This document shows, one piece after another, positions 1-64,000 of a stretch of 64,000 nt of DNA. Origin of the DNA: Candidatus Solibacter usitatus (lineage in GTDB: Bacteria > Acidobacteriota > Terriglobia > Bryobacterales > Bryobacteraceae); NCBI GenBank assembly GCA_016185465.1, contig JACPNO010000031.1, positions 1 to 64,000 of the forward strand. Direction: 5' to 3'. Under the pieces are notes generated by a model. That model was not told where the DNA came from, did no database searches, and worked only from the letters and a program-made list of their open reading frames with translations. The translations under genes and the position numbers were made by a program. Numbering within the stretch: position 1 is the stretch's first letter; the number at the start of each line of letters is the position of its first letter.

Positions 1-1
1 A

Positions 2-82
2 AAGACGAACCGCGTTGGATATATCGTCTACGAGGACGAATTTCAGATCGTAGCAGAGCCCTTTGCTGACACCAGGGGCTAA
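2..82 (+). CDS. C-terminal fragment of an unknown gene cut by the window edge
   Basis: Reading from base 2 gives 26 open codons ending at TAA 80-82. The peptide ends in DEFQIVAEPFADTRG, which looks like ordinary coding composition, and the next gene starts about 90 bases later in the same direction. No family can be recognised from so little. It could also be non-coding sequence that is open by chance. Confidence 0.4.
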   Translation, partial: KTNRVGYIVYEDEFQIVAEPFADTRG

Positions 83-173
83 GGCTGTTTGTGCCACCTA
101 GCGGCCAGCGCGGGCCAAACGTTGATAGAATTCTTGAGAATCAGCTCATGTCGAGCCCGAGGAGCATGCAACC

Positions 174-1487
174 GTGAATCGACGCACCTTTCTGCAATCC
201 ACCGCGGCTTTAGCCGCCAGTCCCGCTCTTGCCCAGCGCAGCGTCAGCCCCAGCAACAAGATCACCATGGGCGTGATCGGCTGCGGCAATCAGGGAACTG
301 GCGGGCTGATGGGATTCCTCAAAGACGAGCGCATCCAGGTCGTCGCGGTGTGCGATGTGAATCGGGAAACGCCCGGCTACTGGAATGGCGTGATCGGCGG
401 CCGCGAGCCGGCGCGCGCCATCGTCGAATGGAATTATGCCCAGGCCAAGCGCTCCGGGCAATATAAGGGATGCACGCCCTACGAAGATTACCGCGAAGTG
501 CTGGCCCGCAAAGATATCGATGTTTTGTTCATCGCCATCCCGGATCATTGGCATTCCATTCCGGTGGTGGAAGGCGCGCGCGCCGGCAAAGATATTTACG
601 GTGAAAAGCCGCTCGCGCTTACCATCGCCGAAGGCCGCGCGATGTCCAACGCCATCAAGCAGAACAATCGCATCTTCCAGTGCGGCAGCCAGCAGCGCTC
701 CGACGCGCGGTTTCGCAGAGCTTGCGAGATCGTGCGCAATGGACGCATCGGTAAGCTGCACACAGTCCGCTGCGGCCTTCCCGGCGGCGCTCCGGATTTC
801 GGACGCACCGGCGACCGTTTTGACCCGGAACCGATTCCCGAAGGCTTCAACTACGACTTCTGGCTCGGGCCCGCGCCCGAAGCGCCGTACTCCCCCGCCC
901 GCTGCTTCGTAAATTTCCGCTGGAATTACGACTATTCAGGCGGCCAGGTTACCGACTGGGGCGGCCATCATCCCGACATCGGGCAATGGGGCATGGGCAT
1001 GGAACTCTCCGGTCCTGTGGCGATTCGCAACGTACACGCCCAGTTTGCCAAACACAAAATCTGGAACACAGCGACCGATTATTCCTTCGATGCAATCTAC
1101 GAAAACGGCGTGAAGATGATTGTGTCTAATCACGAAAAGATGGGCGTGACGTTTGAAGGCTCGGATGGCTGGGTATGGGTGACGCGCGGTGAAATGGACG
1201 CCGATCCGAAATCGCTGATTACCTACGAGCCCGAGGAAAACGAAATTCATCTCTACAAAAGCGAGAATCACTACCGCAACTTCATCGATTGCGTCATCTC
1301 GCGCAAAGAGCCGGTCGCGCCGATCGAGCAGGCGCATCGCTCGATCACCGTCGCCCACCTCGGCAACATCAGCATGCGTCTGGGGCGCGAGCTGCGCTGG
1401 GATCCGAAAGTAGAGCGCTTCATCGACGACGACGGCGCCAACGCCATGCTGTCGCGTCCCATGCGCAAGCCCTGGCGCTTGTCGTAG
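174..1487 (+). CDS. Gfo/Idh/MocA family oxidoreductase, Tat-exported
   Basis: NAD(P)-dependent dehydrogenase of the Gfo/Idh/MocA family, which oxidises or epimerises sugars and cyclitols; the substrate cannot be read from sequence. Residues 1-21 form a Tat-type signal (NRRTFLQS, then a short hydrophobic run ending ALAQ), so it probably acts in the periplasm with pre-bound cofactor. The Rossmann glycine motif GVIGCGNQGTGG is at 33-44, the EKP motif at 144-146, and DWGGHHPDIG at 261-270 replaces the usual catalytic HxxD block. The start is GTG with GAGGAG 9 bases upstream. At 437 residues it is typical for exported members. The TAG stop directly abuts the ATG of the oxidoreductase that follows. 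Confidence 0.9.
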   Translation: MNRRTFLQSTAALAASPALAQRSVSPSNKITMGVIGCGNQGTGGLMGFLKDERIQVVAVCDVNRETPGYWNGVIGGREPARAIVEWNYAQAKRSGQYKGCTPYEDYREVLARKDIDVLFIAIPDHWHSIPVVEGARAGKDIYGEKPLALTIAEGRAMSNAIKQNNRIFQCGSQQRSDARFRRACEIVRNGRIGKLHTVRCGLPGGAPDFGRTGDRFDPEPIPEGFNYDFWLGPAPEAPYSPARCFVNFRWNYDYSGGQVTDWGGHHPDIGQWGMGMELSGPVAIRNVHAQFAKHKIWNTATDYSFDAIYENGVKMIVSNHEKMGVTFEGSDGWVWVTRGEMDADPKSLITYEPEENEIHLYKSENHYRNFIDCVISRKEPVAPIEQAHRSITVAHLGNISMRLGRELRWDPKVERFIDDDGANAMLSRPMRKPWRLS

Positions 1488-4400
1488 ATGCGGCTCGACG
1501 ACAGATTCCGGCAATCGCGCGGCTCCGTTTACCTTACCGGCATCCAGGCGCTGGTTCGCCTGCCGCTGGACCAGATGCGCCGCGACCTCCGCGCCGGCCT
1601 CAACACAGCCACTTTCATTTCCGGATACGAAGGCTCGCCGCTAGGCGGCTACGACATGGCGCTGATGCGCGTGCGCGGCCTGCTGGATGAGCATCACATT
1701 CATTTCGTCCCTGGGATGAATGAGGATCTGGCCGCGACGTCGGTGCTGGGCAGCCAGATTTTTCACACCGTGGGCGATTCCAAGTATGACGGCGTGCTCG
1801 GAATCTGGTACGGCAAAGGGCCGGGCGTCGATCGCACCGGCGATGTATTCCGCCACGGCAATTTCGCCGGAACGGGGAAGCACTGCGCGGCGCTGGCGCT
1901 TGCGGGCGACGATCACATTTCGAAAAGCTCGACCATCCCGCACCAGAGCGATCTCAGCTTTTACAATTTCAATATGCCGGTGTTTTACCCCGGCAATGTG
2001 CAGGAAATTTTAGATTACGGGCTGGCCGCCATCGCGCTGTCGCGGTTCTCCGGCGCCTGGGCGGCGCTCAAGATGGTCACCAACGTCTGCGATTCGGGCG
2101 GCATGGTGGAAGTCGATCCCGATCGCCAGCCGCTCACCATCCCCGCCGGCTACGAAAAACACACCGATGCCCGCTTGGTCACGCCTTTTACGCTGGCGCT
2201 CGAATACGAAGTGAACACGCGGCGTCTGCAAGCGGCCCGCGAATTCGCGCGCGTCAACCGCGTGAATACGATCATCGGCGCGCGCGGTCCCGCCCGCGTT
2301 GCGATCGCCACCGCCGGCAAGCCTTACTACGACCTGATGCAGGCGCTGCGCGATTTCGGAATCCGCCGCGAAGATTTGAGCGCTCTCGGCGTTCGCATCG
2401 CAAAATTCGCCATGACGTTTCCGCTCGAGCCGGATTTCGTCGCTGAATTCGCCGAAGGCGTGGAAACCATTCTGGTGGTGGAAGAGAAGCGCAGTTTCCT
2501 GGAGTTGCAATTGCGCGAAGAGCTCTACAATAGCGCCCGCCGACCGCCGATCCTCGGCAAGAAAGACGAGCGCGGGGAGCCGCTGCTTTCCGGCGTGATG
2601 GAACTCGAGCCGGAACAGATCGCCGCCGTCGTTGCCCGTTTCCTGCCCGGCAGCCTGGCCATCGAAGAGCGGCTGAAACGGATTGCGGAAATCGCCGCGC
2701 GCGATCGCGAAAATGTCAGCACGCGGCTGCCGAATTTCTGTTCGGGGTGTCCGCACAACCGCTCCACGCTTCTGCTGGAGGGGCAAATTGCCGGCGGCGG
2801 CATCGGCTGCCATGGCATGGCGGTGAGCCTGGGACCTGCCAGCCGGGGCTATTCGTTCATTACCCAGATGGGCGGCGAGGGCGTGCCCTGGATCGGAATG
2901 TCGCCGTTCGTCGGCACCAAACATATTTTTCAGAACCAGGGCGATGGAACTTACTTTCACTCGGGACAGCTGGCCATCGACGCCTGCATCGCCGCCGGCG
3001 TGAATATCACGTACAAAATTCTGTACAACGGCGTGGTCGCGATGACCGGCGGCCAAACTGCCGCGGGCGCGCTGCCGGTGCCCGCTCTCACTCGCAAGCT
3101 CGAAACCGAAGGCGTCAAACGCACCGTCGTCGTCACCGATGAGCCCGAGAAGTACGAGCAGGTGGCGCTGGCCCGCAACGCGCAAGTCCGCCATCGCGAC
3201 GATCTGCCGGAAATTTTGAAGCTGCTCGAAGAAACGCCCGGCGTCACGGTTCTGCTCTACGACCAGCAATGCGCAGCCGAAAAACGCCGCCTGCGCTCGC
3301 GCGGCAAGTTGCAAGAGCCCACGCTGCGCCTGGTGATCAACGAAGAAGTGTGCGAAGGCTGCGGCGATTGCGTGCGCCAGTCCAACTGTATGAGCCTGTA
3401 TCCGGTCGAGACCGAGTACGGGCCCAAGACGCGCATCCATCAATCCTCCTGCAACAAGGATTACTCGTGCCTGCTGGGCGATTGCCCATCGTTCGTCACC
3501 GTGAACCTGAAGCCCGGCACCGGCGCGCGAAAAAAAGACGCGCCGCAATTGCCCACCACAGGCGTCGCGGAACCCGCGCACAAAGTGACCGCCGGAGATG
3601 GTTATTCGATCCTGGCGCCCGGCATTGGCGGCACCGGCGTGGTCACGATCAACGCGCTGCTGGCCACCGCGGCATGGCTCGAAGGTATTTCCGCGATCAC
3701 TCTTGACCAAACCGGCCTTGCCCAAAAAGGCGGCGCGGTGGTATCGAGCATTATTCTGAGCCATCGTCCCATCGAAGCGGCCGCCAAGATCGGCTGTGGC
3801 AATACTGATTTGTTGCTGGGCTTCGACCTGCTTGGCGCCGGCAGCGCGGAGAACCTCAGCCGCGCGCATCCTTCGCGCACCGTGGCGGTCATCAATACCG
3901 CCGAGACTCCGACCGGCGAAGAAGTTCGCGGCAAGATGGCGCTGGCCGGCCCCGCGCGCGTCATCGATATCATCAATGGCGCCACGCGCAAGGGGCACAA
4001 TGTTTTCGTGGATGCCACCCGCCTGGCCGAAGGCCTGTTTTCCAGCCACTTGGCGTCCAACGTATTTCTGCTGGGCGTGGCGTATCAAGGCGGGCTGATA
4101 CCGCTCGCCGCGGAATCCATCGAAGAAGCCATCCGCCTCAACAAAGTCGAAGCCGAACGCAACGTACAGGCGTTTCTCTGGGGCCGCAAGTATTACGAGG
4201 ACGCGCCGGCGGTCGAGCGGATTCTCGAGCCTCCACAAGCCGCCGAAACGCCAGCCAGCTTGATCGAACGCCGTGCAGCCGATTTGGAGTTATACCAGGA
4301 CGCCCGCTACGCCGCCGAATACCGCGCCTTCGTCGGGGAAGTGGCCGGCCGCGCGCCCGCGTTCGCCGAACCGGTGGCGCGCTACCTCTACAAGCTGATG

Positions 4401-4874
4401 GCGTACAAAGATGAATACGAAGTGGCGCGCCTGCTGACGCGTCCGGCATTCGATCAGCAGCTGCTCGATATGTGGGAACAGGTCGAATCGGTGGAGTACA
4501 ATCTTCATCCGCCGCTGTTGCGCGCGCTGGGCCGGAAAAAGAAGATGAAACTGGGCGGCTGGTTCAAAGAACCACTCAAAAAATTAGCCAGCTATAAGAC
4601 GCTGCGCGGAACGCCGTGGGACATTTTCGGCTACGCCGCGCTGCGGCGGCAGGAGCGGGCGCTCATCGGCTGGTATCGCGATCTGGTGCGGCGCGTGCTG
4701 GATCGGGCAAACACGGATAATCTGCCGCTGGCCGTTGAAATCCTGTCCCTTCCCGATCAGATCCGCGGTTACGAGGACATCAAAATGGCCAGCATCAAAG
4801 CCGTGAAGCAACTGGCCGAAGAGAAACTGGCACAGCTCGCGCAGGCTTCCCTGCCCGTGCTGGGCCGGCCGTGA
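1488..4874 (+). CDS. Indolepyruvate:ferredoxin oxidoreductase, fused alpha-beta type
   Basis: Oxidatively decarboxylates aryl-pyruvates or other 2-oxo acids from amino-acid transamination to acyl-CoA, passing electrons to ferredoxin in the cytoplasm. The 1128 residues match the single-chain fused enzymes. In order: an N-terminal pyruvate-oxidoreductase pyrimidine-binding part; CSGCPHNRSTLL near 417 leading into the thiamine-diphosphate domain (GGGIGCHGMA, DGTYFHSGQLA near 485); a cysteine-rich 4Fe-4S segment near 620-665 (VCEGCGDC and further cysteines); and a gamma-type domain starting GIGGTGVVTI near 711. The ATG immediately follows the previous stop, so translation is probably coupled. Its place between two exported sugar-type dehydrogenases gives no obvious pathway link. 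Confidence 0.93.
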   Translation: MRLDDRFRQSRGSVYLTGIQALVRLPLDQMRRDLRAGLNTATFISGYEGSPLGGYDMALMRVRGLLDEHHIHFVPGMNEDLAATSVLGSQIFHTVGDSKYDGVLGIWYGKGPGVDRTGDVFRHGNFAGTGKHCAALALAGDDHISKSSTIPHQSDLSFYNFNMPVFYPGNVQEILDYGLAAIALSRFSGAWAALKMVTNVCDSGGMVEVDPDRQPLTIPAGYEKHTDARLVTPFTLALEYEVNTRRLQAAREFARVNRVNTIIGARGPARVAIATAGKPYYDLMQALRDFGIRREDLSALGVRIAKFAMTFPLEPDFVAEFAEGVETILVVEEKRSFLELQLREELYNSARRPPILGKKDERGEPLLSGVMELEPEQIAAVVARFLPGSLAIEERLKRIAEIAARDRENVSTRLPNFCSGCPHNRSTLLLEGQIAGGGIGCHGMAVSLGPASRGYSFITQMGGEGVPWIGMSPFVGTKHIFQNQGDGTYFHSGQLAIDACIAAGVNITYKILYNGVVAMTGGQTAAGALPVPALTRKLETEGVKRTVVVTDEPEKYEQVALARNAQVRHRDDLPEILKLLEETPGVTVLLYDQQCAAEKRRLRSRGKLQEPTLRLVINEEVCEGCGDCVRQSNCMSLYPVETEYGPKTRIHQSSCNKDYSCLLGDCPSFVTVNLKPGTGARKKDAPQLPTTGVAEPAHKVTAGDGYSILAPGIGGTGVVTINALLATAAWLEGISAITLDQTGLAQKGGAVVSSIILSHRPIEAAAKIGCGNTDLLLGFDLLGAGSAENLSRAHPSRTVAVINTAETPTGEEVRGKMALAGPARVIDIINGATRKGHNVFVDATRLAEGLFSSHLASNVFLLGVAYQGGLIPLAAESIEEAIRLNKVEAERNVQAFLWGRKYYEDAPAVERILEPPQAAETPASLIERRAADLELYQDARYAAEYRAFVGEVAGRAPAFAEPVARYLYKLMAYKDEYEVARLLTRPAFDQQLLDMWEQVESVEYNLHPPLLRALGRKKKMKLGGWFKEPLKKLASYKTLRGTPWDIFGYAALRRQERALIGWYRDLVRRVLDRANTDNLPLAVEILSLPDQIRGYEDIKMASIKAVKQLAEEKLAQLAQASLPVLGRP

Positions 4875-4881
4875 GGAAACT

Positions 4882-6054
4882 ATGAATCGCAGAACATTTT
4901 TTAGTACCGCCGCTGCCACGGGGTTGCTCGCGCGGCAGCGCGTATTGGGCGCCAACGAGCGCGTGCGCGTCGGACTCATGGGCTCCGGAGGCCGCGGCAC
5001 GTACGTCGCCGGAATCGCGGCGAAAATCCGCGATTGTGAAGTGGTGGCCACCGCCGATGTCGTTGCGGGACGCCGCGAGGCTACCGCCGCCAAGATGGGC
5101 CCCCAGGCCAAGCCGGTTACCGATTACCGGCAGATTCTGGATAACAACGAAATCGACGCCGTGATCATCGGATCGCCGGACCATTGGCACGCACGCATGA
5201 TCCTGGACGCGGTCGCCGCCGGCAAAGATGTTTACTGCGAAAAGCCGGTGACTCACGATTTGTCCGAAGGCGATAAGCTGATCGCGGGCGTGGAACAATC
5301 CAAGCGCGTGGTTGCCACCGGCACGCAGCAGCGCAGCTGGGACCACTTCATCCTCGCCAAGCAGCTCATCGATTCCGGACAAATCGGCCAGGTGGTCATC
5401 GCCCAGACGTATTGGTACCAGAACTACATTCGCTTGCGGTGGCGCGAGGAGCAGTTGGATCCCACTACGGTCGATTGGAAAGCCTGGCTCGGCTCGGCGC
5501 CCGATCAGCCCTTCAGCCTGGTCCGTTTTCGCCACTGGCGCTTCTTTTGGGATTTCGGCGGCGGCGCATTCACCGACTTGATGACTCACTGGATTGACGT
5601 CGTCCAGTGGTTCATGAACAGTCCGATGCTGAAGAGCGTGCAGGCATCCGGCACCACTCACGTGCTCAATGAGCTGCAATGTCCCGACACCGTGAACGCG
5701 GCGCTCATTTATCCCGAGAACTTCACGGCCAGCTACAACGGCACCATGACTAGCTCAATCGAAGACGGCGGCATCATCTTTCGCGGGACCAATGGCGTGA
5801 TGAAGCTGACGCGCGACGGCTTCACCGTCTATCGCGAAGCCACGCCCAAGAAGAACGACATGTTCCTGCCCGATCCCGAAATCACGGTGAAGAGCAGCGG
5901 CGACGGCACCATCACCAACGTCGAAAACTGGCTGAATTGCATCCGCAGCCGCAAGCTGCCGAATGCGCACATCCGAGCCGGCGTGCAGGCCGCGCGCGCG
6001 GCCCACCTGGCGAATCAAGCCATGCGGCAGGGAAAAACGATCACGCCAGGCTAG
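4882..6054 (+). CDS. Gfo/Idh/MocA family oxidoreductase, Tat-exported
   Basis: Second Gfo/Idh/MocA dehydrogenase of the cluster, 390 residues. It starts MNRRTFFSTAAATG, a twin-arginine signal, so a periplasmic location is expected. The Rossmann motif GLMGSGGRGTYV starts at residue 31, the EKP motif is near 119-121 (YCEKPVTHD), and LMTHWIDVVQWF near 235 carries the His and Asp typical of the catalytic region. AGGA lies 6 bases before the ATG, 7 bases after the preceding stop, so it is probably co-transcribed with the 2-oxoacid oxidoreductase. Only the fold and signal peptide, not the sequence detail, resemble the gene at 174-1487, so the two are diverged paralogues rather than a recent duplication. 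Confidence 0.9.
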   Translation: MNRRTFFSTAAATGLLARQRVLGANERVRVGLMGSGGRGTYVAGIAAKIRDCEVVATADVVAGRREATAAKMGPQAKPVTDYRQILDNNEIDAVIIGSPDHWHARMILDAVAAGKDVYCEKPVTHDLSEGDKLIAGVEQSKRVVATGTQQRSWDHFILAKQLIDSGQIGQVVIAQTYWYQNYIRLRWREEQLDPTTVDWKAWLGSAPDQPFSLVRFRHWRFFWDFGGGAFTDLMTHWIDVVQWFMNSPMLKSVQASGTTHVLNELQCPDTVNAALIYPENFTASYNGTMTSSIEDGGIIFRGTNGVMKLTRDGFTVYREATPKKNDMFLPDPEITVKSSGDGTITNVENWLNCIRSRKLPNAHIRAGVQAARAAHLANQAMRQGKTITPG

Positions 6055-6057
6055 AGC

Positions 6058-7143
6058 TCAGCCCTGCCCGCCGACCATCTGAATCAGCGCGCGAATGTAT
6101 CCGAATGCATACGCAAACGCCTGCCTGCCTCCGGCATCGCCGGCAATATGCGGCACGTGGTCCGGCATCATCATGCCGTCGTAGCCCACTTCTTTGTACA
6201 CCTGCATGGCGCGGATCATGTCCACGTCGCCATCGTCGGGAAATGTTTCCTGAAAATCCAGGAAGCGGCCTTTGATGTTGCGGAAGTGGACGTTGAAAAT
6301 TTTCTTGCGGCTGCCGAAGTAGCGGATCACATCGAAGATTTCGCGGCTGGGCTCCTGCAGCATTTCGCACACCGTGCCCTGGCAGAAATTGAGCCCATGA
6401 TAGGGGCTGGGATGGATCGCGATGAAGCGCTTAAGTCCTTCCACGCTGCCCAGGACGCGATCCACGCCGCGAAATCCTTGCACGCGCGGCATGGCCGGAT
6501 CGTGCGGATGGCAGGCCATGCGAACTTTGGCTTCCTCAGCCACCGGGATTACGCGATCGAGAAAATACTGGATGCGCTCCCAAAACAGATCCGCGTTCAC
6601 CGGACCGGCCTCGGTGAGCGGCGGCTCCTGCTTGGCTTCCCGGTAGCGAAACGTGCTGTAGGATGCCCCGCCGCGGCCCGAAGTGGGCTCGGTGCGCACC
6701 ACGCCGAGCACGGTGAAGTTGTACTTGAGCGCCGGGATTCCGGCGCGGCCGGCAGTGCGAATCATTTCGCAAATGCCGTCGATTTCGCGGCCGCGCTCCG
6801 GGTCCTTGCCCAGAATGATGTTGGGGTTCTCGGCGCTGGTAATGTAATTGGAGCTCATCGGCAGCGGCGCCATGTCCAGCTTGATACCGAACGACTCGAC
6901 GCGCTCCCGCAGGCGCGTCAGTCCCTCCACCGACCAATGTTCATCGCGGCGCGGCGAGGGCAGCGTGGAGCAGATATGGTGGACACCGAGCGCGGCCAGG
7001 ACTCGAAGCGCCTCATCGGAGGAATCATGCTGGGTGCCGGCCTTCATCCGGGCCTGTGCGGCAGCGCGGCGGGTCTTCTGAGCCAACGCCATGGGCGGAA
7101 GAGCCAGGGCCCCAGCGGACGAAACAAACGCTCGACGGTTCAT
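6058..7143 (-). CDS. Mannonate dehydratase-like (UxuA family) TIM-barrel enzyme, exported
   Basis: Resembles UxuA, which dehydrates D-mannonate to 2-keto-3-deoxygluconate using a divalent metal. The visible signature residues are CHPHDPAMP (211-219), FCQGTVCE (253-260), HFRNIKG (286-292) and MPDHVPH (326-332), which supply the metal-binding Cys, His and Asp of the family. Residues 1-22 are a Tat-like signal (MNRRAFVSS, then hydrophobic to ALAQ), unusual because classical UxuA is cytoplasmic; the Acidobacteriota often export sugar-acid enzymes. It converges with the Gfo/Idh/MocA gene, leaving 3 bases between stops. Substrate assignment is by family only. Confidence 0.85.
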
Positions 7144-7307
7144 AAGCCTCCTCCGCGATCATAGCGCCAACCCATTGATACGGCGTGCCCGGGCAGGCAC
7201 TTTTGTTAACTATTCCCGCCTCCAAGGCGGTCTGGATTCAGGTTTTTCTGGTAACCTGATGTGTTGCCGGTACGCCTCCCTATTGCAAGGGTTTTTGCGG
7301 CCCTTTC

Positions 7308-7916
7308 ATGCCGGCCACACGGTACGGCATGCTGGTCGAATTCGAGCTCGTTAAACGCGCGCAGGGAGGGGACGCTGTAGCGTTCAAAGAGCTGGTTCTG
7401 GCGTATCGGAAGCGCATTTTAGGCACGATCGCCAGGCTGATCGGGCATCCCGACGATGTGGAGGATGTGGGTCAGGAAGTGTTCCTGCGGCTGTATTTTT
7501 CGCTCGACCAGCTGCGGTCGCCGGAAGTATTTGAGCCGTGGCTGTACCGGCTGACCGTCAATGCCGCTTACGATTATTTGCGGCGGCAGAGGCGGCGCAA
7601 CGAGTCGCGGATGGCAGACCTGTCGGAGCAGCAGGTGGTCAAGGCCGATGCCTTGGCGGGCAGCAAAGTGGGCAAGGAAGCAGAAGAACAGGGCCGGGTA
7701 AAGGAAACGGTTGATGCTTTGCTCCGGTCGGTATCGGAAGAAGATCGCATCTTGTTGACTTTAAAAGAAGTAGAGGGTCTTTCGCTGAAAGAGCTGGAAA
7801 AGGTGTACCATGTCAACGAGAATGCCATCAAAGTGCGGCTTTTCCGGGCCCGGCAGAGGGTGTTAAAGTCTTTAGGTTCTGGACCAAAGTCTTCTACCAA
7901 GGCTAAGAGTTCTTAG
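7308..7916 (+). CDS. RNA polymerase ECF sigma factor (sigma-70 family)
   Basis: Extracytoplasmic-function sigma factor of 202 residues. Region 2 is clear: DDVEDVGQEVFLRLYF followed by a WLYRLTVNAAYDYLRRQ segment that binds the -10. Region 4 is ILLTLKEVEGLSLKELEKV with a helix-turn-helix ending in IKVRLFRARQRVL. The linker between them is rich in charged residues. An in-frame ATG at 7329 is an alternative start; neither start has a strong Shine-Dalgarno. The gene heads a three-gene set with a membrane protein and a periplasmic ZraP-like protein, which suggests it is released by an envelope signal. Confidence 0.9.
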   Translation: MPATRYGMLVEFELVKRAQGGDAVAFKELVLAYRKRILGTIARLIGHPDDVEDVGQEVFLRLYFSLDQLRSPEVFEPWLYRLTVNAAYDYLRRQRRRNESRMADLSEQQVVKADALAGSKVGKEAEEQGRVKETVDALLRSVSEEDRILLTLKEVEGLSLKELEKVYHVNENAIKVRLFRARQRVLKSLGSGPKSSTKAKSS

Positions 7917-7924
7917 GGTATTCT

Positions 7925-8299
7925 ATGCTATTGACCGACCACGAAGATCACGGATCGATGGGTGACGACGCGAGGCTGGACGCGCTGTTCCGGGCGTACC
8001 GGCAAGCCGTTCCCGATCCCGAGCCCAGCGCGGATTTCATGCCGCGGCTATGGCAGAAAATCGAAGCCCGCGAGCGGGTTCCGCTGTTGTTTGGGAAGCT
8101 GGCGCGCAACCTGGTGACGATCGCTGTCGCGCTTAGTGTGATGATGGCCGTGGCCGTGTCACTCACCCGCCTCGATACCCACGTTTATTCCAAGCAATCC
8201 TACGTCGAAGTGCTCGAAGCCAACGACCTCCACGAAAATCTTGACAACTTTGCGCCGGTCCATGTGGAGCCGGTTTCCGATATGGGGTATCAACGGTAA
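7925..8299 (+). CDS. Single-pass membrane protein, probable anti-sigma factor
   Basis: 124 residues with an acidic, soluble N-terminus (1-50), one transmembrane helix at about 62-80 (NLVTIAVALSVMMAVAVSL) and a short outer tail. This is the usual plan of small anti-sigma factors: cytoplasmic part binding the sigma factor, helix, periplasmic sensor. No HxxxCxxC zinc motif is present, so it is not a ZAS-type anti-sigma. It starts 8 bases after the sigma stop, and its own stop overlaps the next start by one base (TAATG). The role is inferred mainly from position. Confidence 0.72.
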   Translation: MLLTDHEDHGSMGDDARLDALFRAYRQAVPDPEPSADFMPRLWQKIEARERVPLLFGKLARNLVTIAVALSVMMAVAVSLTRLDTHVYSKQSYVEVLEANDLHENLDNFAPVHVEPVSDMGYQR

Positions 8300-8697
8300 T
8301 GAAGCGCCCGGCCCTCACTACTACTTTGTACGTGCTGCTGGTATTTGCCAGCGGCATTGCCGTCGGCGGCTCAGCGCACTTGCTGTACACTTCCAATTCG
8401 GTGATCGCGAGCACCACCACCAGGGCGCCGGCGGAGTATCGCCGCCAGCTGATCGCCGAAATGCGCACCCGGCTGCACCTGACCAATGAGCAGGTCAGCC
8501 AGCTCGAGCCGATTCTCGACGAGACGCGGCGCCGCTACCAGGAATGCCACAAGAAGATCGATCCGGAAACCAAGGCCATCCAGGCTGAGCAGACGCAGAA
8601 AATTCGCGCACTGTTGACGGACGCTCAGCAAACAGAATTCGAAAAGATGCGGGCTGAGCGGGAGAAGAACCGCCAGCAATCCGGCGGCGGATTCTAG
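8299..8697 (+). CDS. Periplasmic LTxxQ/ZraP-CpxP-like protein
   Basis: 132 residues. A hydrophobic N-terminal segment (about 7-28) acts as signal or anchor. It is followed by an all-helical region with RTRLHLTNEQVSQLEPIL, the LTxxQ-type repeat of Spy/CpxP/ZraP proteins, and a lysine/glutamate-rich coiled region to the end. Family members sense metals or misfolded proteins in the periplasm and damp an envelope stress response. The overlap with the anti-sigma-like gene supports one operon: sigma factor, transducer and periplasmic sensor. No cysteines or clustered histidines that would show metal binding are visible. Confidence 0.75.
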   Translation: MKRPALTTTLYVLLVFASGIAVGGSAHLLYTSNSVIASTTTRAPAEYRRQLIAEMRTRLHLTNEQVSQLEPILDETRRRYQECHKKIDPETKAIQAEQTQKIRALLTDAQQTEFEKMRAEREKNRQQSGGGF

Positions 8698-8793
8698 ATC
8701 TGAGACTAACCGCGTCCGTCATCCCCTTCGATTCCCCGCCGCGGGCACTCTGACACCTGGGATGTAGCTAGCGTGGAGAACGTGCCCGTGTCA

Positions 8794-9027
8794 ATGAAAG
8801 CCATCGAATTGGTCGGCGACATAGACGATCGGCATCGCCTGCATGCCCAAGTGCCTGAAGGCCTGCCTGCCGGACCTGTACGGCTCATTGTTCTTCTGCC
8901 GGATGAGGATGACGCTGGAGTTTCGTGGTCCCGTGGGATAGCTACCGAGTGGTCCGACGAACTGGGTGATCCCAGGCAGGACATCTATACTCTTGCCGAC
9001 GGCCAGCCACCGAATGCTCCGCGGTGA
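8794..9027 (+). CDS. Probable antitoxin of a MazF/PemK-type module
   Basis: Small acidic protein of 77 residues. The N-terminal half (MKAIELVGDIDDRHRLHAQV) looks like a short beta-rich dimerisation domain in the style of SpoVT/AbrB or DUF2281-like antitoxins; the C-terminal half is acidic and ends NAPR. I do not recognise a named family with certainty. An upstream in-frame GTG at 8773 would add seven residues; the ATG is preferred because the conserved-looking part starts there. It overlaps the following toxin-like gene by 14 bases, the usual arrangement for antitoxin-first modules. Confidence 0.7.
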   Translation: MKAIELVGDIDDRHRLHAQVPEGLPAGPVRLIVLLPDEDDAGVSWSRGIATEWSDELGDPRQDIYTLADGQPPNAPR

Positions 9028-9316
9028 GATTCACTTAGCCCAGTTTCCATTCGGCGACGCGCCGGGAATGAAAATTCGCCCAGTGTTGGTTGCCTATATC
9101 TCGTCGGTCATTCCGGCTCACCTTCTTCCGAGTGATGTGTTGCTCGATCCCAGGAAACCCGCGTTTAGTTCAACCAATTTGAAGACGCCTTCAGTGCTTC
9201 GGTTGCACAAGCTGGCGACAATTCACACCTCAAGTCTGGTGCGCTACCTAGGTGTGGTGAGTTCCCGAACGCAGGAGAGCGTAACAGATAAACTTAGGAC
9301 TTTGTTGAGCCGGTAA
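9014..9316 (+). CDS. MazF/PemK-family toxin-like endoribonuclease
   Basis: 100 residues from ATG 9014. RGEIHLAQFPFGDAPGMKIR, then PVLV, is the first-strand and loop signature of PemK/MazF/CcdB-fold toxins, and the SDVLLDP, PSVLRLHKLATI and LGVVSS segments follow in the family order. Such toxins cut mRNA at short sequence motifs and are held inactive by the antitoxin encoded just upstream. A longer reading to ATG 8966 lies inside the antitoxin gene and lacks similarity, so it is not used. Length and order fit a complete type II toxin-antitoxin pair; activity is not proven. Confidence 0.8.
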   Translation: MLRGEIHLAQFPFGDAPGMKIRPVLVAYISSVIPAHLLPSDVLLDPRKPAFSSTNLKTPSVLRLHKLATIHTSSLVRYLGVVSSRTQESVTDKLRTLLSR

Positions 9317-9335
9317 GAGTCGGCGCAAGCCGCGT

Positions 9336-9566
9336 CTACGCCACCGGCTGAGGTTTCTTGCCGCGCGTTTTCACGTACTTCTTCTCGAAGCGGTCCACTC
9401 GACCGGCGGTGTCGATCAGCTTCTGCTTGCCGGTGAAGAACGGGTGGCAGTTGGAGCAAATTTCCACGCGGATATCGCCTTTGTGCGTCGACCGCGTCTT
9501 GAACGTGTGGCCGCACGCGCAGATTACATTGATTTCGTTATAAGCAGGGTGAATCCCAGTTTTCAT
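9336..9566 (-). CDS. rpmE: 50S ribosomal protein L31
   Basis: L31 of the large ribosomal subunit, 76 residues starting [20 protein letters not shown]. It is the zinc-binding form: CAC near residue 16 and CSNC near 36 give the four-cysteine site, and [12 protein letters not shown] is the family signature. The open frame extends 24 codons further upstream, but that part lies inside the spacer between the terminator and the gene and has no L31 similarity. The upstream region holds a structured minus-strand transcript ending in an intrinsic terminator about 40 bases before the start codon, so attenuation of rpmE is possible. Confidence 0.96.
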
Positions 9567-9604
9567 GGAAGCGGGAAACCTTTCGGATAAATTCAGTATA
9601 GCAA

Positions 9605-9643
9605 AAAGACGAACCCCCGTGGGCTCCGAAGAGGCCACGGGGG
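9605..9643 (-). terminator. Intrinsic terminator upstream of rpmE
   Basis: Read on the minus strand, CCCCCGTGG (9643-9635) pairs perfectly with CCACGGGGG (9622-9614) across a 12-nt loop and is followed by TTCGTCTTTTT. This is a canonical rho-independent terminator for the small transcript, or an attenuator for rpmE. Confidence 0.8.
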
Positions 9644-9759
9644 CAGGTAGCCTTACGATAAAACCTGAGGCAGTTTGCTTCGCGCGACGAAGCAGCCGGT
9701 CATCAGGAACATGGCCCCGTCACTGATTAACGGGAGCCGGCTACGTTAGAACGGTCGAC

Positions 9760-9798
9760 TCAGCAGTCGGCCACCTCGCGCGGTCTACTATCTATCAT
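9760..9798 (-). CDS. 12-codon leader or mini-protein ORF
   Basis: ATG at 9798 opens a frame encoding MIDSRPREVADC and ending at TGA 9762-9760. It is preceded by an exceptionally strong ribosome-binding sequence 4 bases from its far end to the ATG, so ribosomes should load efficiently. The stop codon sits in a small hairpin (CGACT-GCTG-AGTCG), and the last sense codon is cysteine. Such a short, strongly initiated ORF upstream of stems and a terminator resembles a leader peptide. The peptide itself may have no function. Confidence 0.45.
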   Translation of the reverse strand: MIDSRPREVADC

Positions 9799-9802
9799 TT
9801 TT

Positions 9803-9818
9803 CTGGACCACCTCCTTT
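9803..9818 (-). promoter_or_regulatory. Extended 16-nt Shine-Dalgarno sequence
   Basis: On the minus strand the bases read AAAGGAGGTGGTCCAG. This pairs with all 16 bases of the usual 16S rRNA 3' tail (CUGGAUCACCUCCUUU) with one G-U wobble. Ordinary genes in this window show 4 to 6 matching bases. Such length suggests ribosome capture, blocked escape, or a direct anti-16S role rather than simple initiation. Confidence 0.7.
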
Positions 9819-9833
9819 TTCAGTGATGCCTTC

Positions 9834-9862
9834 ATGGTAAGCACAAGTCGAAAAGCTGTCAA
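9834..9862 (-). promoter_or_regulatory. Sigma-70-like promoter of the small RNA/leader
   Basis: The minus strand has TTGACA (9862-9857), exactly 17 bases, then TACCAT (9839-9834), 6/6 and 4/6 matches to the vegetative consensus. The predicted start point near 9827 places the extended Shine-Dalgarno almost at the 5' end. Confidence 0.6.
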
Positions 9863-9929
9863 GAGAGCGTTTCGGACGCCCGCGGATCGTGTAAATTCCG
9901 CTTGCACGGGCTTCGTATACAATCGATGC

Positions 9930-11132
9930 GTGCATCCCCTGCCGCGGCGCGATGGCACGGACCCGGTCGAGCTCCCTTCCTCATCCAGAGCTCTGTCCGG
10001 CTTCCTGCTCTCGGGACTGCTTTTTGGATTCCTCGGCGCCATTCTGCCCGCCTGGGGCTATCACTCGACCACGGAATTCGGCACAGTCGGGAATTTCTTT
10101 CTGGCGATGGGCGCCGGTGTAGTGATTGGAACCGATCTGGCGGCGCGCCTGCTGCCCCGCCTGCCGCTGATCCGGCTGCTGACGTTTTCCTGCTTCCTGG
10201 CGTGCGCCGCGCTGCTCTATCTGGGACTGATTCCGCCGTTAGCGCATCCGCTGTGGCGCGCCGGCGGCTTGCTGGCCCTGGGATTCGCGGCCGGCTCGCT
10301 CAACACGGCGCTGTTCCAGGCCATCGCTCCGGCCTACGACCGCGATCCGGCGGCGACGGTGAATGTCGGCGGCATCTTTTTCGGACTAGGTTGTCTGCTG
10401 CTCGCCGTTCTGGTGGCGGGAACGTTTTACGCTTACACGCTGCCCAGCATTCTGGTGCTGATTGCCGTGATTCCCGGATTTTTCGCGGTGTGGTATTCGC
10501 GCGGCACTTTTCCGGCGCCGGCGGCGCTGCCGCCTCCCACGCTCGCGCAAACGCTGCAGGACTTTCGCAATTTCAGGGCGGTGCTGTTCGCACTGCTGCT
10601 GTTTTTCCAATTCGGCAACGAGTGGTCCATTGCCGGATGGCTGCCGATCTTCCTGATTCGCAGGCTGGGCGTGAGCCCGAGCGCATCGCTGGTCATGCTG
10701 GCGATGTACTGGCTTTTTCTGCTTCTGGGGCGCTTGGCGGCCGTGGGCTTGCTGCCGCGCATCCGCCATGGGCGCCTTCTGGTGATGAGCGCCGGCGCGG
10801 CGCTCTTCGGCTGCGTCATCCTGCTTGCGACCAACAACATGCCGGGCGCGGTGGTGGGGCTGTTTCTGGTGGGCGGCGGGTTTGCGACTATTTATCCGCT
10901 GGCGACAGAGCGCATCGGGCACCGCTTCCGCTATTCGCATCCGGCGCGCTTCAGCGGCATTTTTTCGCTGGCGCTGACCGGAGGAATGACGGCGCCCTGG
11001 CTTTTGGGACACGCCGCGCAAATTTGGGGAGTGGGCGTGGTGATGGGGTTCCCCCTGATCGGGACCTGCCTGGTGTTTGCACTGATCCTGCTGATTTGGC
11101 TGGAAGCGAAGTTGTCGGGCGATGCCGGGTAG
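9930..11132 (+). CDS. Major facilitator superfamily (MFS) transporter
   Basis: About 400 residues, almost entirely hydrophobic, with the alternating membrane segments expected for a 12-helix MFS permease in the inner membrane. Visible segments include GFLLSGLLFGFLGAILPAWG, FLAMGAGVVIGTDLAARLLP and LVGGGFATIYPLATERI near the C-terminus. The layout resembles sugar-type (FucP-like) carriers, but the substrate cannot be called. An open frame reaches back to 9834, but that part is Arg-rich and overlaps the divergent small-RNA promoter, so GTG 9930 is taken. A TATACA sequence at 9916-9921 is a possible -10, which would leave almost no 5' leader. Confidence 0.82.
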   Translation: MHPLPRRDGTDPVELPSSSRALSGFLLSGLLFGFLGAILPAWGYHSTTEFGTVGNFFLAMGAGVVIGTDLAARLLPRLPLIRLLTFSCFLACAALLYLGLIPPLAHPLWRAGGLLALGFAAGSLNTALFQAIAPAYDRDPAATVNVGGIFFGLGCLLLAVLVAGTFYAYTLPSILVLIAVIPGFFAVWYSRGTFPAPAALPPPTLAQTLQDFRNFRAVLFALLLFFQFGNEWSIAGWLPIFLIRRLGVSPSASLVMLAMYWLFLLLGRLAAVGLLPRIRHGRLLVMSAGAALFGCVILLATNNMPGAVVGLFLVGGGFATIYPLATERIGHRFRYSHPARFSGIFSLALTGGMTAPWLLGHAAQIWGVGVVMGFPLIGTCLVFALILLIWLEAKLSGDAG

Positions 11133-11155
11133 TGCGTAAGTCTGTTTCCCTTCAG

Positions 11156-11440
11156 TTAGAAGACACCGAATCCCCAAGCAATGACGAGCAAACCGATAGT
11201 TGAGAGCCACCAAAGAATGTAGACCTTCCTCAAAAGCTGTCCGCTCGGACATAGCCTGGTGTATTCGCGGTGGAGCCGCTTGGTCTTTTGCCAATACCAA
11301 ACTAACTCACCGAACTGGCTGTCTAGCGACAGCTTTTTGTTGACCTCTTCCACCATCTGCAAACTAGCGATGGACGACTGCACACTAAAAACCGATACAC
11401 ACACGAGTGCAAGGATGCCGACAATGATCCGGGGAGTCAT
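11156..11440 (-). CDS. Small hypothetical membrane protein
   Basis: 94 residues with a signal-anchor-like helix at 5-26 (IIVGILALVCVSVFSVQSSI) and a second helix at 73-92 (VYILWWLSTIGLLVIAWGF). Between them is a charged stretch containing WYWQKTKRLHREYTRLC. No family is recognised. The composition is less GC-rich than its neighbours and no Shine-Dalgarno is visible, so it could be a foreign or fortuitous frame. The hydrophobic pattern is the main support. Confidence 0.5.
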   Translation of the reverse strand: MTPRIIVGILALVCVSVFSVQSSIASLQMVEEVNKKLSLDSQFGELVWYWQKTKRLHREYTRLCPSGQLLRKVYILWWLSTIGLLVIAWGFGVF

Positions 11441-11527
11441 GTCAGTGTTTCGTTTTTACAAGCTGACCCGGGATCATGCAAGAACCGCTCCTTCCACTCG
11501 CGGCTCTGTTAGAATTTTAGTGACGCT

Positions 11528-11755
11528 ATGCCAATCTACGAATATCAGTGCGAGGAATGCGGCAACAAGTTCGAAAAGCTAGTGCGGCGCGCTGCTGAAG
11601 CCGCGGACATGGGCTGCCCATCTTGCGGCCAGAAGCACGTCACGCAGCAGTTCTCGACCTTCGCGGCGCGGGCAAACGGGAGCCAGGCGAGCCAATCGCT
11701 GCCCGCCTGTCCGGGTGGAATGTGCCGCACACCCGATGTGTGCGGCCGTAATTGA
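11528..11755 (+). CDS. FmdB-family zinc ribbon protein
   Basis: 75 residues beginning MPIYEYQCEECGNKFEKLV, the standard opening of the FmdB putative regulatory family. Two CxxC pairs (CEEC and CPSC, about 8-11 and 31-34) form a zinc ribbon, and a flexible tail with further cysteines (CPGGMCRTPDVC) follows. FmdB proteins are widespread small zinc proteins first linked to formamidase/amidase gene regulation; the biochemical role is unclear. TAGAAT at 11510-11515 is a possible -10. Confidence 0.9.
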   Translation: MPIYEYQCEECGNKFEKLVRRAAEAADMGCPSCGQKHVTQQFSTFAARANGSQASQSLPACPGGMCRTPDVCGRN

Positions 11756-11763
11756 CGCTGCTA

Positions 11764-13875
11764 CTACTCTACCGGGGTCGCGGACTTCAGCTTTTCGCGC
11801 TGCTCGCGTAGCACGGCTTTGCGGCTGAGCTTGATCTTGTTGCCCTCGAGGGCCAAGACTTTGACCAGAATCTGGTCGCCTTCCTTCAGCTCATCGCGAA
11901 CTTCCTTGACCCGGTTCTCGGCGATCTCGCTGATGTGCAGCAAACCGTCGGTGCCTGGGAAGATTTCGACAAACGCGCCAAAATCAACCAGCCGGACCAC
12001 TTTGCCCAGATAGGTTTTGCCCACCTCGGCCACGGCCGTGATGTCGGAAATAATGCGGATGGCTTTCTCGGCGGAGGCGCCGTCGGCGGAAGCAATATGG
12101 ATCGTGCCATCGTCTTCCACGTCGATTTTGACGCCGGTCTGCTCGATGATGCCGCGAATCACTTTGCCACCGGGCCCAATGACGTCGCGAATCTTATCGG
12201 TCGGAATGTGCATGGTGTAAATGCGTGGCGCGTAGATGGAAAGCGCCTTGCGCGGCTCCGCCAGAGCGGCCTGCATTTTATCCAGAATATGCAGCCGTCC
12301 GCGGCGCGCCTGATCGAGGGCTTCCTTCATGATGGCGGTGGTGATGTTAGGCACCTTGATGTCCATCTGAAGGCCCGTAATGCCCTCTTTGGTGCCGGCG
12401 ACTTTGAAATCCATGTCGCCGTAATGATCTTCGGCGCCGGCGATGTCGGTGAGAATGGCGTATTTGTCGCCTTCCTTTACCAGGCCCATAGCCACGCCGC
12501 CGACGGCCGCGGTAAGCGGCACGCCGCCATCCATCAACGCTAAACTGGCGCCGCAGACCGAAGCCATTGACGACGATCCATTGGATTCCAGAATGTCGCT
12601 GACCACGCGCAGCGTGTAGGGAAATACCGTATCGGCCGGAATCATCGGCAATATGGAACGCTCGGCAAGCGCGCCGTGCCCGATTTCGCGGCGTCCGGCT
12701 CCGCGCATGAAGCCGACTTCGCCCACGCTGAACGGCGGGAAATTGTAATGCAGCATGAAGCGCTTGGAAGGCGCTTCACCGGGCTCGAGCAGTTCAATCC
12801 GCTGCTCATCGTCTTTGGTTCCCAGAGTGACAGTCACCAGCGCCTGGGTTTCGCCGCGCGTGAAAATGGCGGAGCCGTGAGTGCGCGGCAGCACGCCGGT
12901 TTCGATGGTGATATTGCGCACTTCGTCGAACTTGCGGCCGTCGGGACGGCGCTTGTCCTTCAGCATCTGGTCGCGGAAGATGCGCTCTTTGAGAACATCG
13001 TACAGCTCGGCCGCCTCGGCTCTGCTTTCTTCCGGCAGAGCCTCGATCATCGTCTTCTTGATCTCGGAAATCTTGGCGTAGCTTTCCAGCTTGGGGTATT
13101 TCTTGGTGTCCATCGCATCGGTGAGCGCGGTGCGCACTTTACCGGCGATCTCGTCGAACAGCGTCTGATTGATGGCCGGCGGCGTGTACTCGCGCTTGGT
13201 CTTGCCGATCTCCTTCACCATCTTGCCAATCACGGTGGCGATCTTCTTGCAGCAATCGTGGCCGAATTCGATGGCCGCGAGCACTTCCTGTTCGGAGGCC
13301 TGCTGAGCAGCGGCTTCCACCATCACGATGCCGCCTTCGGTGCCGGCGACGATGATGTTGAGCTTGGATTCGCGCGTCTCGTTATAAGTCGGGTTGGCGA
13401 CGTACGCTCCGTTCACCAGGCCAACGCGAACACCGGCCAGCACATGATGAAAAGGAATATCGGAGATGGCGAGCGCTGCGCCTGCGCCGACGATGGCCAG
13501 GCTTGAGGGATCGTGTTCCGGATCGGCCGAAAGAACCATGGCGATGATCTGGGTTTCACAGAGATAGCCTTCAGGGAACAACGGACGAATGGGACGGTCG
13601 ATCAGGCGGCAGGTGAGGACTTCCTTTTCCGAAAGGCGTCCTTCGCGCTTGATGAAGCCGCCGGGAATTTTGCCGGCCGCGTAAGTGTATTCGCGATAGT
13701 CGACAGTCAGCGGGAAAAAGCCCGCGTTGGGTTTAGGGGCTTCGGCGGCGCAAGCCGTGACCAGCACGACTGAATCGCCGGAACGAACCAGTACCGAACC
13801 GTTTGCCTGGCGGGCCACTCTGCCCGTTTCCAAGGTGATTTTACGGCCGTTTAAATCTACTTCAAATGTCTGCAT
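11764..13875 (-). CDS. pnp: Polyribonucleotide nucleotidyltransferase (PNPase)
   Basis: Phosphorolytic 3'-5' exoribonuclease that turns over mRNA, working as a trimer and in degradosomes. All domains are present over 703 residues: first RNase PH core, an alpha-helical linker, the second core (RPDGRKFDEVRNI, HGSAIFTRGETQAL) with the catalytic acidic patch ILTDIAGAEDHYGDMDFK, a KH domain with RDVIGPGGKVIRGI, and an S1 domain (YLGKVVRLVDFGAFVEIFPG) with a Lys-rich tail. GGAGG precedes the ATG. It follows rpsO with 125 bases between, as in many bacteria, where pnp autoregulates through its leader; the spacer holds a CCGGGCCCGG palindrome. Confidence 0.98.
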   Translation of the reverse strand: MQTFEVDLNGRKITLETGRVARQANGSVLVRSGDSVVLVTACAAEAPKPNAGFFPLTVDYREYTYAAGKIPGGFIKREGRLSEKEVLTCRLIDRPIRPLFPEGYLCETQIIAMVLSADPEHDPSSLAIVGAGAALAISDIPFHHVLAGVRVGLVNGAYVANPTYNETRESKLNIIVAGTEGGIVMVEAAAQQASEQEVLAAIEFGHDCCKKIATVIGKMVKEIGKTKREYTPPAINQTLFDEIAGKVRTALTDAMDTKKYPKLESYAKISEIKKTMIEALPEESRAEAAELYDVLKERIFRDQMLKDKRRPDGRKFDEVRNITIETGVLPRTHGSAIFTRGETQALVTVTLGTKDDEQRIELLEPGEAPSKRFMLHYNFPPFSVGEVGFMRGAGRREIGHGALAERSILPMIPADTVFPYTLRVVSDILESNGSSSMASVCGASLALMDGGVPLTAAVGGVAMGLVKEGDKYAILTDIAGAEDHYGDMDFKVAGTKEGITGLQMDIKVPNITTAIMKEALDQARRGRLHILDKMQAALAEPRKALSIYAPRIYTMHIPTDKIRDVIGPGGKVIRGIIEQTGVKIDVEDDGTIHIASADGASAEKAIRIISDITAVAEVGKTYLGKVVRLVDFGAFVEIFPGTDGLLHISEIAENRVKEVRDELKEGDQILVKVLALEGNKIKLSRKAVLREQREKLKSATPVE

Positions 13876-14000
13876 GTTGGAAAAACCTCCATCAGCGCGG
13901 GCACCGGGCCCGGCTGGTTTCTTTACTGAGAGGGAGTTGACAGGGTTGGCGGAAGGTCCTGAAACTGGATCGGCGCTTTGCCGTTCCTCACAAAGAACCC

Positions 14001-14270
14001 CTAATGACGAATGGCGAGCTTTTGCAGAACGCCTTGATAGCGCTCCGGGCTGTTGTTTTTTAAGTACGTCAGCAGCCTGCGTCTCTTGGCGACCATGGTA
14101 AGAAGTCCCTTGCGGGAGGCATGGTCTTTCTTGTGTGTCTTGAAATGCTCCGTCAGTTGAGCTAGGCGCCCGCTTAGAAGAGCAATCTGAACTTCAGGCG
14201 AGCCGGTATCGGATTTGTGGGTCTGATTGCTGGTCAGAATCTGACGTTTTGCGTCTGTCGCCAATGCCAT
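14001..14270 (-). CDS. rpsO: 30S ribosomal protein S15
   Basis: S15 binds the central domain of 16S rRNA and helps form the subunit bridge. 89 residues from ATG 14270, the normal length. The family signature runs through [37 protein letters not shown] and [16 protein letters not shown] longer frame upstream lacks similarity. AAGGAG lies upstream of the start. It is the first gene of the rpsO-pnp pair. Confidence 0.98.
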
Positions 14271-14414
14271 TCTTGAGGGTACTGCTCCTTGTCTTCTCTT
14301 TATCTCGATTTTGGTTACCGAATCAGCATAACACAACCGGCGGGCCGGGCGCGAGGAGTCACCGTATGGAGACCCGGCGGGCGCGATATGATCTGAGTAA
14401 GGAGACTCACCGCC

Positions 14415-14699
14415 ATGAAGCGCACCATGAATATCGCCTTAACCCTTGCCGCCGGATTGCTGGGAGGCCTGCTTTCCCGTTACCTGGCGCCTTCTCCGGC
14501 TTTTGCGCAGACGCAAGCCCCGGTGCCTGTCCCGCGGGAGGTCCGGGCGCAAAGCTTCATCCTGGTGAACAAAGAAGGCAAGCCCCTGGGGCGCATCGGA
14601 TTCGATTCTGACGGCCTGCCGGTGATTACGCTGGTGGACGAGGATGGCCGCACCTTGTGGAGCACCAAGGCCTCACTGCTGTTGCAGTCCAGCAAATAG
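14415..14699 (+). CDS. Small secreted hypothetical protein
   Basis: 94 residues. Residues 1-32 look like a cleavable signal peptide ([20 protein letters not shown], ending AFAQ). The mature part contains [20 protein letters not shown] and a second strand-rich repeat, [20 protein letters not shown], resembling short beta-hairpin repeats seen in exported acidobacterial proteins. AAGGAG is placed 10 bases before the ATG, and TATGAT at 14387-14392 may be the -10. No function can be assigned. Confidence 0.7.
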
Positions 14700-14704
14700 G
14701 GGCG

Positions 14705-15172
14705 TCAGAACACAGCGAAGCAGAAGACCTGGTTCGATCCGCCGGGCGAGATTGAGTACTCGCCATTCTCCAGCGTTTCGTCGACTTCCAGCCGATAGAC
14801 GCTTTCGCCCAGCGGGTGGATGGACAGCCGGATCGGACGGGCCGTCTTGCGTTTCTTGCGGGAGAACGTCACCTCGCGGCGGCCGTTTTTCACTTCCAGG
14901 CGGTAGAGCTCGAACTTTTCGGGCTGCAGTTTGTCGGCTTGCAGCAGGAAAATGGGGCTGGCGAGCGGAGTCTTCACCGGAGAGGCGGCTCCGGCGATGA
15001 CGTAGATGATGTCGTCCTTCTTCCCCTCCTCGCGCGCTTCGCCGGCTTCGGTGGGAACCAGATTGTTGGCGTGCACCAGATACGGCAAGTCGGGCTTGGG
15101 CGGCAAAGTGCCGGTGTATTTCTGGGCGATCAGGGCAGTACAGGCTAACAGGGCAACCAGGACCAGGCGCAT
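14705..15172 (-). CDS. Secreted hypothetical protein
   Basis: 155 residues with a signal peptide at 1-16 (MRLVLVALLACTALIA). The mature part begins KYTGTLPPKPDLPYLVHANN and continues with alternating strand-forming segments (FELYRLEVKNGRREVTFSRK, ESVYRLEVDETLENGEYSIS), suggesting a beta-sandwich. The pattern fits an extracytoplasmic accessory protein; I recognise no family. It follows the 51-residue zinc-type protein by 15 bases on the same strand, so the two are probably one operon. Confidence 0.68.
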   Translation of the reverse strand: MRLVLVALLACTALIAQKYTGTLPPKPDLPYLVHANNLVPTEAGEAREEGKKDDIIYVIAGAASPVKTPLASPIFLLQADKLQPEKFELYRLEVKNGRREVTFSRKKRKTARPIRLSIHPLGESVYRLEVDETLENGEYSISPGGSNQVFCFAVF

Positions 15173-15187
15173 GAGGAGATTATCGCG

Positions 15188-15343
15188 CTAGGCCGGCTCT
15201 TCTTCCTCTGCAGATTTTTCCGCGGTGGCGGATTCGAGATCTTCGGCTTCGAAGATTTGGCGGCAATCCAGGCACTCGACGTAGTCCACGCCATCGCGTC
15301 TGGCGATGAGCTCGGTGCGCTGATGCGAACATGGGGGCTGCAT
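15188..15343 (-). CDS. 51-residue zinc-knuckle-like small protein
   Basis: Starts MQPPCSHQRTELIARRDGVD and has CLDC at 24-27 plus Cys5 and His7, giving four possible zinc ligands, followed by a strongly acidic Glu-rich tail. The frame is supported by a TTGACA-16-TAGAAT promoter whose start point lies about 11 bases before the ATG, and by a downstream secreted-protein gene. It may be a small zinc-ribbon adaptor; no named family is recognised. Another frame over the same bases is arginine-rich and unlikely to be used. Confidence 0.68.
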   Translation of the reverse strand: MQPPCSHQRTELIARRDGVDYVECLDCRQIFEAEDLESATAEKSAEEEEPA

Positions 15344-15360
15344 AGAGCCAGATTGGTCTT

Positions 15361-15388
15361 ATTCTAATCATGCCAGTGGCCTTGTCAA
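15361..15388 (-). promoter_or_regulatory. Sigma-70-like promoter of the small zinc protein operon
   Basis: The minus strand shows TTGACA (15388-15383), 16 bases, then TAGAAT (15366-15361): 6/6 and 5/6 consensus. The predicted start near 15354 leaves an 11-base leader without a clear Shine-Dalgarno. Confidence 0.6.
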
Positions 15389-15447
15389 GGGGGTATTTGC
15401 CAGAGAACCCCCGTAGTTAACGTTTCTCCGGGTTACAATTCCCTTGA

Positions 15448-16419
15448 ATGCCCTTTCCGACGCATCGAATGCGCCGCCTCCGCTCGAGTGAACCCATGCG
15501 CCGGCTGGTGCGCGAGACCCATCTGGCGGCATCGCAACTCATCCTGCCCTTGTTTGTGACAGCAGGGGAAGGCGTGCGCCGCGAGATATCGTCGATGCCC
15601 GGCCATTGCCAGCTATCCATCGACCAACTGGTGATCGAATGCGCCGAGGCGGCCAAGCTGGGCCTGGGCGGCGTGATTCTTTTCGGCCTGCCGGAGAGCA
15701 AGGACGATGCGGCCTCGGGCGCCTATGCGGAGGACGGCATTGTGCAAAACGCCCTGCGCGCGGTGAAGCGTGAAGTGCCGGACTTGCTCGCGGTCACCGA
15801 TGTCTGCAATTGCGAATACACCAGCCACGGCCATTGCGGCAAGATCGTTGCGGGCGAGGTCGATAACGACGCCACCCTGCAGTGGCTGGCGAAGACGGCG
15901 GTGTCTCACGCGCGCGCCGGGGCCGATATCGTAGCGCCCTCCGACATGATGGACGGCCGTGTGGCGGCGATTCGCCAGGCGCTCGACGGCGCGGGATTTC
16001 AGAATACGCCGATTCTCTCCTACGCGGCCAAGTTCGCCTCGGTCTTCTACGGACCGTTTCGGGAAGCGGCGGAATCGACGCCGCAGTTTGGCGACCGGCG
16101 CAGCTATCAGATGGACCCAGCCAACGGGCGCGAAGCCATGCGGGAAATCGAGCTCGATCTGGACGAAGGCGCTGACATGATCATGATTAAGCCTGCTCTG
16201 CCCTATCTGGACCTGATCTGGCAGGCGCGCCAGCGCTTCGATGTGCCTATCGCGGCATACCAGGTGAGCGGCGAGTTCGCCATGATTGAAGCGGCGGCGC
16301 GCAATGGCTGGATCGATCACGATCGCGCCATGATGGAGTCGCTGATTGCCATACGGCGCGCGGGCGCCGATGTCATCATTTCGTATTTTGCGAAGCCCGC
16401 GGCGCGGCTGTTACAGTGA
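15448..16419 (+). CDS. hemB: Porphobilinogen synthase (delta-aminolevulinic acid dehydratase)
   Basis: Condenses two 5-aminolevulinate molecules to porphobilinogen in tetrapyrrole synthesis. 323 residues, normal for the family. The Zn-binding cysteine cluster [14 protein letters not shown] is at about 119-132, marking the zinc-dependent type. The two active-site lysines are in [14 protein letters not shown] (near 195) and [11 protein letters not shown] (near 248). The N-terminus ([18 protein letters not shown]) is typical. The TGA overlaps the GTG of the transketolase gene by 4 bases (GTGA), so the two are co-translated. Confidence 0.97.
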
Positions 16420-17252
16420 AGGCTTCCATGCAACAGCAACAGAAAAGTTTGGACGAATTGACGGTAATGGCCAAGCGCGTGCGCCGGGCGATTATCGAAA
16501 TGATCGGCGCGGCGGGCTCCGGACATCCGGGCGGATCGCTGTCGGCGGTCGAAGTTCTGCTGACGCTCTACTTTCGGACAATGCGGCACGATCCGGCCAA
16601 TCCGAAGTGGAAGGACCGAGACCGTTTCATCCTGTCCAAGGGCCACGCTTCGCCGGTGCTCTACGCGGTGATGGCCGAAGCCGGATATTGTCCCGCGGAC
16701 AAGTTGAACACGTTTCGCAAGCTGGGTTCGATGTATCAGGGTCACCCGGACGTGCGCTTTTTTCCCGCGCTTGAGGCTTCGACGGGATCGCTGGGCGAAG
16801 GCGTCTCGCTCGCGCTCGGTATGGCGCTGGCGGCGCGACTGGACGGGAGCCCGGCCCGATCGTACGCCATGCTGGGCGATGGTGAAATCCAGGAAGGCCA
16901 AGTCTGGGAAGGGGCGATGTTCGCCGGCTATCACAAGATCGATAACGTGGTGGCGATTGTGGATTCCAACCGCATTCAACTGGACGGATTCGTCAAGGAC
17001 ATCATGGAAATCGAGCCCATCGTCGACAAATGGCGCTCGTTTGGCTGGCACGTCATCGACGTCGATGGACACAACCTGGCCGCTCTTGACGCCGCGTTTC
17101 AGGAAGCCGCGGCCACCAACGGGAAGCCCACGGCGATCATCGCGCGCACCATCAAGGGCAAAGGCGTCTCATTCATGGAGAACAATCCGAAATTCCACGG
17201 CACGGCGCCGACTCCAGACGAAGTGAAGCGGGCGCTACAGGAGCTGCAATAA
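16416..17252 (+). CDS. Transketolase, N-terminal (thiamine-diphosphate) subunit
   Basis: Together with the next gene this forms a split transketolase, which moves two-carbon units between sugar phosphates in the pentose phosphate pathway. 278 residues include [32 protein letters not shown] and the [16 protein letters not shown] motif that binds Mg and thiamine diphosphate. GTG 16416 overlaps the hemB stop; an in-frame ATG at 16428 is the alternative start. The stop and the next ATG overlap by one base. Split transketolases are common; some such pairs may instead serve other ketose substrates. Confidence 0.93.
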
Positions 17253-18217
17253 TGGCGGCCACCACGAAATTTGAGCTCAAGCTCGGCATGGCCACGCGCG
17301 AGGCTTTCGGCAAGGCGCTGGTCGCTTTGGGGAAGGAGAATCGCGACGTTGTGGTATGCGACGCCGACCTTTCCAAATCCACTTTCACATCGTTGTTTCA
17401 TAACGAATTCCCCGACCGCTTCTTCTCCTGCGGCATCGCCGAAGCCAACATGGTGGCCATTGGCGCGGGCCTGGCCTATGCCGGGAAAATTCCCTTCGTG
17501 GCCAGCTTTTCGTCATTCGTGATGAACAAAGGCTTTGAGCAGCTACGCTGCGCCGTCGCTTATCCGGGAGTCAACTTGAAAGCCGTGGGCACGCATAGCG
17601 GCATCTCGATTGGCGAAGACGGCCCATCCCAGATGAGCATCGAGGAAACCGCGCTGGCCTGTTCCCTGCCCGGCTTTATTGTGCTCTCGCCGGCCGACGA
17701 AGTTTCGACCATGGCGCTGATTCGCGCCGCCGGCCATCATGTGGGCCCGGTGTTTGCGCGCACCGGCCGCATGAAGGCGCCGATTATTTACTCCGCCGAT
17801 CAGAAATTCGAGATGGGCAAAGCCATCCAATTGATCGACGGCAGCGATGTCACGATCATGGCCACGGGGCTGCTGGTGGCCGAGTCCATTCGCGCCCAGG
17901 AAACACTGGCGGCCGAAGGCATTTCGGCGCGCGTCATCGATTTCCATACCATCAAGCCGCTGGATCGCGACATCATCCGCAAGGCCGCGGCCGAGACGGG
18001 CGCAATCGTGGTGGCAGAGGAGCATCTGGTGGATGGCGGCCTGGGGGTGCGCATCGCGCAAGTGGTCGCCGAGACTCATCCCTGCGTGATGGAATTTGTA
18101 GGACTCACCGGCTACGCCGAATCCGCTACGCCGGAGCAGTTGCTGGACAAGTACGGCATGCTGGCGCGCGATGTGGCGGCAGCGGCGCGCAAGGTGTTGG
18201 CCAGAAAACCCAAATGA
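17252..18217 (+). CDS. Transketolase, C-terminal (pyrimidine-binding) subunit
   Basis: Partner of the preceding subunit, 321 residues. It has the pyrimidine-domain segments VVVCDADLSKSTFTSLF and FFSCGIAEANMVAIGAGLA, the latter containing the catalytic glutamate, and a C-terminal transketolase domain starting near DVTIMATGLLVAESIRAQ. It starts inside the TAA of the upstream subunit (TAATG) and its stop overlaps the following ATG by 4 bases, so it is part of a tightly coupled four-gene run. Confidence 0.94.
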   Translation: MAATTKFELKLGMATREAFGKALVALGKENRDVVVCDADLSKSTFTSLFHNEFPDRFFSCGIAEANMVAIGAGLAYAGKIPFVASFSSFVMNKGFEQLRCAVAYPGVNLKAVGTHSGISIGEDGPSQMSIEETALACSLPGFIVLSPADEVSTMALIRAAGHHVGPVFARTGRMKAPIIYSADQKFEMGKAIQLIDGSDVTIMATGLLVAESIRAQETLAAEGISARVIDFHTIKPLDRDIIRKAAAETGAIVVAEEHLVDGGLGVRIAQVVAETHPCVMEFVGLTGYAESATPEQLLDKYGMLARDVAAAARKVLARKPK

Positions 18218-18999
18218 GCGTGATGTCTGAAATCCGCGGCTTTGCTGTGCCGCGGAGCGCCGTCGCTATCTGGTGGCTGGGACAAAACGGATTCATTTTC
18301 AAAACGTCCGCGGGCACGCTGCTTTCGACCGACCTTTACCTCACCGACAATTGCGCGTGCGCCCTCCCCGATCTGGGTATCGACGTGAGACGCCAGGTGC
18401 CGGTTTATATTGCGCCGGAAGAGCTGGACGTGGATTGCTATGTCTGCACGCACAACCACGCCGACCACACCGACCCGGCTACTATCCGCGGCCTCCGCAA
18501 CAAGAACACGATGCAATTCATCGGCCCTCACCCGAGCTGCGACGTTTACCGCGAGGAAGGCGTGGAAAGCGGGCGCATCGTTCCAGCGTGGCCACAATGC
18601 GAGCTGGAATTTCGCGATATCCACATCCGCGGGACTTTCGCCCTGCCCACCGACGATACCGACCTGAACCACATGGGTTACGTCTTCACGTTCGGCAAAG
18701 GGCCGCGTCTCTACATGACCGGCGATACGGACGCGAGCGAGCTGCTGGCGTCGGCCGGAAAATATTCGCCCGATCTGGCCATCACCTGCATCAACGGCGG
18801 CTTCAACAACCTGTCGCATTTCGAAGCGGCCGAGCTGATGGGCAAGATCAAACCCAAAGCCGCCATTCCCTGCCATTACGATATGTTCAAGGACAACGCC
18901 GTCGATCCCAAACAGTTTCGTGCGTCCCTAAAGCTGCGCGCTCCCGGCGTGGGCTATCAGGAACTGGAACACGCCAAGCCCTGGGTTTTCGCGCTGTGA
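18214..18999 (+). CDS. MBL-fold metal-dependent hydrolase, UlaG-like
   Basis: 261 residues with the metallo-beta-lactamase fold. The metal-binding motif THNHADHTD is at about 79-87, with further ligands in MTGDTDAS and PCHYDMFKD. The arrangement resembles UlaG, the L-ascorbate-6-phosphate lactonase, where the enzyme opens a sugar-phosphate lactone; that fits its overlap with the transketolase genes, but the exact substrate is not determined. It overlaps the transketolase stop by 4 bases and precedes the DUF5990 gene by 5 bases. Confidence 0.88.
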   Translation: MSVMSEIRGFAVPRSAVAIWWLGQNGFIFKTSAGTLLSTDLYLTDNCACALPDLGIDVRRQVPVYIAPEELDVDCYVCTHNHADHTDPATIRGLRNKNTMQFIGPHPSCDVYREEGVESGRIVPAWPQCELEFRDIHIRGTFALPTDDTDLNHMGYVFTFGKGPRLYMTGDTDASELLASAGKYSPDLAITCINGGFNNLSHFEAAELMGKIKPKAAIPCHYDMFKDNAVDPKQFRASLKLRAPGVGYQELEHAKPWVFAL

Positions 19000-19004
19000 A
19001 AATC

Positions 19005-19412
19005 ATGAACGGTGAGTTGACGCTGCGCATAGTTTTGGAGCGGCCTCCGAAGGGCGTTGGCTTCGGCTTGCAAAAGGGACGCGGCAGCGCCTACGAGACG
19101 GTGCAAACGCAAACGTCCAACGGGAAAGATCTGAGCTTTCAATTCAGCGTGGGAGTGAAAGGGCCGAGCCTGGCGGGCCCGTTCGTGCAGGGGCCAGCCG
19201 GTCAACGCTTCGTGTACATCGACATCGGGACATATGCGGGTCAGTTGGACTCATGTTGGAGTCGCCGGTTAAAGGTGCCGCTTACAGGGATCGCGATCGA
19301 CCGTATCGCGACAGGGGCCGTTCTCGAAGCGCGTGTCCCAGGCACGGGGAAAGATGGCGGACCGAGCTGCGCAACGGTGAAACCCTTCGCTGGCTGGAAG
19401 CTCAGTAGTTGA
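19005..19412 (+). CDS. DUF5990 family protein
   Basis: 135 residues starting MNGELTLRIVLERPPKGVGF. GLQKGRGSAYETVQTQ and GPFVQGPAGQRFVYIDIG, then SRRLKVPLTGI, match the pattern of the DUF5990 family of small beta-rich proteins of unknown function. It begins 5 bases after the UlaG-like gene, on the same strand but in another frame, and is probably the last gene of the hemB-transketolase run. Its 3' end overlaps the convergent gene by 11 bases. Confidence 0.8.
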   Translation: MNGELTLRIVLERPPKGVGFGLQKGRGSAYETVQTQTSNGKDLSFQFSVGVKGPSLAGPFVQGPAGQRFVYIDIGTYAGQLDSCWSRRLKVPLTGIAIDRIATGAVLEARVPGTGKDGGPSCATVKPFAGWKLSS

Positions 19413-19695
19413 GTAATCGACGGGCGACGGCGGCGGGCTGTTCGCCGGCCAGGCGGCAGGTGCGGCCACCCGAACGGCCATCGACAGTGATTGTGCCTTG
19501 CGTGTTGTGCACTCGATATACGGCGGACGCTCCGTGATGCGCGGCGAGTGACGCGAGCGGCCAGTCGGAATCGGCCAGCAGGCGAATGCCGCCTTCGACG
19601 CTCATCAGGATCGTGATGCCGGAACCGGCGCCGCTATCGGCGGCCGATTGCGCTACATCGAAAATTCCCGCGGCGTCGTCCAGGAACCGGCTCAC
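19402..19695 (-). CDS. Hypothetical protein, 97 residues
   Basis: Begins with GTG 19695 (a TAA lies two codons upstream in frame). The sequence SRFLDDAAGIFDVAQSAADS is followed by strand-like segments (GITILMSVEGGIRLLADSDW, VYRVHNTQGTITVDGRSGG), compatible with a small beta domain. No signal peptide or membrane segment is seen. I recognise no family, but codon use resembles the neighbouring genes. Confidence 0.6.
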   Translation of the reverse strand: MSRFLDDAAGIFDVAQSAADSGAGSGITILMSVEGGIRLLADSDWPLASLAAHHGASAVYRVHNTQGTITVDGRSGGRTCRLAGEQPAAVARRLLNY

Positions 19696-19748
19696 CCTTT
19701 ACTTATCGGGAAATACGGGCTGGATTTCGAACAGGATTAGCCGAAGAT

Positions 19749-19883
19749 TTAGCGGTGGCCGTTCTTATACGTCCAGACGCCGGCCACGGCAACCAGGGCA
19801 AGCACGGTGAGCAGCAGCATCTCGGGCGCATAGTGAAACATGCACGGGAAGAAATTGTGGTCGACGGCGCACCCGGAGATCAT
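19749..19883 (-). CDS. 44-residue single-pass membrane mini-protein
   Basis: ATG 19883 opens a frame reading MISGCAVDHNFFPCMF, followed by one hydrophobic helix (MLLLTVLALVAVAGVW, residues 22-37) and a short basic end YKNGHR. A second ATG at residue 15 would give a 30-residue version. The shape is that of the small single-helix proteins that often accompany membrane complexes. There is no family match and no strong ribosome site, so support rests on the clean hydrophobic pattern and cysteine-containing outer segment. Confidence 0.45.
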   Translation of the reverse strand: MISGCAVDHNFFPCMFHYAPEMLLLTVLALVAVAGVWTYKNGHR

Positions 19884-19972
19884 AGACCCTGCTCTTGCGA
19901 TTATGCGTCTGAGGATGGCCGATCGGTCAAGATGCGTTTGGTTAGCAACGTTATGTTATCGCCAGGATACCC

Positions 19973-21244
19973 TTACGGCGTAAGACGTACTTTGAGGATT
20001 TGTGGCGGCTGGAAAACTGCGCCCTTCTTGATTGGGCCCTCATCTTCGAAATTATCCCAGCCGGAGTTGCCGATGAAAAACAGCTCGCGGCCCACCACCA
20101 CGGCATGCGTGGGCGTGCCCAGCGCCTTGGTGTTGGCTTCGATCACCTGCCAGCTTTCGGCGCGCGTGAGCGAGGAATCGAGCTGGATGCGAATAATGCG
20201 GATGGGCGAAGTGCCGTTCTGTACGGCGATCAACTGGCGGCCGGTCAGATACAAGCCATCAATTCCGGCCACTCCTAGATTTTTGGGGGTGGCGAGCCAG
20301 CTCACAGCGCGGCTGGCGAGGTCGACAATGGCGATGCCGCGGCCGTAATCGGCGACGAACAGGCGCTTGCCGTCGGGTGAGAGCGCGGGAGTTTGCGGCC
20401 CCACTATTTCGCCGGGGCCCACGAGAACTTCCAGCACATCACGGCGGTGCGAAATCATGTAAACGGCGCCCGAAGCGTCGCCAATGTAGACGTCGCCGTC
20501 GGGACTGAGGGTCATGTCGCCCAGGACGTGCTGCTGGCCATCCACGCGCTGCAGGTCGTAGCGCTTAAGCTGTTTGCCAGTGCGCAGATCGTACTTCAGC
20601 ATGGCGGAGCGGCCGGCATCCGCCGCCTGATAACCGAGTGCCTGGCCCATGGCGGCAGTGGAGGCCCACAACACACGCCGCTTTGCATCTACCGCGACCG
20701 CCAGCATGGCCCACACGCCATCCTGCCCTTCGCGAATGAATTCGCGCGCCGCGCCGTGCGCGTCAATCGCCAGAATCTTGCGATGGTGAACACTGCTCAC
20801 GTAGAAGGTCTTGGTTTTGGGATCGTAGGTAATGTCTTCGGCCAGCAGATCTTTTTCGGGCAGCGTAAATGCCACCTGGCTGTTTGAGACCGGCTTGCGG
20901 TTCTCCGCCATGCGCGCCTCGATCTGCTTGAATCCTTCGCTCTGGCGGATGGCGGCGAAATCGGCTTCCGCGGCGATATCCCACGCAAAGCCCATTTCGG
21001 CGTAGAGGCGCAGCCAGTCGAGGGCGGCGTCCTTGTTGCCCAGCAGCGCCTCGACGGCCCCCTGGTTGTAAACCATGCCGGGGTGTCCGGGAGCCAATGC
21101 GTAGAGCTTGCGCAGATTGTCGCGAAGCGCGGGATAGTCTTTCGCCTCACGCGCAGCCCGCGCCGCGCGCCGCATTTCCTGCCATGTCGGGGGCGATTGC
21201 GCGATGAGCACGGCGGCCAGCAGCAGAACCGCGGCGGCTCGCAC
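19973..21244 (-). CDS. Secreted TPR/beta-propeller hypothetical protein
   Basis: 423 residues with a signal peptide (MRAAAVLLLAAVLIAQSPP). Residues about 20-110 are helical and TPR-like (LRKLYALAPGHPGMVYNQGA). From about 125 the protein becomes a six-bladed-propeller type with repeated motifs: DITYDPKTKTFYVSSVHHR, DMTLSPDGDVYIGDASGAVY, PALSPDGKRLFVADYGRG. This resembles the SMP-30/NHL class of exported propellers that bind sugars or lactones. No catalytic residue set can be named. It ends the minus-strand run that includes the Ldh-type dehydrogenase. Confidence 0.72.
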   Translation of the reverse strand: MRAAAVLLLAAVLIAQSPPTWQEMRRAARAAREAKDYPALRDNLRKLYALAPGHPGMVYNQGAVEALLGNKDAALDWLRLYAEMGFAWDIAAEADFAAIRQSEGFKQIEARMAENRKPVSNSQVAFTLPEKDLLAEDITYDPKTKTFYVSSVHHRKILAIDAHGAAREFIREGQDGVWAMLAVAVDAKRRVLWASTAAMGQALGYQAADAGRSAMLKYDLRTGKQLKRYDLQRVDGQQHVLGDMTLSPDGDVYIGDASGAVYMISHRRDVLEVLVGPGEIVGPQTPALSPDGKRLFVADYGRGIAIVDLASRAVSWLATPKNLGVAGIDGLYLTGRQLIAVQNGTSPIRIIRIQLDSSLTRAESWQVIEANTKALGTPTHAVVVGRELFFIGNSGWDNFEDEGPIKKGAVFQPPQILKVRLTP

Positions 21245-21245
21245 T

Positions 21246-22289
21246 TTATTGAACCTGCAACTTCAGCCCGTGGCGTTGAGCGGTATCGACGATGCGCTGC
21301 CAGGTGGCGGCGTGGACGGCGATGCCTTCGCGGCTGCGGCGCTCGCGCTCCCGCTTTTCAGGCTCGCCGGGAACCAGGATCTCTTCGACGCCAGGCGCGC
21401 GGCGGCTACTCTTGACGTACTCCACCAGCTTGCGCGCTTCTTGTTCGAAAGCTTCGGCGCCCCGAACGCGGGCCACATCGATCACCACTGCCGTGAAGCT
21501 GTTGCCCAGGCGTTCGCCATCCGGACGGCTGCAACCGGCGCCCGAAAGCCCTCCCGACAGCAAGTCGGCGGCAAGCCCGAGGGCAAATCCTTTGTGTCCG
21601 CCGAAAGGCAGCAATGCGCCGGGCGGAGGGCCGTAAAAATCGGCGGCAATGGTGGAAGGCTTGCCTTCGGCGTCGACAATCGAGCCGGGCGGAACAGCGG
21701 CGCCGGCGGTCATCATGTTGCGCAGCTTGCCCTCGGCGATCGCGCAGGTGGAAATATCCACAATGATGGGGCCGCCAGACGCCAGCGGCACGCCGATGGC
21801 GATCGGGTTGGCGGAAAGCCGCCGGTCAAGTCCACCCCAGGGAGCCACCAGCTTGCCGGCGCCATGAGCATTCACGAACATCACGCATGCCATGCCGCGC
21901 GCCGCCGCGATTTCCGGATATTCGCCAACACGGCCGATATGGCAGCAGTTACGCGCAAAGATTGTGGCCACGCCAACACGGGCAGCCTTGTCGATGGCAA
22001 TGGCCATAGCTTGCTGCCCCATGACCTGGCCGAAGCCCCAGCCGCCATCGAGCACCGCGAACGATTCGCTTTCGAGAACGATTTGCAGCTTGGCTCCCAA
22101 TACAACCAGCCCTTTTTCCATGGCTTCAACGTACTCGGGAATGCGCATCACGCCATGTGAATCGTGACCGGCGAGGTTGGCTTCGACCAGCGAATCCGCC
22201 ACGATGCGCGCTTCCTCCGGCGAAGCTCCGGCGGCTTGAAACACTTCCTGGCCGGATTGTTTTAGCTGAACGGCGGTGAATGTGGGCAT
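21246..22289 (-). CDS. Ldh family (malate/L-lactate/ureidoglycolate) dehydrogenase
   Basis: 347 residues of the non-Rossmann NAD(P)-dependent dehydrogenase family that reduces 2-oxo acids or oxidises 2-hydroxy acids. The N-terminal GHDSHGVMRIPEYVEAME supplies the conserved catalytic His region; NAHGAGKLVAPWGG and GGHKGFALGLAADLLSGGLS mark the cofactor and substrate core. It lies 6 bases downstream of the SDR gene on the same strand, which suggests that both act on one sugar-acid or hydroxyacid pathway. The exact substrate is open. Confidence 0.88.
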   Translation of the reverse strand: MPTFTAVQLKQSGQEVFQAAGASPEEARIVADSLVEANLAGHDSHGVMRIPEYVEAMEKGLVVLGAKLQIVLESESFAVLDGGWGFGQVMGQQAMAIAIDKAARVGVATIFARNCCHIGRVGEYPEIAAARGMACVMFVNAHGAGKLVAPWGGLDRRLSANPIAIGVPLASGGPIIVDISTCAIAEGKLRNMMTAGAAVPPGSIVDAEGKPSTIAADFYGPPPGALLPFGGHKGFALGLAADLLSGGLSGAGCSRPDGERLGNSFTAVVIDVARVRGAEAFEQEARKLVEYVKSSRRAPGVEEILVPGEPEKRERERRSREGIAVHAATWQRIVDTAQRHGLKLQVQ

Positions 22290-22295
22290 GGTAAG

Positions 22296-23087
22296 TTACC
22301 AGTCGCGCGCGAAGCCGGCCGTCCAGCCGCCATCCACGGTCAGCGTCGTGCCGGTGATGTAGGAAGCTTCGGGCGATGCCAGGAACAGCGCGGCGTGAGC
22401 GATCTCCTCGCACGTGCCGGGACGGGCAAGCGGAATGTGGCTGAGCAGGCTTTCGGCGAGTTTTTGCTGCTCCGGATTGTAAAACAGCGCGCTTGTGCCC
22501 TGAGTCAGAATCGATCCCGGCACCAGTGCATTGGCCCGAATGCCGTGCGGGGCCAATTCCAGAGCAATGGAACGGCTGAAATTGATGACCGCGGCTTTGG
22601 CGGCGGCGAATGCCGACTGGCGGCGGATCGGCACCACGCCCATCACCGAAGCAATATTGATGATCGATCCCTGCTTGCGCGCCACCATGCCGGGCGACGC
22701 GGCGCGGCAGCAGTAGAACAATCCGTCGAGATCGACGCTCATCACGCGGCGCCATTCGGCGGCATCGTATTCGTTGATGTCGCGGCGCAGCGGACCGGGA
22801 GTGTTCACGCCGGCGTTATTCACCAAGATATCGATCGCGCCGAATTCGCTCTCGGCCGCGGCAACCATGCGGTCCACATCCTCGCGCTTGGAGACGTCGG
22901 CTGGAATGAAACTCGCGCGGGAGCCCAGAGCACGGACAGCTTTGACGGTTTCGGCGCCGAGCGCTGCGTCCAGGTCGTTCACGACGATCGCTGCGCCATT
23001 GGCGGCGAGAGCCAGCGCGATGGCTTTGCCGATCCCTTGGGCGCTGCCGGTTACCAGCGCAATTTTTCCGTTCAGGTCAACCTTCAT
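22296..23087 (-). CDS. SDR family protein with Phe at the catalytic Tyr position
   Basis: 263 residues of classical short-chain dehydrogenase/reductase. The cofactor motif is TGSAQGIGKAIALA (15-28), followed by LVNNAGVNTPGP. The active-site YxxxK is instead FAAAK: the phenylalanine codon is at 22608-22610 and the lysine at 22596-22598. Serine in IINIASVMG and the remaining scaffold are intact, as is the C-terminal ITGTTLTVDGGW. Without the tyrosine hydroxyl the usual proton transfer would be lost, so it may be inactive, regulatory, or use a different mechanism. It precedes the Ldh gene. Confidence 0.88.
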   Translation of the reverse strand: MKVDLNGKIALVTGSAQGIGKAIALALAANGAAIVVNDLDAALGAETVKAVRALGSRASFIPADVSKREDVDRMVAAAESEFGAIDILVNNAGVNTPGPLRRDINEYDAAEWRRVMSVDLDGLFYCCRAASPGMVARKQGSIINIASVMGVVPIRRQSAFAAAKAAVINFSRSIALELAPHGIRANALVPGSILTQGTSALFYNPEQQKLAESLLSHIPLARPGTCEEIAHAALFLASPEASYITGTTLTVDGGWTAGFARDW

Positions 23088-23116
23088 TGCTTATGATGCC
23101 TCGGGGAATAATGAGC

Positions 23117-23365
23117 CTATCGTCTGCGGTGGGACACTGTCAACGTTCGCGGGCGGCGCTTCCGCAGCAGCGCATTCAAATCGCCGAGCGACGCGAATAA
23201 TCCGACATAGCTGGGATCGAACACGCTGGGCGCGCGGCGAAGCGAGTGAAAGTCGCGGCGCTTGAACATGTCGGTAACGGAGATCACGGCGGTGCCCAGG
23301 GGACGCGATTCGTAGGTGCCCTGCGCCCAGGCGACATCGCCGGCAATCCAGAGAGAGAAGCCCAT
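23117..23365 (-). CDS. Small hypothetical protein
   Basis: 82 residues starting MGFSLWIAGDVAWAQGTYES, possibly with a short signal or hydrophobic N-terminus, then DMFKRRDFHSLRRAPSVFDP and a basic tail ending RPRTLTVSHRRR. It sits between the SDR gene and the divergent aminotransferase. I recognise no domain. The frame could be fortuitous; only its position and clean start favour it. Confidence 0.45.
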   Translation of the reverse strand: MGFSLWIAGDVAWAQGTYESRPLGTAVISVTDMFKRRDFHSLRRAPSVFDPSYVGLFASLGDLNALLRKRRPRTLTVSHRRR

Positions 23366-23389
23366 TACCCGCCTAGGTTACACTGATCG

Positions 23390-24565
23390 ATGACCATGGC
23401 TTTCAAACGTCTACCCATGCGCGAATCGGTGATTCGCCAAACGACCATTTTGAGCGCGCAGCTCGGCGCAGTAAATCTCTCGCAGGGTTTTCCCGATGAC
23501 GACACGTTCCCAGAGTTGAAGGAATTCGCCATCCGGGCGATTCACGGCCCTAACCATCAGTACACCAATCCCTGGGGATCGCCGGTGCTGCGCGAAGCCG
23601 TCGCGCGCAAGCTGGCATCATTCAACAAGATTCAGGCTGACCCGGAACGCAATATCGTCATCACCTGCGGCGCGACTGAAGGCATGATCGTCGCCATGGA
23701 GTCGCTGATCGAGCGCGGCACCGAGGTGATCACGTTCGCGCCGATGTACGAGAATTACGTGCTGCAAGCCATCGCCTCCGGACTCGATTTGAAAATGATG
23801 GAGCTCTGGGAGCCGGATTTTTCATTCACCCGCGAAGATTTGGAAAAACTGTACAATCCCCGCACGCGCGCGGTGCTGCTGTGCAATCCCGTCAACCCTA
23901 CCGGCAAGGTGTTCACGCGCGCAGAGCTGCAGACGGTGATCGACTTCGCCCGCGCTCACGACCTGCTGATTTTTTCGGACGAAACCTACGAGTACCTGAT
24001 CTGGCCCGGCCATGAGCACGTCAGCACGGCGTCATTACCGGGCGGCGCCGACATCACTGTCACCTGCACTTCCATGGGCAAGACGTACTCGGTGACCGGC
24101 TGGCGCGTGGGATACCTGGTGGCTGAGGAATCGCTTACCAACGAGCTGCGCAAAATGCATGATTTCCATACCGTCACTGCGCCGCATCCCTTTCAGATCG
24201 CACTAGCCACCGCCATCAATGAGCTGCCGCAAAGCTTTTATGACGCCTTGCGGGCGGAATACTGGACGCGCAAGAAGATTCTCTGCGACGCGCTGGCCGC
24301 GACCGGAATCAGCTGGTACGAGCCGGGCGGTTCGTATTTCCTATGGTGCGATTATTCCGAGCTCTCCGATCAGGACGACACGCAGTTCGCCGAACGGCTG
24401 CTGCGTGAAGCCGGTGTTGCCGGAGTGGCCGGCTCGGTGTTTTATCCGTCCACGCTGAAAAATCCGAAGCGGCTGCGATTCACCTATTCAAAATCGCGCG
24501 CCACGATGGAACAGGCTGCCGTGCGGCTGGCGAAATTTGCCGAGGCGCGGGCAGCGGTTAGATAA
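23390..24565 (+). CDS. Pyridoxal-phosphate aminotransferase, class I/II
   Basis: 391 residues of fold-type I aminotransferase. NLSQGFPDDDTFPELKEFA near the start and NPVNPTGKVFTRAEL are typical of the kynurenine/methionine aminotransferase group. The PLP lysine lies in TCTSMGKTYSVTGWRVGYL (near residue 231). It converts amino acids to 2-oxo acids, which the indolepyruvate oxidoreductase elsewhere in the window could use, though the genes are far apart. ATG 23396 is an alternative start. Its last bases overlap the convergent quinoprotein gene by 8. Confidence 0.93.
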   Translation: MTMAFKRLPMRESVIRQTTILSAQLGAVNLSQGFPDDDTFPELKEFAIRAIHGPNHQYTNPWGSPVLREAVARKLASFNKIQADPERNIVITCGATEGMIVAMESLIERGTEVITFAPMYENYVLQAIASGLDLKMMELWEPDFSFTREDLEKLYNPRTRAVLLCNPVNPTGKVFTRAELQTVIDFARAHDLLIFSDETYEYLIWPGHEHVSTASLPGGADITVTCTSMGKTYSVTGWRVGYLVAEESLTNELRKMHDFHTVTAPHPFQIALATAINELPQSFYDALRAEYWTRKKILCDALAATGISWYEPGGSYFLWCDYSELSDQDDTQFAERLLREAGVAGVAGSVFYPSTLKNPKRLRFTYSKSRATMEQAAVRLAKFAEARAAVR

Positions 24566-26126
24566 GTGGGGCAGATCCCCGACCTGCCTTTTGAACATTC
24601 AAAGAAAACCCGCTCAGATAGCTGATGGGGTTTGCCCAAATCGCGCCGCCCGTCTGGAAACGCCATAGCGGTTTCCCGGAAACGGCATCCAGCGCGAAAA
24701 AATCGCCTTCCATCGTTCCCGAAAAAACCAGGCCTCCCGCCGTCGCCATGATACCCGACCAGGGCGGCGTTTGCAGACGGAATTCCCAGCGCTTCTCGCC
24801 GGTAAGCGCGTCGAGCGCGCGCAACGCCCCCCAGGGCTCTTCGCCGGGAATGCCGCGATGCGCCGCTCCCGTGAACATGCGGCCTGATTCGTAGGCGGCA
24901 TCGGTGCGGAAGTAAACTTGCCCCTTTTCGCGGACGTTCTGATAGAAGAGCATCGTCTGCGGGCTGTAGGACGGGCTGAACCAGTTGGCGGATCCATCGT
25001 CATCCGGATACACCACCGCCCCTTGCAAGTTGGGAACGGTTTCGGGGTTAGGCACGGGCCGGCCGCGCGCGTCGATTTCCTTGGCCCAATTCTGCCGGGC
25101 AAACAGTGTCGCGCTCAAGAATTCGCCGGTGATGCGGTCGAGCACATAATAGAACGCGTTGCGGTTGGCGAACAGCATCAGCTTGCGGGCGCGGCCTTTG
25201 TAGACCGCATCCAGCAGAACCGGCACCTGGTTGGAATCCATGTCATTCACATCGTGCGGCACAAATTGAAAATGCCATTTGAGCGTGCCTGTATCGGGAT
25301 CGAGAGCAATCACGGAGTCCGAATACAGGTTGTCGCCCACCCGCGTGTCGCCGACGAAATCCGGACTGGGATTGCCGGTGCCCCAGTAGAGCAGATTGGC
25401 TTGGGGATCGTATGCGCCCGTAACCCATGTGGGCGCGCCGCCCATTTTCCAGCTATCGCCCGACCAGCTTTCATTGCCGGGCTCGCCGGGGCCGGGCACG
25501 GTCCAGAAACGCCACGCGCGCTTGCCCGACTTCGCATCGTAAGCGTCGAGGAATCCGCGAATGCCGTACTCGGCGCCGGCGATGCCTACGATGATTTTGT
25601 CTTTGAGCGCGAGCGGCGCGGCCGTGATGGAGTAGGCCTGCTTGTAATCGGCGACTTCCGTGTCCCAGCGCACGCGGCCGGTTTTCAGATCGAGCGCGAC
25701 GATATGCGCGTCGATGGTGCCGACGAAAAGCTGGTCATCGAGAACGGCGACGCCGCGATTCACCTGGCCGCAGCATGCGATGATGCCCGCCGGCAATGTC
25801 CGGCGATAGGTCCAGATGGGACGGCCGGTTTTGAGATCGAGCGCGGTGACGTCGCTGGGCGGCTCGGAAATATACATTACGCCATCAAAGACCAGCGGCG
25901 AAGTTTCCAGTTTGTGGCGCGAGCTGACCTGATACATCCACGCCACACGCAGGCGGCTGACGTTGTCGCGCGTGATCTGGTTGAGGGTGGAATACCGCTG
26001 GGCGTCGTAGGTCCCGGAGTAAGTCAGCCAGTTGCCGGGCTCGTGCGCGGCGTTCAGGATTCGCTCGTAGGGAACTTGCGCGGCCAGCGTGAACGCCGCG
26101 CCGCATAGCAATAGCGCGGCTTTCAT
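24558..26126 (-). CDS. PQQ-dependent alcohol/methanol dehydrogenase-like quinoprotein
   Basis: 522 residues. An N-terminal signal (MKAALLLCGAAFTLAAQVPY) leads into an eight-bladed propeller with repeated W-docking segments such as LKTGRPIWTYRRTLP and ALTGEKRWEFRLQTPPWSGI. The adjacent cysteines in IIACCGQVNRG (118-119) form the vicinal disulfide typical of PQQ alcohol dehydrogenases. It oxidises alcohols in the periplasm and passes electrons to the cytochrome encoded upstream, whose stop overlaps this start. The last nine codons and stop come from a repeat copy (24564-24588), so the natural C-terminus may have been replaced. Confidence 0.9.
   Translation of the reverse strand: MKAALLLCGAAFTLAAQVPYERILNAAHEPGNWLTYSGTYDAQRYSTLNQITRDNVSRLRVAWMYQVSSRHKLETSPLVFDGVMYISEPPSDVTALDLKTGRPIWTYRRTLPAGIIACCGQVNRGVAVLDDQLFVGTIDAHIVALDLKTGRVRWDTEVADYKQAYSITAAPLALKDKIIVGIAGAEYGIRGFLDAYDAKSGKRAWRFWTVPGPGEPGNESWSGDSWKMGGAPTWVTGAYDPQANLLYWGTGNPSPDFVGDTRVGDNLYSDSVIALDPDTGTLKWHFQFVPHDVNDMDSNQVPVLLDAVYKGRARKLMLFANRNAFYYVLDRITGEFLSATLFARQNWAKEIDARGRPVPNPETVPNLQGAVVYPDDDGSANWFSPSYSPQTMLFYQNVREKGQVYFRTDAAYESGRMFTGAAHRGIPGEEPWGALRALDALTGEKRWEFRLQTPPWSGIMATAGGLVFSGTMEGDFFALDAVSGKPLWRFQTGGAIWANPISYLSGFSLNVQKAGRGSAPLI
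24564..24588. repeat. REP-like repeat copy forming the end of the quinoprotein gene
   Basis: A 25-base sequence that matches the left arm of the inverted repeat at 26853-26877 with one mismatch. It lies within the last codons of the PQQ dehydrogenase and reaches its stop, while the aminotransferase stop (24563-24565) touches its other end. Each copy contains a short internal palindrome around CCCC/GGGG. Confidence 0.8.
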
Positions 26127-26848
26127 CGAGCACCCTCGAGTGAGGCCAGATAGGCGACCAGATCGTCGAGTTCGCCCGATGCCAGTTTGCCGCCGTAAGC
26201 CGGCATGGGCGATTTGCCGCGGTCTTTCTGCAACTCGGCGAGATCGTTCTTCCAGTAGGAATGAAGATTGCCCGCCAGATCGCGAACCTGAATGGAAAAC
26301 GTATCTTCATTCACGCGCACGCCGGTCATTCGCGGACCTTTGCGCGGCGTGACCCGCACTTGCAGGAAGCCATCTGGCGCCTCTGCTTCGGGCTCGGTGA
26401 CCGACGCGCGCAGATGCCGTGGACTGCGGCGCGCGCCCACATCGGTGAGGTCCGGGCCGAGCGCGCCGCCGCGCCCGCGGATGGTATGACACCCGGCGCA
26501 GCCATTTGCCGCGTAGATTTTCTCGCCGCGCACCGGATCACCGGAGAGGGTACTTGGCGGCACGCGCCCCAGCGATTTCACGAACGCCACCACTTGCCAG
26601 GTTTCAGGGATCGTCATCCCGGCCCCGGGCATCTCAGTGCCTTCGATGCCTTGGTCGATGATCTTGAAAAGCGCTGCGTCATCGGCGGCGTGCCGCAAGC
26701 GAGGCTTGGCAAGATTGGCGCCGCGCCCGCCTTCACCGCGCGGCCCGTGACAATGGGCGCACTGGGATTGAAAAATGCGCTGGCCGTTGGCAAGATCTTG
26801 CGCAACGGCAATGCCCGCCGAAATCAGAAAAGCGCTAAACCGCCGCAT
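26123..26848 (-). CDS. Di-heme c-type cytochrome
   Basis: 241 residues with a signal peptide (MRRFSAFLISAGIAVAQD) and two heme-binding CxxCH motifs: CAHCH at 30-34 and CAGCH at 117-121. Methionines that could be the sixth ligands appear in EMPGAGMTIPETW. A C-terminal part (LHSYWKNDLAELQKDRGKSP) follows the second heme domain. It most likely takes electrons from the quinoprotein whose start overlaps its stop by 4 bases. A perfect 23-bp inverted repeat starts 5 bases upstream of the start codon, leaving no visible ribosome site. Confidence 0.88.
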   Translation of the reverse strand: MRRFSAFLISAGIAVAQDLANGQRIFQSQCAHCHGPRGEGGRGANLAKPRLRHAADDAALFKIIDQGIEGTEMPGAGMTIPETWQVVAFVKSLGRVPPSTLSGDPVRGEKIYAANGCAGCHTIRGRGGALGPDLTDVGARRSPRHLRASVTEPEAEAPDGFLQVRVTPRKGPRMTGVRVNEDTFSIQVRDLAGNLHSYWKNDLAELQKDRGKSPMPAYGGKLASGELDDLVAYLASLEGAR

Positions 26849-26852
26849 GACA

Positions 26853-26911
26853 AAGTGGGGCAGGTCCCCGACCTGCCCATTCTAAAGCGGCAGGTCGGGG
26901 ACCTGCCCCAC
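26853..26911. repeat. Perfect 23-bp inverted repeat (REP-like)
   Basis: Left arm 26855-26877 and right arm 26889-26911 are exact reverse complements, with an 11-base loop (26878-26888). Each arm holds the smaller palindrome CAGGTCCCCGACCTG. The element fills the gap between the pyrophosphatase stop and the cytochrome start and could act as a bidirectional terminator or mRNA stabiliser. The related half copy lies about 2.3 kb away at the other end of the dehydrogenase-cytochrome pair. Confidence 0.9.
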
Positions 26912-26913
26912 AA

Positions 26914-29391
<2,478 letters not shown>

Positions 29392-29518
29392 CCGCTTCGA
29401 TCCTCCTGATGATCCCTTGGAAAGTTACGACGAGTAAGAAACACTCTAGGGTAGCGTAAGCGGATTGGGCAAAGCAACGTGATCATTCGGCTTAGACCTA
29501 TCGGGTTCCGCTCTTCTG

Positions 29519-29547
29519 TTGACATCCCACACGTGTCATGACATACT
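29519..29547 (+). promoter_or_regulatory. PadR-ADOP promoter with overlapping operator palindrome
   Basis: TTGACA (29519-29524), 17 bases, CATACT (29542-29547). A perfect 10-bp palindrome TGTCATGACA (29534-29543) lies in the spacer and enters the -10. PadR regulators usually bind such ATGT/ACAT symmetric sites, so self-repression is likely. Confidence 0.68.
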
Positions 29548-29573
29548 CCTGTGCAGTATCCACAGGAGCGTCT

Positions 29574-29912
29574 ATGCCCACTGGAAAACCCGAAATTTTG
29601 CAAGGCACTCTCGATCTGATGGTTCTGAAAACTCTGGAAGCCATGGGCCCGCTGCACGGCTATGGCATTGCCCGCCGCATCGAGCAGATCAGCGAAGATA
29701 TGCTGCAGCTCAACCAGGGAACGATTTACGCTTCTCTGCTGCGCCTTCAGCAGAACCGCTGGATTTCCGCCAACTGGGGCGTCTCGGAAAACAACCGCAA
29801 GGCCAAGTTCTACGCCATCACGAAATCGGGGCGCAAACAGCTCGCCGCCGAGCAGGAGAACTGGCAAAAAATCGCCGGCGTAATCGGCCGCATGCTGCAG
29901 CTTCCATGCTGA
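29574..29912 (+). CDS. PadR family transcriptional regulator, acidobacterial type
   Basis: 112 residues from ATG 29574, with AGGAG 5 bases upstream. The winged-helix PadR domain spans nearly the whole protein: GTLDLMVLKTLEAMGPLHGY, IARRIEQIS, QGTIYASLLRLQQNRWI and KFYAITKSGRKQL. Regulators of this length are typically found before orphan ABC permeases in Acidobacteriota. Its TGA overlaps the permease ATG (ATGCTGA). A longer frame from 29538 begins inside the promoter and is not used. Confidence 0.92.
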   Translation: MPTGKPEILQGTLDLMVLKTLEAMGPLHGYGIARRIEQISEDMLQLNQGTIYASLLRLQQNRWISANWGVSENNRKAKFYAITKSGRKQLAAEQENWQKIAGVIGRMLQLPC

Positions 29913-32560
29913 ACTCTCTGCTGGTACTCGCTTCCCGAATTCGCGGCCTGTTCTTAAAGCGCCGGCTGGATGCCGATTTCGATCAGGAACTGCAATCCCA
30001 CATCGCCATGTGCACCGAAGAAAACCTGCGGCGCGGCATGACACAGGCTGAGGCGCTCCGCCAGGCCCATTTGCGGCTTGGCGGCGTGGTCCAAATCGAA
30101 GAAAGCCAGCGCGAGAATCGCAGCCTGCCGCAGGTCGAAACCACGCTGCTCGACATTCGCTACGCCCTGCGCACGCTGGCCAAAAGTCCGGGCTTCACTC
30201 TGGTCGCGGTGCTGACATTAGCTATCGGCATTGGCTCGACCACCGCAATGTTCAGCGTGGTGCGCGCCGTGTTGATGCGTCCGCTGCCCTACGCGCAGCC
30301 CAGCCGCCTGATTGAGGTGACGGAAACCAATCCACTGCGAGGCTGGACCCACAACATCGTTGCGCCCGCCAATTTCGCCGACTGGCAGAAATTGAATTCC
30401 GTGTTTAGCGGGATCGCCGCTTACAACGGCACCGATCCCAAAGGCGCCAGCCAGTTCGACATGTTCCTAACTGGCGATGGCGAGCCGCAGCAGCTCAAGG
30501 GCCTGGCCGTCAGCGCGAATCTCTTCGATGTGCTCGGCGTGAAACCCTGGCTGGGGCGCACGTTCGCCGAGGAAGAGAACTTCGAGGGCAAAGACCGCGT
30601 CGTCATTCTCAGCTACAACCTATGGCAGACCGCGTTCGCAGGCGACCCGCGCATCGTCGGCCGGACCATCTCGCTCAATGGCCGGAGCTATGACGTACTG
30701 GGCATCATGCCGCGCGATTTCTTTTTTCCCAGCCGCGAAATCCAGATTTTCACGCCCCTGGGTTTCAAGCCGAGCGTGTTCACCGAAATGCGCCGCGCTC
30801 ATATGCTCAACGTGGTGGCTCGCCTGCGCGATGGCGTTTCGCTCGCACAGGCCCGCGAGCAGATGACGGCCATCGCCCGCCGCCTGGAGCAAATGTATCC
30901 AGACACCAACACGCAGATGGGTGCACATCTGGATGGATTTCACGCTTCGCTCGCCCAGGATAGCCGCCTGCCCCTGCTTCTGCTGCTGGGCGCGGTGGGC
31001 TTTCTTTTCCTGATCGTCTGCTCGAACATTGCCAACCTGCAACTAGGCCGCGCCACCGCGCGCAGCCGCGAAATCACCATACGTCAAGCGCTGGGCGCGA
31101 GCCGGGCGCGTCTGATCCGGCAGCTTCTTACCGAAAGCCTGGTGTTATCGCTCGCCGGCGGCGCGCTCGGCCTTGCGCTGGCCGCCGCGACCGGTTCCCT
31201 GCTGACCCGCTTCGCCGCCGACGCCCTTCCGCTGTTTGCCGATTTGCGCATCGACGGCTGGATTCTGCTCTTCAGTGGCGCAATTACGGTGCTCGCCCCG
31301 CTGCTGTTCGGGGTCATGCCGGCGCTGGCCTCGCTGCGTTCCGGAAACTTGAGCGATCGCAGCCGGTCGGCCTCGCGCGGCAGCCGGTCGACGCGCGATA
31401 TTCTGGTCGCCTGCGAAGTGGCGCTCTCGCTCATGCTGGTGATTGGCTCGGGCCTGCTGATCCGCAGCCTGATCCGTTTGCAAAACGTCGATCCCGGCTT
31501 CAACCCGGAGCGCACGGTCGCCTTCAACGTCTATTTGCCGATGGCAAGGTATCCGGAGAAGGAGCAAAGAGCGCGCGCTCTCCAGGAAATCGACGACCGG
31601 CTGCGCGCCCAGCCGCAAGTGCAAGCCGCCGGCGCCACCAGCATGCTGGCCCTGCGCGGCTCCTGGTGGACCGGCGATGCCACCGTCGAGGGACGCGCCA
31701 TCAACGACTACGAGCGTGAGCTCAGGCACAAGTCCGTGTCGCCCGATTACTTTCGGGCCATGGGAATTCGCCTGCTCCGCGGCCGCTATCTGGAGCGCTC
31801 CGACCAGCCGCCAAATCCGCCGGTCACCGTGATCAACGAAACGCTGGGCAAGAAATATTTTCGCGGCGAAGATCCCGTTGGCAAGCGAATCAAGTTTGCC
31901 CGGCCGCAGGACAAGGGCGATTGGGTCACCGTTGTCGGCGTGGTTGCCGATGAGAAACAGGACAGCATGGCAACACCCGTCCAGCCGGAAGCCTACGTCA
32001 CCCTGGGCCAGCAGCCGGCCAACAAAGTCACGTTCGTGGTTCGCGGCTCAGGCGATGCGGATTCCCTGGTGGCCGCGGCGCGCCGCCAGGTGCAAGCCTT
32101 TGATCAAGATCTTGCCCTCACCGACGTCACGACGCTGCGTGAACTGGTGCGGGATGCGGTGGGCGATCAGCGCTTTCGCACTTCTCTGCTCTCCGGTTTC
32201 GCCGCTATCGCCTTGTTCCTTGCGGCGCTGGGAATTTACGGCGTGCTGTCTTACTCGGTCACGCAGCGCGCTCGCGAAATTGGCATCCGGATGGCGCTGG
32301 GCGCGCCGCAAGGCGGGCTGTTCGGAATGGTGGTGCGCCAGGGAATGCGGCCCGTTGTCTTGGGATCGCTTGCCGGCCTTGCAGGCGCGTACGTCAGCAC
32401 TAACCTAATGAAAACATTGCTGTTCGGCGTTACGCCCGCAGACCCGCCGACGTATCTTGCCACCACCGCGATTCTAGCCGCTGTCGCGCTCTGCGCCTGC
32501 GCCGTGCCCGCGCTGCGCGCCATCCGCGTCGATCCCCTTCGAACCCTGCGCGAAGACTAG
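29906..32560 (+). CDS. ADOP-type duplicated orphan ABC permease
   Basis: 884 residues. The N-terminal prefix (DADFDQELQSHIAMCTEENL, LRQAHLRLGG) is followed by a MacB periplasmic core and two FtsX-like permease domains, the first ending near VGFLFLIVCSNIANLQLGRA and the second near IALFLAALGIYGVLSYSVTQ. This duplicated layout, with a PadR gene in front and no ATP-binding subunit beside it, matches the acidobacterial duplicated orphan permease family. Transport substrate is unknown. It probably needs an ATPase encoded elsewhere. The start overlaps the PadR stop. Confidence 0.92.
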   Translation: MLNSLLVLASRIRGLFLKRRLDADFDQELQSHIAMCTEENLRRGMTQAEALRQAHLRLGGVVQIEESQRENRSLPQVETTLLDIRYALRTLAKSPGFTLVAVLTLAIGIGSTTAMFSVVRAVLMRPLPYAQPSRLIEVTETNPLRGWTHNIVAPANFADWQKLNSVFSGIAAYNGTDPKGASQFDMFLTGDGEPQQLKGLAVSANLFDVLGVKPWLGRTFAEEENFEGKDRVVILSYNLWQTAFAGDPRIVGRTISLNGRSYDVLGIMPRDFFFPSREIQIFTPLGFKPSVFTEMRRAHMLNVVARLRDGVSLAQAREQMTAIARRLEQMYPDTNTQMGAHLDGFHASLAQDSRLPLLLLLGAVGFLFLIVCSNIANLQLGRATARSREITIRQALGASRARLIRQLLTESLVLSLAGGALGLALAAATGSLLTRFAADALPLFADLRIDGWILLFSGAITVLAPLLFGVMPALASLRSGNLSDRSRSASRGSRSTRDILVACEVALSLMLVIGSGLLIRSLIRLQNVDPGFNPERTVAFNVYLPMARYPEKEQRARALQEIDDRLRAQPQVQAAGATSMLALRGSWWTGDATVEGRAINDYERELRHKSVSPDYFRAMGIRLLRGRYLERSDQPPNPPVTVINETLGKKYFRGEDPVGKRIKFARPQDKGDWVTVVGVVADEKQDSMATPVQPEAYVTLGQQPANKVTFVVRGSGDADSLVAAARRQVQAFDQDLALTDVTTLRELVRDAVGDQRFRTSLLSGFAAIALFLAALGIYGVLSYSVTQRAREIGIRMALGAPQGGLFGMVVRQGMRPVVLGSLAGLAGAYVSTNLMKTLLFGVTPADPPTYLATTAILAAVALCACAVPALRAIRVDPLRTLRED

Positions 32561-32611
32561 CCTTTCCGATGTATGATGGCCGCTCCGGGACTTCTGAGCA
32601 GGAGGGCTCAC

Positions 32612-33574
32612 ATGTCAATAAGTCTTTCTTCGCGAAAAATTCTTACCTTGACGCTGGCGCTGATAAGTCTGTGCGCCGTTGCGCAAGCGGATTACACGGC
32701 CGTAGTAGCGTATGGCGACAGCTTGTCGGATAACGGCAATCTTTCTGCCTATCTCTTGGCCAACTTTGGAATTGTTTTTCCCCCGCCACCGAATTTCCCG
32801 GGCCACAGATCCGATGGACCGGTGGCCGTTGAATATCTGGCTGCCGCGCTGGGCGTGCCGCTGGTGGATGTCGCCCTGCTTGGGGCCACGACCGGCATCG
32901 GCAATATCGGCGATGGAGGCACACCAACCAGTCTCGGTGCTCTGGGCCTGCCCGGCATGCAGGCAGAGATTCCCTTGACGCCACCGGCGGTGTTCAACCC
33001 GCTTGTCGTCGGCAGCGAGCTCTTTGTGGTGTGGGGAGGAGCGGACGATTTGCTCTCGCCTTCGCCGCTGGATACTACTTTGCAGGACATCGCCAACCGG
33101 GCGGTAGCTAACATCGACGGATTCGTGGCGTTCCTGCAATCTCAGGGAGCGCAACACATTTTGGTGCCCGGCATTCCGGATCTCGGGCTTACTCCGGCCT
33201 TCCGGTCACAAGGACCGATCATTGCCGCCGGAGCCACCGCGTACAGTAATCTCTTCAACGCCGGACTGGCCGCCACGCTGCCTGCCGGAGCCACTTATTT
33301 CGACACGGCAGGCCTGTTTGCCGCTATCGTTGCTAACCCGGCCGGGTACGGTCTCACCAACGTAACCGATCCGTGCTTCGATGGCGTGTCGCTGCCATGC
33401 GCAAACCCTGGACAGTACCTGTTCTGGGATGACTTTCATCCGACCACGGCTGCCGACGCCATCGCCGCCGCGGCGTTTGCGCGCGCCGTGCCGGAACCGT
33501 CCAGCATCGTATTGTTGCTTACCGCATGCGCGCTGGGCATCGGAGCGCGGAAGCGCCTTTTCGCCAGCCGCTGA
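32612..33574 (+). CDS. GDSL/SGNH hydrolase with PEP-CTERM sorting signal
   Basis: 320 residues. A signal peptide (about 1-26, ISLCAVAQA) is followed by YGDSLSDNGNLSAY, which carries the nucleophilic serine of GDSL esterases/lipases, and WDDFHPTTAAD near the C-terminus supplies the Asp/His pair. The end has VPEPSS, a hydrophobic segment and basic RKRLFASR, the PEP-CTERM sorting signal recognised by exosortase, implying surface or extracellular delivery. AGGAGG precedes the ATG. An upstream in-frame ATG at 32573 is less likely because the signal peptide begins after it. The lipid substrate is not known. Confidence 0.92.
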   Translation: MSISLSSRKILTLTLALISLCAVAQADYTAVVAYGDSLSDNGNLSAYLLANFGIVFPPPPNFPGHRSDGPVAVEYLAAALGVPLVDVALLGATTGIGNIGDGGTPTSLGALGLPGMQAEIPLTPPAVFNPLVVGSELFVVWGGADDLLSPSPLDTTLQDIANRAVANIDGFVAFLQSQGAQHILVPGIPDLGLTPAFRSQGPIIAAGATAYSNLFNAGLAATLPAGATYFDTAGLFAAIVANPAGYGLTNVTDPCFDGVSLPCANPGQYLFWDDFHPTTAADAIAAAAFARAVPEPSSIVLLLTACALGIGARKRLFASR

Positions 33575-33620
33575 CCGCGATTATTTGCAAGTTAACGGGT
33601 GTGGCGTGGCTTCGCGCCCC

Positions 33621-33649
33621 TTGACAACAAAAATTGTCAATGATTTAAT
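33621..33649 (+). promoter_or_regulatory. Promoter-operator of the VOC-ArsR-SRPBCC operon
   Basis: TTGACA (33621-33626), 17 bases, TTTAAT (33644-33649). A 7-bp inverted repeat TTGACAA/TTGTCAA (33621-33627 and 33634-33640, 6-base spacer) covers the -35, a good site for the ArsR-type repressor encoded in the operon. The predicted start point is next to ATG 33657, so the first mRNA is probably leaderless. Confidence 0.68.
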
Positions 33650-33656
33650 AAGCCCC

Positions 33657-34040
33657 ATGAAGATCAACCTCACCAGCGTGCTTGTTGACGACCAGGACAA
33701 AGCCCTGAAGTTCTACACCGAAGTCCTGGGCTTTGTGAAGCAAAACGATATACCGGTTGGAAAGTTCAAATGGCTCACGGTTGTTTCGCCCGAAGGGCCG
33801 AACGATATCGAATTGCTTCTTGAGCCCAACGAAAATCCGGCTGCCAAGACCTTTCAGGCGGCGATCTTCCAGCAAGGAATCCCGCTCACGGCATTCGGCG
33901 TGGATGACATTCAGAAAGAGTACGAAAGATTGACCAAGCTGGGTGTTGTCTTTCGGACCAAACCCAAACCGGCGGGCCCTGTAACCATCGCCGTATTTGA
34001 GGATACCTGCGGTAACCTCATACAAATCGTACAGAAGTAA
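33657..34040 (+). CDS. VOC (glyoxalase/bleomycin-resistance fold) family protein
   Basis: 127 residues of the vicinal-oxygen-chelate fold: MKINLTSVLVDDQDKALKFY opens the first betaalphabetabetabeta unit, PNDIELLLEPN and TAFGVDDIQKEYERL form the second, and the end FEDTCGNLIQIVQ carries the family's final strand with glutamate/aspartate region. Members bind metal to isomerise or dioxygenate small molecules or trap toxins; no substrate can be chosen here. It is first in an operon with an ArsR-type repressor and SRPBCC protein, so induced detoxification is a reasonable guess. No Shine-Dalgarno is visible, in line with a leaderless start. Confidence 0.88.
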   Translation: MKINLTSVLVDDQDKALKFYTEVLGFVKQNDIPVGKFKWLTVVSPEGPNDIELLLEPNENPAAKTFQAAIFQQGIPLTAFGVDDIQKEYERLTKLGVVFRTKPKPAGPVTIAVFEDTCGNLIQIVQK

Positions 34041-34643
34041 ATGCTGGCGCTCGAAGTTATCGACGATCCGGCGGCGGCCGTGGTAGCGCTCGAGCCCGTC
34101 CGGAGCCGGCTGCTGGCGGAATTGGCGGAGCCCGCCTCTGCAGCGACGCTGGCTACGCGACTCGGCATTGCACGCCAGAAGGTCAACTACCACCTGCGCG
34201 CGCTGGAAGCGCACCATTTGGTGCGCGTGGCGGAGAAGCGCAAATGGGGAGGCCTGACGGAACGCAGGATGGTTGCCACCGCCGCCTCCTACATCGTCTC
34301 GCCGGGCGCGATGGGCGCAGTGGCCGCGGACCCGGATCGTAAGTCAGACCGGCTTTCGGCGAGCTACTTGATAGCTCTGGCGGCCCGCATCGTGCGCGAA
34401 GTTCAGCAACTGCTCGGGCGCGCGGAGAAAACCGACAAGCGCCTGCCGACGCTTTCGCTCGACACGGTCATCCGCTTCCGTTCCGCGGAGGATCGCGCCG
34501 CTTTCAGCAATGATTTTACTCAGGCCGTAATGCAGCTTGCCGCACGGTATCACGACGCTTCGGCCGCGGGCGGGCGTGAGCATCGCCTGGTGGCCGTCGC
34601 CTATCCCCTACCCTACAAATCGAACCGCAAGGAGCCTGTATGA
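34041..34643 (+). CDS. ArsR-type winged-helix transcriptional regulator
   Basis: 200 residues starting immediately after the VOC stop. The helix-turn-helix covers about 20-75 (SRLLAELAEPASAATLATRL, QKVNYHLRALEAHHLVRVAE). The long C-terminal part has a conserved-looking FSNDFTQAVMQLAARYHD segment and is larger than in metal-sensing ArsR proteins; no cysteine metal site is seen. These regulators usually control neighbouring SRPBCC genes, and the TTGACAA inverted repeat at the promoter is a likely target. Its TGA overlaps the next ATG by 4 bases. Confidence 0.87.
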   Translation: MLALEVIDDPAAAVVALEPVRSRLLAELAEPASAATLATRLGIARQKVNYHLRALEAHHLVRVAEKRKWGGLTERRMVATAASYIVSPGAMGAVAADPDRKSDRLSASYLIALAARIVREVQQLLGRAEKTDKRLPTLSLDTVIRFRSAEDRAAFSNDFTQAVMQLAARYHDASAAGGREHRLVAVAYPLPYKSNRKEPV

Positions 34644-35455
34644 GCGTGAAAAAAGATCCCGACGGACGCCGGTCCATCCAAGTGGAAGTGGAAGTGGACG
34701 GCACGCCGGAGCAAGTTTGGAAAGCCATCGCGACAGGGCCGGGAGTTTCATCGTGGTTTGTCCCCGTCGAAGTGGAAGAGCGCGTCGGCGGCAAGGTGGT
34801 TTCGCATTTCGGCCCGGGCATGGATTCGGTCGCCACCGTAACCGCCTGGGATCCACCGCATCGCTTCGCCGCTGAAAGCCACGGCTTGGGGCCGAAAGCG
34901 CCCGCGATGGCCACCGAGTGGACCGTCGAAGCGCGCTCCGGCGGAACCTGCGTCGTGCGCGTGGTGCACAGCCTCTTTGCGAGCACCGACGATTGGGACA
35001 ACCAGCTCGAAAGCATCGAATCCGGATGGCCGGCGTTTTTCCGTATTCTGCGGTTGTATCTCACGCACTTCGCTGGCGAGGCCTGTACGGGATTTCAAAC
35101 TATGGGCTTTGCCCAAGGGCCGGTCCTGGAAGCATGGGCGTCGGTGGCCGGCTCGCTTGGCCTGGAGGGTGCGGCGCTAGGCCAGCAACGGCGGGCGCCG
35201 GCCGGAGCGCCGTCATTTTCAGGACTGGTCGAAGCAGTGAGGGATGGCAAACACCCGTACACGCTGGTTCTCCTCAATGAGCCCGCGCCAGGCGCTGCAT
35301 TCTTGACTGCTGGCCCGATGGGTGGCCAAACTTTTATTTCAATCAGTTTCTACCTGTACGGCCAAACGGCGAATGCCGTCGCGCGGCGTGAAGAACCTCT
35401 GTGGCAGGCTTGGATGGCTAAGCACTTTCCGGCCGCCAGTGGCGCCAAATCATAG
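34640..35455 (+). CDS. SRPBCC (AHSA1-type) domain protein
   Basis: 271 residues. The first 140 form a START/AHSA1-like ligand-binding domain (VEVDGTPEQVWKAIATGPGV, WFVPVEVEERVGGKV, RFAAESHG). The second part (after about 155) is a less typical domain with GPVLEAWASVAGSLGLEGAA and continues to the end, making the protein longer than single-domain family members. Function may be binding or processing a hydrophobic compound. It is translationally coupled (ATGA) to the ArsR regulator. Its stop overlaps the convergent esterase by 6 bases. Confidence 0.85.
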   Translation: MSVKKDPDGRRSIQVEVEVDGTPEQVWKAIATGPGVSSWFVPVEVEERVGGKVVSHFGPGMDSVATVTAWDPPHRFAAESHGLGPKAPAMATEWTVEARSGGTCVVRVVHSLFASTDDWDNQLESIESGWPAFFRILRLYLTHFAGEACTGFQTMGFAQGPVLEAWASVAGSLGLEGAALGQQRRAPAGAPSFSGLVEAVRDGKHPYTLVLLNEPAPGAAFLTAGPMGGQTFISISFYLYGQTANAVARREEPLWQAWMAKHFPAASGAKS

Positions 35456-36109
35456 CGCGAGCGCGCGCATCACCGTCGCCGCCACAATCTGATTGCCCTC
35501 GGCGGTGGGATGGATTCCGTCGCGCTGCATGAGTTCGGCGTGTCCTCCGACGCCTTCGAGCAGAAATGGAATCAGCGGGACTTTGTGGCGAGCAGCCACG
35601 TCGCGAAACACTTTCTCGAAGGATTGAATATATTGCGGCCCGTAATTGGGCGGCAGCGTCATGCCGGCGATCACCACTTTGCTGCCGGCGGCGATTAGGG
35701 CGGCGACAATCTTTTCGAGATTGGATTCCGTGGTGGCGACCGGCAGCCCGCGCATGCCGTCGTTGCCGCCGAACTCGACGATAGTAATGGCGGGCTTCAG
35801 CGCGATCACCGTGGCCAGGCGCACGACGCCATCGGTTGTGGTGTCGCCGCTGACGCCGGCATTGACCACGCGATAACGCAGACCACGGCGATCGATCTCC
35901 TTTTGCAAAAAATCCGGATAGCTTTTGCCCGGCTCCACGCCGAAGCCGGCCGAAAGGCTGTCGCCGAACGTCGCGATTATGGGCCGATCATCGGCGAGGT
36001 CAACAGGGCGTGGTTTTTCGACGGACGGCGCGGGCATGTCCTCGGGTTTCGGCGCTGGCGCGCAGCCCGACAACAAAACGCACGCCGTTATGAGAAAGAG
36101 AATCTTCAC
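35450..36109 (-). CDS. TesA-like arylesterase/lysophospholipase lipoprotein (SGNH)
   Basis: 219 residues. The lipobox LLSGC near residue 16 marks an exported lipoprotein. SGNH blocks are FGDSLSAGFGV (Ser), VNAGVSGDTTTDG, VEFGGNDGMRG and DGIHPTAEG (Asp/His). Such enzymes hydrolyse acyl-CoA or aryl esters in the periplasm, as TesA does. The gene is divergent to the YbbA/YbbP-like ABC exporter, the same conserved arrangement found for tesA in Escherichia coli, which supports the family call. Confidence 0.9.
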   Translation of the reverse strand: MKILFLITACVLLSGCAPAPKPEDMPAPSVEKPRPVDLADDRPIIATFGDSLSAGFGVEPGKSYPDFLQKEIDRRGLRYRVVNAGVSGDTTTDGVVRLATVIALKPAITIVEFGGNDGMRGLPVATTESNLEKIVAALIAAGSKVVIAGMTLPPNYGPQYIQSFEKVFRDVAARHKVPLIPFLLEGVGGHAELMQRDGIHPTAEGNQIVAATVMRALAL

Positions 36110-36156
36110 CTAATGCCATAATAAGAAATACGGTCCAGGATTTGCCTCCCCACCCC

Positions 36157-36825
36157 ATGATTCAGGTTCGCGGTCTCACGAAAACCATCGTGACGCCCAC
36201 CCATACGGTCGAAATTCTGCGCGGCATCGATCTGGAAATCCCGCGCGGCCAATTCGCCGCCATCATGGGACCTTCGGGCAGCGGCAAGAGCACGCTCCTC
36301 GGTCTGCTGGCGGGCCTGGACTCGCCAACCGCCGGCGATATTCTGCTGGATGGCGAAAGCATCACGGGCCTGGAGGAAGACGATCTGGCGCTGCTGCGCG
36401 GCCGCAAGATAGGCTTCGTGTTTCAATCCTATCAACTGATTCCGACGCTGACCGCGGAAGAGAACGTGCTGCTTCCGTTCGAGCTTTCCGGCGATTCCGG
36501 CGACGGTACCACCCGCGCCGGCGAGCTGCTGAAGAGCGTCGGATTGAGCGATCGCCGCGATCATTACCCGGTGCAGCTTTCCGGCGGCGAACAGCAGCGC
36601 GTGGCGCTGGCGCGGGCTTTCATGGCGCGCCCTCCCATCCTGCTGGCCGATGAGCCCACCGGCAATCTGGACAGCGCCAACGGCCAGCACGTGCTGGAGC
36701 TGCTGCTGACGTTGAACCAGCGCGAAGGCACGACGCTGGTATTAGTCACGCACGATCCGCAGCTCTCCGGGCGCGCCGGCCGGCGTATCACGCTGCACGA
36801 TGGCAAGGTGGTCAAAGATGAGTAA
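36157..36825 (+). CDS. ABC transporter ATP-binding subunit, LolD/YbbA-type
   Basis: 222 residues. Walker A GPSGSGKST, Q-loop FVFQSYQL, signature LSGGEQQRV and Walker B ILLADEPTGNLD are complete. It drives the membrane permease encoded next, whose start overlaps this stop by 8 bases. An in-frame TTG at 36142 would lengthen the N-terminus by five residues; ATG is taken because the conserved MIQVRGLTK begins there. It sits divergent from the TesA-like gene, as in the ybbA-tesA pair. Confidence 0.95.
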   Translation: MIQVRGLTKTIVTPTHTVEILRGIDLEIPRGQFAAIMGPSGSGKSTLLGLLAGLDSPTAGDILLDGESITGLEEDDLALLRGRKIGFVFQSYQLIPTLTAEENVLLPFELSGDSGDGTTRAGELLKSVGLSDRRDHYPVQLSGGEQQRVALARAFMARPPILLADEPTGNLDSANGQHVLELLLTLNQREGTTLVLVTHDPQLSGRAGRRITLHDGKVVKDE

Positions 36826-39394
36826 TCGCTTGAATGCGCGCACAGCTTTCAAAATCGCCTGGCGCGAATCGCGGGCGTCGTCGGCGAAGTTTCTATTCGT
36901 GATTCTGGCGGTAGCCACGGGCGTCGGTTCTCTCACCGGCGTGCGCGGATTCAGCCGCGCGTTTCACGATCTGCTCTTGCGTGAGGCGCGGACGCTGATG
37001 GCGGCTGATCTCTCGGTGCGGTCTTTTGCCATAGCCAGCCCGGAACAGGCGGCGGCTATGCAAACGATGGAACGCAGCGGTGTGCGCCGCACATGGATCA
37101 CGGAAACGCTATCCATGGTTTCTTCCGGCCCGGTGGCCAATCCGCTGCTGGTTTCGATCAAAGCTGTCGACCCCAATGTTTACCCGTTCTACGGGGCCGT
37201 GAAACTCGACCCGCCCGGCGCGCTGGCAGAAAAGCTCACGGCCGACACCGTTGCCGTCTCTGAAGATCTGCTACTTCGCCTCAAAATTCGTGTGGGGGAT
37301 TCGGTCCGGCTGGGCGGCCAGGATTTTCGCATCGTGGCCGTCGTCGCGACCGAGCCGGATCGCATGACCGGCAGCCTGAACGTTGGCCCGCGGGTCATGA
37401 TTACGCGCCAGGGATTGGATCGCACCGGCCTAATGAGCGTGGGCAGCCGCGCTTCCGAGCGCTACCTGTTCCGCCTCGCGCCGGGCTCGCCTGGCATCGA
37501 AGAGTTGCGCGCCACGCTGAAGAAAGTGTTTCCCGATGCGCTCATCACCGATTTCCGCGAAACCCATCCCACCATCACGCAGGGCCTGAACCGCGCCACG
37601 ACTTTTCTGAGTCTGGTGAGCCTCATCGCGCTGATCGTGGGCGCCCTGGGCGTGGCTACGGCCATCCACGCGCACTTACAGCAGAAGATGGATTCGATTG
37701 CGGTGATGAAGTGCCTGGGCGCGCGCTCGCGGGAGATCGTGAAGATTTACGCGCTGCAGACGCTGGGGCTGGGGCTGGCCGGCGGATTAATCGGCATCGC
37801 CGTCGGCGCCGTCGTACAGGCGATTTTTCCCGTGCTGATTGCGCGCTACTTCCACTTGACGCCGCAGCGGCACTGGGACCTGCTCACATCCGGCCAGGGC
37901 CTGGGCATCGGCGTTCTGACGGCGCTGCTGTTTACGCTGCCGCCGTTGCTGGGGATCAAACGGATTCGGCCAGGCGTAATTTTCCGTCGCGAAATGGCGG
38001 AGTCCAAGCCCAAATGGCGGGAACGATTGCGCGACCAGCGCAGTTCGATCGTGGCGGGCGCGTGCATTCTTGCCGGCATCGGGCTTATTGCCGGATGGCT
38101 GACGATCGGCCCGCCGCGCGACGCCGTGCGAACGGGTCTCTACTTCACCGGCGCGCTGATGGCCAGCCTGGCGGTGCTCTCGACTGTTGCCTGGCTGCTG
38201 CTGCACGGCGTACGCGCCTTCGTCCGCCGTTCGCCGTGGAAACTTCCCGCCACGCTGCGCCACGGCATCGCCAATCTGTACCGTCCGGGCAACCATGCGC
38301 AAGCGGCTCTAGTCGCCCTGGGTATCGGCGTGATGTTCACGCTGACCGTGTACCTGGTGCAGCGCGGAATGCTCACGCAAATGTTCAAGAGCACGCCGCC
38401 GGGAATGCCCAACGTCTTCTTGCTGGATATTACAGCGCAGGAGCGCGACGCCATGTTGGCGCTGCTGCACAGCCAGAAAGGAGTCGTCGGCCAGCCCGAA
38501 GTTGTGGGCACGGTGCAAGCCAAGCTGGTGACCATCGACAACACGCCCATTGAAAATATCCCGCTCCAGGGGTGGGGGAAACGATTCCAGCATCCGCGTT
38601 CGGTGACATCGGCGGCAGAGAAGCCGGTCTACGCCGATGTGATCGAGGGCGCGTGGTGGGATCCGAAAAAGCCGGCGGCCGAGCCCGAAGTCGCCGTCTC
38701 CGAAGAAGGCGCGCACGCACTAAAACTGCATCCGGGCGCCCACCTGACGTGGACCGTCGCGGGCCGGACCATCACCGCGCGCGTGGCCTGCATCCAGCGC
38801 ATCGATTCCATCCACATGAACGGGCGCATTGAGTTCATCTTCCGCCAGGGCATGCTGGATGGACTGCCGGTGATCTACTACGGCAGTGTCCGCATGGAGC
38901 CGCGGGCGGTGGCTGCGCTGCAGCGCGCCAGCTACGAGCGTTTTCCTACAGTCACGGTGATCAATGTCGCTGACGTGCTTGAAATCGTGCAACAGGTAGT
39001 CGACCAGATCGCATTGGTAGTCCGCTTTATTTCGGCGTTCGCCATCCTGGCTGGCGCGGTGATTCTGGCTTCGAGCGTGGCGGGAACGCGGTTCCGCCGA
39101 GTTCGTGAAGTGGTGATATTAAAAACGCTGGGGGCTACGCGCGGCCGCGTGGCCGGCATTTTCTCGGTCGAATTTTTGGTCTTGGGAACGGTGGCCGGCA
39201 TCATGGGCAGCGTGCTGGCTTCGGCGTTCTCCGCGCTGGTGCTGAAACGCCTGCTGGATGCCGAATTCCACCTGGATCTGCTGCCCAATCTGATTTGCAT
39301 CGTGGCCACGGGGCTGATCGCCAACATAGCGGGTTGGCTGGCAAGTTTTCGCATTCTGGGTCAAAAGCCTTTGGAAGTGCTGCGGCACCAGTAG
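36818..39394 (+). CDS. ABC transporter permease, YbbP/FtsX-type
   Basis: 858 residues with an N-terminal helix (FLFVILAVATGVGSLTG), a large outer domain, and clusters of membrane segments near 265-400 and at the C-terminus (FISAFAILAGAVILASSVAG, LPNLICIVATGLIANIAGW). FtsX-like signatures LGVATAIHAHLQQKMDSIAV and VVILKTLGATRGRVAGIFS occur in each half, the duplicated plan of YbbP. With the ATP-binding subunit it forms an exporter of unknown cargo. ATG 36818 lies within the end of the upstream gene; a further upstream start is possible but has no similarity. Confidence 0.93.
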   Translation: MSNRLNARTAFKIAWRESRASSAKFLFVILAVATGVGSLTGVRGFSRAFHDLLLREARTLMAADLSVRSFAIASPEQAAAMQTMERSGVRRTWITETLSMVSSGPVANPLLVSIKAVDPNVYPFYGAVKLDPPGALAEKLTADTVAVSEDLLLRLKIRVGDSVRLGGQDFRIVAVVATEPDRMTGSLNVGPRVMITRQGLDRTGLMSVGSRASERYLFRLAPGSPGIEELRATLKKVFPDALITDFRETHPTITQGLNRATTFLSLVSLIALIVGALGVATAIHAHLQQKMDSIAVMKCLGARSREIVKIYALQTLGLGLAGGLIGIAVGAVVQAIFPVLIARYFHLTPQRHWDLLTSGQGLGIGVLTALLFTLPPLLGIKRIRPGVIFRREMAESKPKWRERLRDQRSSIVAGACILAGIGLIAGWLTIGPPRDAVRTGLYFTGALMASLAVLSTVAWLLLHGVRAFVRRSPWKLPATLRHGIANLYRPGNHAQAALVALGIGVMFTLTVYLVQRGMLTQMFKSTPPGMPNVFLLDITAQERDAMLALLHSQKGVVGQPEVVGTVQAKLVTIDNTPIENIPLQGWGKRFQHPRSVTSAAEKPVYADVIEGAWWDPKKPAAEPEVAVSEEGAHALKLHPGAHLTWTVAGRTITARVACIQRIDSIHMNGRIEFIFRQGMLDGLPVIYYGSVRMEPRAVAALQRASYERFPTVTVINVADVLEIVQQVVDQIALVVRFISAFAILAGAVILASSVAGTRFRRVREVVILKTLGATRGRVAGIFSVEFLVLGTVAGIMGSVLASAFSALVLKRLLDAEFHLDLLPNLICIVATGLIANIAGWLASFRILGQKPLEVLRHQ

Positions 39395-39441
39395 CAAGAT
39401 CCGGATAGCTAGCCCGGCGCGGCCCTTGTAAGCTGGCGAAG

Positions 39442-40872
39442 ATGGCAAATTCATCCTTGGCATTGGCTCCGGACCAGCGGGCCGCTCTTTGGAAGCGGCT
39501 TATCGAGCGGATTGAAGAGTACCTTGCGGGCGTCGACACGGCCCGCGTCGCTCCCCTGCTCGATGCCGGCGCGCTTCGCTCGCTGCTCGATCCTTACAAT
39601 TTCAACCAGGCACAGAATCCGCTCGACGCGCTGGATTTCGTCGCGCAAAACTGCTGGCGGCATCAGGTCCATTCCTCGCACGCCCACTATTACGGCCTGT
39701 TCAACCCCCAGCCTTCGACCATCAGCATCGCGGCCGACGCGCTAGTCGCCGCTTTCAATCCGCAGCTTGCCGGCTGGAGCCACAGCCCGTTCGCGGTGGA
39801 AATCGAGCAGCATCTGATTCATGCGTTCGGCGTCCGCTTCGGATACGATCGAGCGCAGTGCGACGGCACCTTCACGTCCGGGGGAGCCGAGGCTAATCAC
39901 ACGGGTGTGCTGTGCGCGCTGGTGCACGCCTTCCCTGAGTTCGCGCGCGAAGGGCTGCGCGCCCTGCCGGCGCAACCGGTCTTCTATGTCACCGGTCAGA
40001 GCCACCATTCCCTGCTTAAGGCCGCGCGCGAGTGCGGGCTGGGCACCGATGCCGTTCGCGAAATTCCTCTGGACGCCGGCTGGAAAATGGACCTCAGCGC
40101 CCTCACGTCTCGAATTCAGCAGGATCGCGCCGCTGGTCTCGCTCCGTTCCTGATTGTTGGAACTGCCGGCACCACCAGCGCGGGAATTGTCGACCCGCTG
40201 CCTGCTCTGGCGGATCTCTGCGCGCGTGAACGCTTGTGGCTCCACGTGGATGCCGCCTGGGGCGGAGCGGCGGTGATGGTTCCCGAGCTGGGTGCGGTGC
40301 TGGCGGGAATCGAGCGCGCCGATTCCATTACTTTCGATGCCCATAAGTGGCTGTCAGTGCCCATGGGGGCGGGCATATTCCTCACCCGGCACCGCGATAT
40401 TCTGGATCGCACTTTCCGCATTTCGACCGAGTACATGCCGCGCGAGGCCGAAGGCATGGAGGTTACCGACCCCTACACGCACTCCATGCAATGGTCGCGG
40501 CGTTTTATCGGCCTCAAGGTTTTTCTGACACTGGCCGTAGCCGGCTGGGATGGCTATGCGGCCGCCATTCGCCACCAGGCGGCCATGGGCGATCTGCTGC
40601 GGCGCGAGCTCGGCGAAAACGGCTGGGAGATGGTCAATCCTACGGAATTACCCGTGGTCTGTTTTCGCGATTGCAAGCACGCACCTGCCATCGATGCCGG
40701 CGAGATCGCCCGCCACGTGGTGGCTTCCGGTAAGGCGTGGCTTTCGACCATTCGAGCTCCGGGTGGCGGCCCGCTGCTGCGAGCGTGTATCACGAATCAT
40801 CGAACCGGCCCGGACGCAATTCGCGTGCTGGTGGAAAATTTGAATGCCGCGCGGCAGGCTGTCGCGGGCTAA
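39442..40872 (+). CDS. Pyridoxal-dependent amino-acid decarboxylase, group II
   Basis: 476 residues related to aromatic-L-amino-acid and glutamate decarboxylases. FTSGGAEANHTGVLCALVHA and GQSHHSLLKAARECGLG give the PLP-ring histidine region; the PLP lysine is in DAHKWLSVPMGAGIF (near 302); LHVDAAWGGAAVM carries the aspartate that holds the pyridine nitrogen. It would turn an amino acid into an amine and CO2 in the cytoplasm; the side-chain preference is not visible. It ends over the stop of the convergent sigma-cluster gene by 4 bases. Confidence 0.92.
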   Translation: MANSSLALAPDQRAALWKRLIERIEEYLAGVDTARVAPLLDAGALRSLLDPYNFNQAQNPLDALDFVAQNCWRHQVHSSHAHYYGLFNPQPSTISIAADALVAAFNPQLAGWSHSPFAVEIEQHLIHAFGVRFGYDRAQCDGTFTSGGAEANHTGVLCALVHAFPEFAREGLRALPAQPVFYVTGQSHHSLLKAARECGLGTDAVREIPLDAGWKMDLSALTSRIQQDRAAGLAPFLIVGTAGTTSAGIVDPLPALADLCARERLWLHVDAAWGGAAVMVPELGAVLAGIERADSITFDAHKWLSVPMGAGIFLTRHRDILDRTFRISTEYMPREAEGMEVTDPYTHSMQWSRRFIGLKVFLTLAVAGWDGYAAAIRHQAAMGDLLRRELGENGWEMVNPTELPVVCFRDCKHAPAIDAGEIARHVVASGKAWLSTIRAPGGGPLLRACITNHRTGPDAIRVLVENLNAARQAVAG

Positions 40873-41807
40873 CGGTGACGCAGGACGATCTCGACGGAGA
40901 GCGCGCCTTGGGCCGGAGCGGAGAGCGTGGAAATCGCGCCCGCCGACCCCGCCGCTTTTTTCTGCCGCATTTCCAGCCGGTCGGCGCGGGAGGAAAGCGC
41001 AAGCGTTAACCGCGTCTCGCTGTTACCGGCGTCGAGTGTGATCGGCTTATCCGCGGGCAAAACGTACGTCTGATTCGCTTCCACCGGCACCGCTGCCAGC
41101 ACTTCCCCGCCCGAAGACAGCGATAAAATCCCGGCGGCGGGCGGCTCGACGCGCACGCGCACGGCATCACCGGAGGCGAACTCCGCGTTGTCCGCCGTTT
41201 CGGTGAAAACACCGTTGGCGTCCCGCCGCAGGATGCGATATCGCAGGCCGATACGGGCATCGGCTGCGACCTGGTTCGCCATTTTGGACTTTGCCACCGC
41301 GTCGACTGACTCGGCGAGCGCTGCCGGCGCGGGCGCTTCCGCCACTTTTTTCTCGGCCTTCCCGGCGGGCGGGGAGGCTTCCCGAGCCGTTGACCGCACC
41401 GAGTCCCGCAGCAACTCCGCAGGCGGGGCGGCGGGCGCTGCCACGGGCGCGGGTGTGGGCGCGGGCTGCCGGGCCGCCGTCAGAACCGGCGCGGCGCCCG
41501 GTTTGGACGGCACGCGCACCATGACCACGGCGATCATCACCGTCGCCAGAGCCAGGCTTGCCGCCGCGGCCCAACGCCAGACCCCAAGGCCCCCGGATAA
41601 TCGTTGCGCCGAAGGCCGCAACTCATCCAGCAGGCGTTGGCGCGATTGCGGATCGTCCAGCAATTCCTTGAGACCCTGCTCCCGGACCAACTCATCAAAC
41701 AATTCCTGCTCGGCGAGCGCGGCTGCGAACAACGCCTTACGCTGCTCATCCGCCAGGTTGCCGGTGGCGTAGCCGCCGATGAGTTTGCGCGCGTCTTCCG
41801 GCGTCAC
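40869..41807 (-). CDS. Membrane-anchored anti-sigma-like protein with Ala/Pro linker
   Basis: 312 residues: an N-terminal soluble part (MTPEDARKLIGGYATGNLAD, 1-70) that resembles zinc-free anti-sigma domains, one transmembrane helix (VWRWAAAASLALATVMIAVV, about 76-96), a low-complexity Ala/Pro/Lys linker (about 100-170), and a beta-rich outer domain with GVFTETADNAEFASGDAVRV and a final LSVEIVLRHR. The start overlaps the sigma-factor stop by 4 bases (ATGA). It probably holds the sigma factor at the membrane, although no direct sequence motif proves it. Confidence 0.78.
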   Translation of the reverse strand: MTPEDARKLIGGYATGNLADEQRKALFAAALAEQELFDELVREQGLKELLDDPQSRQRLLDELRPSAQRLSGGLGVWRWAAAASLALATVMIAVVMVRVPSKPGAAPVLTAARQPAPTPAPVAAPAAPPAELLRDSVRSTAREASPPAGKAEKKVAEAPAPAALAESVDAVAKSKMANQVAADARIGLRYRILRRDANGVFTETADNAEFASGDAVRVRVEPPAAGILSLSSGGEVLAAVPVEANQTYVLPADKPITLDAGNSETRLTLALSSRADRLEMRQKKAAGSAGAISTLSAPAQGALSVEIVLRHR

Positions 41808-42307
41808 GGCGCGGCCTCCCCATCTCCCAGTTGCTCTGTCAGCTGCTGGCGGCAGCGGGAATCCCAGGTGTAGACGGTGTTGATCGAGCCTGCCCCCATG
41901 CGCCGGCGAATTTCCACGAAGTTGTGGCCTTCGAGTTTCAGGCGAAACAATTCGCGGCAGCGCTCACCGAGGCGGCTCAGCGCGGCGCTCAGTCGGTCCA
42001 GCTCTTGCTTGCGCTCGGCCAGAGCCGCCGGGCCGGGGGTTGGATCGGGCAGCGGAAAATCGTCTACCGACACGCTGCTGTACTCGCCGTGGCGCACGGT
42101 CTTGCGGCGGAGACCGGCGATTTTGAAGCGCAAAATCTGAATGGAAAGCGGCACCAGCTCTTCCATGGCGGTGACTTGCGCGTATTTTTCGTGCAGCACC
42201 ATGAGCACCTCTTGCGCGAGATCCTCGGCGGTGTCTCTCGAATAACGAAATGCCGCGAAGGCGACAATCCTTTCGCGGAGAATCGTCAGAACCTCTTCAC
42301 GCAGCAC
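41804..42307 (-). CDS. ECF-type sigma factor
   Basis: 167 residues. Region 2 includes SRDTAEDLAQEVLMVLHEKY and ILRFKIAGLRRKT, and region 4 includes LGERCRELFRLKLEGHNFVE then INTVYTWDSRCRQQL. It follows the metallopeptidase gene by 10 bases and overlaps the anti-sigma-like gene, so the three probably share one transcript. The TAG inside the peptidase gene could therefore lower expression of this regulator through polarity. Confidence 0.88.
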   Translation of the reverse strand: MLREEVLTILRERIVAFAAFRYSRDTAEDLAQEVLMVLHEKYAQVTAMEELVPLSIQILRFKIAGLRRKTVRHGEYSSVSVDDFPLPDPTPGPAALAERKQELDRLSAALSRLGERCRELFRLKLEGHNFVEIRRRMGAGSINTVYTWDSRCRQQLTEQLGDGEAAP

Positions 42308-42317
42308 GGCGCGGCCG

Positions 42318-44339
42318 TTACCAGACCCGGCAAGCCTTGGCGCGAACCATGGGCTGGCCGGCCGAGCAGCTGAAAGCCTTCTGGAACTCAGGCATGTTGG
42401 AAACTACGCCGTTGACGCGGTATTTGCCGGGGGAGTGCGGGTCGGTTTGCGCCAGCAGGCGCGCGATTTCATCCCTCAGATTTTCGCAATTGCCCTGAGC
42501 GTAGCCGAGGAAAAATCGTTGCTCGGCTGTATAGCCGTCGACCTTGGGCGGAATCTTGCCTCCCATCGTTTCGAGCAGCGCCATGTAGGCAATGCGCACA
42601 CCACCGGCGTCGGCGGCATTCTCGCCCAGGGTGAGCTTGCCGTTCAATTTCAAATCGTCCACCGCCGTGAAACCGGAATATTCAGTCACCAGGCAACTGG
42701 CCCGCTTCTCGAACTCACGCGCGTCCTCGACCGTCCACCAGTCTCGCAAATTTCCCTTGGCGTCGAACTGGCGGCCCTCGTCGTCGAACCCATGGGTCAG
42801 CTCGTGGCCGATGGTGGAACCGATGTTGCCGAAATTCACCGCGTCGTCCATGGCCTTGTCGAATGCCGGAGGCTGCAGGAAGCCGGCCGGGAAGACAATG
42901 TCGTTCATTTGCGCATCGTAATAGGCGTTGACCGTGGGCGGCGACATTTGCCACTCCATGCGGTCGACGGGCTTGCCGATCTTAGCCAGCTGGCGGCGGA
43001 ATTCGAAGGCATTGGATCGCTGGGAATTACCCAGAGCGTCGCCGCGAACAATCTTGAGGCTCGAGTAGTCCCGCCACTGATCAGGATAGCCAATCTTGTT
43101 GGCAATGGCCTTCAGCTTCACCAGGGCGAGCTTTTTTGTGGCGGGCGTCATCCAGGGCAGATCGGCAATGTCGCGCTCCATCGCGCGCTCGAGGGCGGCG
43201 ACCATCTTCTCCACGCGATTCTTGCTTTCGGCGCCGAAGTATTGCTCCACGTACTTCCTGCCCAGCGCTTCACCCAGATCGCCATCCGCCGCCTACACGC
43301 AGCGTTTCCAGCGCGGCCGGAGTTCCTTGGCTCCAGTGAGCACTTTGCCATAGAAGTTGAAGCGTTCATTGACGAACGCCGACGGCAGCATGGTAGCCTG
43401 CGACCGCACCAGGTGCCACGATAAATATACTTTCCAGTTTTCCAGGTCGGTAGTGTTAATCAATCCGTCGAGCTGCTTGAAGAAATCCGGCACCGCGACG
43501 TTAAGACTCTCGATGTCGGGCGCGCCGACGCCCCGCAAATACTGCGCCCAGCCAAACGCTGGATTGAGCGTGTAGGCCAGATCGGCCGTGCGCAGCTTGT
43601 GATAAACCTTGGCGGGGTCGCGACGCGAAACCACATCCAGCGACGCGCGGGCAAGGGCCGTTTCAATGTCCAACACAGTCTGAGCCCCGGCGCGAGCGCG
43701 CTCGGCGGTCTCTCCCAGCAACTCGAACATCTTCTGCACGTGCGCCAAATATTGCTGGCGAATCTCGACGGACTTGGCATCGTCCTTCACGTAGTAATCG
43801 CGTTCCGGAAGTCCCAGACCGCCTTGATCGGCGCGCGCGATCTCCGCAGTCGAGTCCTGGGCGTCCTGCTCGGAGGTGAAGTGAAACAGGGCATTGGCGC
43901 CGGCCAAATGCAGGCGGGCGATTTCTTCCGCCATGCCGGCTTTGTCGCTGAGCGAACGAATGCGGCGCAGTTCCGGCTCAAGCGGCGCGAGGCCGGCCTT
44001 CTCAATTCCGGCTTCATCCATGCACGCGGAATAGTAGTCGCCGATTTTCTGTTCAAGCGGATTGCGCTTGGGGTCCGCGGCGGCGTATTTCTCGAGAATC
44101 CCGCGCAGAGCGATCTGGTTGCGCTCGTACAGCTCGTCAAAACGCCCCCAGCTGGAACGGTCGGGCGGGATGGGATTCTTGGCGATCCAGGAGCCGCAGG
44201 CGTATTGGTAAAAATCTACGCACGGGTCGGCGCCGGTGTCGAGCGCGCGCACGTCGAAGCCGGGAGTGGCGGGAATTTTTGGATCGGCCGCGAAAGCAGC
44301 GCCAGCCAGAATCACAGTCGCAACACTTGTTAAACGCAT
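42318..44339 (-). pseudogene. M13 (neprilysin/PepO) metallopeptidase interrupted by an in-frame TAG
   Basis: The frame is open over 674 codons except for TAG at 43295-43293, between KRCV and AADGDLGEAL; both sides are in the same frame, so this is a nonsense change, not a frameshift. The first part has a signal peptide (MRLTSVATVILAGAAFAA) and an N-terminal domain (DFYQYACGSWIAKNPIPP). All catalytic residues lie after the stop: HELTH in STIGHELTHGFDDEG and GENAADAGG. Start 44339 has GAGG 9 bases upstream; in-frame starts lie upstream at 44390 and 44354. An internal ATG at 43250 could restart the C-terminal part. Readthrough or sequencing error are alternatives. Confidence 0.88.
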
Positions 44340-44470
44340 CGGGTGACGCCTCATCCTACGGTTTCCCAAATCGCGGATACTGTCAAGCACGGCTGGCCCG
44401 CCGAAAAGTCCGCTTCACCCCACAGACAGTGGCGAACTAGGTGTGCGCGCGTCTACACTAGTAGAGAACT

Positions 44471-45004
44471 ATGCGCAAACTGATCGTAACGACAATGACC
44501 GTTCTTTTGCTGGCTGGCTTGGCGCTAACCGTTGGGGCTCAGCAGCAACGCCTCAGCCCGCACGAAACAACTTCGATCAATGTCGGCCGCAACAAGATCA
44601 CGATCACCTACGGCCGCCCCTATATGAAGGGACGAAAAATTTTCGGCGGTCTGGAATCCTACGATAAAGTCTGGCGTACCGGCGCCGATGAGGCCACCAC
44701 GCTCGAGACCACGGCGGATCTTCAGATCGGCTCGCTCAAAGTTCCCAAGGGAACCTATGCGCTGTTCACGATCCCGGGGCAGAACGGCTGGAAATTGATT
44801 GTCAACAAAACGGCCAAGCAATGGGGCGCCTTCGAGTACAAACAAGCCGACGACCTGGGCCGCGTGGACATGAAAGTGACGCGGACTGCCCAGCCGGTGG
44901 AGCAGTTCACCATCTCATTGAGTGCCGGCGGGCCGGATCAGGCCGTGCTAACCATGGCGTGGGAGAACACATCCGCCAGCGTCGCCATTAACGTTGCGCC
45001 TTGA
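44471..45004 (+). CDS. DUF2911 domain exported protein
   Basis: 177 residues. A signal peptide (1-23, LALTVGAQ) precedes the DUF2911 domain with ITITYGRPYMKGRKIFGGL, VWRTGADEATTLETTADLQI and GTYALFTIPGQNGWKLIVN. DUF2911 proteins are exported beta-proteins of unknown function, common in Acidobacteriota and Bacteroidota. It divides divergent from the peptidase, and its TGA overlaps the TTG of the SulP gene by 4 bases, so a shared transcript is likely. Confidence 0.9.
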   Translation: MRKLIVTTMTVLLLAGLALTVGAQQQRLSPHETTSINVGRNKITITYGRPYMKGRKIFGGLESYDKVWRTGADEATTLETTADLQIGSLKVPKGTYALFTIPGQNGWKLIVNKTAKQWGAFEYKQADDLGRVDMKVTRTAQPVEQFTISLSAGGPDQAVLTMAWENTSASVAINVAP

Positions 45005-46665
45005 ACCAGCCCAAACTATTTCTTTGTCTCCGCGATTATAATCGCAGCGATCTCACGCACGATCTGACAGCCGGCATTACGGTTGGCCTGGTGGCGTTGC
45101 CGCTGGCCATGGCCTTCGCCATCGCCTCGGGGGTAAAACCCGAAGCCGGCATTTACACCGCGGTCATTGCCGGATTCATCATTTCGGCGCTGGGCGGATC
45201 GAGCGTGCAAATCGGCGGCCCCACCGGCGCGTTTGTGGTGATTGTCGCCGGCATTGTCGCCAGATTCGGCCTCTCGGGGCTGATGATGGTCACCTTGATG
45301 GCCGGCGCCCTGCTGGTCATCATGGGGCTGACCGGGCTGGGCCGGGCCGTGGAATTTATTCCTCGTCCGGTGACCATCGGTTTCACCAATGGCATCGCGG
45401 TGCTGATCGCGTCCACGCAGATCAAGGATTTTCTCGGCTTGAATACCGGCGCGGGCGAGGTTCCGAGCGCGTTCCTCCCCCGCATGAAACTGCTCGTCGC
45501 AAGCGCCGCGACCGTGGACCTGCCTACAACCGCCGTAGCCGCGGCATCGCTGGTTCTTATTCTGCTCTGGCCGAGGGTCACTAAGCGAATCCCCGGCACA
45601 ATCGTGGCGCTGGTCGCGGCTACGGTGGCCACTCAGCTGTTTCATTTGCCGGTCGCAACCATCGGCACGCGGTTCGGCGGAATTCCCACCGGCCTGCCGC
45701 ACTTTCATATTCCCGAATTTCGCTTCGATCTCATTCCCATGCTCGCGCCGTCGGCCCTCACGGTGGCTTTGCTCGGCGCGATTGAGAGCCTGCTTTCGGC
45801 GGTGGTGGGCGATAACCTCAGCGGCGGGCAGCACGATTCCAACACCGAGCTGGTGGCGCAGGGCGTGGCCAATCTGGCTTCGCCCCTGTTCGGAGGAATC
45901 CCGGCGACTGGCGCCATCGCGCGCACCGCGACGAATATTCGCTCCGGCGCGCGCACTCCGGTGGCGGGAATTGTGCATGCTCTTACTCTGCTGTTTATCC
46001 TGTTGGTGGCCGCGCCGCTCGCGCGCTTTGTGCCGCTGGCGACGCTGGCGGCGGTGCTGCTGGTAGTCGCTTACAACATGGGAGAGTGGCGTGAAATCGG
46101 ATACATCATGCGCCTGGCCCGCACCGCAATCGCCGTGTGGGGCGTCACGTTTCTTCTCACGGTATTCGCCGATCTCACGGTTGCAGTCGAGTTCGGTATT
46201 GTTCTCGCCGCCCTGCTCTATATTTACCGAATTTCTGAAACCACCACCGTCAGCCTGGTTACCGATGACTATTTGCAGGCCGGAGGGCCGCACGTTTTAC
46301 AGGGTAAGTCCATACCGGATTACGTGACGATCGTGCGCATCCACGGCCCGTTTCTATTCGGCTCGACGGCCAAGCTGACGGAAGCCACGGCGGACATGAA
46401 TGCGTTCGCCCCCATCGTGATCCTGCGGCTGCGGAACATGACGGCGCTCGATGTCACAGGCCTGCATGCGATTGAGTCGTTCGCCGACCGGCTGCATAGC
46501 TCAGGCCGGGAAATACTCATCTGCGGCGCGCGTAACCAGCCCGCGACGTTGATCGAGCGTTCCGATCTTTATGAGCATGTGGGCAAGGAGAGCGTGCTGC
46601 CCCACGTGGAAGCCGCGCTGGCGCGCGCCCGGGAAATCATGGCCGCGCGCCGCAACGCGAGCTAG
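45001..46665 (+). CDS. SulP family anion transporter with STAS domain
   Basis: 554 residues of inner-membrane anion carrier (sulfate, bicarbonate or similar). About ten to fourteen membrane helices begin with [20 protein letters not shown] and include [20 protein letters not shown], a SulP signature. A C-terminal STAS domain (about 430-540) carries [18 protein letters not shown] and [16 protein letters not shown]. The TTG 45001 start is required because the conserved N-terminus lies before any ATG. Cargo cannot be assigned. Confidence 0.93.
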
Positions 46666-47216
46666 CTTTCGCGGTCGGCTTTGGGCGCGAATTTCAGCGC
46701 CACTGAGTTGATGCAATAGCGCAAATGGGTTGGGTCCGGGCCGTCATCGAAGACGTGTCCCAGATGGGCATCGCACTTCTTGCAAAGAACTTCCGTACGG
46801 CGCATGCCGAAACTATTGTCGGTTTCGGCTTCCACATTCTCTTCGGCGATCGGCGCCCAGAAGCTGGGCCAGCCTGTTCCGGAGTGAAACTTCGTCTGCG
46901 AGCTGAACAGCGCATTCCCGCAGCAGACGCAGTGATAAATGCCGTCTTTGTCGAAGTCGTTATATTCGCCCGAAAAGGCGAACTCCGTATTCTTCTTGCG
47001 GGTGACGCCGTATTGCGCCGGCGTGAGCTGCTTCTGCCATTCCTCGGGAGTCTTGACGATTTTCTCACTCATGACGATTCCCTTTCTGTCTCCAAAAACG
47101 TTGAAATCCACCAGTGAAACGATGGTTTTTGCGCGGGGAGTCTGGCTGGGCTGCCTGCGGCCGCACCCGATGGATGCAGCGCTGGCGAGCAGGAATGTTC
47201 TGCGATTGGCGGTCAT
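46662..47216 (-). CDS. msrB: Peptide-methionine (R)-S-oxide reductase with Tat/lipoprotein-like leader
   Basis: Repairs oxidised methionine. The catalytic domain starts about residue 49 ([16 protein letters not shown]). [11 protein letters not shown] and CINSVAL hold substrate and the catalytic cysteine; CVCC and CKKC form the zinc site. The first 48 residues contain [15 protein letters not shown], a Tat-type leader with a lipobox-like end, so the longer product would be exported. Internal ATG 47072 has AAAGGG 7 bases upstream and would give the standard cytoplasmic form. The start overlaps the amidohydrolase stop by 4 bases. Confidence 0.95.
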
Positions 47217-48322
47217 GCAAGAGCGAATAGGCGGGCGGCGTTATCGTGATACACCTTGCGCAGAATGGAATCCGGGAGCCCAATTCCGTAGATGCGCCAG
47301 CGCCCTTGCGGGGGTACAGCGGCGGGCGAGTAGTCGAAATATTCGTCCTCGGTCTCCAGATATCTGAAGTAGCAGCGGAACATAGCCGGCTTCAAATCCT
47401 GCTGCGGAAAGGACTCTCCCCGGGGCGTGGCGTCGGTGCCAAATAGAATTCGATCCTGGTAGCGATCGAAGAACTTTCGCGAGGTGCGGGGTTGGCGGCC
47501 CAGTTCGCCTAACCTTGCACCGATCTCGACATGCAGATTCGGCCAGCGGTCCAGCCACTCCGAGACCTGGCCGAGATCTTCGGGGTTGTTGGCGACGTGC
47601 AAACCCACGAACGTAGTTTTGGGATGGCGCGCGATCACGCGATTGCGGGCTTCGTGCAGCTCGCGGCGCGTCGGATAATCCTTGCCGTAGAACGACCAAT
47701 CCGGGTGGTTGCCCAATTCCTCCCAACGCTCATTGAAGCGATCGATGGGCTGGAAAAACGCCGCCGGGTCGGAGGTGTGAATCAGCACCGGCAGGCCGAG
47801 CGAGCCGGCCGCTTCCCACATCGGATCGAAACGCGGGTCGTCCACTTTTATCAAATGGCCACCGGTGTCGCGCAAGACCAGGCCCAGCGTTTTCAGAATT
47901 TTCAGGCCAATTGCGCCCTGCCGCTTGCAGACTCCCAACTCATCGGCTTGCCATTTCGCATAGCCGGGATCGTTGGCGCGCGCCCACGTAGGCTCGGCGG
48001 CGGTTTTGAACTTGCCGCCAAATGGCGTGAATGCTTTGAGGATCGCCGGAATGGTTTCCGACGTTCCGCCGGTAAGATTGATCAGTGTCCGCAGATTGCA
48101 ATGGTCCATCCACGCGGCAATCTGGCGAAGCAGTTCGGCGGAGTCGGCCGAGGCTGGATCCACTTTGCGCCCCAGGCTGAACAGGTGCGTGTGAACATCG
48201 ATGACCGGAAATTTCGCGCGATCGACCGGATGTTCCGCCACGCGCAGCGTGCTTTTCGGCTGAAATTCGGGCAGCGTAATCGCGCCGCCCGCCGAGACCT
48301 GCAGAAAACTGCGCCGGTTCAT
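47213..48322 (-). CDS. Amidohydrolase family protein, exported
   Basis: 369 residues from ATG 48322. The leader [17 protein letters not shown] is Tat-like. The amidohydrolase (ACMSD-type) metal motif is [10 protein letters not shown] (near 40), followed by [18 protein letters not shown] and GTDATPRGE, which supply further histidine and aspartate ligands. Such enzymes hydrolyse or decarboxylate cyclic or aromatic compounds; the substrate is not known. The gene lies between a TIM-barrel isomerase (one-base overlap, TGATG) and msrB (four-base overlap) in a minus-strand operon. Confidence 0.86.
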
Positions 48323-49221
48323 CACGCCACGGCGCGCGTGCCCAGAAGGTTGCGGACGTAAGCGATGCTGGGCTCGACCAGTTCCCAGGAGCCTGGCCAG
48401 AAGCACATATCGATGCACCACCAATCGATATTGGGTACCTCCAGCAGCTTCGGCGTTACTGACGCGAAATTTACGTGGCCCTCGCCAAATGGCCGGTGGG
48501 TGCTGGTCTCATCGCCATGGAGTGTGCCGTCGGAATCGATCAGATGAATCGCTCCGATACGGCCCTTCAGCATGGCGAGCAGCTCTTCCACTCCACCCGG
48601 TAACGTTTCCCGCGCTCCATGCTGGCGCGCACCGACCACGGCGCACATGTAGGCATGCGACGTGTCGAACATCAGCCAGAAGTTCGGATGATTCACTTTC
48701 TTATGCAGCGCCAGAATTTCCGACGGCTTGTTGAACGCGAAGCCCGGCTCGAATTCCCAAACCAGGCGGATCTTCGCCTGTTGCGCGATGCCGGCCGCGT
48801 CGCGCCACACATCGGCCAGGCGATCGAAGGCGGCTTGATAATCCGATTCATCGATCGATCCCGGAGCGGCGATCGAATCCACGCGGATCGCCGGACTGCC
48901 GATATCGACGCACATTTCCACATTGCGCCGGAACAGATCAAGGTACTTTTGTTTGTTTCCCGGAATCACCGGGTTGACGCCGGAAAAATCGGCTGCATAG
49001 CCGGACACCCCGAGTTTGTTGTCTTTCAGGAACTTCACGAGCTCCTGCCGCGATTCACGAGTGGGATATTTCTCCAGGGTTACGTGCGGTGGAAACCCGC
49101 AGATTTCAATGCCGTCATAGCCGGCTTCAGAGAGACGCTTGACGGTTCTTTCAAAAGGAATAGGATGATCCGCAAACGGACCGAATGAGAACGCCCAACT
49201 ACCTAGGGATATTTTTTTCAT
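48322..49221 (-). CDS. Sugar phosphate isomerase/epimerase-like TIM barrel
   Basis: 299 residues of the xylose-isomerase-like TIM barrel superfamily. Typical pieces are GYDGIEICGFPPHV, LVWEFEPGFAF (metal glutamate), NFWLMFDTSHAYMC, and the C-terminal HRPFGEGHVNFAS. No signal peptide is seen, so it is probably cytoplasmic. Between a Gfo/Idh/MocA dehydrogenase and an amidohydrolase, it likely converts a sugar or cyclitol intermediate. The substrate cannot be named. Confidence 0.88.
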   Translation of the reverse strand: MKKISLGSWAFSFGPFADHPIPFERTVKRLSEAGYDGIEICGFPPHVTLEKYPTRESRQELVKFLKDNKLGVSGYAADFSGVNPVIPGNKQKYLDLFRRNVEMCVDIGSPAIRVDSIAAPGSIDESDYQAAFDRLADVWRDAAGIAQQAKIRLVWEFEPGFAFNKPSEILALHKKVNHPNFWLMFDTSHAYMCAVVGARQHGARETLPGGVEELLAMLKGRIGAIHLIDSDGTLHGDETSTHRPFGEGHVNFASVTPKLLEVPNIDWWCIDMCFWPGSWELVEPSIAYVRNLLGTRAVA

Positions 49222-49227
49222 TTTGCC

Positions 49228-50364
49228 TCACTTGCTGCCGGGCTTCTTCACGGGCACCCAGCGATCGCCCGCGCAAGCTTCCATGACGGCGTCCAGCACT
49301 AACTGGCACGCTAAGCCATCGTCGAAATCTGGTTTCATGGGCTTGCCTTGTCCAACCGCGTTGATCAGGTCGGCTGCCTGGTTGCCAAACGTGTGTTCGT
49401 AACCGATGGCGCAGCCTGGCACCCACCATTGTTTCATATAGGGATGCACTTCTTCCCACACCGAAATCTTCTTCCATCCCTGCACATGCTTGGGCTCGCG
49501 GGAATCGAAATACCACAGCCGCGACATGTCCTCCAGATCGAAGTACACGCTGCCGTGCTCGCCATTGACTTCGAATGTGTTGGCATTCTTGCGGCCGTTG
49601 GCGAAGCGCGTGGCTTCGAAGTGGCCGATCGCGCCATTGGCGTACTGGCACACAAAAACCGAGGCATCTTCGATTTCGATTTTGGCCTTGCCGCCCTCGG
49701 GCCGCTCCCGCTCATTGACGAAAATGCGGCTGGTGCCGGCGACGGATTCAATCGGTCCCACCAAATAGTTCGAAAGGTCGACAATGTGCGAATGCAAGTC
49801 GCCGGTGACGCCTGAGCCGGCGACGTCTTTGTCCATGCGCCACAGCAGCGGCACGGAGGGATCGAGCGTCCAGTCCTGCAAATAAAGCGCGCGGAAATGA
49901 AAAACCTTGCCGATGCGGCCTTCACCGATCAACTGGCGCGCGAAAGCGATGGCGGGCACGCGCCGGTAATTGAACCAGACGGTGTTAATTTTTCCGCTCT
50001 TACGCGCCGCCGCGGCCATCCGCTCGGCTTCGGCGCCGTTCATAGCCATGGGCTTTTCGCAGGCCACGATTTTTCCGGCTTCAAAAGCCGCGATGGCAAT
50101 GTCGTGATGGGTGTTATTAGGCGAGCAGATGTCGACAATTTTGATTTCCGGATCGTCGATAATCCTGCGCCAGTCGTCGACCGCGTTCTCCCAACCCCAG
50201 CGCTGGGCCATTTTCTCGACTTTAGGTTTATCGCGGCCGGAAATCGTCTTCAGGCGCGGCTTGAGAGGGAGGTCAAAGAACTGGCTGATCTGGCGATACG
50301 CGTTGCTGTGGGCCTTGCCCATGAACTTGTACCCGATCATGCCGATTGCAATGCTTTGGCTCAT
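49228..50364 (-). CDS. Gfo/Idh/MocA family oxidoreductase, cytoplasmic type
   Basis: 378 residues from ATG 50364. IAIGMIGYKFMGKAHSNAYR is the Rossmann motif; CEKPMAMNGAEAERMA holds EKP and GVTGDLHSHIVDLSNYLVG carries the catalytic His and Asp. Unlike the two genes at the left end, it has no Tat signal. It is first in a four-gene operon (TIM-barrel isomerase, amidohydrolase, msrB), with 6 bases to the next start. An earlier in-frame start at 50418 is rejected because the motif begins right after 50364. Confidence 0.92.
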   Translation of the reverse strand: MSQSIAIGMIGYKFMGKAHSNAYRQISQFFDLPLKPRLKTISGRDKPKVEKMAQRWGWENAVDDWRRIIDDPEIKIVDICSPNNTHHDIAIAAFEAGKIVACEKPMAMNGAEAERMAAAARKSGKINTVWFNYRRVPAIAFARQLIGEGRIGKVFHFRALYLQDWTLDPSVPLLWRMDKDVAGSGVTGDLHSHIVDLSNYLVGPIESVAGTSRIFVNERERPEGGKAKIEIEDASVFVCQYANGAIGHFEATRFANGRKNANTFEVNGEHGSVYFDLEDMSRLWYFDSREPKHVQGWKKISVWEEVHPYMKQWWVPGCAIGYEHTFGNQAADLINAVGQGKPMKPDFDDGLACQLVLDAVMEACAGDRWVPVKKPGSK

Positions 50365-50446
50365 AGATGCACGTTCTTGGATACAACATTCAGAGGGTAG
50401 GACGCAACCAACGGGCACCGTCCCGAATCATACTAGTAACAACACC

Positions 50447-51145
50447 ATGATCACTCTCCGTAAAGCCAACCAGCGCGGCCATTTTGACCACGGCTGGCTC
50501 AACACTTATCACACCTTTTCTTTCGCCAGCTATTACGACCCCAACCACATGGGTTTCCGCTCGCTGCGCGTGATGAACGAAGATCGCGTGAAGCCGGGCA
50601 TGGGCTTTGGGATGCACGGCCATCAGGATATGGAAATCCTCACTTACGTCCTGGAGGGCGGCCTGGCGCACAAAGATAGTCTGGGTAACGGCGAAGTGCT
50701 GCGGCCGGGTGAGTTGCAGCGCATGTCCGCCGGAACCGGCATCCGGCACAGTGAGTTCAATCCGTCCAAGGACGAGCCGGTTCACTTTTATCAGATATGG
50801 ATGCTACCGGAAACCGGCGGCCTCACGCCCAGTTACGAACAGCGCGAATTCAGCGACGCGGAGCGCACTGGAAAACTGAAACTGGTGGCGGCGAAGGATC
50901 CCAAAGATGGCGCCCTCACCATTCATCAGAACGCGCAGGTTTATTCTTCTCTGCTGGCGCCTGGTGAGAAGGCTAGTTACGCGCTCGCGCCCGGGCGCCA
51001 TGCCTGGGTGCAACTGGCGCGCGGCGCGATCACGGTGAATGGTCAATCGATGGAAGCTGGCGATGGCGCAGCCGTGAGCGAGGAAACGTTGCTGGAGCTG
51101 GTGGCGCAGAAGCCTTCCGATATTCTATTGTTCGATCTGGCGTGA
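50447..51145 (+). CDS. Pirin family protein
   Basis: 232 residues of bicupin. The metal site is GFGMHGHQDMEILTYVLEGG (His, His, and Glu), with HSEFNPSKDEPVHFYQIWM after it. N-terminal DHGWLNTYHTFSFASYYDPN is characteristic. Pirins act as quercetinase-like dioxygenases or redox regulators. The gene is divergent to the Gfo/Idh/MocA operon, and the SDR gene follows after 3 bases, so both are probably one operon. Confidence 0.93.
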   Translation: MITLRKANQRGHFDHGWLNTYHTFSFASYYDPNHMGFRSLRVMNEDRVKPGMGFGMHGHQDMEILTYVLEGGLAHKDSLGNGEVLRPGELQRMSAGTGIRHSEFNPSKDEPVHFYQIWMLPETGGLTPSYEQREFSDAERTGKLKLVAAKDPKDGALTIHQNAQVYSSLLAPGEKASYALAPGRHAWVQLARGAITVNGQSMEAGDGAAVSEETLLELVAQKPSDILLFDLA

Positions 51146-51148
51146 AGA

Positions 51149-51901
51149 ATGCCTTTTGATTTTCGCGGTAAGACAGCCGTGGTAACTGGCGGCGCGAGCG
51201 GAATTGGCCTTGCTGCCAAGCGCGCTCTTGAAGCGGGCGGAGCTTCGGTATTCGTCTTTGATGTCGCCGGTGCAGGCATCACGGTCGACGTCACCGATCG
51301 CGCCTCGATCGACGCCGGGTTCGCCCAATCCGGTCCGCCGGACATCGTCATCGCCAACGCCGGCATGGGCATCGAAGCGCCGTTCGCCGCCACATCGGAA
51401 GACGTGTGGAACCGCACGCTCGCGGTCAATCTCACGGGCGTGTTTCATACCGTGCAGGCGGCCGCGCGCCTCATGATTCCTCGGCATCACGGCTCAATCG
51501 TCATCACTGCTTCCACCAATTCCTATGACGGCGAAGCGGCGCTCATTGCCTACAACGCGAGCAAAGCCGGCCTGCTGGGAATTGTGCACACCGCCGCCAA
51601 CGAGCTTGGACCGCACGGCATCCGCGTCAATGCCGTTTGCCCCGGACTCATCCGCACGCGGCTGACCGAACGGCATTTCTCCACGCCGGAAGTGCTCAAG
51701 GATTATTTTCGCGATGTGCCGCTGGGGCGCGGCGGCGAAGCTGAGGAAGTGGCTAACGCGATTGCATTTCTGGCGTCGGATTTAGCCTCCTTCATTTCCG
51801 GCGCCGCGCTAGTAGTTGACGGCGGGCAGATGGCGGCCAAATTCGGAACGTGGAACGAAGACACGGCAGAGTTTCGCGACGGCCGCTGGAAGCTGCGTTA
51901 A
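51149..51901 (+). CDS. SDR family oxidoreductase
   Basis: 250 residues. Cofactor motif TGGASGIGLAAKRA, IANAGMGIEAPF, and a complete active site: Ser in IVITASTNSY and YNASK in LIAYNASKAGLL. The ending FISGAALVVDGGQMA fits the family. It starts 3 bases after the pirin stop, pointing to a coupled role in oxidising an aromatic or sugar compound. Specificity is open. Unlike the SDR at 22296-23087 it keeps the catalytic tyrosine. Confidence 0.92.
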   Translation: MPFDFRGKTAVVTGGASGIGLAAKRALEAGGASVFVFDVAGAGITVDVTDRASIDAGFAQSGPPDIVIANAGMGIEAPFAATSEDVWNRTLAVNLTGVFHTVQAAARLMIPRHHGSIVITASTNSYDGEAALIAYNASKAGLLGIVHTAANELGPHGIRVNAVCPGLIRTRLTERHFSTPEVLKDYFRDVPLGRGGEAEEVANAIAFLASDLASFISGAALVVDGGQMAAKFGTWNEDTAEFRDGRWKLR

Positions 51902-52852
51902 TTAGGGTTCGGAGATCGCCAGCATCGTCGCCGGCGCACTGCCTTCCAGGCGATTATTGACGAACAGGAACGCCACCATGCGGCGGTCGCGCGCTATCTG
52001 AATCAAATCCCGCAGCGAGGTGCGCACTTCCGGATTGAGGTCGCGCACTTCGGTGTACGGTGAGAGCAGCTTCACCGCTTCTTCGTAGGACCGCCCATGA
52101 CGCAATAGCGCGCGGCTCACGATGAAATCCGCGGTGATGGATTCCGGCAAAGCGATTTGATAACGCAGCTCCGGCATGCGGGACCACGCATTGAACACAT
52201 GCGCCACGCCGTGGCTGCGCAGGCACTGGAAATAATCCGGCTCCAGAAACTCCGGGTTGCGGATTTCCACCGCATAGCGAAACTCGCGCGGCAATGCCGC
52301 CAGAAACGGATCGAGACGCGCCAGAAATTCGCTCACGCCGGCGAAAGTGTTGCGCGCGAATGAGCCGAACTCGAAAATCAGCACGCTGGCCTTGGCGCGA
52401 TGCCGCCACAGCGGCCGCAAGAACGACGCCTTCAACAGCTCCACGTCCAGAAACGATTCGTTCTCGCGCCCGCCCTGCGCGCCATAGCGAGCGTGCAGGG
52501 GAAACAATTTGCAGGTAATCTGTTCCGGAATCTTGAAAGCAAACTGAAAGCCATCCGGCACCTGCGCGAACAGCCGCTTCCAAAATTCCTCCGTGGGGAA
52601 TTGATAGAACGCGAAGTCGCCGCACACCGCCGGAAAGGTCGCCGCGTACTCTTCCAGGCAAGTCGCTTCAAAAAGCTTTTTCGAGAAGCGCCCGCGCGAC
52701 AGATAGCGTGAGCGGCTGTAGACCTGTCCGATCCAGCCTTCGTATTTCCAGGAACTGCCGCCAATGTAGATATGCTCGCGGGCCAGGCGGGCCAGATTCG
52801 CGGCGAGTTTGTCGCGATCGACTGGCGAGGGCTCGTCGAAAAGGCTATCCAC
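51902..52852 (-). CDS. DUF72 domain protein
   Basis: 316 residues of the DUF72 (YecE-like) TIM-barrel family, recognised by HIYIGGSSWKYEGWIGQVYS, YAATFPAVCGDFAFYQFPTE and FQFAFKIPEQIT. RYAVEIRNPEFLEPDYF and the FLFVNNRLEGSAP end complete the family pattern. Function is unknown; the fold is related to metal-dependent nucleases and isomerases. No signal peptide. It converges with the SDR gene, with stop codons adjacent. Confidence 0.88.
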   Translation of the reverse strand: MDSLFDEPSPVDRDKLAANLARLAREHIYIGGSSWKYEGWIGQVYSRSRYLSRGRFSKKLFEATCLEEYAATFPAVCGDFAFYQFPTEEFWKRLFAQVPDGFQFAFKIPEQITCKLFPLHARYGAQGGRENESFLDVELLKASFLRPLWRHRAKASVLIFEFGSFARNTFAGVSEFLARLDPFLAALPREFRYAVEIRNPEFLEPDYFQCLRSHGVAHVFNAWSRMPELRYQIALPESITADFIVSRALLRHGRSYEEAVKLLSPYTEVRDLNPEVRTSLRDLIQIARDRRMVAFLFVNNRLEGSAPATMLAISEP

Positions 52853-52864
52853 GGCGGCGAAACG

Positions 52865-54694
52865 CTACCAGGCGCGATCGGTGCGGAATCCGTACGGGTC
52901 CGCGCCCACCTCAAGCGTTCCCGAAGGCAGCACGCGAATCAGCACGGGCGCCGCGCCGCTCGACCAGCGCGAATGCATGCCCAGCTTGTGCTTGCGCTCG
53001 GTGAGTCCAGTCGCCACGGCCGCGCCCATGCGGTCGTCTATCGAAAGATCGCCCGGATTCATGGCGTGATTGTCGAAGCTCGAAACCAGGTGACGGGTTT
53101 GAAAGCGCGGCGCCTCGATGGCTTGCTCGGCATTCATCCCGAACTCGATCACATCCAGCATCACTTGAATCAGGGACTGCTCCTGGTTGTCGCCGCCGGG
53201 CGTGGAAAACGCCATATACGCCTTGCCGTCGCGCGTGACCAGCGTCGGGCTGAGCGTGACCCGCGGCCGCTTGCCGCCGGCCAATTCATTGGGATGCCCG
53301 GGCACCAGCAGAAAACTCTGCGCCCGCTGGGTAAGCGGAATTCCGGTGTCGCCGGCGATCACCGATGGCAGCCAGGCGCCGGATGGCGTTGTCGAAAACA
53401 TGATGCCATCCTTGTCCACGGTGTCCACGCAGGTGGTGTCGCGCGCCATGAGCGCATCGTCAATCTTGAGACGCGTCAGCTCCGATGCGGATGGATGCAG
53501 CGCGGGATGCGGGCCGATTTTGCCGGGACGAAAGTCGAGCGACGCCAACTTGTCGATTTGCGCCCGGCGATCCTCCGCGTATTCCTTGGAAAGCAATCGC
53601 GCACCTGGCACGTTCACAAATTTCGGATCGCCATAATACGTGTCGCGATCCGCATACGCCAGCTTCAGCGCTTCTACCAGCGTGTGAACGTATTCGGCGG
53701 AATTATATTTCATGGCGCGCAGATTGTAGCCGTCCAGAATATTGAGGGCCTCCAGCATCGCCGGGCCCTGGCTCCAGAAGCCGGGTTTGTAGACCTGATA
53801 GCTGCCGTGAAACGTGGTCGAAACCGCCTCTTCCGGTTCCAGGTGAAAGGCCGCCATGTCTTCGTAGCGGAGCAGGCCGTGATTCTCGCGGCTAAACGCA
53901 TCGATCTTGCGGGCGATCTCGCCGCGATAGAAATAGTCGCGCACGGCGTCGATGGCGGCCGCGCGATTCTTGCCTGCGGCCAGCGCCTTACGCTCGGCAT
54001 CCACCATGGCGCGCAGCGTGCGCGCAAGATCGGGCTGGCGGAAAATCTCACCCGGCGCCGGCGCATGCTCGCCGCCAGGCATGAACACGCGGCGCGAAGT
54101 GGGCCACAGATCCAAAAAGCGGCGAGTTTCTTCGATGGTCCCGTAGCGAATCTCGTCCATCGCGGTGCCATTGGCAAATTCGATCGCCGGCGCGATCGTC
54201 TCCGCAAACGACTTCGTGCCGTACTCGCGCAGCGCGAGCAAAACGGCATCCACCATGCCTGGCACCAGGGCCGGCATGAGCCCAGCTACCGGTACCATGC
54301 CCTTTAGTCCGCCCTTTTCGGGAACCGAGGTGATCTCGCCGGCTTGCAGCTTGCGCTCGCGGAAGAAATCGGCAGTGGCCAGTTTGGGCATCGTGCCTAC
54401 GCCGGCGATGGAATGCACTTTGCCGTCGCGCGTGCGGATAAGGATCGGCGCTTCTCCGCCAAATCCGAAGTGGGAATATTCCGTGACCGCCGCGGCCCAG
54501 GTTGTGGCGACGCCTGCATCCACGGCATTGCCACCCTGGAAATAGAGCCGCATCCCGGCGTCTACCGCATGCTCTCCTCCGCCGGCTACCGCGCCCTGTG
54601 TGCCCCGCACCGCCGGCCGGAGGGGCCGCTCGAATCGCTGCCCTTGAGCCAGCGCCACCATCGTGAGAAAGCACACCGCGAACTGAGTCTTCAT
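52865..54694 (-). CDS. ggt: Gamma-glutamyltransferase
   Basis: 609 residues of Ntn-hydrolase. A signal peptide (MKTQFAVCFLTMVALAQGQ) leads into AVAGGGEHAVDAGMRLYFQG, the family's opening region. The processing and nucleophile threonine lies in ARDTTCVDTVDKDGIMFS (near 397), followed by TTPSGAWLPSVIAGDTGIPL. It cleaves the gamma-glutamyl bond of glutathione and transfers or hydrolyses it in the periplasm, after self-cleavage into two chains. The usual HTTH before the nucleophile reads DTTC here, a mild deviation. Divergent to the small zinc protein. Confidence 0.9.
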   Translation of the reverse strand: MKTQFAVCFLTMVALAQGQRFERPLRPAVRGTQGAVAGGGEHAVDAGMRLYFQGGNAVDAGVATTWAAAVTEYSHFGFGGEAPILIRTRDGKVHSIAGVGTMPKLATADFFRERKLQAGEITSVPEKGGLKGMVPVAGLMPALVPGMVDAVLLALREYGTKSFAETIAPAIEFANGTAMDEIRYGTIEETRRFLDLWPTSRRVFMPGGEHAPAPGEIFRQPDLARTLRAMVDAERKALAAGKNRAAAIDAVRDYFYRGEIARKIDAFSRENHGLLRYEDMAAFHLEPEEAVSTTFHGSYQVYKPGFWSQGPAMLEALNILDGYNLRAMKYNSAEYVHTLVEALKLAYADRDTYYGDPKFVNVPGARLLSKEYAEDRRAQIDKLASLDFRPGKIGPHPALHPSASELTRLKIDDALMARDTTCVDTVDKDGIMFSTTPSGAWLPSVIAGDTGIPLTQRAQSFLLVPGHPNELAGGKRPRVTLSPTLVTRDGKAYMAFSTPGGDNQEQSLIQVMLDVIEFGMNAEQAIEAPRFQTRHLVSSFDNHAMNPGDLSIDDRMGAAVATGLTERKHKLGMHSRWSSGAAPVLIRVLPSGTLEVGADPYGFRTDRAW

Positions 54695-54719
54695 CGCAAC
54701 TTCATTCTACCCCTGGGAC

Positions 54720-54725
54720 TATAAT
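54720..54725 (+). promoter_or_regulatory. TATAAT -10 of the small zinc protein
   Basis: A perfect TATAAT is placed 10 bases before ATG 54736; the predicted start point near 54732 leaves a near-leaderless message. The matching -35 is weak. On the other strand this AT island could also serve the divergent gamma-glutamyltransferase gene. Confidence 0.45.
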
Positions 54726-54735
54726 GGCTGTTTTC

Positions 54736-54888
54736 ATGGAAAATCCCGTGGAGCCAGGTTTGCCGCCGAAAGTGGAGGAAGAGCCGATGTTCTTTTGCCC
54801 GGTTTGCTCCACGCGTTTGACGTCTCGCAAGTGCAAGTTGATTTGCGAAAAGTGCGGATACTATATGAGCTGTGCGGATTACTATTGA
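54736..54888 (+). CDS. 50-residue cysteine-rich zinc-ribbon mini-protein
   Basis: Starts MENPVEPGLPPKVEEEP and then has CPVCSTRLTSRKC, KLICEKCGYY and MSCADYY. The two CxxC pairs, spaced by about 15 residues, form a rubredoxin-like or zinc-ribbon knuckle; two further cysteines lie at 33 and 46. An in-frame ATG at 54724 would overlap the TATAAT, so 54736 is preferred. Too small for automated calls, yet the pattern is unambiguous. Such ribbons may bind nucleic acid or assist a larger enzyme. Function unknown; DinB follows after 13 bases. Confidence 0.78.
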   Translation: MENPVEPGLPPKVEEEPMFFCPVCSTRLTSRKCKLICEKCGYYMSCADYY

Positions 54889-54901
54889 GCCGCCGAACCC
54901 T

Positions 54902-55387
54902 ATGAGCGCTTTACCCGAAGTTCTGGAACGTTTTCGGCGCGCGCCCGAAGTGCTGGCGGTGGTGCTGACCGGCGTATTCGGCGACGAAATCGATTTCACG
55001 CCCGCACCCGGCAAATGGAGTATCCGGCAAATCATCGCGCACCTGGCGGATTCCGAGATGGTGGGCGCGCATCGCTTCCGCCAGGTGATTGCCGAAAACA
55101 ATCCGACACTAGTAGCTTTCGATCAAAACGCCTGGGCGCAGAATCTGGACTACGCGCGGCGGCTGCCGAAAAATTCGCTGGATACCTTCCGGAGAGTGCG
55201 CGCGGAGAACTACGAACTCCTGAAAGCCTTGCCCGAATCGACTTACGAGCGCGGCGGCACACACACCGAGCGCGGGCCGCTCACCCTGCGGCAACTGCTC
55301 GACACCTACGCGGAACACGCCGAGAGCCACGCGCGCCAGGTGCAGACCATCCGGGAAGAGTACAAGAAAGCGAAAGGAAACAAGTGA
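54902..55387 (+). CDS. DinB family protein
   Basis: 161 residues of the DinB/YfiT four-helix bundle, which usually binds a divalent metal with three histidines and acts as a thiol transferase. KWSIRQIIAHLADSEMVGAH holds the first His, and LLDTYAEHAESHARQVQTIR provides the other two. An in-frame GTG at 54872 overlaps the preceding gene and has no similarity, so ATG 54902 is used. The following M28 peptidase gene begins 1 base after its stop. Confidence 0.9.
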   Translation: MSALPEVLERFRRAPEVLAVVLTGVFGDEIDFTPAPGKWSIRQIIAHLADSEMVGAHRFRQVIAENNPTLVAFDQNAWAQNLDYARRLPKNSLDTFRRVRAENYELLKALPESTYERGGTHTERGPLTLRQLLDTYAEHAESHARQVQTIREEYKKAKGNK

Positions 55388-55388
55388 T

Positions 55389-56987
55389 ATGAAACTGCGT
55401 TGGCTGGCACTGGCCGGGGCCGCCGTGATTGTTCTGGGCGCGCCGCGCGGGGATTCGCATGCCGACGGAAAGCGCTGGTGGTCGCACATCGTTTTTCTCG
55501 CCGACGACAAACTGGAAGGACGCAACACTGGCAGCGAGGGCTATCGCAAGGCCGCGGTTTACGTTGCGGGCGAGTTCGAGCGCGCCGGCCTCAAACCCGC
55601 GGGCAGCTCCGGATATATGCAGCCGGTAAAGTTTCATTCGCGCAAGATTGTCGAGGAACAATCGAGCCTCGCGCTGGTGCGCAACGGCCAGGCCGAGCCG
55701 CTGGTGTTGGGCGAAGACGCCACCATCGGCTTGCGCGTCGATCCCGCCGAATCGCTCGAAGCGCCGCTGGCGTTTGTTGGCTACGGACTCACCGTGCCAG
55801 AACTCAAGCTCAACGATTTGGCGGGCCAGGATTTGAAGGGCAAGATTGCGGTGTACGTCAGCGGAGGGCCCGCATCCATTCCCGGCCCGCTTAGCTCGCA
55901 TTACCAATCCGCCGCCGAGCGCGGCAAGTTTTTGCAGCGCGCCGGAGTGGTCGGCGTGGCGGTCATCGTGAACCCGCTGGGCATGGATATTCCGTGGGCG
56001 CGTTCGGCGCTCGCGCGCTTCCAGCCTTCGATGAGCCTGGCGGCTTCCGAGTTGGACGAGGCCTTCGGACAGCGGCTGGCAGTGACCATCAACCCCGAGC
56101 GCGCCGACAAGATTCTGGCTGGATCGGGTCACACGGCGGCCGAAATCCTGGCGCTGGCCAAAGAACGTAAACCGCTTCCCACGTTTTCCCTGCCCGCGTC
56201 GCTAAAGGCCAAAGTAACGGTAGAGCGCAGCGAAGCCGAATCGCCCAACGTGGTGGGACTTCTGCCGGGCACTGATTCCAAGCTCAAGGACGAGTACGTC
56301 GTGCTCTCGGCGCATCTGGATCACATCGGTGTGGGCAAACCAATCAACGGCGACAGCATCAACAACGGCGCCATGGACAACAGCGCCGGCGTGGCCACCA
56401 TGATCGAAATCGCGCAGCGCCTGCGCGAATCCAAAACCAAGCTGCGGCGCTCCCTGCTGTTCACCATCGTGTGCGGCGAGGAAAAAGGGCTGCTGGGCTC
56501 GCGCTTTTTCGCAACTCATCCCACCGTGAAGCCGGATCATATTGTGGCCGACCTCAACGTGGACATGTTCCTGCCGCTGTTCCCGCTGCGCATTCTCACC
56601 TTGCTGGGTCTGGACGAATCCGATCTCGGCAAAACGGTGCGCAGCGTGGTCGAGCCAACCGGCGTCACCGTGCAGCGCGATCTGGAGCCTGCGCGCAATG
56701 TATTTGTGCGCAGCGATCAGTATAGTTTTATCCGCCAGGGCATCCCCGCGCTCGCTTTCAAAGTAGGCTACACTCCCGGGTCGCCCGAAGAGGCCATTGT
56801 GAAGAAGTGGCTTACAGACCGCTACCACGCGCCTTCCGACGATCTCCAACAGCCGGTGGATTTGAAAGCCGCCGGCGAGTTCAACGGCCTGCTGCAGCGC
56901 ATTGCCGAAGCAGTGGCCAATCAAACCGCGCGGCCGCGCTGGAACGACGATAGCTTTTTCCGCCGCTTCGCTCAAGGCAATTTATGA
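55389..56987 (+). CDS. M28 family zinc aminopeptidase, exported
   Basis: 532 residues. Signal peptide 1-25 (LALAGAAVIVLGAP). An inserted protease-associated domain spans about 100-260 (FVGYGLTVPELKLNDLAGQD). Zinc ligands of the M28 type are His in LSAHLDHIG (near 307), Asp in GAMDNSAG (328), Glu in CGEEKGLLGS (361), Asp in LNVDMF (390) and His in YHAPSDD (478). It removes N-terminal residues from peptides outside the cytoplasm. Its stop overlaps the aminotransferase ATG by 4 bases, and DinB lies one base upstream. Confidence 0.94.
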   Translation: MKLRWLALAGAAVIVLGAPRGDSHADGKRWWSHIVFLADDKLEGRNTGSEGYRKAAVYVAGEFERAGLKPAGSSGYMQPVKFHSRKIVEEQSSLALVRNGQAEPLVLGEDATIGLRVDPAESLEAPLAFVGYGLTVPELKLNDLAGQDLKGKIAVYVSGGPASIPGPLSSHYQSAAERGKFLQRAGVVGVAVIVNPLGMDIPWARSALARFQPSMSLAASELDEAFGQRLAVTINPERADKILAGSGHTAAEILALAKERKPLPTFSLPASLKAKVTVERSEAESPNVVGLLPGTDSKLKDEYVVLSAHLDHIGVGKPINGDSINNGAMDNSAGVATMIEIAQRLRESKTKLRRSLLFTIVCGEEKGLLGSRFFATHPTVKPDHIVADLNVDMFLPLFPLRILTLLGLDESDLGKTVRSVVEPTGVTVQRDLEPARNVFVRSDQYSFIRQGIPALAFKVGYTPGSPEEAIVKKWLTDRYHAPSDDLQQPVDLKAAGEFNGLLQRIAEAVANQTARPRWNDDSFFRRFAQGNL

Positions 56988-58114
56988 ATCCACTGAATCC
57001 TCCCAAACGACTCTTGATGGGCCCCGGCCCGAGCATGGTTGCGCCGCGCGTTTATGCGGCCATGGCCAAACCTATCGTGGGTTATCTAGACCCCTACTGT
57101 CTGGAGATTATCGGCGACATCCAGCAGATGCTGCGCGTGGCGTTCGGCACCAAGAACGAATTCACCATTCCGATTTCCGGCACCGGAAGCGCCGGCATGG
57201 AAGCTGCTATTGCCAACTTCACCGAGCCTGGCGCTAAGTTCGCTGTTTTCGCCAACGGCTTTTTTTCCGACCGCATAACGGAAATGGCGCGCCGCCAGGG
57301 CGGCAACGTGGTTCGCTTCGAAAAGCCGTGGGGCGAAGTCTATGGCGACGCCGAGGCGGCCGATTTTATCCGCCGTGAAAAGCCGCAGGTGGTGGCTTAC
57401 GTTCAAGCGGAAACGTCGACGGGCGCGTTTCAGACGGGCAAGGCGATTTGCCAGGCCGCGCATGACGCCGGAGCGCTGGTGATCGCCGATTGCGTGACGT
57501 CGCTCGGCGGCATCCCGGTAGAGGTTGACGCCACCGGAATCGATATCGCCTATAGCTGTTCGCAAAAAGGACTGAGCTGTCCGCCGGGACTATCGCCGTT
57601 CACGGTCTCGCCGCGCGCGTGGGCGTGGCTGGAAAAACGCGCTGCGCCGGTACAGTCCTGGTATCTTGACCTGCGATTGCTAGACACGTATTTTCGGGGC
57701 CGCAAGTATCACCACACGATTTCGATTTCCCTACTCTACGCCTTGCGCGAAGGGCTGGCGCTGGCGGTCGAGGAAGGCATGGAGGCGCGCTGGGAGCGCC
57801 ACCGCCGCAATCACCTGGCGTTCGTCGCCGCGATCGAGAAAATGGGTTTGCGCATGCATGTCGCCGAGCCTAAGAACCGGCTGTGGACGCTGCAATCGCC
57901 TCGTGTACCCGCCGGCGTCGATGACGCCAAAGTCCGCAAGCGCATGCTGGATGTCGACGGCATCGAAATCCTGGGCGGCTTCGGGCAGCTTGCCGGTCAA
58001 GTGTTTCGCATCGGCCTGATGGGGTCGTCTTCAACTGAGGAAAATATCGCGCTGGTGCTGGATTCGCTGCAGAAAGCCATGCAAGCCGAAACCGTAACCG
58101 CCGGCAAGGGGTAA
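56984..58114 (+). CDS. Class V aminotransferase (alanine-glyoxylate/serine-glyoxylate type)
   Basis: 376 residues. MGPGPSMVAPRVYAAMAKPI and GYLDPYCLEIIGDIQQMLR are family openings, and the PLP lysine is in AYSCSQKGLSCPPGLSP (near 195). VSGGGTGSAGMEAAIAN-like pieces (ISGTGSAGMEAAIANF) form the PLP cradle. It catalyses transamination between alanine or serine and glyoxylate. Translationally coupled to the M28 peptidase (ATGA), which would supply amino acids. A REP-like repeat begins 32 bases after the stop. Confidence 0.93.
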   Translation: MNPLNPPKRLLMGPGPSMVAPRVYAAMAKPIVGYLDPYCLEIIGDIQQMLRVAFGTKNEFTIPISGTGSAGMEAAIANFTEPGAKFAVFANGFFSDRITEMARRQGGNVVRFEKPWGEVYGDAEAADFIRREKPQVVAYVQAETSTGAFQTGKAICQAAHDAGALVIADCVTSLGGIPVEVDATGIDIAYSCSQKGLSCPPGLSPFTVSPRAWAWLEKRAAPVQSWYLDLRLLDTYFRGRKYHHTISISLLYALREGLALAVEEGMEARWERHRRNHLAFVAAIEKMGLRMHVAEPKNRLWTLQSPRVPAGVDDAKVRKRMLDVDGIEILGGFGQLAGQVFRIGLMGSSSTEENIALVLDSLQKAMQAETVTAGKG

Positions 58115-58145
58115 TTATCACAATCGATTTTCTCTGCGCACTCAA

Positions 58146-58236
58146 AGAGGGCGGGTTTGAAACCCGCCCCTACATTCGGCCTCAACCTACACCCTGCTCG
58201 CAGGGGCGGGTTTGAAACGTTTCAAACCCGCCCTCT
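58146..58236. repeat. REP-like double palindrome
   Basis: The outer arms 58146-58163 and 58219-58236 are an 18-bp perfect inverted repeat. Each end also forms its own palindrome: GGGCGGGTTTGAAAC/GTTTCAAACCCGCCC at 58204-58233 is 15 bp perfect with no loop, and the left side reads GGCGGGTTT-GA-AACCCGCC. It lies between two convergent genes and may terminate both transcripts. It differs in sequence from the repeat at 26.8 kb. Confidence 0.9.
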
Positions 58237-58238
58237 GC

Positions 58239-58619
58239 CTACACCGTTCCGGAATGCCGTTTGAGAATTTGTGGCAGGTTCTGCGAAAACGCCGAGCGGG
58301 CCAGCACCATATCGCAACCGGTGTCGTGCGCCGCCTGCTTCAGCTCCCCCTGCACGTGCGAGACAAAACCGATGACGCTGATGCGCTTCAGCTCAGGCGT
58401 CGACTTCAGCTTGGTAATCAGTTTCAGCGGGTCCACTTGCTCGTAGTTCAAGTCGAAAATGATCAACGTGGGAAGGGTCTTGGCCTTGGTCAGCACCTCG
58501 GCGGCATCCTTCACGAATTCGACGGTCATGCCCACGCGCTTGGCTGCGTCGCTGATCTTCACTGAAAAAAATAAGTCGCTCATGACCGCGAGAATGGTCT
58601 TCGTTCCGTGCTTCTGCAT
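58239..58619 (-). CDS. Degenerate receiver-domain protein
   Basis: 126 residues matching the CheY-like receiver fold: TKTILAVMSDLFFSVKISDA (start), LPTLIIFDLNYEQVDPLKL (phospho-acceptor Asp position), and a final RSAFSQNLPQILKRH. The acidic pair near the N-terminus has one Asp only, the Thr switch is Ser in VIGFVSHVQG, and the lysine is replaced by Arg (VLARSAF). It has no output domain. It may be a phosphorylation-poor or stand-alone signalling adaptor. Divergent to the sugar isomerase. Confidence 0.75.
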   Translation of the reverse strand: MQKHGTKTILAVMSDLFFSVKISDAAKRVGMTVEFVKDAAEVLTKAKTLPTLIIFDLNYEQVDPLKLITKLKSTPELKRISVIGFVSHVQGELKQAAHDTGCDMVLARSAFSQNLPQILKRHSGTV

Positions 58620-58683
58620 GGTTACACTGCCGCTTGCTCTTTTTGGAACCTCTTGAGAACCGGGAAGGAAACTTCATGGTACT

Positions 58684-58708
58684 CGCTTGCGGACGCTTCA
58701 CGCAAGCG
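58684..58708. repeat. 8-bp inverted repeat between divergent genes
   Basis: CGCTTGCG (58684-58691) and CGCAAGCG (58701-58708) form a perfect 8-bp inverted repeat with a 9-base spacer. It sits just upstream of a TAGAAT -10-like sequence (58712-58717) before the isomerase gene, so it may be an operator or a 5' stem. Confidence 0.55.
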
Positions 58709-58726
58709 CGATAGAATACCGACTTC

Positions 58727-59602
58727 ATGGCTGAACTATTCCCTACTGCCGCGATCACCGACGAATTTTCGCCCGACCTGGAAACCGCCGCCCGCTCGAT
58801 GGCGGAACTGGGAATGCGCGGCGCCGAGCTGCGCCTGCTGTTCGGCAAGAACATCATCGACCTAACCGATGACGAGCTGGCGCGCGCCCGGCAAATCGTC
58901 GAGGCGCATGGATTGCACGTGATTTCGATCGCGTCGCCTGTGCTGAAATGCACGCTGCCCGACGCCCCGCCCATCGATCCGCGCTTTCAGCAGGATATGT
59001 TCGCGTCGAACTATACTTTTGCCGATCAGCCGCGTCTGGCCCGCCGCGCGTTCGCCATCGCCGGGCTTACCGGAGCGCGCATCGTGCGCGTTTTTTCCTA
59101 TTGGCGGACTTTGCAGCCCGATGCCTGCTTCGAGCGCGTGGTGAGCGCGCTGTGCGAGCTGGCCGATCAAGCCAAGGCGCACGATCTCATCATCGGCCTG
59201 GAAAATGAGCACGCCTGCAATATCTCGACCGCGGAGGAGACGGCGCGCGTGCTGGCCGCGATCGATCATCCGAATCTGAAAGTGGTCTGGGACCCGGCCA
59301 ACGCGTATCTGTCGGGCGAAATTCCCTTCCCCGATGGCTACCGTTTACTGCCCGCCGGCCGCATCGTTCACGTGCATGCAAAAGATTGTTTTGTGCGTGA
59401 TCACCGCCCGGTTTGGGGGCCGCTGGGGGAAGGCGGGGTCGATTGGAAGGGGCAAATTGGGGCGCTCCGCGCTGACGGCTATCGGGGTTACATCAGCCTG
59501 GAAACTCACTGGGCCGGGCCGGCCGGCGACAAGCATTTGGGCAGCATGATCTGCGGGCGCAATCTCAAAGCGCTGGTGGCTTCCGGCCCGGCGCACGCGT
59601 GA
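58727..59602 (+). CDS. Sugar phosphate isomerase/epimerase family protein
   Basis: 291 residues of the AP-endonuclease/xylose-isomerase-like TIM barrel. MRGAELRLLFGKNIIDL, LIIGLENEHACNISTAEETA (metal Glu), LKVVWDPANAYLSG, and IVHVHAKDCFVRDHRPVWGP (His and Lys/Asp) are in the expected order, ending GYISLETHW. It would isomerise or epimerise a keto-sugar or a related compound. It differs in sequence from the TIM barrel at 48322-49221. The exported DUF4159 gene follows 24 bases later. Confidence 0.9.
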   Translation: MAELFPTAAITDEFSPDLETAARSMAELGMRGAELRLLFGKNIIDLTDDELARARQIVEAHGLHVISIASPVLKCTLPDAPPIDPRFQQDMFASNYTFADQPRLARRAFAIAGLTGARIVRVFSYWRTLQPDACFERVVSALCELADQAKAHDLIIGLENEHACNISTAEETARVLAAIDHPNLKVVWDPANAYLSGEIPFPDGYRLLPAGRIVHVHAKDCFVRDHRPVWGPLGEGGVDWKGQIGALRADGYRGYISLETHWAGPAGDKHLGSMICGRNLKALVASGPAHA

Positions 59603-59626
59603 TACCCTGAAGGCACGAGGGGTTAG

Positions 59627-60430
59627 ATGCGCCTCCGGTCCGTATTTCTGATAACAGTCACGGCGGCTCTCTACCTGACGGCGCTGTTCGCTCAGCGCGG
59701 CTTCAAGACCTACCCCTACGAGGAAGTCAACCCGACCGAAGTGCCCGCGGGGTTCGATGAAAAAACAGAATGGACGTTCGCGCGTCTGCGCTATCCCTCC
59801 GGCCGTTACGGCGGCTATTGGGGCCGCGGTTCCTGGGGCATCGATTTTCCCAAAGCCGACCGCACATTTGTAAAAGGGGTGAAGCGGCTGACCCGTCTGC
59901 ACGTGCGCTCCGCCGAGCAAGTCGTGGACCTCGATCTGGATGACGATGAGATCTATTACTGGCCCTGGGTTTATGCGGTTGAAGTCGGCCACTGGGATCT
60001 GACCGATGCCCAGTGCAAAAAGCTGCGCGATTACCTGCTGCGCGGCGGTTTTTTGATGGTGGACGACTTCCACGGCACCTTCGAGTGGGAGATTTTTCTC
60101 AACGGGATGAGGCGCATTTTCCCCGACCGTCCGGTGGTGGATATTCCGGCCAAAGACGCCATCTTTCACGTGCTCTACGACGTCGATGAGAAAATTCAAG
60201 TGATGGGGACCGTTACTTTCGGCAGCGGACGCACGTATGAATATGATGGAGTGGTTCCCACATGGAAGGGCGTTTATGACGATCGCGGCCGGGTCATGGT
60301 CGGAATCTGCCACAACCAGGACAATGGCGATGCGTGGGAGTGGGCGGATTCACCGCAATATCCCGAAAAGGCAGCCTCGCAGGCCTTTCGCCTCGGGATC
60401 AACTACATCATCTATGCCATGACGCATTAA
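59627..60430 (+). CDS. DUF4159 domain exported protein
   Basis: 267 residues. A signal peptide (residues about 1-22, LTALFAQ) is followed by FKTYPYEEVNPTEVP and the DUF4159 core with RLTRLHVRSAEQVVDLDLDD, LRGGFLMVDDFHGTFEWEIF and GICHNQDNGDAWEWADSPQY. DUF4159 has a glutamine-amidotransferase-like fold without an evident catalytic triad. It is commonly adjacent to MoxR/VWA-type membrane genes. It starts an apparent operon, separated from the VWA protein by 27 bases. Confidence 0.85.
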   Translation: MRLRSVFLITVTAALYLTALFAQRGFKTYPYEEVNPTEVPAGFDEKTEWTFARLRYPSGRYGGYWGRGSWGIDFPKADRTFVKGVKRLTRLHVRSAEQVVDLDLDDDEIYYWPWVYAVEVGHWDLTDAQCKKLRDYLLRGGFLMVDDFHGTFEWEIFLNGMRRIFPDRPVVDIPAKDAIFHVLYDVDEKIQVMGTVTFGSGRTYEYDGVVPTWKGVYDDRGRVMVGICHNQDNGDAWEWADSPQYPEKAASQAFRLGINYIIYAMTH

Positions 60431-60457
60431 CGACGAACTCCAGCGAAAACTCAAGCC

Positions 60458-62710
60458 ATGTTCGAGTTTCTATTCAAATATCCGACTACGATTTTTGCCA
60501 AAGGACAGTTCGTGTTCCTGGCTCCGTGGCCGGCCTGGGTTTTGGCGCTGGTGGTGGTTGCGGCGGCGGCCGCTCTGGCTTGGAACGTCCAGCGCAATCG
60601 TGGATTGCTGACCGGCTTTCGCCCCCTGGCGATCTGGCTGCTGGAAACGGCGCTGGTCGCGCTGGTTTTGTTCCTGCTGTGGCATCCGGCAATCAGCATC
60701 GCCACGCTGCGCCCCCAACAAAACGTGGTGGCTGTTTTGGTGGACGATTCGCGCAGCATGGCTATCAGCGAAGACGGCGCCACCCGGCTGGGGCAAGCTA
60801 AGGACCTGCTGAATGGACCTCTGCTTACCGCGCTGCGCCAGAAATTTCAGGTGCGCCTGTACAAGTTCGGCAAGAACCTGGAGCGCGTTGAAAAGCCGGA
60901 GCAGCTCACCGGGGCGTCGGAAGCCACGCGCATTCCCGATAGCCTGAAGCAGGCGCTGGCCGAAGCCGCCACGCTGCCGCTGGGCGCGGTGGTGGTGATG
61001 AGCGACGGCGCCGATAACTCGGGCGGTATCGATCTGGACACCATCGCGCAGATTCGCCGCGCCGGCGTGCCGGTCCACACGATTGGCTTCGGACGGGAGA
61101 AATTCGCCAAGGATGTCGAGATCTCCGAGGTATCGCTCGCGGCTCGCGCGCTGCCCGATTCGCGCCTGGACGCGCAGGTGACCTTTCAGCAATCGGGGTA
61201 TAGCCGCGACAAGGCGCGTCTCACGGTGCGCGACGGCGGCAAGGTGCTGGCTACGCAGGAAGTGGTTTTCAAAGCCGATGGCGCGCCGCAGACCGAATCC
61301 ATCGTGTTCAATGCCGGCCTGGCCGGTCCGCGAACCTTCCAATTCACGGTCGACCCATTGCCGGGCGAAGAGAATCTGAAAAACAATCAAGTCACGCGGC
61401 TGGTGAATGTCAACGCTTCCAAGCCGCGCATTCTTTATGTAGAGGGCGAGCCGCGCTGGGAGTTCAAATTCATCCGCCGGGGGGTGGAAGATGACCGCAA
61501 TCTGCAAATCGTCAGCATGCTGCGCACCACCCAGAACAAACTGTACTGGCAAGGCATCGACAACGCCGATAAGAAGAAGCTGGACGAAGGCTTCCCCGCG
61601 AAGGCGGAAGAATTGTTCGAATACAGCGCGCTGATTATCGGCAGCGTGGAGGCGGGATATTTCACCCCGGCTCAACTGGAGCTGATTCGCGAATTTGTAA
61701 ACCGCCGTGGAGGCGGGCTGCTGTTTTTGGGCGGACGCTCGGCGCTTTCCGATGGCGGCTGGGCGCACTCGCCGCTGGCGGAGCTGCTGCCGGCGCGCAT
61801 CCCGGAAACCAAAGGCACGTTTCACCGTGACAACGCGACTGCCGAGCTCACCCAGCGCGGGCGCGAAAACCTGATCGTGCGCCTGGAAGAGAAGCCGGAA
61901 GCCAATGCCGCCCGTTGGAAAAAGATGCCGGTGATCGCCGATTACCAGCAGGTGGGCGAGCCTAAGCTGGGCGCGGCGGTATTGCTCGATGTCGTCGCGG
62001 CGGGCAAGCGCTCCCCGCTGCTGGTGGTCGAGAATTACGGCCGGGGACGGACGGCGCTGTTCGCCACCAGCGGAAGTTGGCGCTGGCAGATGCTGCAACC
62101 GCTGGCCGATAAGACCCACGAAATGTTCTGGCAGCAATTGCTGCGCTGGCTGGTGTCGGAATCGCCCGGCCAGGTGATGGCGTCGACGCCGCGCAGTTTG
62201 CTATCCGACGACACCAAAGTTGTGCTGCGGGCCGAGGCTCGCGATAAGAGCTTCAAGCCCATTTCGAACGCCCGCGTGGAGGCGCACATTTCGGGGCCGG
62301 ATGGAACGGCGGACACCGTTGAGCTTACGCCGGTGCCGCTTGAAGAGGGCGTGTATAGCGCGGAATGGGCGGCCGAGAAGCCCGGCTCGTACATGGCCGA
62401 AGTGGTGGTGCAGCAGGACAAGGCCGACGCCGGCCGGGATGTGGTGATTTTCCGGCGCGAAGATGGCATCGCGGAAAATTTTCACTCCGCGCAGAACCGT
62501 GAACTGCTGGAAAAGCTGGCGCAGCAGACGGGCGGGCGCTACTATTCCGGGAAGAACGCCTCCAAGCTGGCGGAGGAGATTTCGTATTCCGAAGCCGGCA
62601 TCACCATTCGGGAAACCAAAGATCTTTGGGACATGCCCATCGTATTTCTAGCCGCAATTCTGCTGCGCGCATCCGAATGGCTGCTGCGCAGGAAGTGGGG
62701 CGTGGTATGA
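60458..62710 (+). CDS. VWA/GATase-like membrane protein (BatA-related)
   Basis: 750 residues. Two N-terminal transmembrane helices (about 26-44 and 57-77) precede a von Willebrand-type domain, whose metal site is VLVDDSRSMAI (DxSxS at 96-100) with VVVMSDGADNSGG later. A GATase-like segment starts at about 325 (RILYVEGEPRWEFKFIRRG) and contains GGGLLFLGGRSALSDGG. A beta domain and one C-terminal helix (FLAAILLRASEWLLRRKW) close it. VWA-plus-GATase proteins occur beside DUF4159 genes and MoxR ATPases, probably in assembly of an unknown outer complex. It overlaps the next gene by 4 bases. Confidence 0.86.
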   Translation: MFEFLFKYPTTIFAKGQFVFLAPWPAWVLALVVVAAAAALAWNVQRNRGLLTGFRPLAIWLLETALVALVLFLLWHPAISIATLRPQQNVVAVLVDDSRSMAISEDGATRLGQAKDLLNGPLLTALRQKFQVRLYKFGKNLERVEKPEQLTGASEATRIPDSLKQALAEAATLPLGAVVVMSDGADNSGGIDLDTIAQIRRAGVPVHTIGFGREKFAKDVEISEVSLAARALPDSRLDAQVTFQQSGYSRDKARLTVRDGGKVLATQEVVFKADGAPQTESIVFNAGLAGPRTFQFTVDPLPGEENLKNNQVTRLVNVNASKPRILYVEGEPRWEFKFIRRGVEDDRNLQIVSMLRTTQNKLYWQGIDNADKKKLDEGFPAKAEELFEYSALIIGSVEAGYFTPAQLELIREFVNRRGGGLLFLGGRSALSDGGWAHSPLAELLPARIPETKGTFHRDNATAELTQRGRENLIVRLEEKPEANAARWKKMPVIADYQQVGEPKLGAAVLLDVVAAGKRSPLLVVENYGRGRTALFATSGSWRWQMLQPLADKTHEMFWQQLLRWLVSESPGQVMASTPRSLLSDDTKVVLRAEARDKSFKPISNARVEAHISGPDGTADTVELTPVPLEEGVYSAEWAAEKPGSYMAEVVVQQDKADAGRDVVIFRREDGIAENFHSAQNRELLEKLAQQTGGRYYSGKNASKLAEEISYSEAGITIRETKDLWDMPIVFLAAILLRASEWLLRRKWGVV

Positions 62711-63633
62711 GACGCCTGCTCGCCTCGTTTTTATTTGCCGTGATTTGCGCGCCGGCGGCGACTTATTACGTGACCATCGCGGGCCTGGGCGGTGAGCCGG
62801 ATTACGAGCAGCATTTCGAAATGTGGGCCTCCGATATCGAGAAAATTCTCAAAGCCTCCGGCGGCGAGGGCAAGATCGAGACCTTGAAAGGCGCTGGCGC
62901 CACGCGCGTGGCGATTAGCGCGCTGCTGGGAAAGATCGCCGGCGAAGCCACGGCTCAGGATGTGCTGGTGGTCATGCTGATCGGGCACGGCACGTTTAAC
63001 GGATTCGATTACAAGATCAACCTGCCGGGTCCGGATTTGTCGGCTGACGATCTGGCTAAACTGCTGGACAAGATTCGCGCCTCACGCCAGTTGGTGGTGA
63101 ATATGACCAGCGCGAGCGGCGGGTCGATCAATGCGCTGGTGCATCCCAACCGCGTGCTGATCACCGCCACCAAGACGGGCAGCGAGAAAAATGCCACCGT
63201 GTTCACTCGCTACTGGCTGGAAGCACTGCGCGATCCAGCCGCCGACACTGACAAAAACGATACGATTTCGGCGCTCGAGGCCTTCCGCTATGCCCAGCAG
63301 AAGACCGCAAATTTTTACGAAACCCAGAAACGGCTGGCCACCGAACACGCGCTGCTGGAAGATACCGGAGTGGGTATAGGCGTGCGCGCGCCGGCCGCCG
63401 AGAACGGCAACGGTCTGCGCGCGGCGGCGTTTCCACTGCTGCGTTTGGGGTCGGCGCAGGCGGCCGCGGCCACTCCGGAGAAACGCAAGCTGTTCGATAA
63501 GAAGGAAGAGCTGGAGCAGGAAATCGACAAGCTGAAGTACCAAAAAGCTGCGATGCCCGCCGAAGAATATAAGAAGGGCCTGGAAGCGCTGCTGCTGGAA
63601 CTGGCTAAGACGCAGGAAGAGTTGGATAAGTGA
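62707..63633 (+). CDS. Caspase-fold-like exported protein with Ser at the nucleophile position
   Basis: 308 residues. Signal peptide 1-18 (LLASFLFAVICAPAAT). The fold order resembles C13/C14 (caspase/legumain-like) domains: LVVMLIGHGTFNGFDYKINL contains the histidine GHG motif, and after another strand the segment RQLVVNMTSASGGSINALVH aligns with the position where active enzymes have DACxSG; here no cysteine is present. The C-terminal 45 residues are a predicted coiled coil (KKEELEQEIDKLKYQKAAMP). It may be an inactive scaffold of the VWA/TPR operon. An active protease is unlikely. Confidence 0.72.
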   Translation: MRRLLASFLFAVICAPAATYYVTIAGLGGEPDYEQHFEMWASDIEKILKASGGEGKIETLKGAGATRVAISALLGKIAGEATAQDVLVVMLIGHGTFNGFDYKINLPGPDLSADDLAKLLDKIRASRQLVVNMTSASGGSINALVHPNRVLITATKTGSEKNATVFTRYWLEALRDPAADTDKNDTISALEAFRYAQQKTANFYETQKRLATEHALLEDTGVGIGVRAPAAENGNGLRAAAFPLLRLGSAQAAAATPEKRKLFDKKEELEQEIDKLKYQKAAMPAEEYKKGLEALLLELAKTQEELDK

Positions 63634-64000
63634 CGCGACTTTTCCAATGCGTGGTCGTGTTGTGCGCGGCAGCGGCCCTGCAGGCGCAAACCCTGGAACG
63701 CGCCGAGGCGCAGCGCAAAGCGCGCAACTACGAGGAAGCCAATAAGACGTTTCGCGCCCTGGTTGCCGCCAATCCCAAGAACGCAGAATACCGAGTCCGC
63801 TGGGGCCGCCTTTTTCTGGAGCGCTTCAACCGCGCCGACGCCAACGCCTTGTTTCTGGAAGCGCTGGCCATTCAGAAAGATCACGCCGGAGCGCTACTGG
63901 GCTTGGCGCTGGTCGCCGCCGACAGCTACGAAACCCGCGCCGTCGAGTTCGCCGAAAAAGCCCTGGCATCGGATCCCAAATTGGTCGAAGCGCGCGAACT
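63630..64000 (+). CDS. TPR-containing exported protein, cut by the window end
   Basis: From GTG 63630, which overlaps the preceding stop (GTGA). A signal peptide (LFQCVVVLCAAAALQA) is followed by helical repeats: ARNYEEANKTFRALVAANPK, AEYRVRWGRLFLERFNRADA, NALFLEALAIQKDHAGALLG. These match the tetratricopeptide pattern of periplasmic scaffold proteins. 123 codons are visible with no stop. Coupling to the pseudo-caspase suggests a structural partner; the product may be a peptidase-like TPR protein further on. Confidence 0.82.
   Translation, partial: MTRLFQCVVVLCAAAALQAQTLERAEAQRKARNYEEANKTFRALVAANPKNAEYRVRWGRLFLERFNRADANALFLEALAIQKDHAGALLGLALVAADSYETRAVEFAEKALASDPKLVEARE

Follow-up and report, generated by a model that had tools for sequence, protein, structure and literature searches.

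A gene cluster around a predicted secreted pseudo-peptidase

The window analyzed here, i.e., the first 64,000 bases of a contig of 73,450 bases, ends inside a gene cluster whose remaining members we read from the contig. By their start positions, the cluster comprises genes for a DUF4159 protein (59,627), a VWA/GATase1-like protein (60,458), a pseudo-peptidase (62,707), a TPR/Peptidase_MA protein (63,630), MoxR (65,770), DUF58 (66,808), BatA/VWA (67,695), and DUF4175 (69,698). The pseudo-peptidase ORF overlaps by 4 bp both with the stop of the upstream VWA gene and with the start of the downstream TPR gene. The features of interest in the window are as follows:

59,627–60,430, forward strand: DUF4159 protein with a signal-like N-terminus (PF13709, E = 6.9e-42)
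60,458–62,710, forward strand: membrane VWA protein whose VWA domain carries GATase1-like and Ig-like domains as inserts (model, MIDAS)
62,707–63,633, forward strand: pseudo-peptidase of 308 amino acids with a predicted legumain/metacaspase (C13-like) fold (ORF, model, structural and profile matches)
62,707–62,757, forward strand: predicted Sec signal peptide, residues 1–17 (hydrophobic N-terminus, TM-like segment)
62,983–62,991, forward strand: GHG motif, residues 93–95, whose His94 takes the place of the catalytic His (by alignment with metacaspase-4 and GSU0716)
63,100–63,126, forward strand: NMTSASGGS, residues 132–140, with Ser135 (63,109–63,111) at the probable Cys position (end of beta strand 127–134)
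63,244–63,279, forward strand: EF-hand-like loop, residues 180–191, DTDKNDTISALE (pattern in 184 of 195 homologues)
63,475–63,627, forward strand: C-terminal helical hairpin, residues 257–307 (secondary structure of the model)
63,630–64,000, forward strand: start of the TPR/Peptidase_MA gene, which runs to contig position 65,726 (HExxH..EG kept)

The ORF at 62,707–63,633 that an earlier sequence-only reading had singled out is a real gene. Homologues are present in 54 of 61 genomes (the window's own among them), nearly always as a single copy, and dN/dS values of 0.05–0.33 across 31 close pairs indicate purifying selection without decay, which together exclude a chance ORF. In a sample of the phylum, 100 of 297 genomes gave a match, part of these being short, weak matches to other caspase-like proteins, and the distribution outside Acidobacteriota is covered by one Gemmatimonadota plasmid. 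No relative was found among the viral contigs searched.

The encoded protein consists of a signal-like N-terminus, one legumain/metacaspase-fold domain, and the helical hairpin. Its only TM-like segment spans residues 4–22, and a hydrophobic N-terminus recurs in 45 of 46 homologues, which suggests that the protein is secreted; our guess at the cleavage site is between APA and the following A. The tail, previously described as a coiled coil, appears in the AlphaFold2 model as two helices (257–278 and 285–307).

The VWA/GATase1-like gene lies adjacent upstream, judged by distance, in 175 of the 181 testable cases. In two of the six exceptions, the VWA gene is found at a distance of 480 and 884 bases, and in the remaining four another TPR gene stands upstream. 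Gene order was counted in the 116 loci from L031 on that offered more than 3,500 bases upstream and more than 3,000 downstream. By marker order, the VWA gene directly precedes the pseudo-peptidase in 112 of these, while MoxR and DUF58 follow downstream in 95 and the TPR/Peptidase_MA gene comes next in 93. The coupling to VWA and TPR genes that had been read from the sequence thus holds and widens to a MoxR/DUF58/BatA/DUF4159/DUF4175 cluster.

A second cluster type with the order BatA-DUF4175-VWA-pseudo-peptidase, in which the pseudo-peptidase comes last and no TPR/Peptidase_MA gene adjoins, accounts for 12 of the 116 loci (L178, L182, L188, L194, L195, L200, L203, L206–L209, and L225), several of them with E, A, or G at residue 135. 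All eight families also occur in one stretch on the 1.1 Mb plasmid 1 of Gemmatirosa kalamazoonensis (Gemmatimonadota; L226), where the pseudo-peptidase sequence is spread across two frames and has a non-Cys site.

The model of the VWA protein (pLDDT 87.5) contains a BatB-like VWA domain (Z 18.7) and a GATase1-like domain that matches STM3548 (Z 25.4). The VWA domain is split by the GATase1-like and Ig-like insert, with its last helix and strand near residue 712. Positive residues between the first two membrane helices suggest that the large part of this protein is periplasmic, which agrees with the signal-like N-termini of the DUF4159, pseudo-peptidase, and TPR proteins. Among uncut ORFs, 112 of 113 full-length VWA homologues retain the MIDAS motif, and 93 of 95 TPR/Peptidase_MA homologues retain HExxH..EG. 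Two neighbors of the pseudo-peptidase have therefore kept their motifs while its own Cys is missing (see below).

Predicted fold

The AlphaFold2 model of the 308-residue protein (pLDDT 94.1, pTM 0.88) comes closest in structure to legumain (Z 20.9, rmsd 2.6, 198 residues aligned), with metacaspase-4 at Z 19.6, and its predicted sheet fits the caspase/haemoglobinase fold shared by legumain, caspases, and metacaspases. By itself, the protein reached the cut-off of none of the families in Pfam or NCBIfam, and the sole match of a single-sequence phmmer search against the PDB was judged to be chance. Via the GHG region, a profile of 46 homologues (A1) matched the bacterial caspase-like protein GSU0716 (E = 5e-4) and, more weakly, plant metacaspase-4 (E = 0.015); an ACE2 chain in the same search (E = 0.0024) was taken as chance. 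With a broader profile of 84 members (A2), the metacaspase-4 match reached E = 2e-6.

Peptidase_C13 (PF01650) is matched by 27 of these 84 members individually at E≤1e-3 (best 1e-9) and by 16 of the 46 at E≤0.1, and at the curated cut-off the 308-residue protein has no match and 2 of 41 genomes have a place above it. Peptidase_C14, the p20 domain of pseudo-orthocaspases, is matched by 7 of 46 members at E≤0.1 and by 1 of 84 at E≤1e-3, with the Cys of the dyad substituted. HHalign of the homologue family against local C14 domains gave a probability of 98.8 (E = 4.4e-16). The caspase/legumain fold that had been proposed from motif and strand order alike is thus what both structure prediction and profile searches return.

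The active site lacks its cysteine

Of the two hallmarks of an active clan CD peptidase, the family has the catalytic His in an HG motif and lacks the catalytic Cys where the next strand ends. We examined this in 195 distinct homologues, obtained from 219 matches above 60 bits by collapsing sequences with identical C-terminal 280 residues (L051–L056 were dropped as copies). His94 is His in all 195, as part of GHG in 189 and GHA in 6. Residue 135 is Ser in 179, Thr in 4, Ala, Asn, and Glu in 3 each, Pro in 2, Gly in 1, and Cys in none. G108 and D110 are invariant, and S137 is Ser in 190. As a control, 30 C14 domains from relatives (of 57 places listed; one from the window's own genome) carry the His in 30 and the Cys in 29 cases.

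Placing Ser135 at the Cys position rests on short alignments and should be read as probable. It draws on the ungapped alignment of DSAHSG of metacaspase-4 (C139A entry) with TTSASG of the profile, on the equal spacing to the SG, and on the model, in which a strand ends at 134 and a helix starts at 137 around Ser135. The A1 profile alignment with GSU0716 instead sets residue 136 opposite the Cys, with a gap, and the HHalign path against C14 is interrupted by a gap at precisely the Ser and leaves the register undecided. A Cys at position 136 occurs in 22 of the 195 homologues, and the window protein has Ala136.

The claim that Ser stands in place of the Cys is borne out, and Ser is common yet not invariant. 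In a 91-row tree made by a quick method with residues 134–138 left out, Ser versus non-Ser at position 135 takes 11 changes; starred branches force 10 of these, i.e., Ser135 appears to have been replaced at least 10 times independently. One clade of 8 rows (including L148, L150, L155, L159, L160, L175, and L197) has Cys136 in 7 of them, and in 4 of these 7 residue 135 is Asn or Thr, possibly reflecting a migrated nucleophile.

A putative calcium-binding loop

A feature absent from the sequence-only reading is the 12-residue loop at residues 180–191, which follows an EF-hand pattern (D1, D3, N/D5, E12) in 184 of the 195 homologues, with D180 kept in 193 and E191 in 194. Of the 30 C14 controls, 6 have a comparable loop whose pattern differs slightly. 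The loop of the pseudo-peptidase is possibly Ca-binding.

A probable non-proteolytic subunit of an envelope machine

We consider it likely, with a probability of roughly 0.6, that the protein is a non-proteolytic descendant of clan CD (legumain C13/metacaspase-like) peptidases, now firmly built into a periplasmic MoxR-VWA envelope machine as one of its subunits. This reading builds on the predicted fold, the missing Cys alongside a retained His, the N-terminus that resembles a signal peptide, the purifying selection on the gene, and its fixed neighborhood, and it explains the secretion and the drifting Ser along with them. In such a machine, the pseudo-peptidase would dock on the presumably periplasmic VWA/GATase1-like membrane protein, the product of the gene just before it. 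A peptide or other envelope ligand could be bound by the former active-site pocket (His94 plus the invariant G108 and D110) together with the possibly Ca-binding loop, and the C-terminal hairpin may form a bridge to a partner, for example the TPR/Peptidase_MA protein. Cytoplasmic MoxR and DUF58 would then remodel membrane VWA proteins in response. Several points count against this interpretation: Ser is more predominant (179/195) than expected for a free position, Cys136 in 22 of 195 homologues could be a migrated nucleophile in those lineages, the TPR/Peptidase_MA gene adjoins in 93 of 116 clusters rather than in all, and the alignments that place Ser135 at the Cys position are short.

The earlier reading had left the choice between a non-proteolytic scaffold and a serine variant, and our data favor the scaffold because the protein and its His persist even where Ser has given way to T, A, N, E, P, or G. 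That most members could still be serine variants of a clan CD peptidase with an active Ser135-His94 dyad appears unlikely, even though Ser135, His94, and S137 are so frequent, the spacing S-x-S-G equals C-x-S-G, and Ser135 aligns with the metacaspase-4 Cys. Against it stand the 16 of 195 homologues with another residue at this site. By motif alignment, E34 of the window protein would also fall on Arg44 of the legumain S1 pocket. Moreover, clan CD is described by a His/Cys dyad in a review (PMC4357240). The independent losses of Ser argue against an obligatory serine peptidase, which we reject, as we do annotation as an active C13/C14 peptidase in view of the complete lack of Cys at position 135. 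Even less probable is a nucleophile that migrated to Cys136 in some lineages, with the A/S136 majority as derived pseudoenzymes. The GSU0716 alignment with its gap fits this idea, as does the clade described above, which includes all four rows with N/T135; however, the ungapped metacaspase-4 alignment puts residue 135 at the Cys, the tree requires 6 changes for Cys136 and lacks this residue over most of its extent, and the idea is inapplicable to the window protein with its Ala136.

A special case of the non-proteolytic subunit, and a tentative one, is that the pseudo-peptidase activates or feeds substrates to the neighboring, apparently intact TPR/Peptidase_MA metallopeptidase, similar to the pair MamO-MamE. 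The adjoining and overlapping genes, the frequency of this gene order, and the intact HExxH..EG argue for it, and there is precedent in MamO, a pseudoprotease described as activating its partner protease and binding metal (PMC4794232). It is weakened by the 12 clusters that end with the pseudo-peptidase after DUF4175-VWA and lack an adjoining metallopeptidase, and by the VWA gene being the more constant partner. A role as a component of a MoxR-vWA conflict system, i.e., in defense, with inactive caspases as decoys or peptide binders, seems highly improbable. Passages of PMC7159879 describe ternary systems of this kind in which about 70% of the caspase domains at the effector position are inactive, and 23 of 84 family members show weak similarity (E≤0.01) to the EACC1-associated caspase model. 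Yet PADLOC gave no match for the eight cluster proteins except a weak one for MoxR, which tentatively speaks against a defense system; this MoxR protein exceeds the bpMoxR cut-off (43.3 versus 27 bits) and scores far higher with AAA_3 (204.7 bits). Pfam scans of the eight cluster genes listed no VMAP, iSTAND, FtsH, or beta-propeller as a third component. The pseudo-peptidase is, furthermore, nearly always single-copy in relatives, sits in a fixed neighborhood, and is apparently secreted, and no variable effector was seen.

Going beyond the non-proteolytic subunit as such, one might speculate, at rather long odds, that a periplasmic VWA/GATase1-like/MoxR envelope machine found across the phylum has taken up the legumain fold as a core subunit that bears a calcium loop and binds ligands, and whose retained His pocket would read an envelope peptide and license the neighboring metallopeptidase, and that Cys136 in one acidobacterial clade may restore catalysis.

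Comparison with known systems

The Rhizobium operon RL3499–RL3502 reportedly includes DUF58, DUF4159, and GATase1-like families as well, and is not known to contain a pseudo-legumain or a TPR/Peptidase_MA gene. Like the cluster described here, this operon contains a MoxR gene, RL3499, which is described as important for membrane integrity and cell morphology (PMC3893208), and it was the subject of a paper (Vanderlinde 2011) whose title is cited in PMC5118466. By analogy, as far as these passages go, the process served by the present cluster is likely envelope integrity.

Legumain (C13) is the nearest relative in fold and resembles the family in being secreted and in having an HG histidine and a helical C-terminal extension. 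It differs in that the family has no Cys at the nucleophile position and the window member no Pfam C13 match; the predicted tail is a two-helix hairpin rather than the five-helix LSAM domain described for legumain (PMC4357240). Pseudo-orthocaspases share the caspase fold, a Cys that is replaced, often by Ser, presumed inactivity, and in some cases export signals (PMC6426788). The dyads reported there are YS, YA, FS, QC, and HA, i.e., the His is usually lost too, whereas the present family keeps it throughout, is nearer to C13, and has its gene fixed in a MoxR-VWA cluster. Dyad substitutions are described as frequent in several phyla, with 0% conservation in Gemmatimonadetes from a single sequence (PMC3501461). 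The MoxR-vWA ternary conflict systems likewise combine MoxR, VWA, and often inactive caspase domains, while the present family is predicted to be secreted, nearly always single-copy, and phylum-conserved, and no hypervariable effector was seen (compare PMC7159879). MamO is comparable as a protease fold repurposed in a bacterial envelope system and differs in belonging to a serine-protease (MamE/MamO) family with a magnetosome function (PMC4794232).

Pseudo-caspases as such are already known, and what looks new is a single-copy, secreted, His-retaining, C13-like core member of an operon. Compared with known pseudo-caspases, the family stands out by its closeness to C13, a His that does not vary, and a cluster that stays the same. 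In the titles and abstract openings returned by searches on pseudo-caspases, acidobacterial C13/legumain, and MoxR with these genes, we found no description of it. Where members of this family in Acidobacteriota match C13, they should not be taken for active peptidases. Its position inside the MoxR/DUF58/BatA/DUF4159/DUF4175 cluster provides a handle on linked genes of little-known function, and single-copy conservation makes a clean knock-out test feasible in cultured Acidobacteriota. For DUF4159, a literature search returned nothing; besides the cluster copy, the relatives G001, G020, and G024 have 6, 7, and 9 further DUF4159 matches per genome, respectively.
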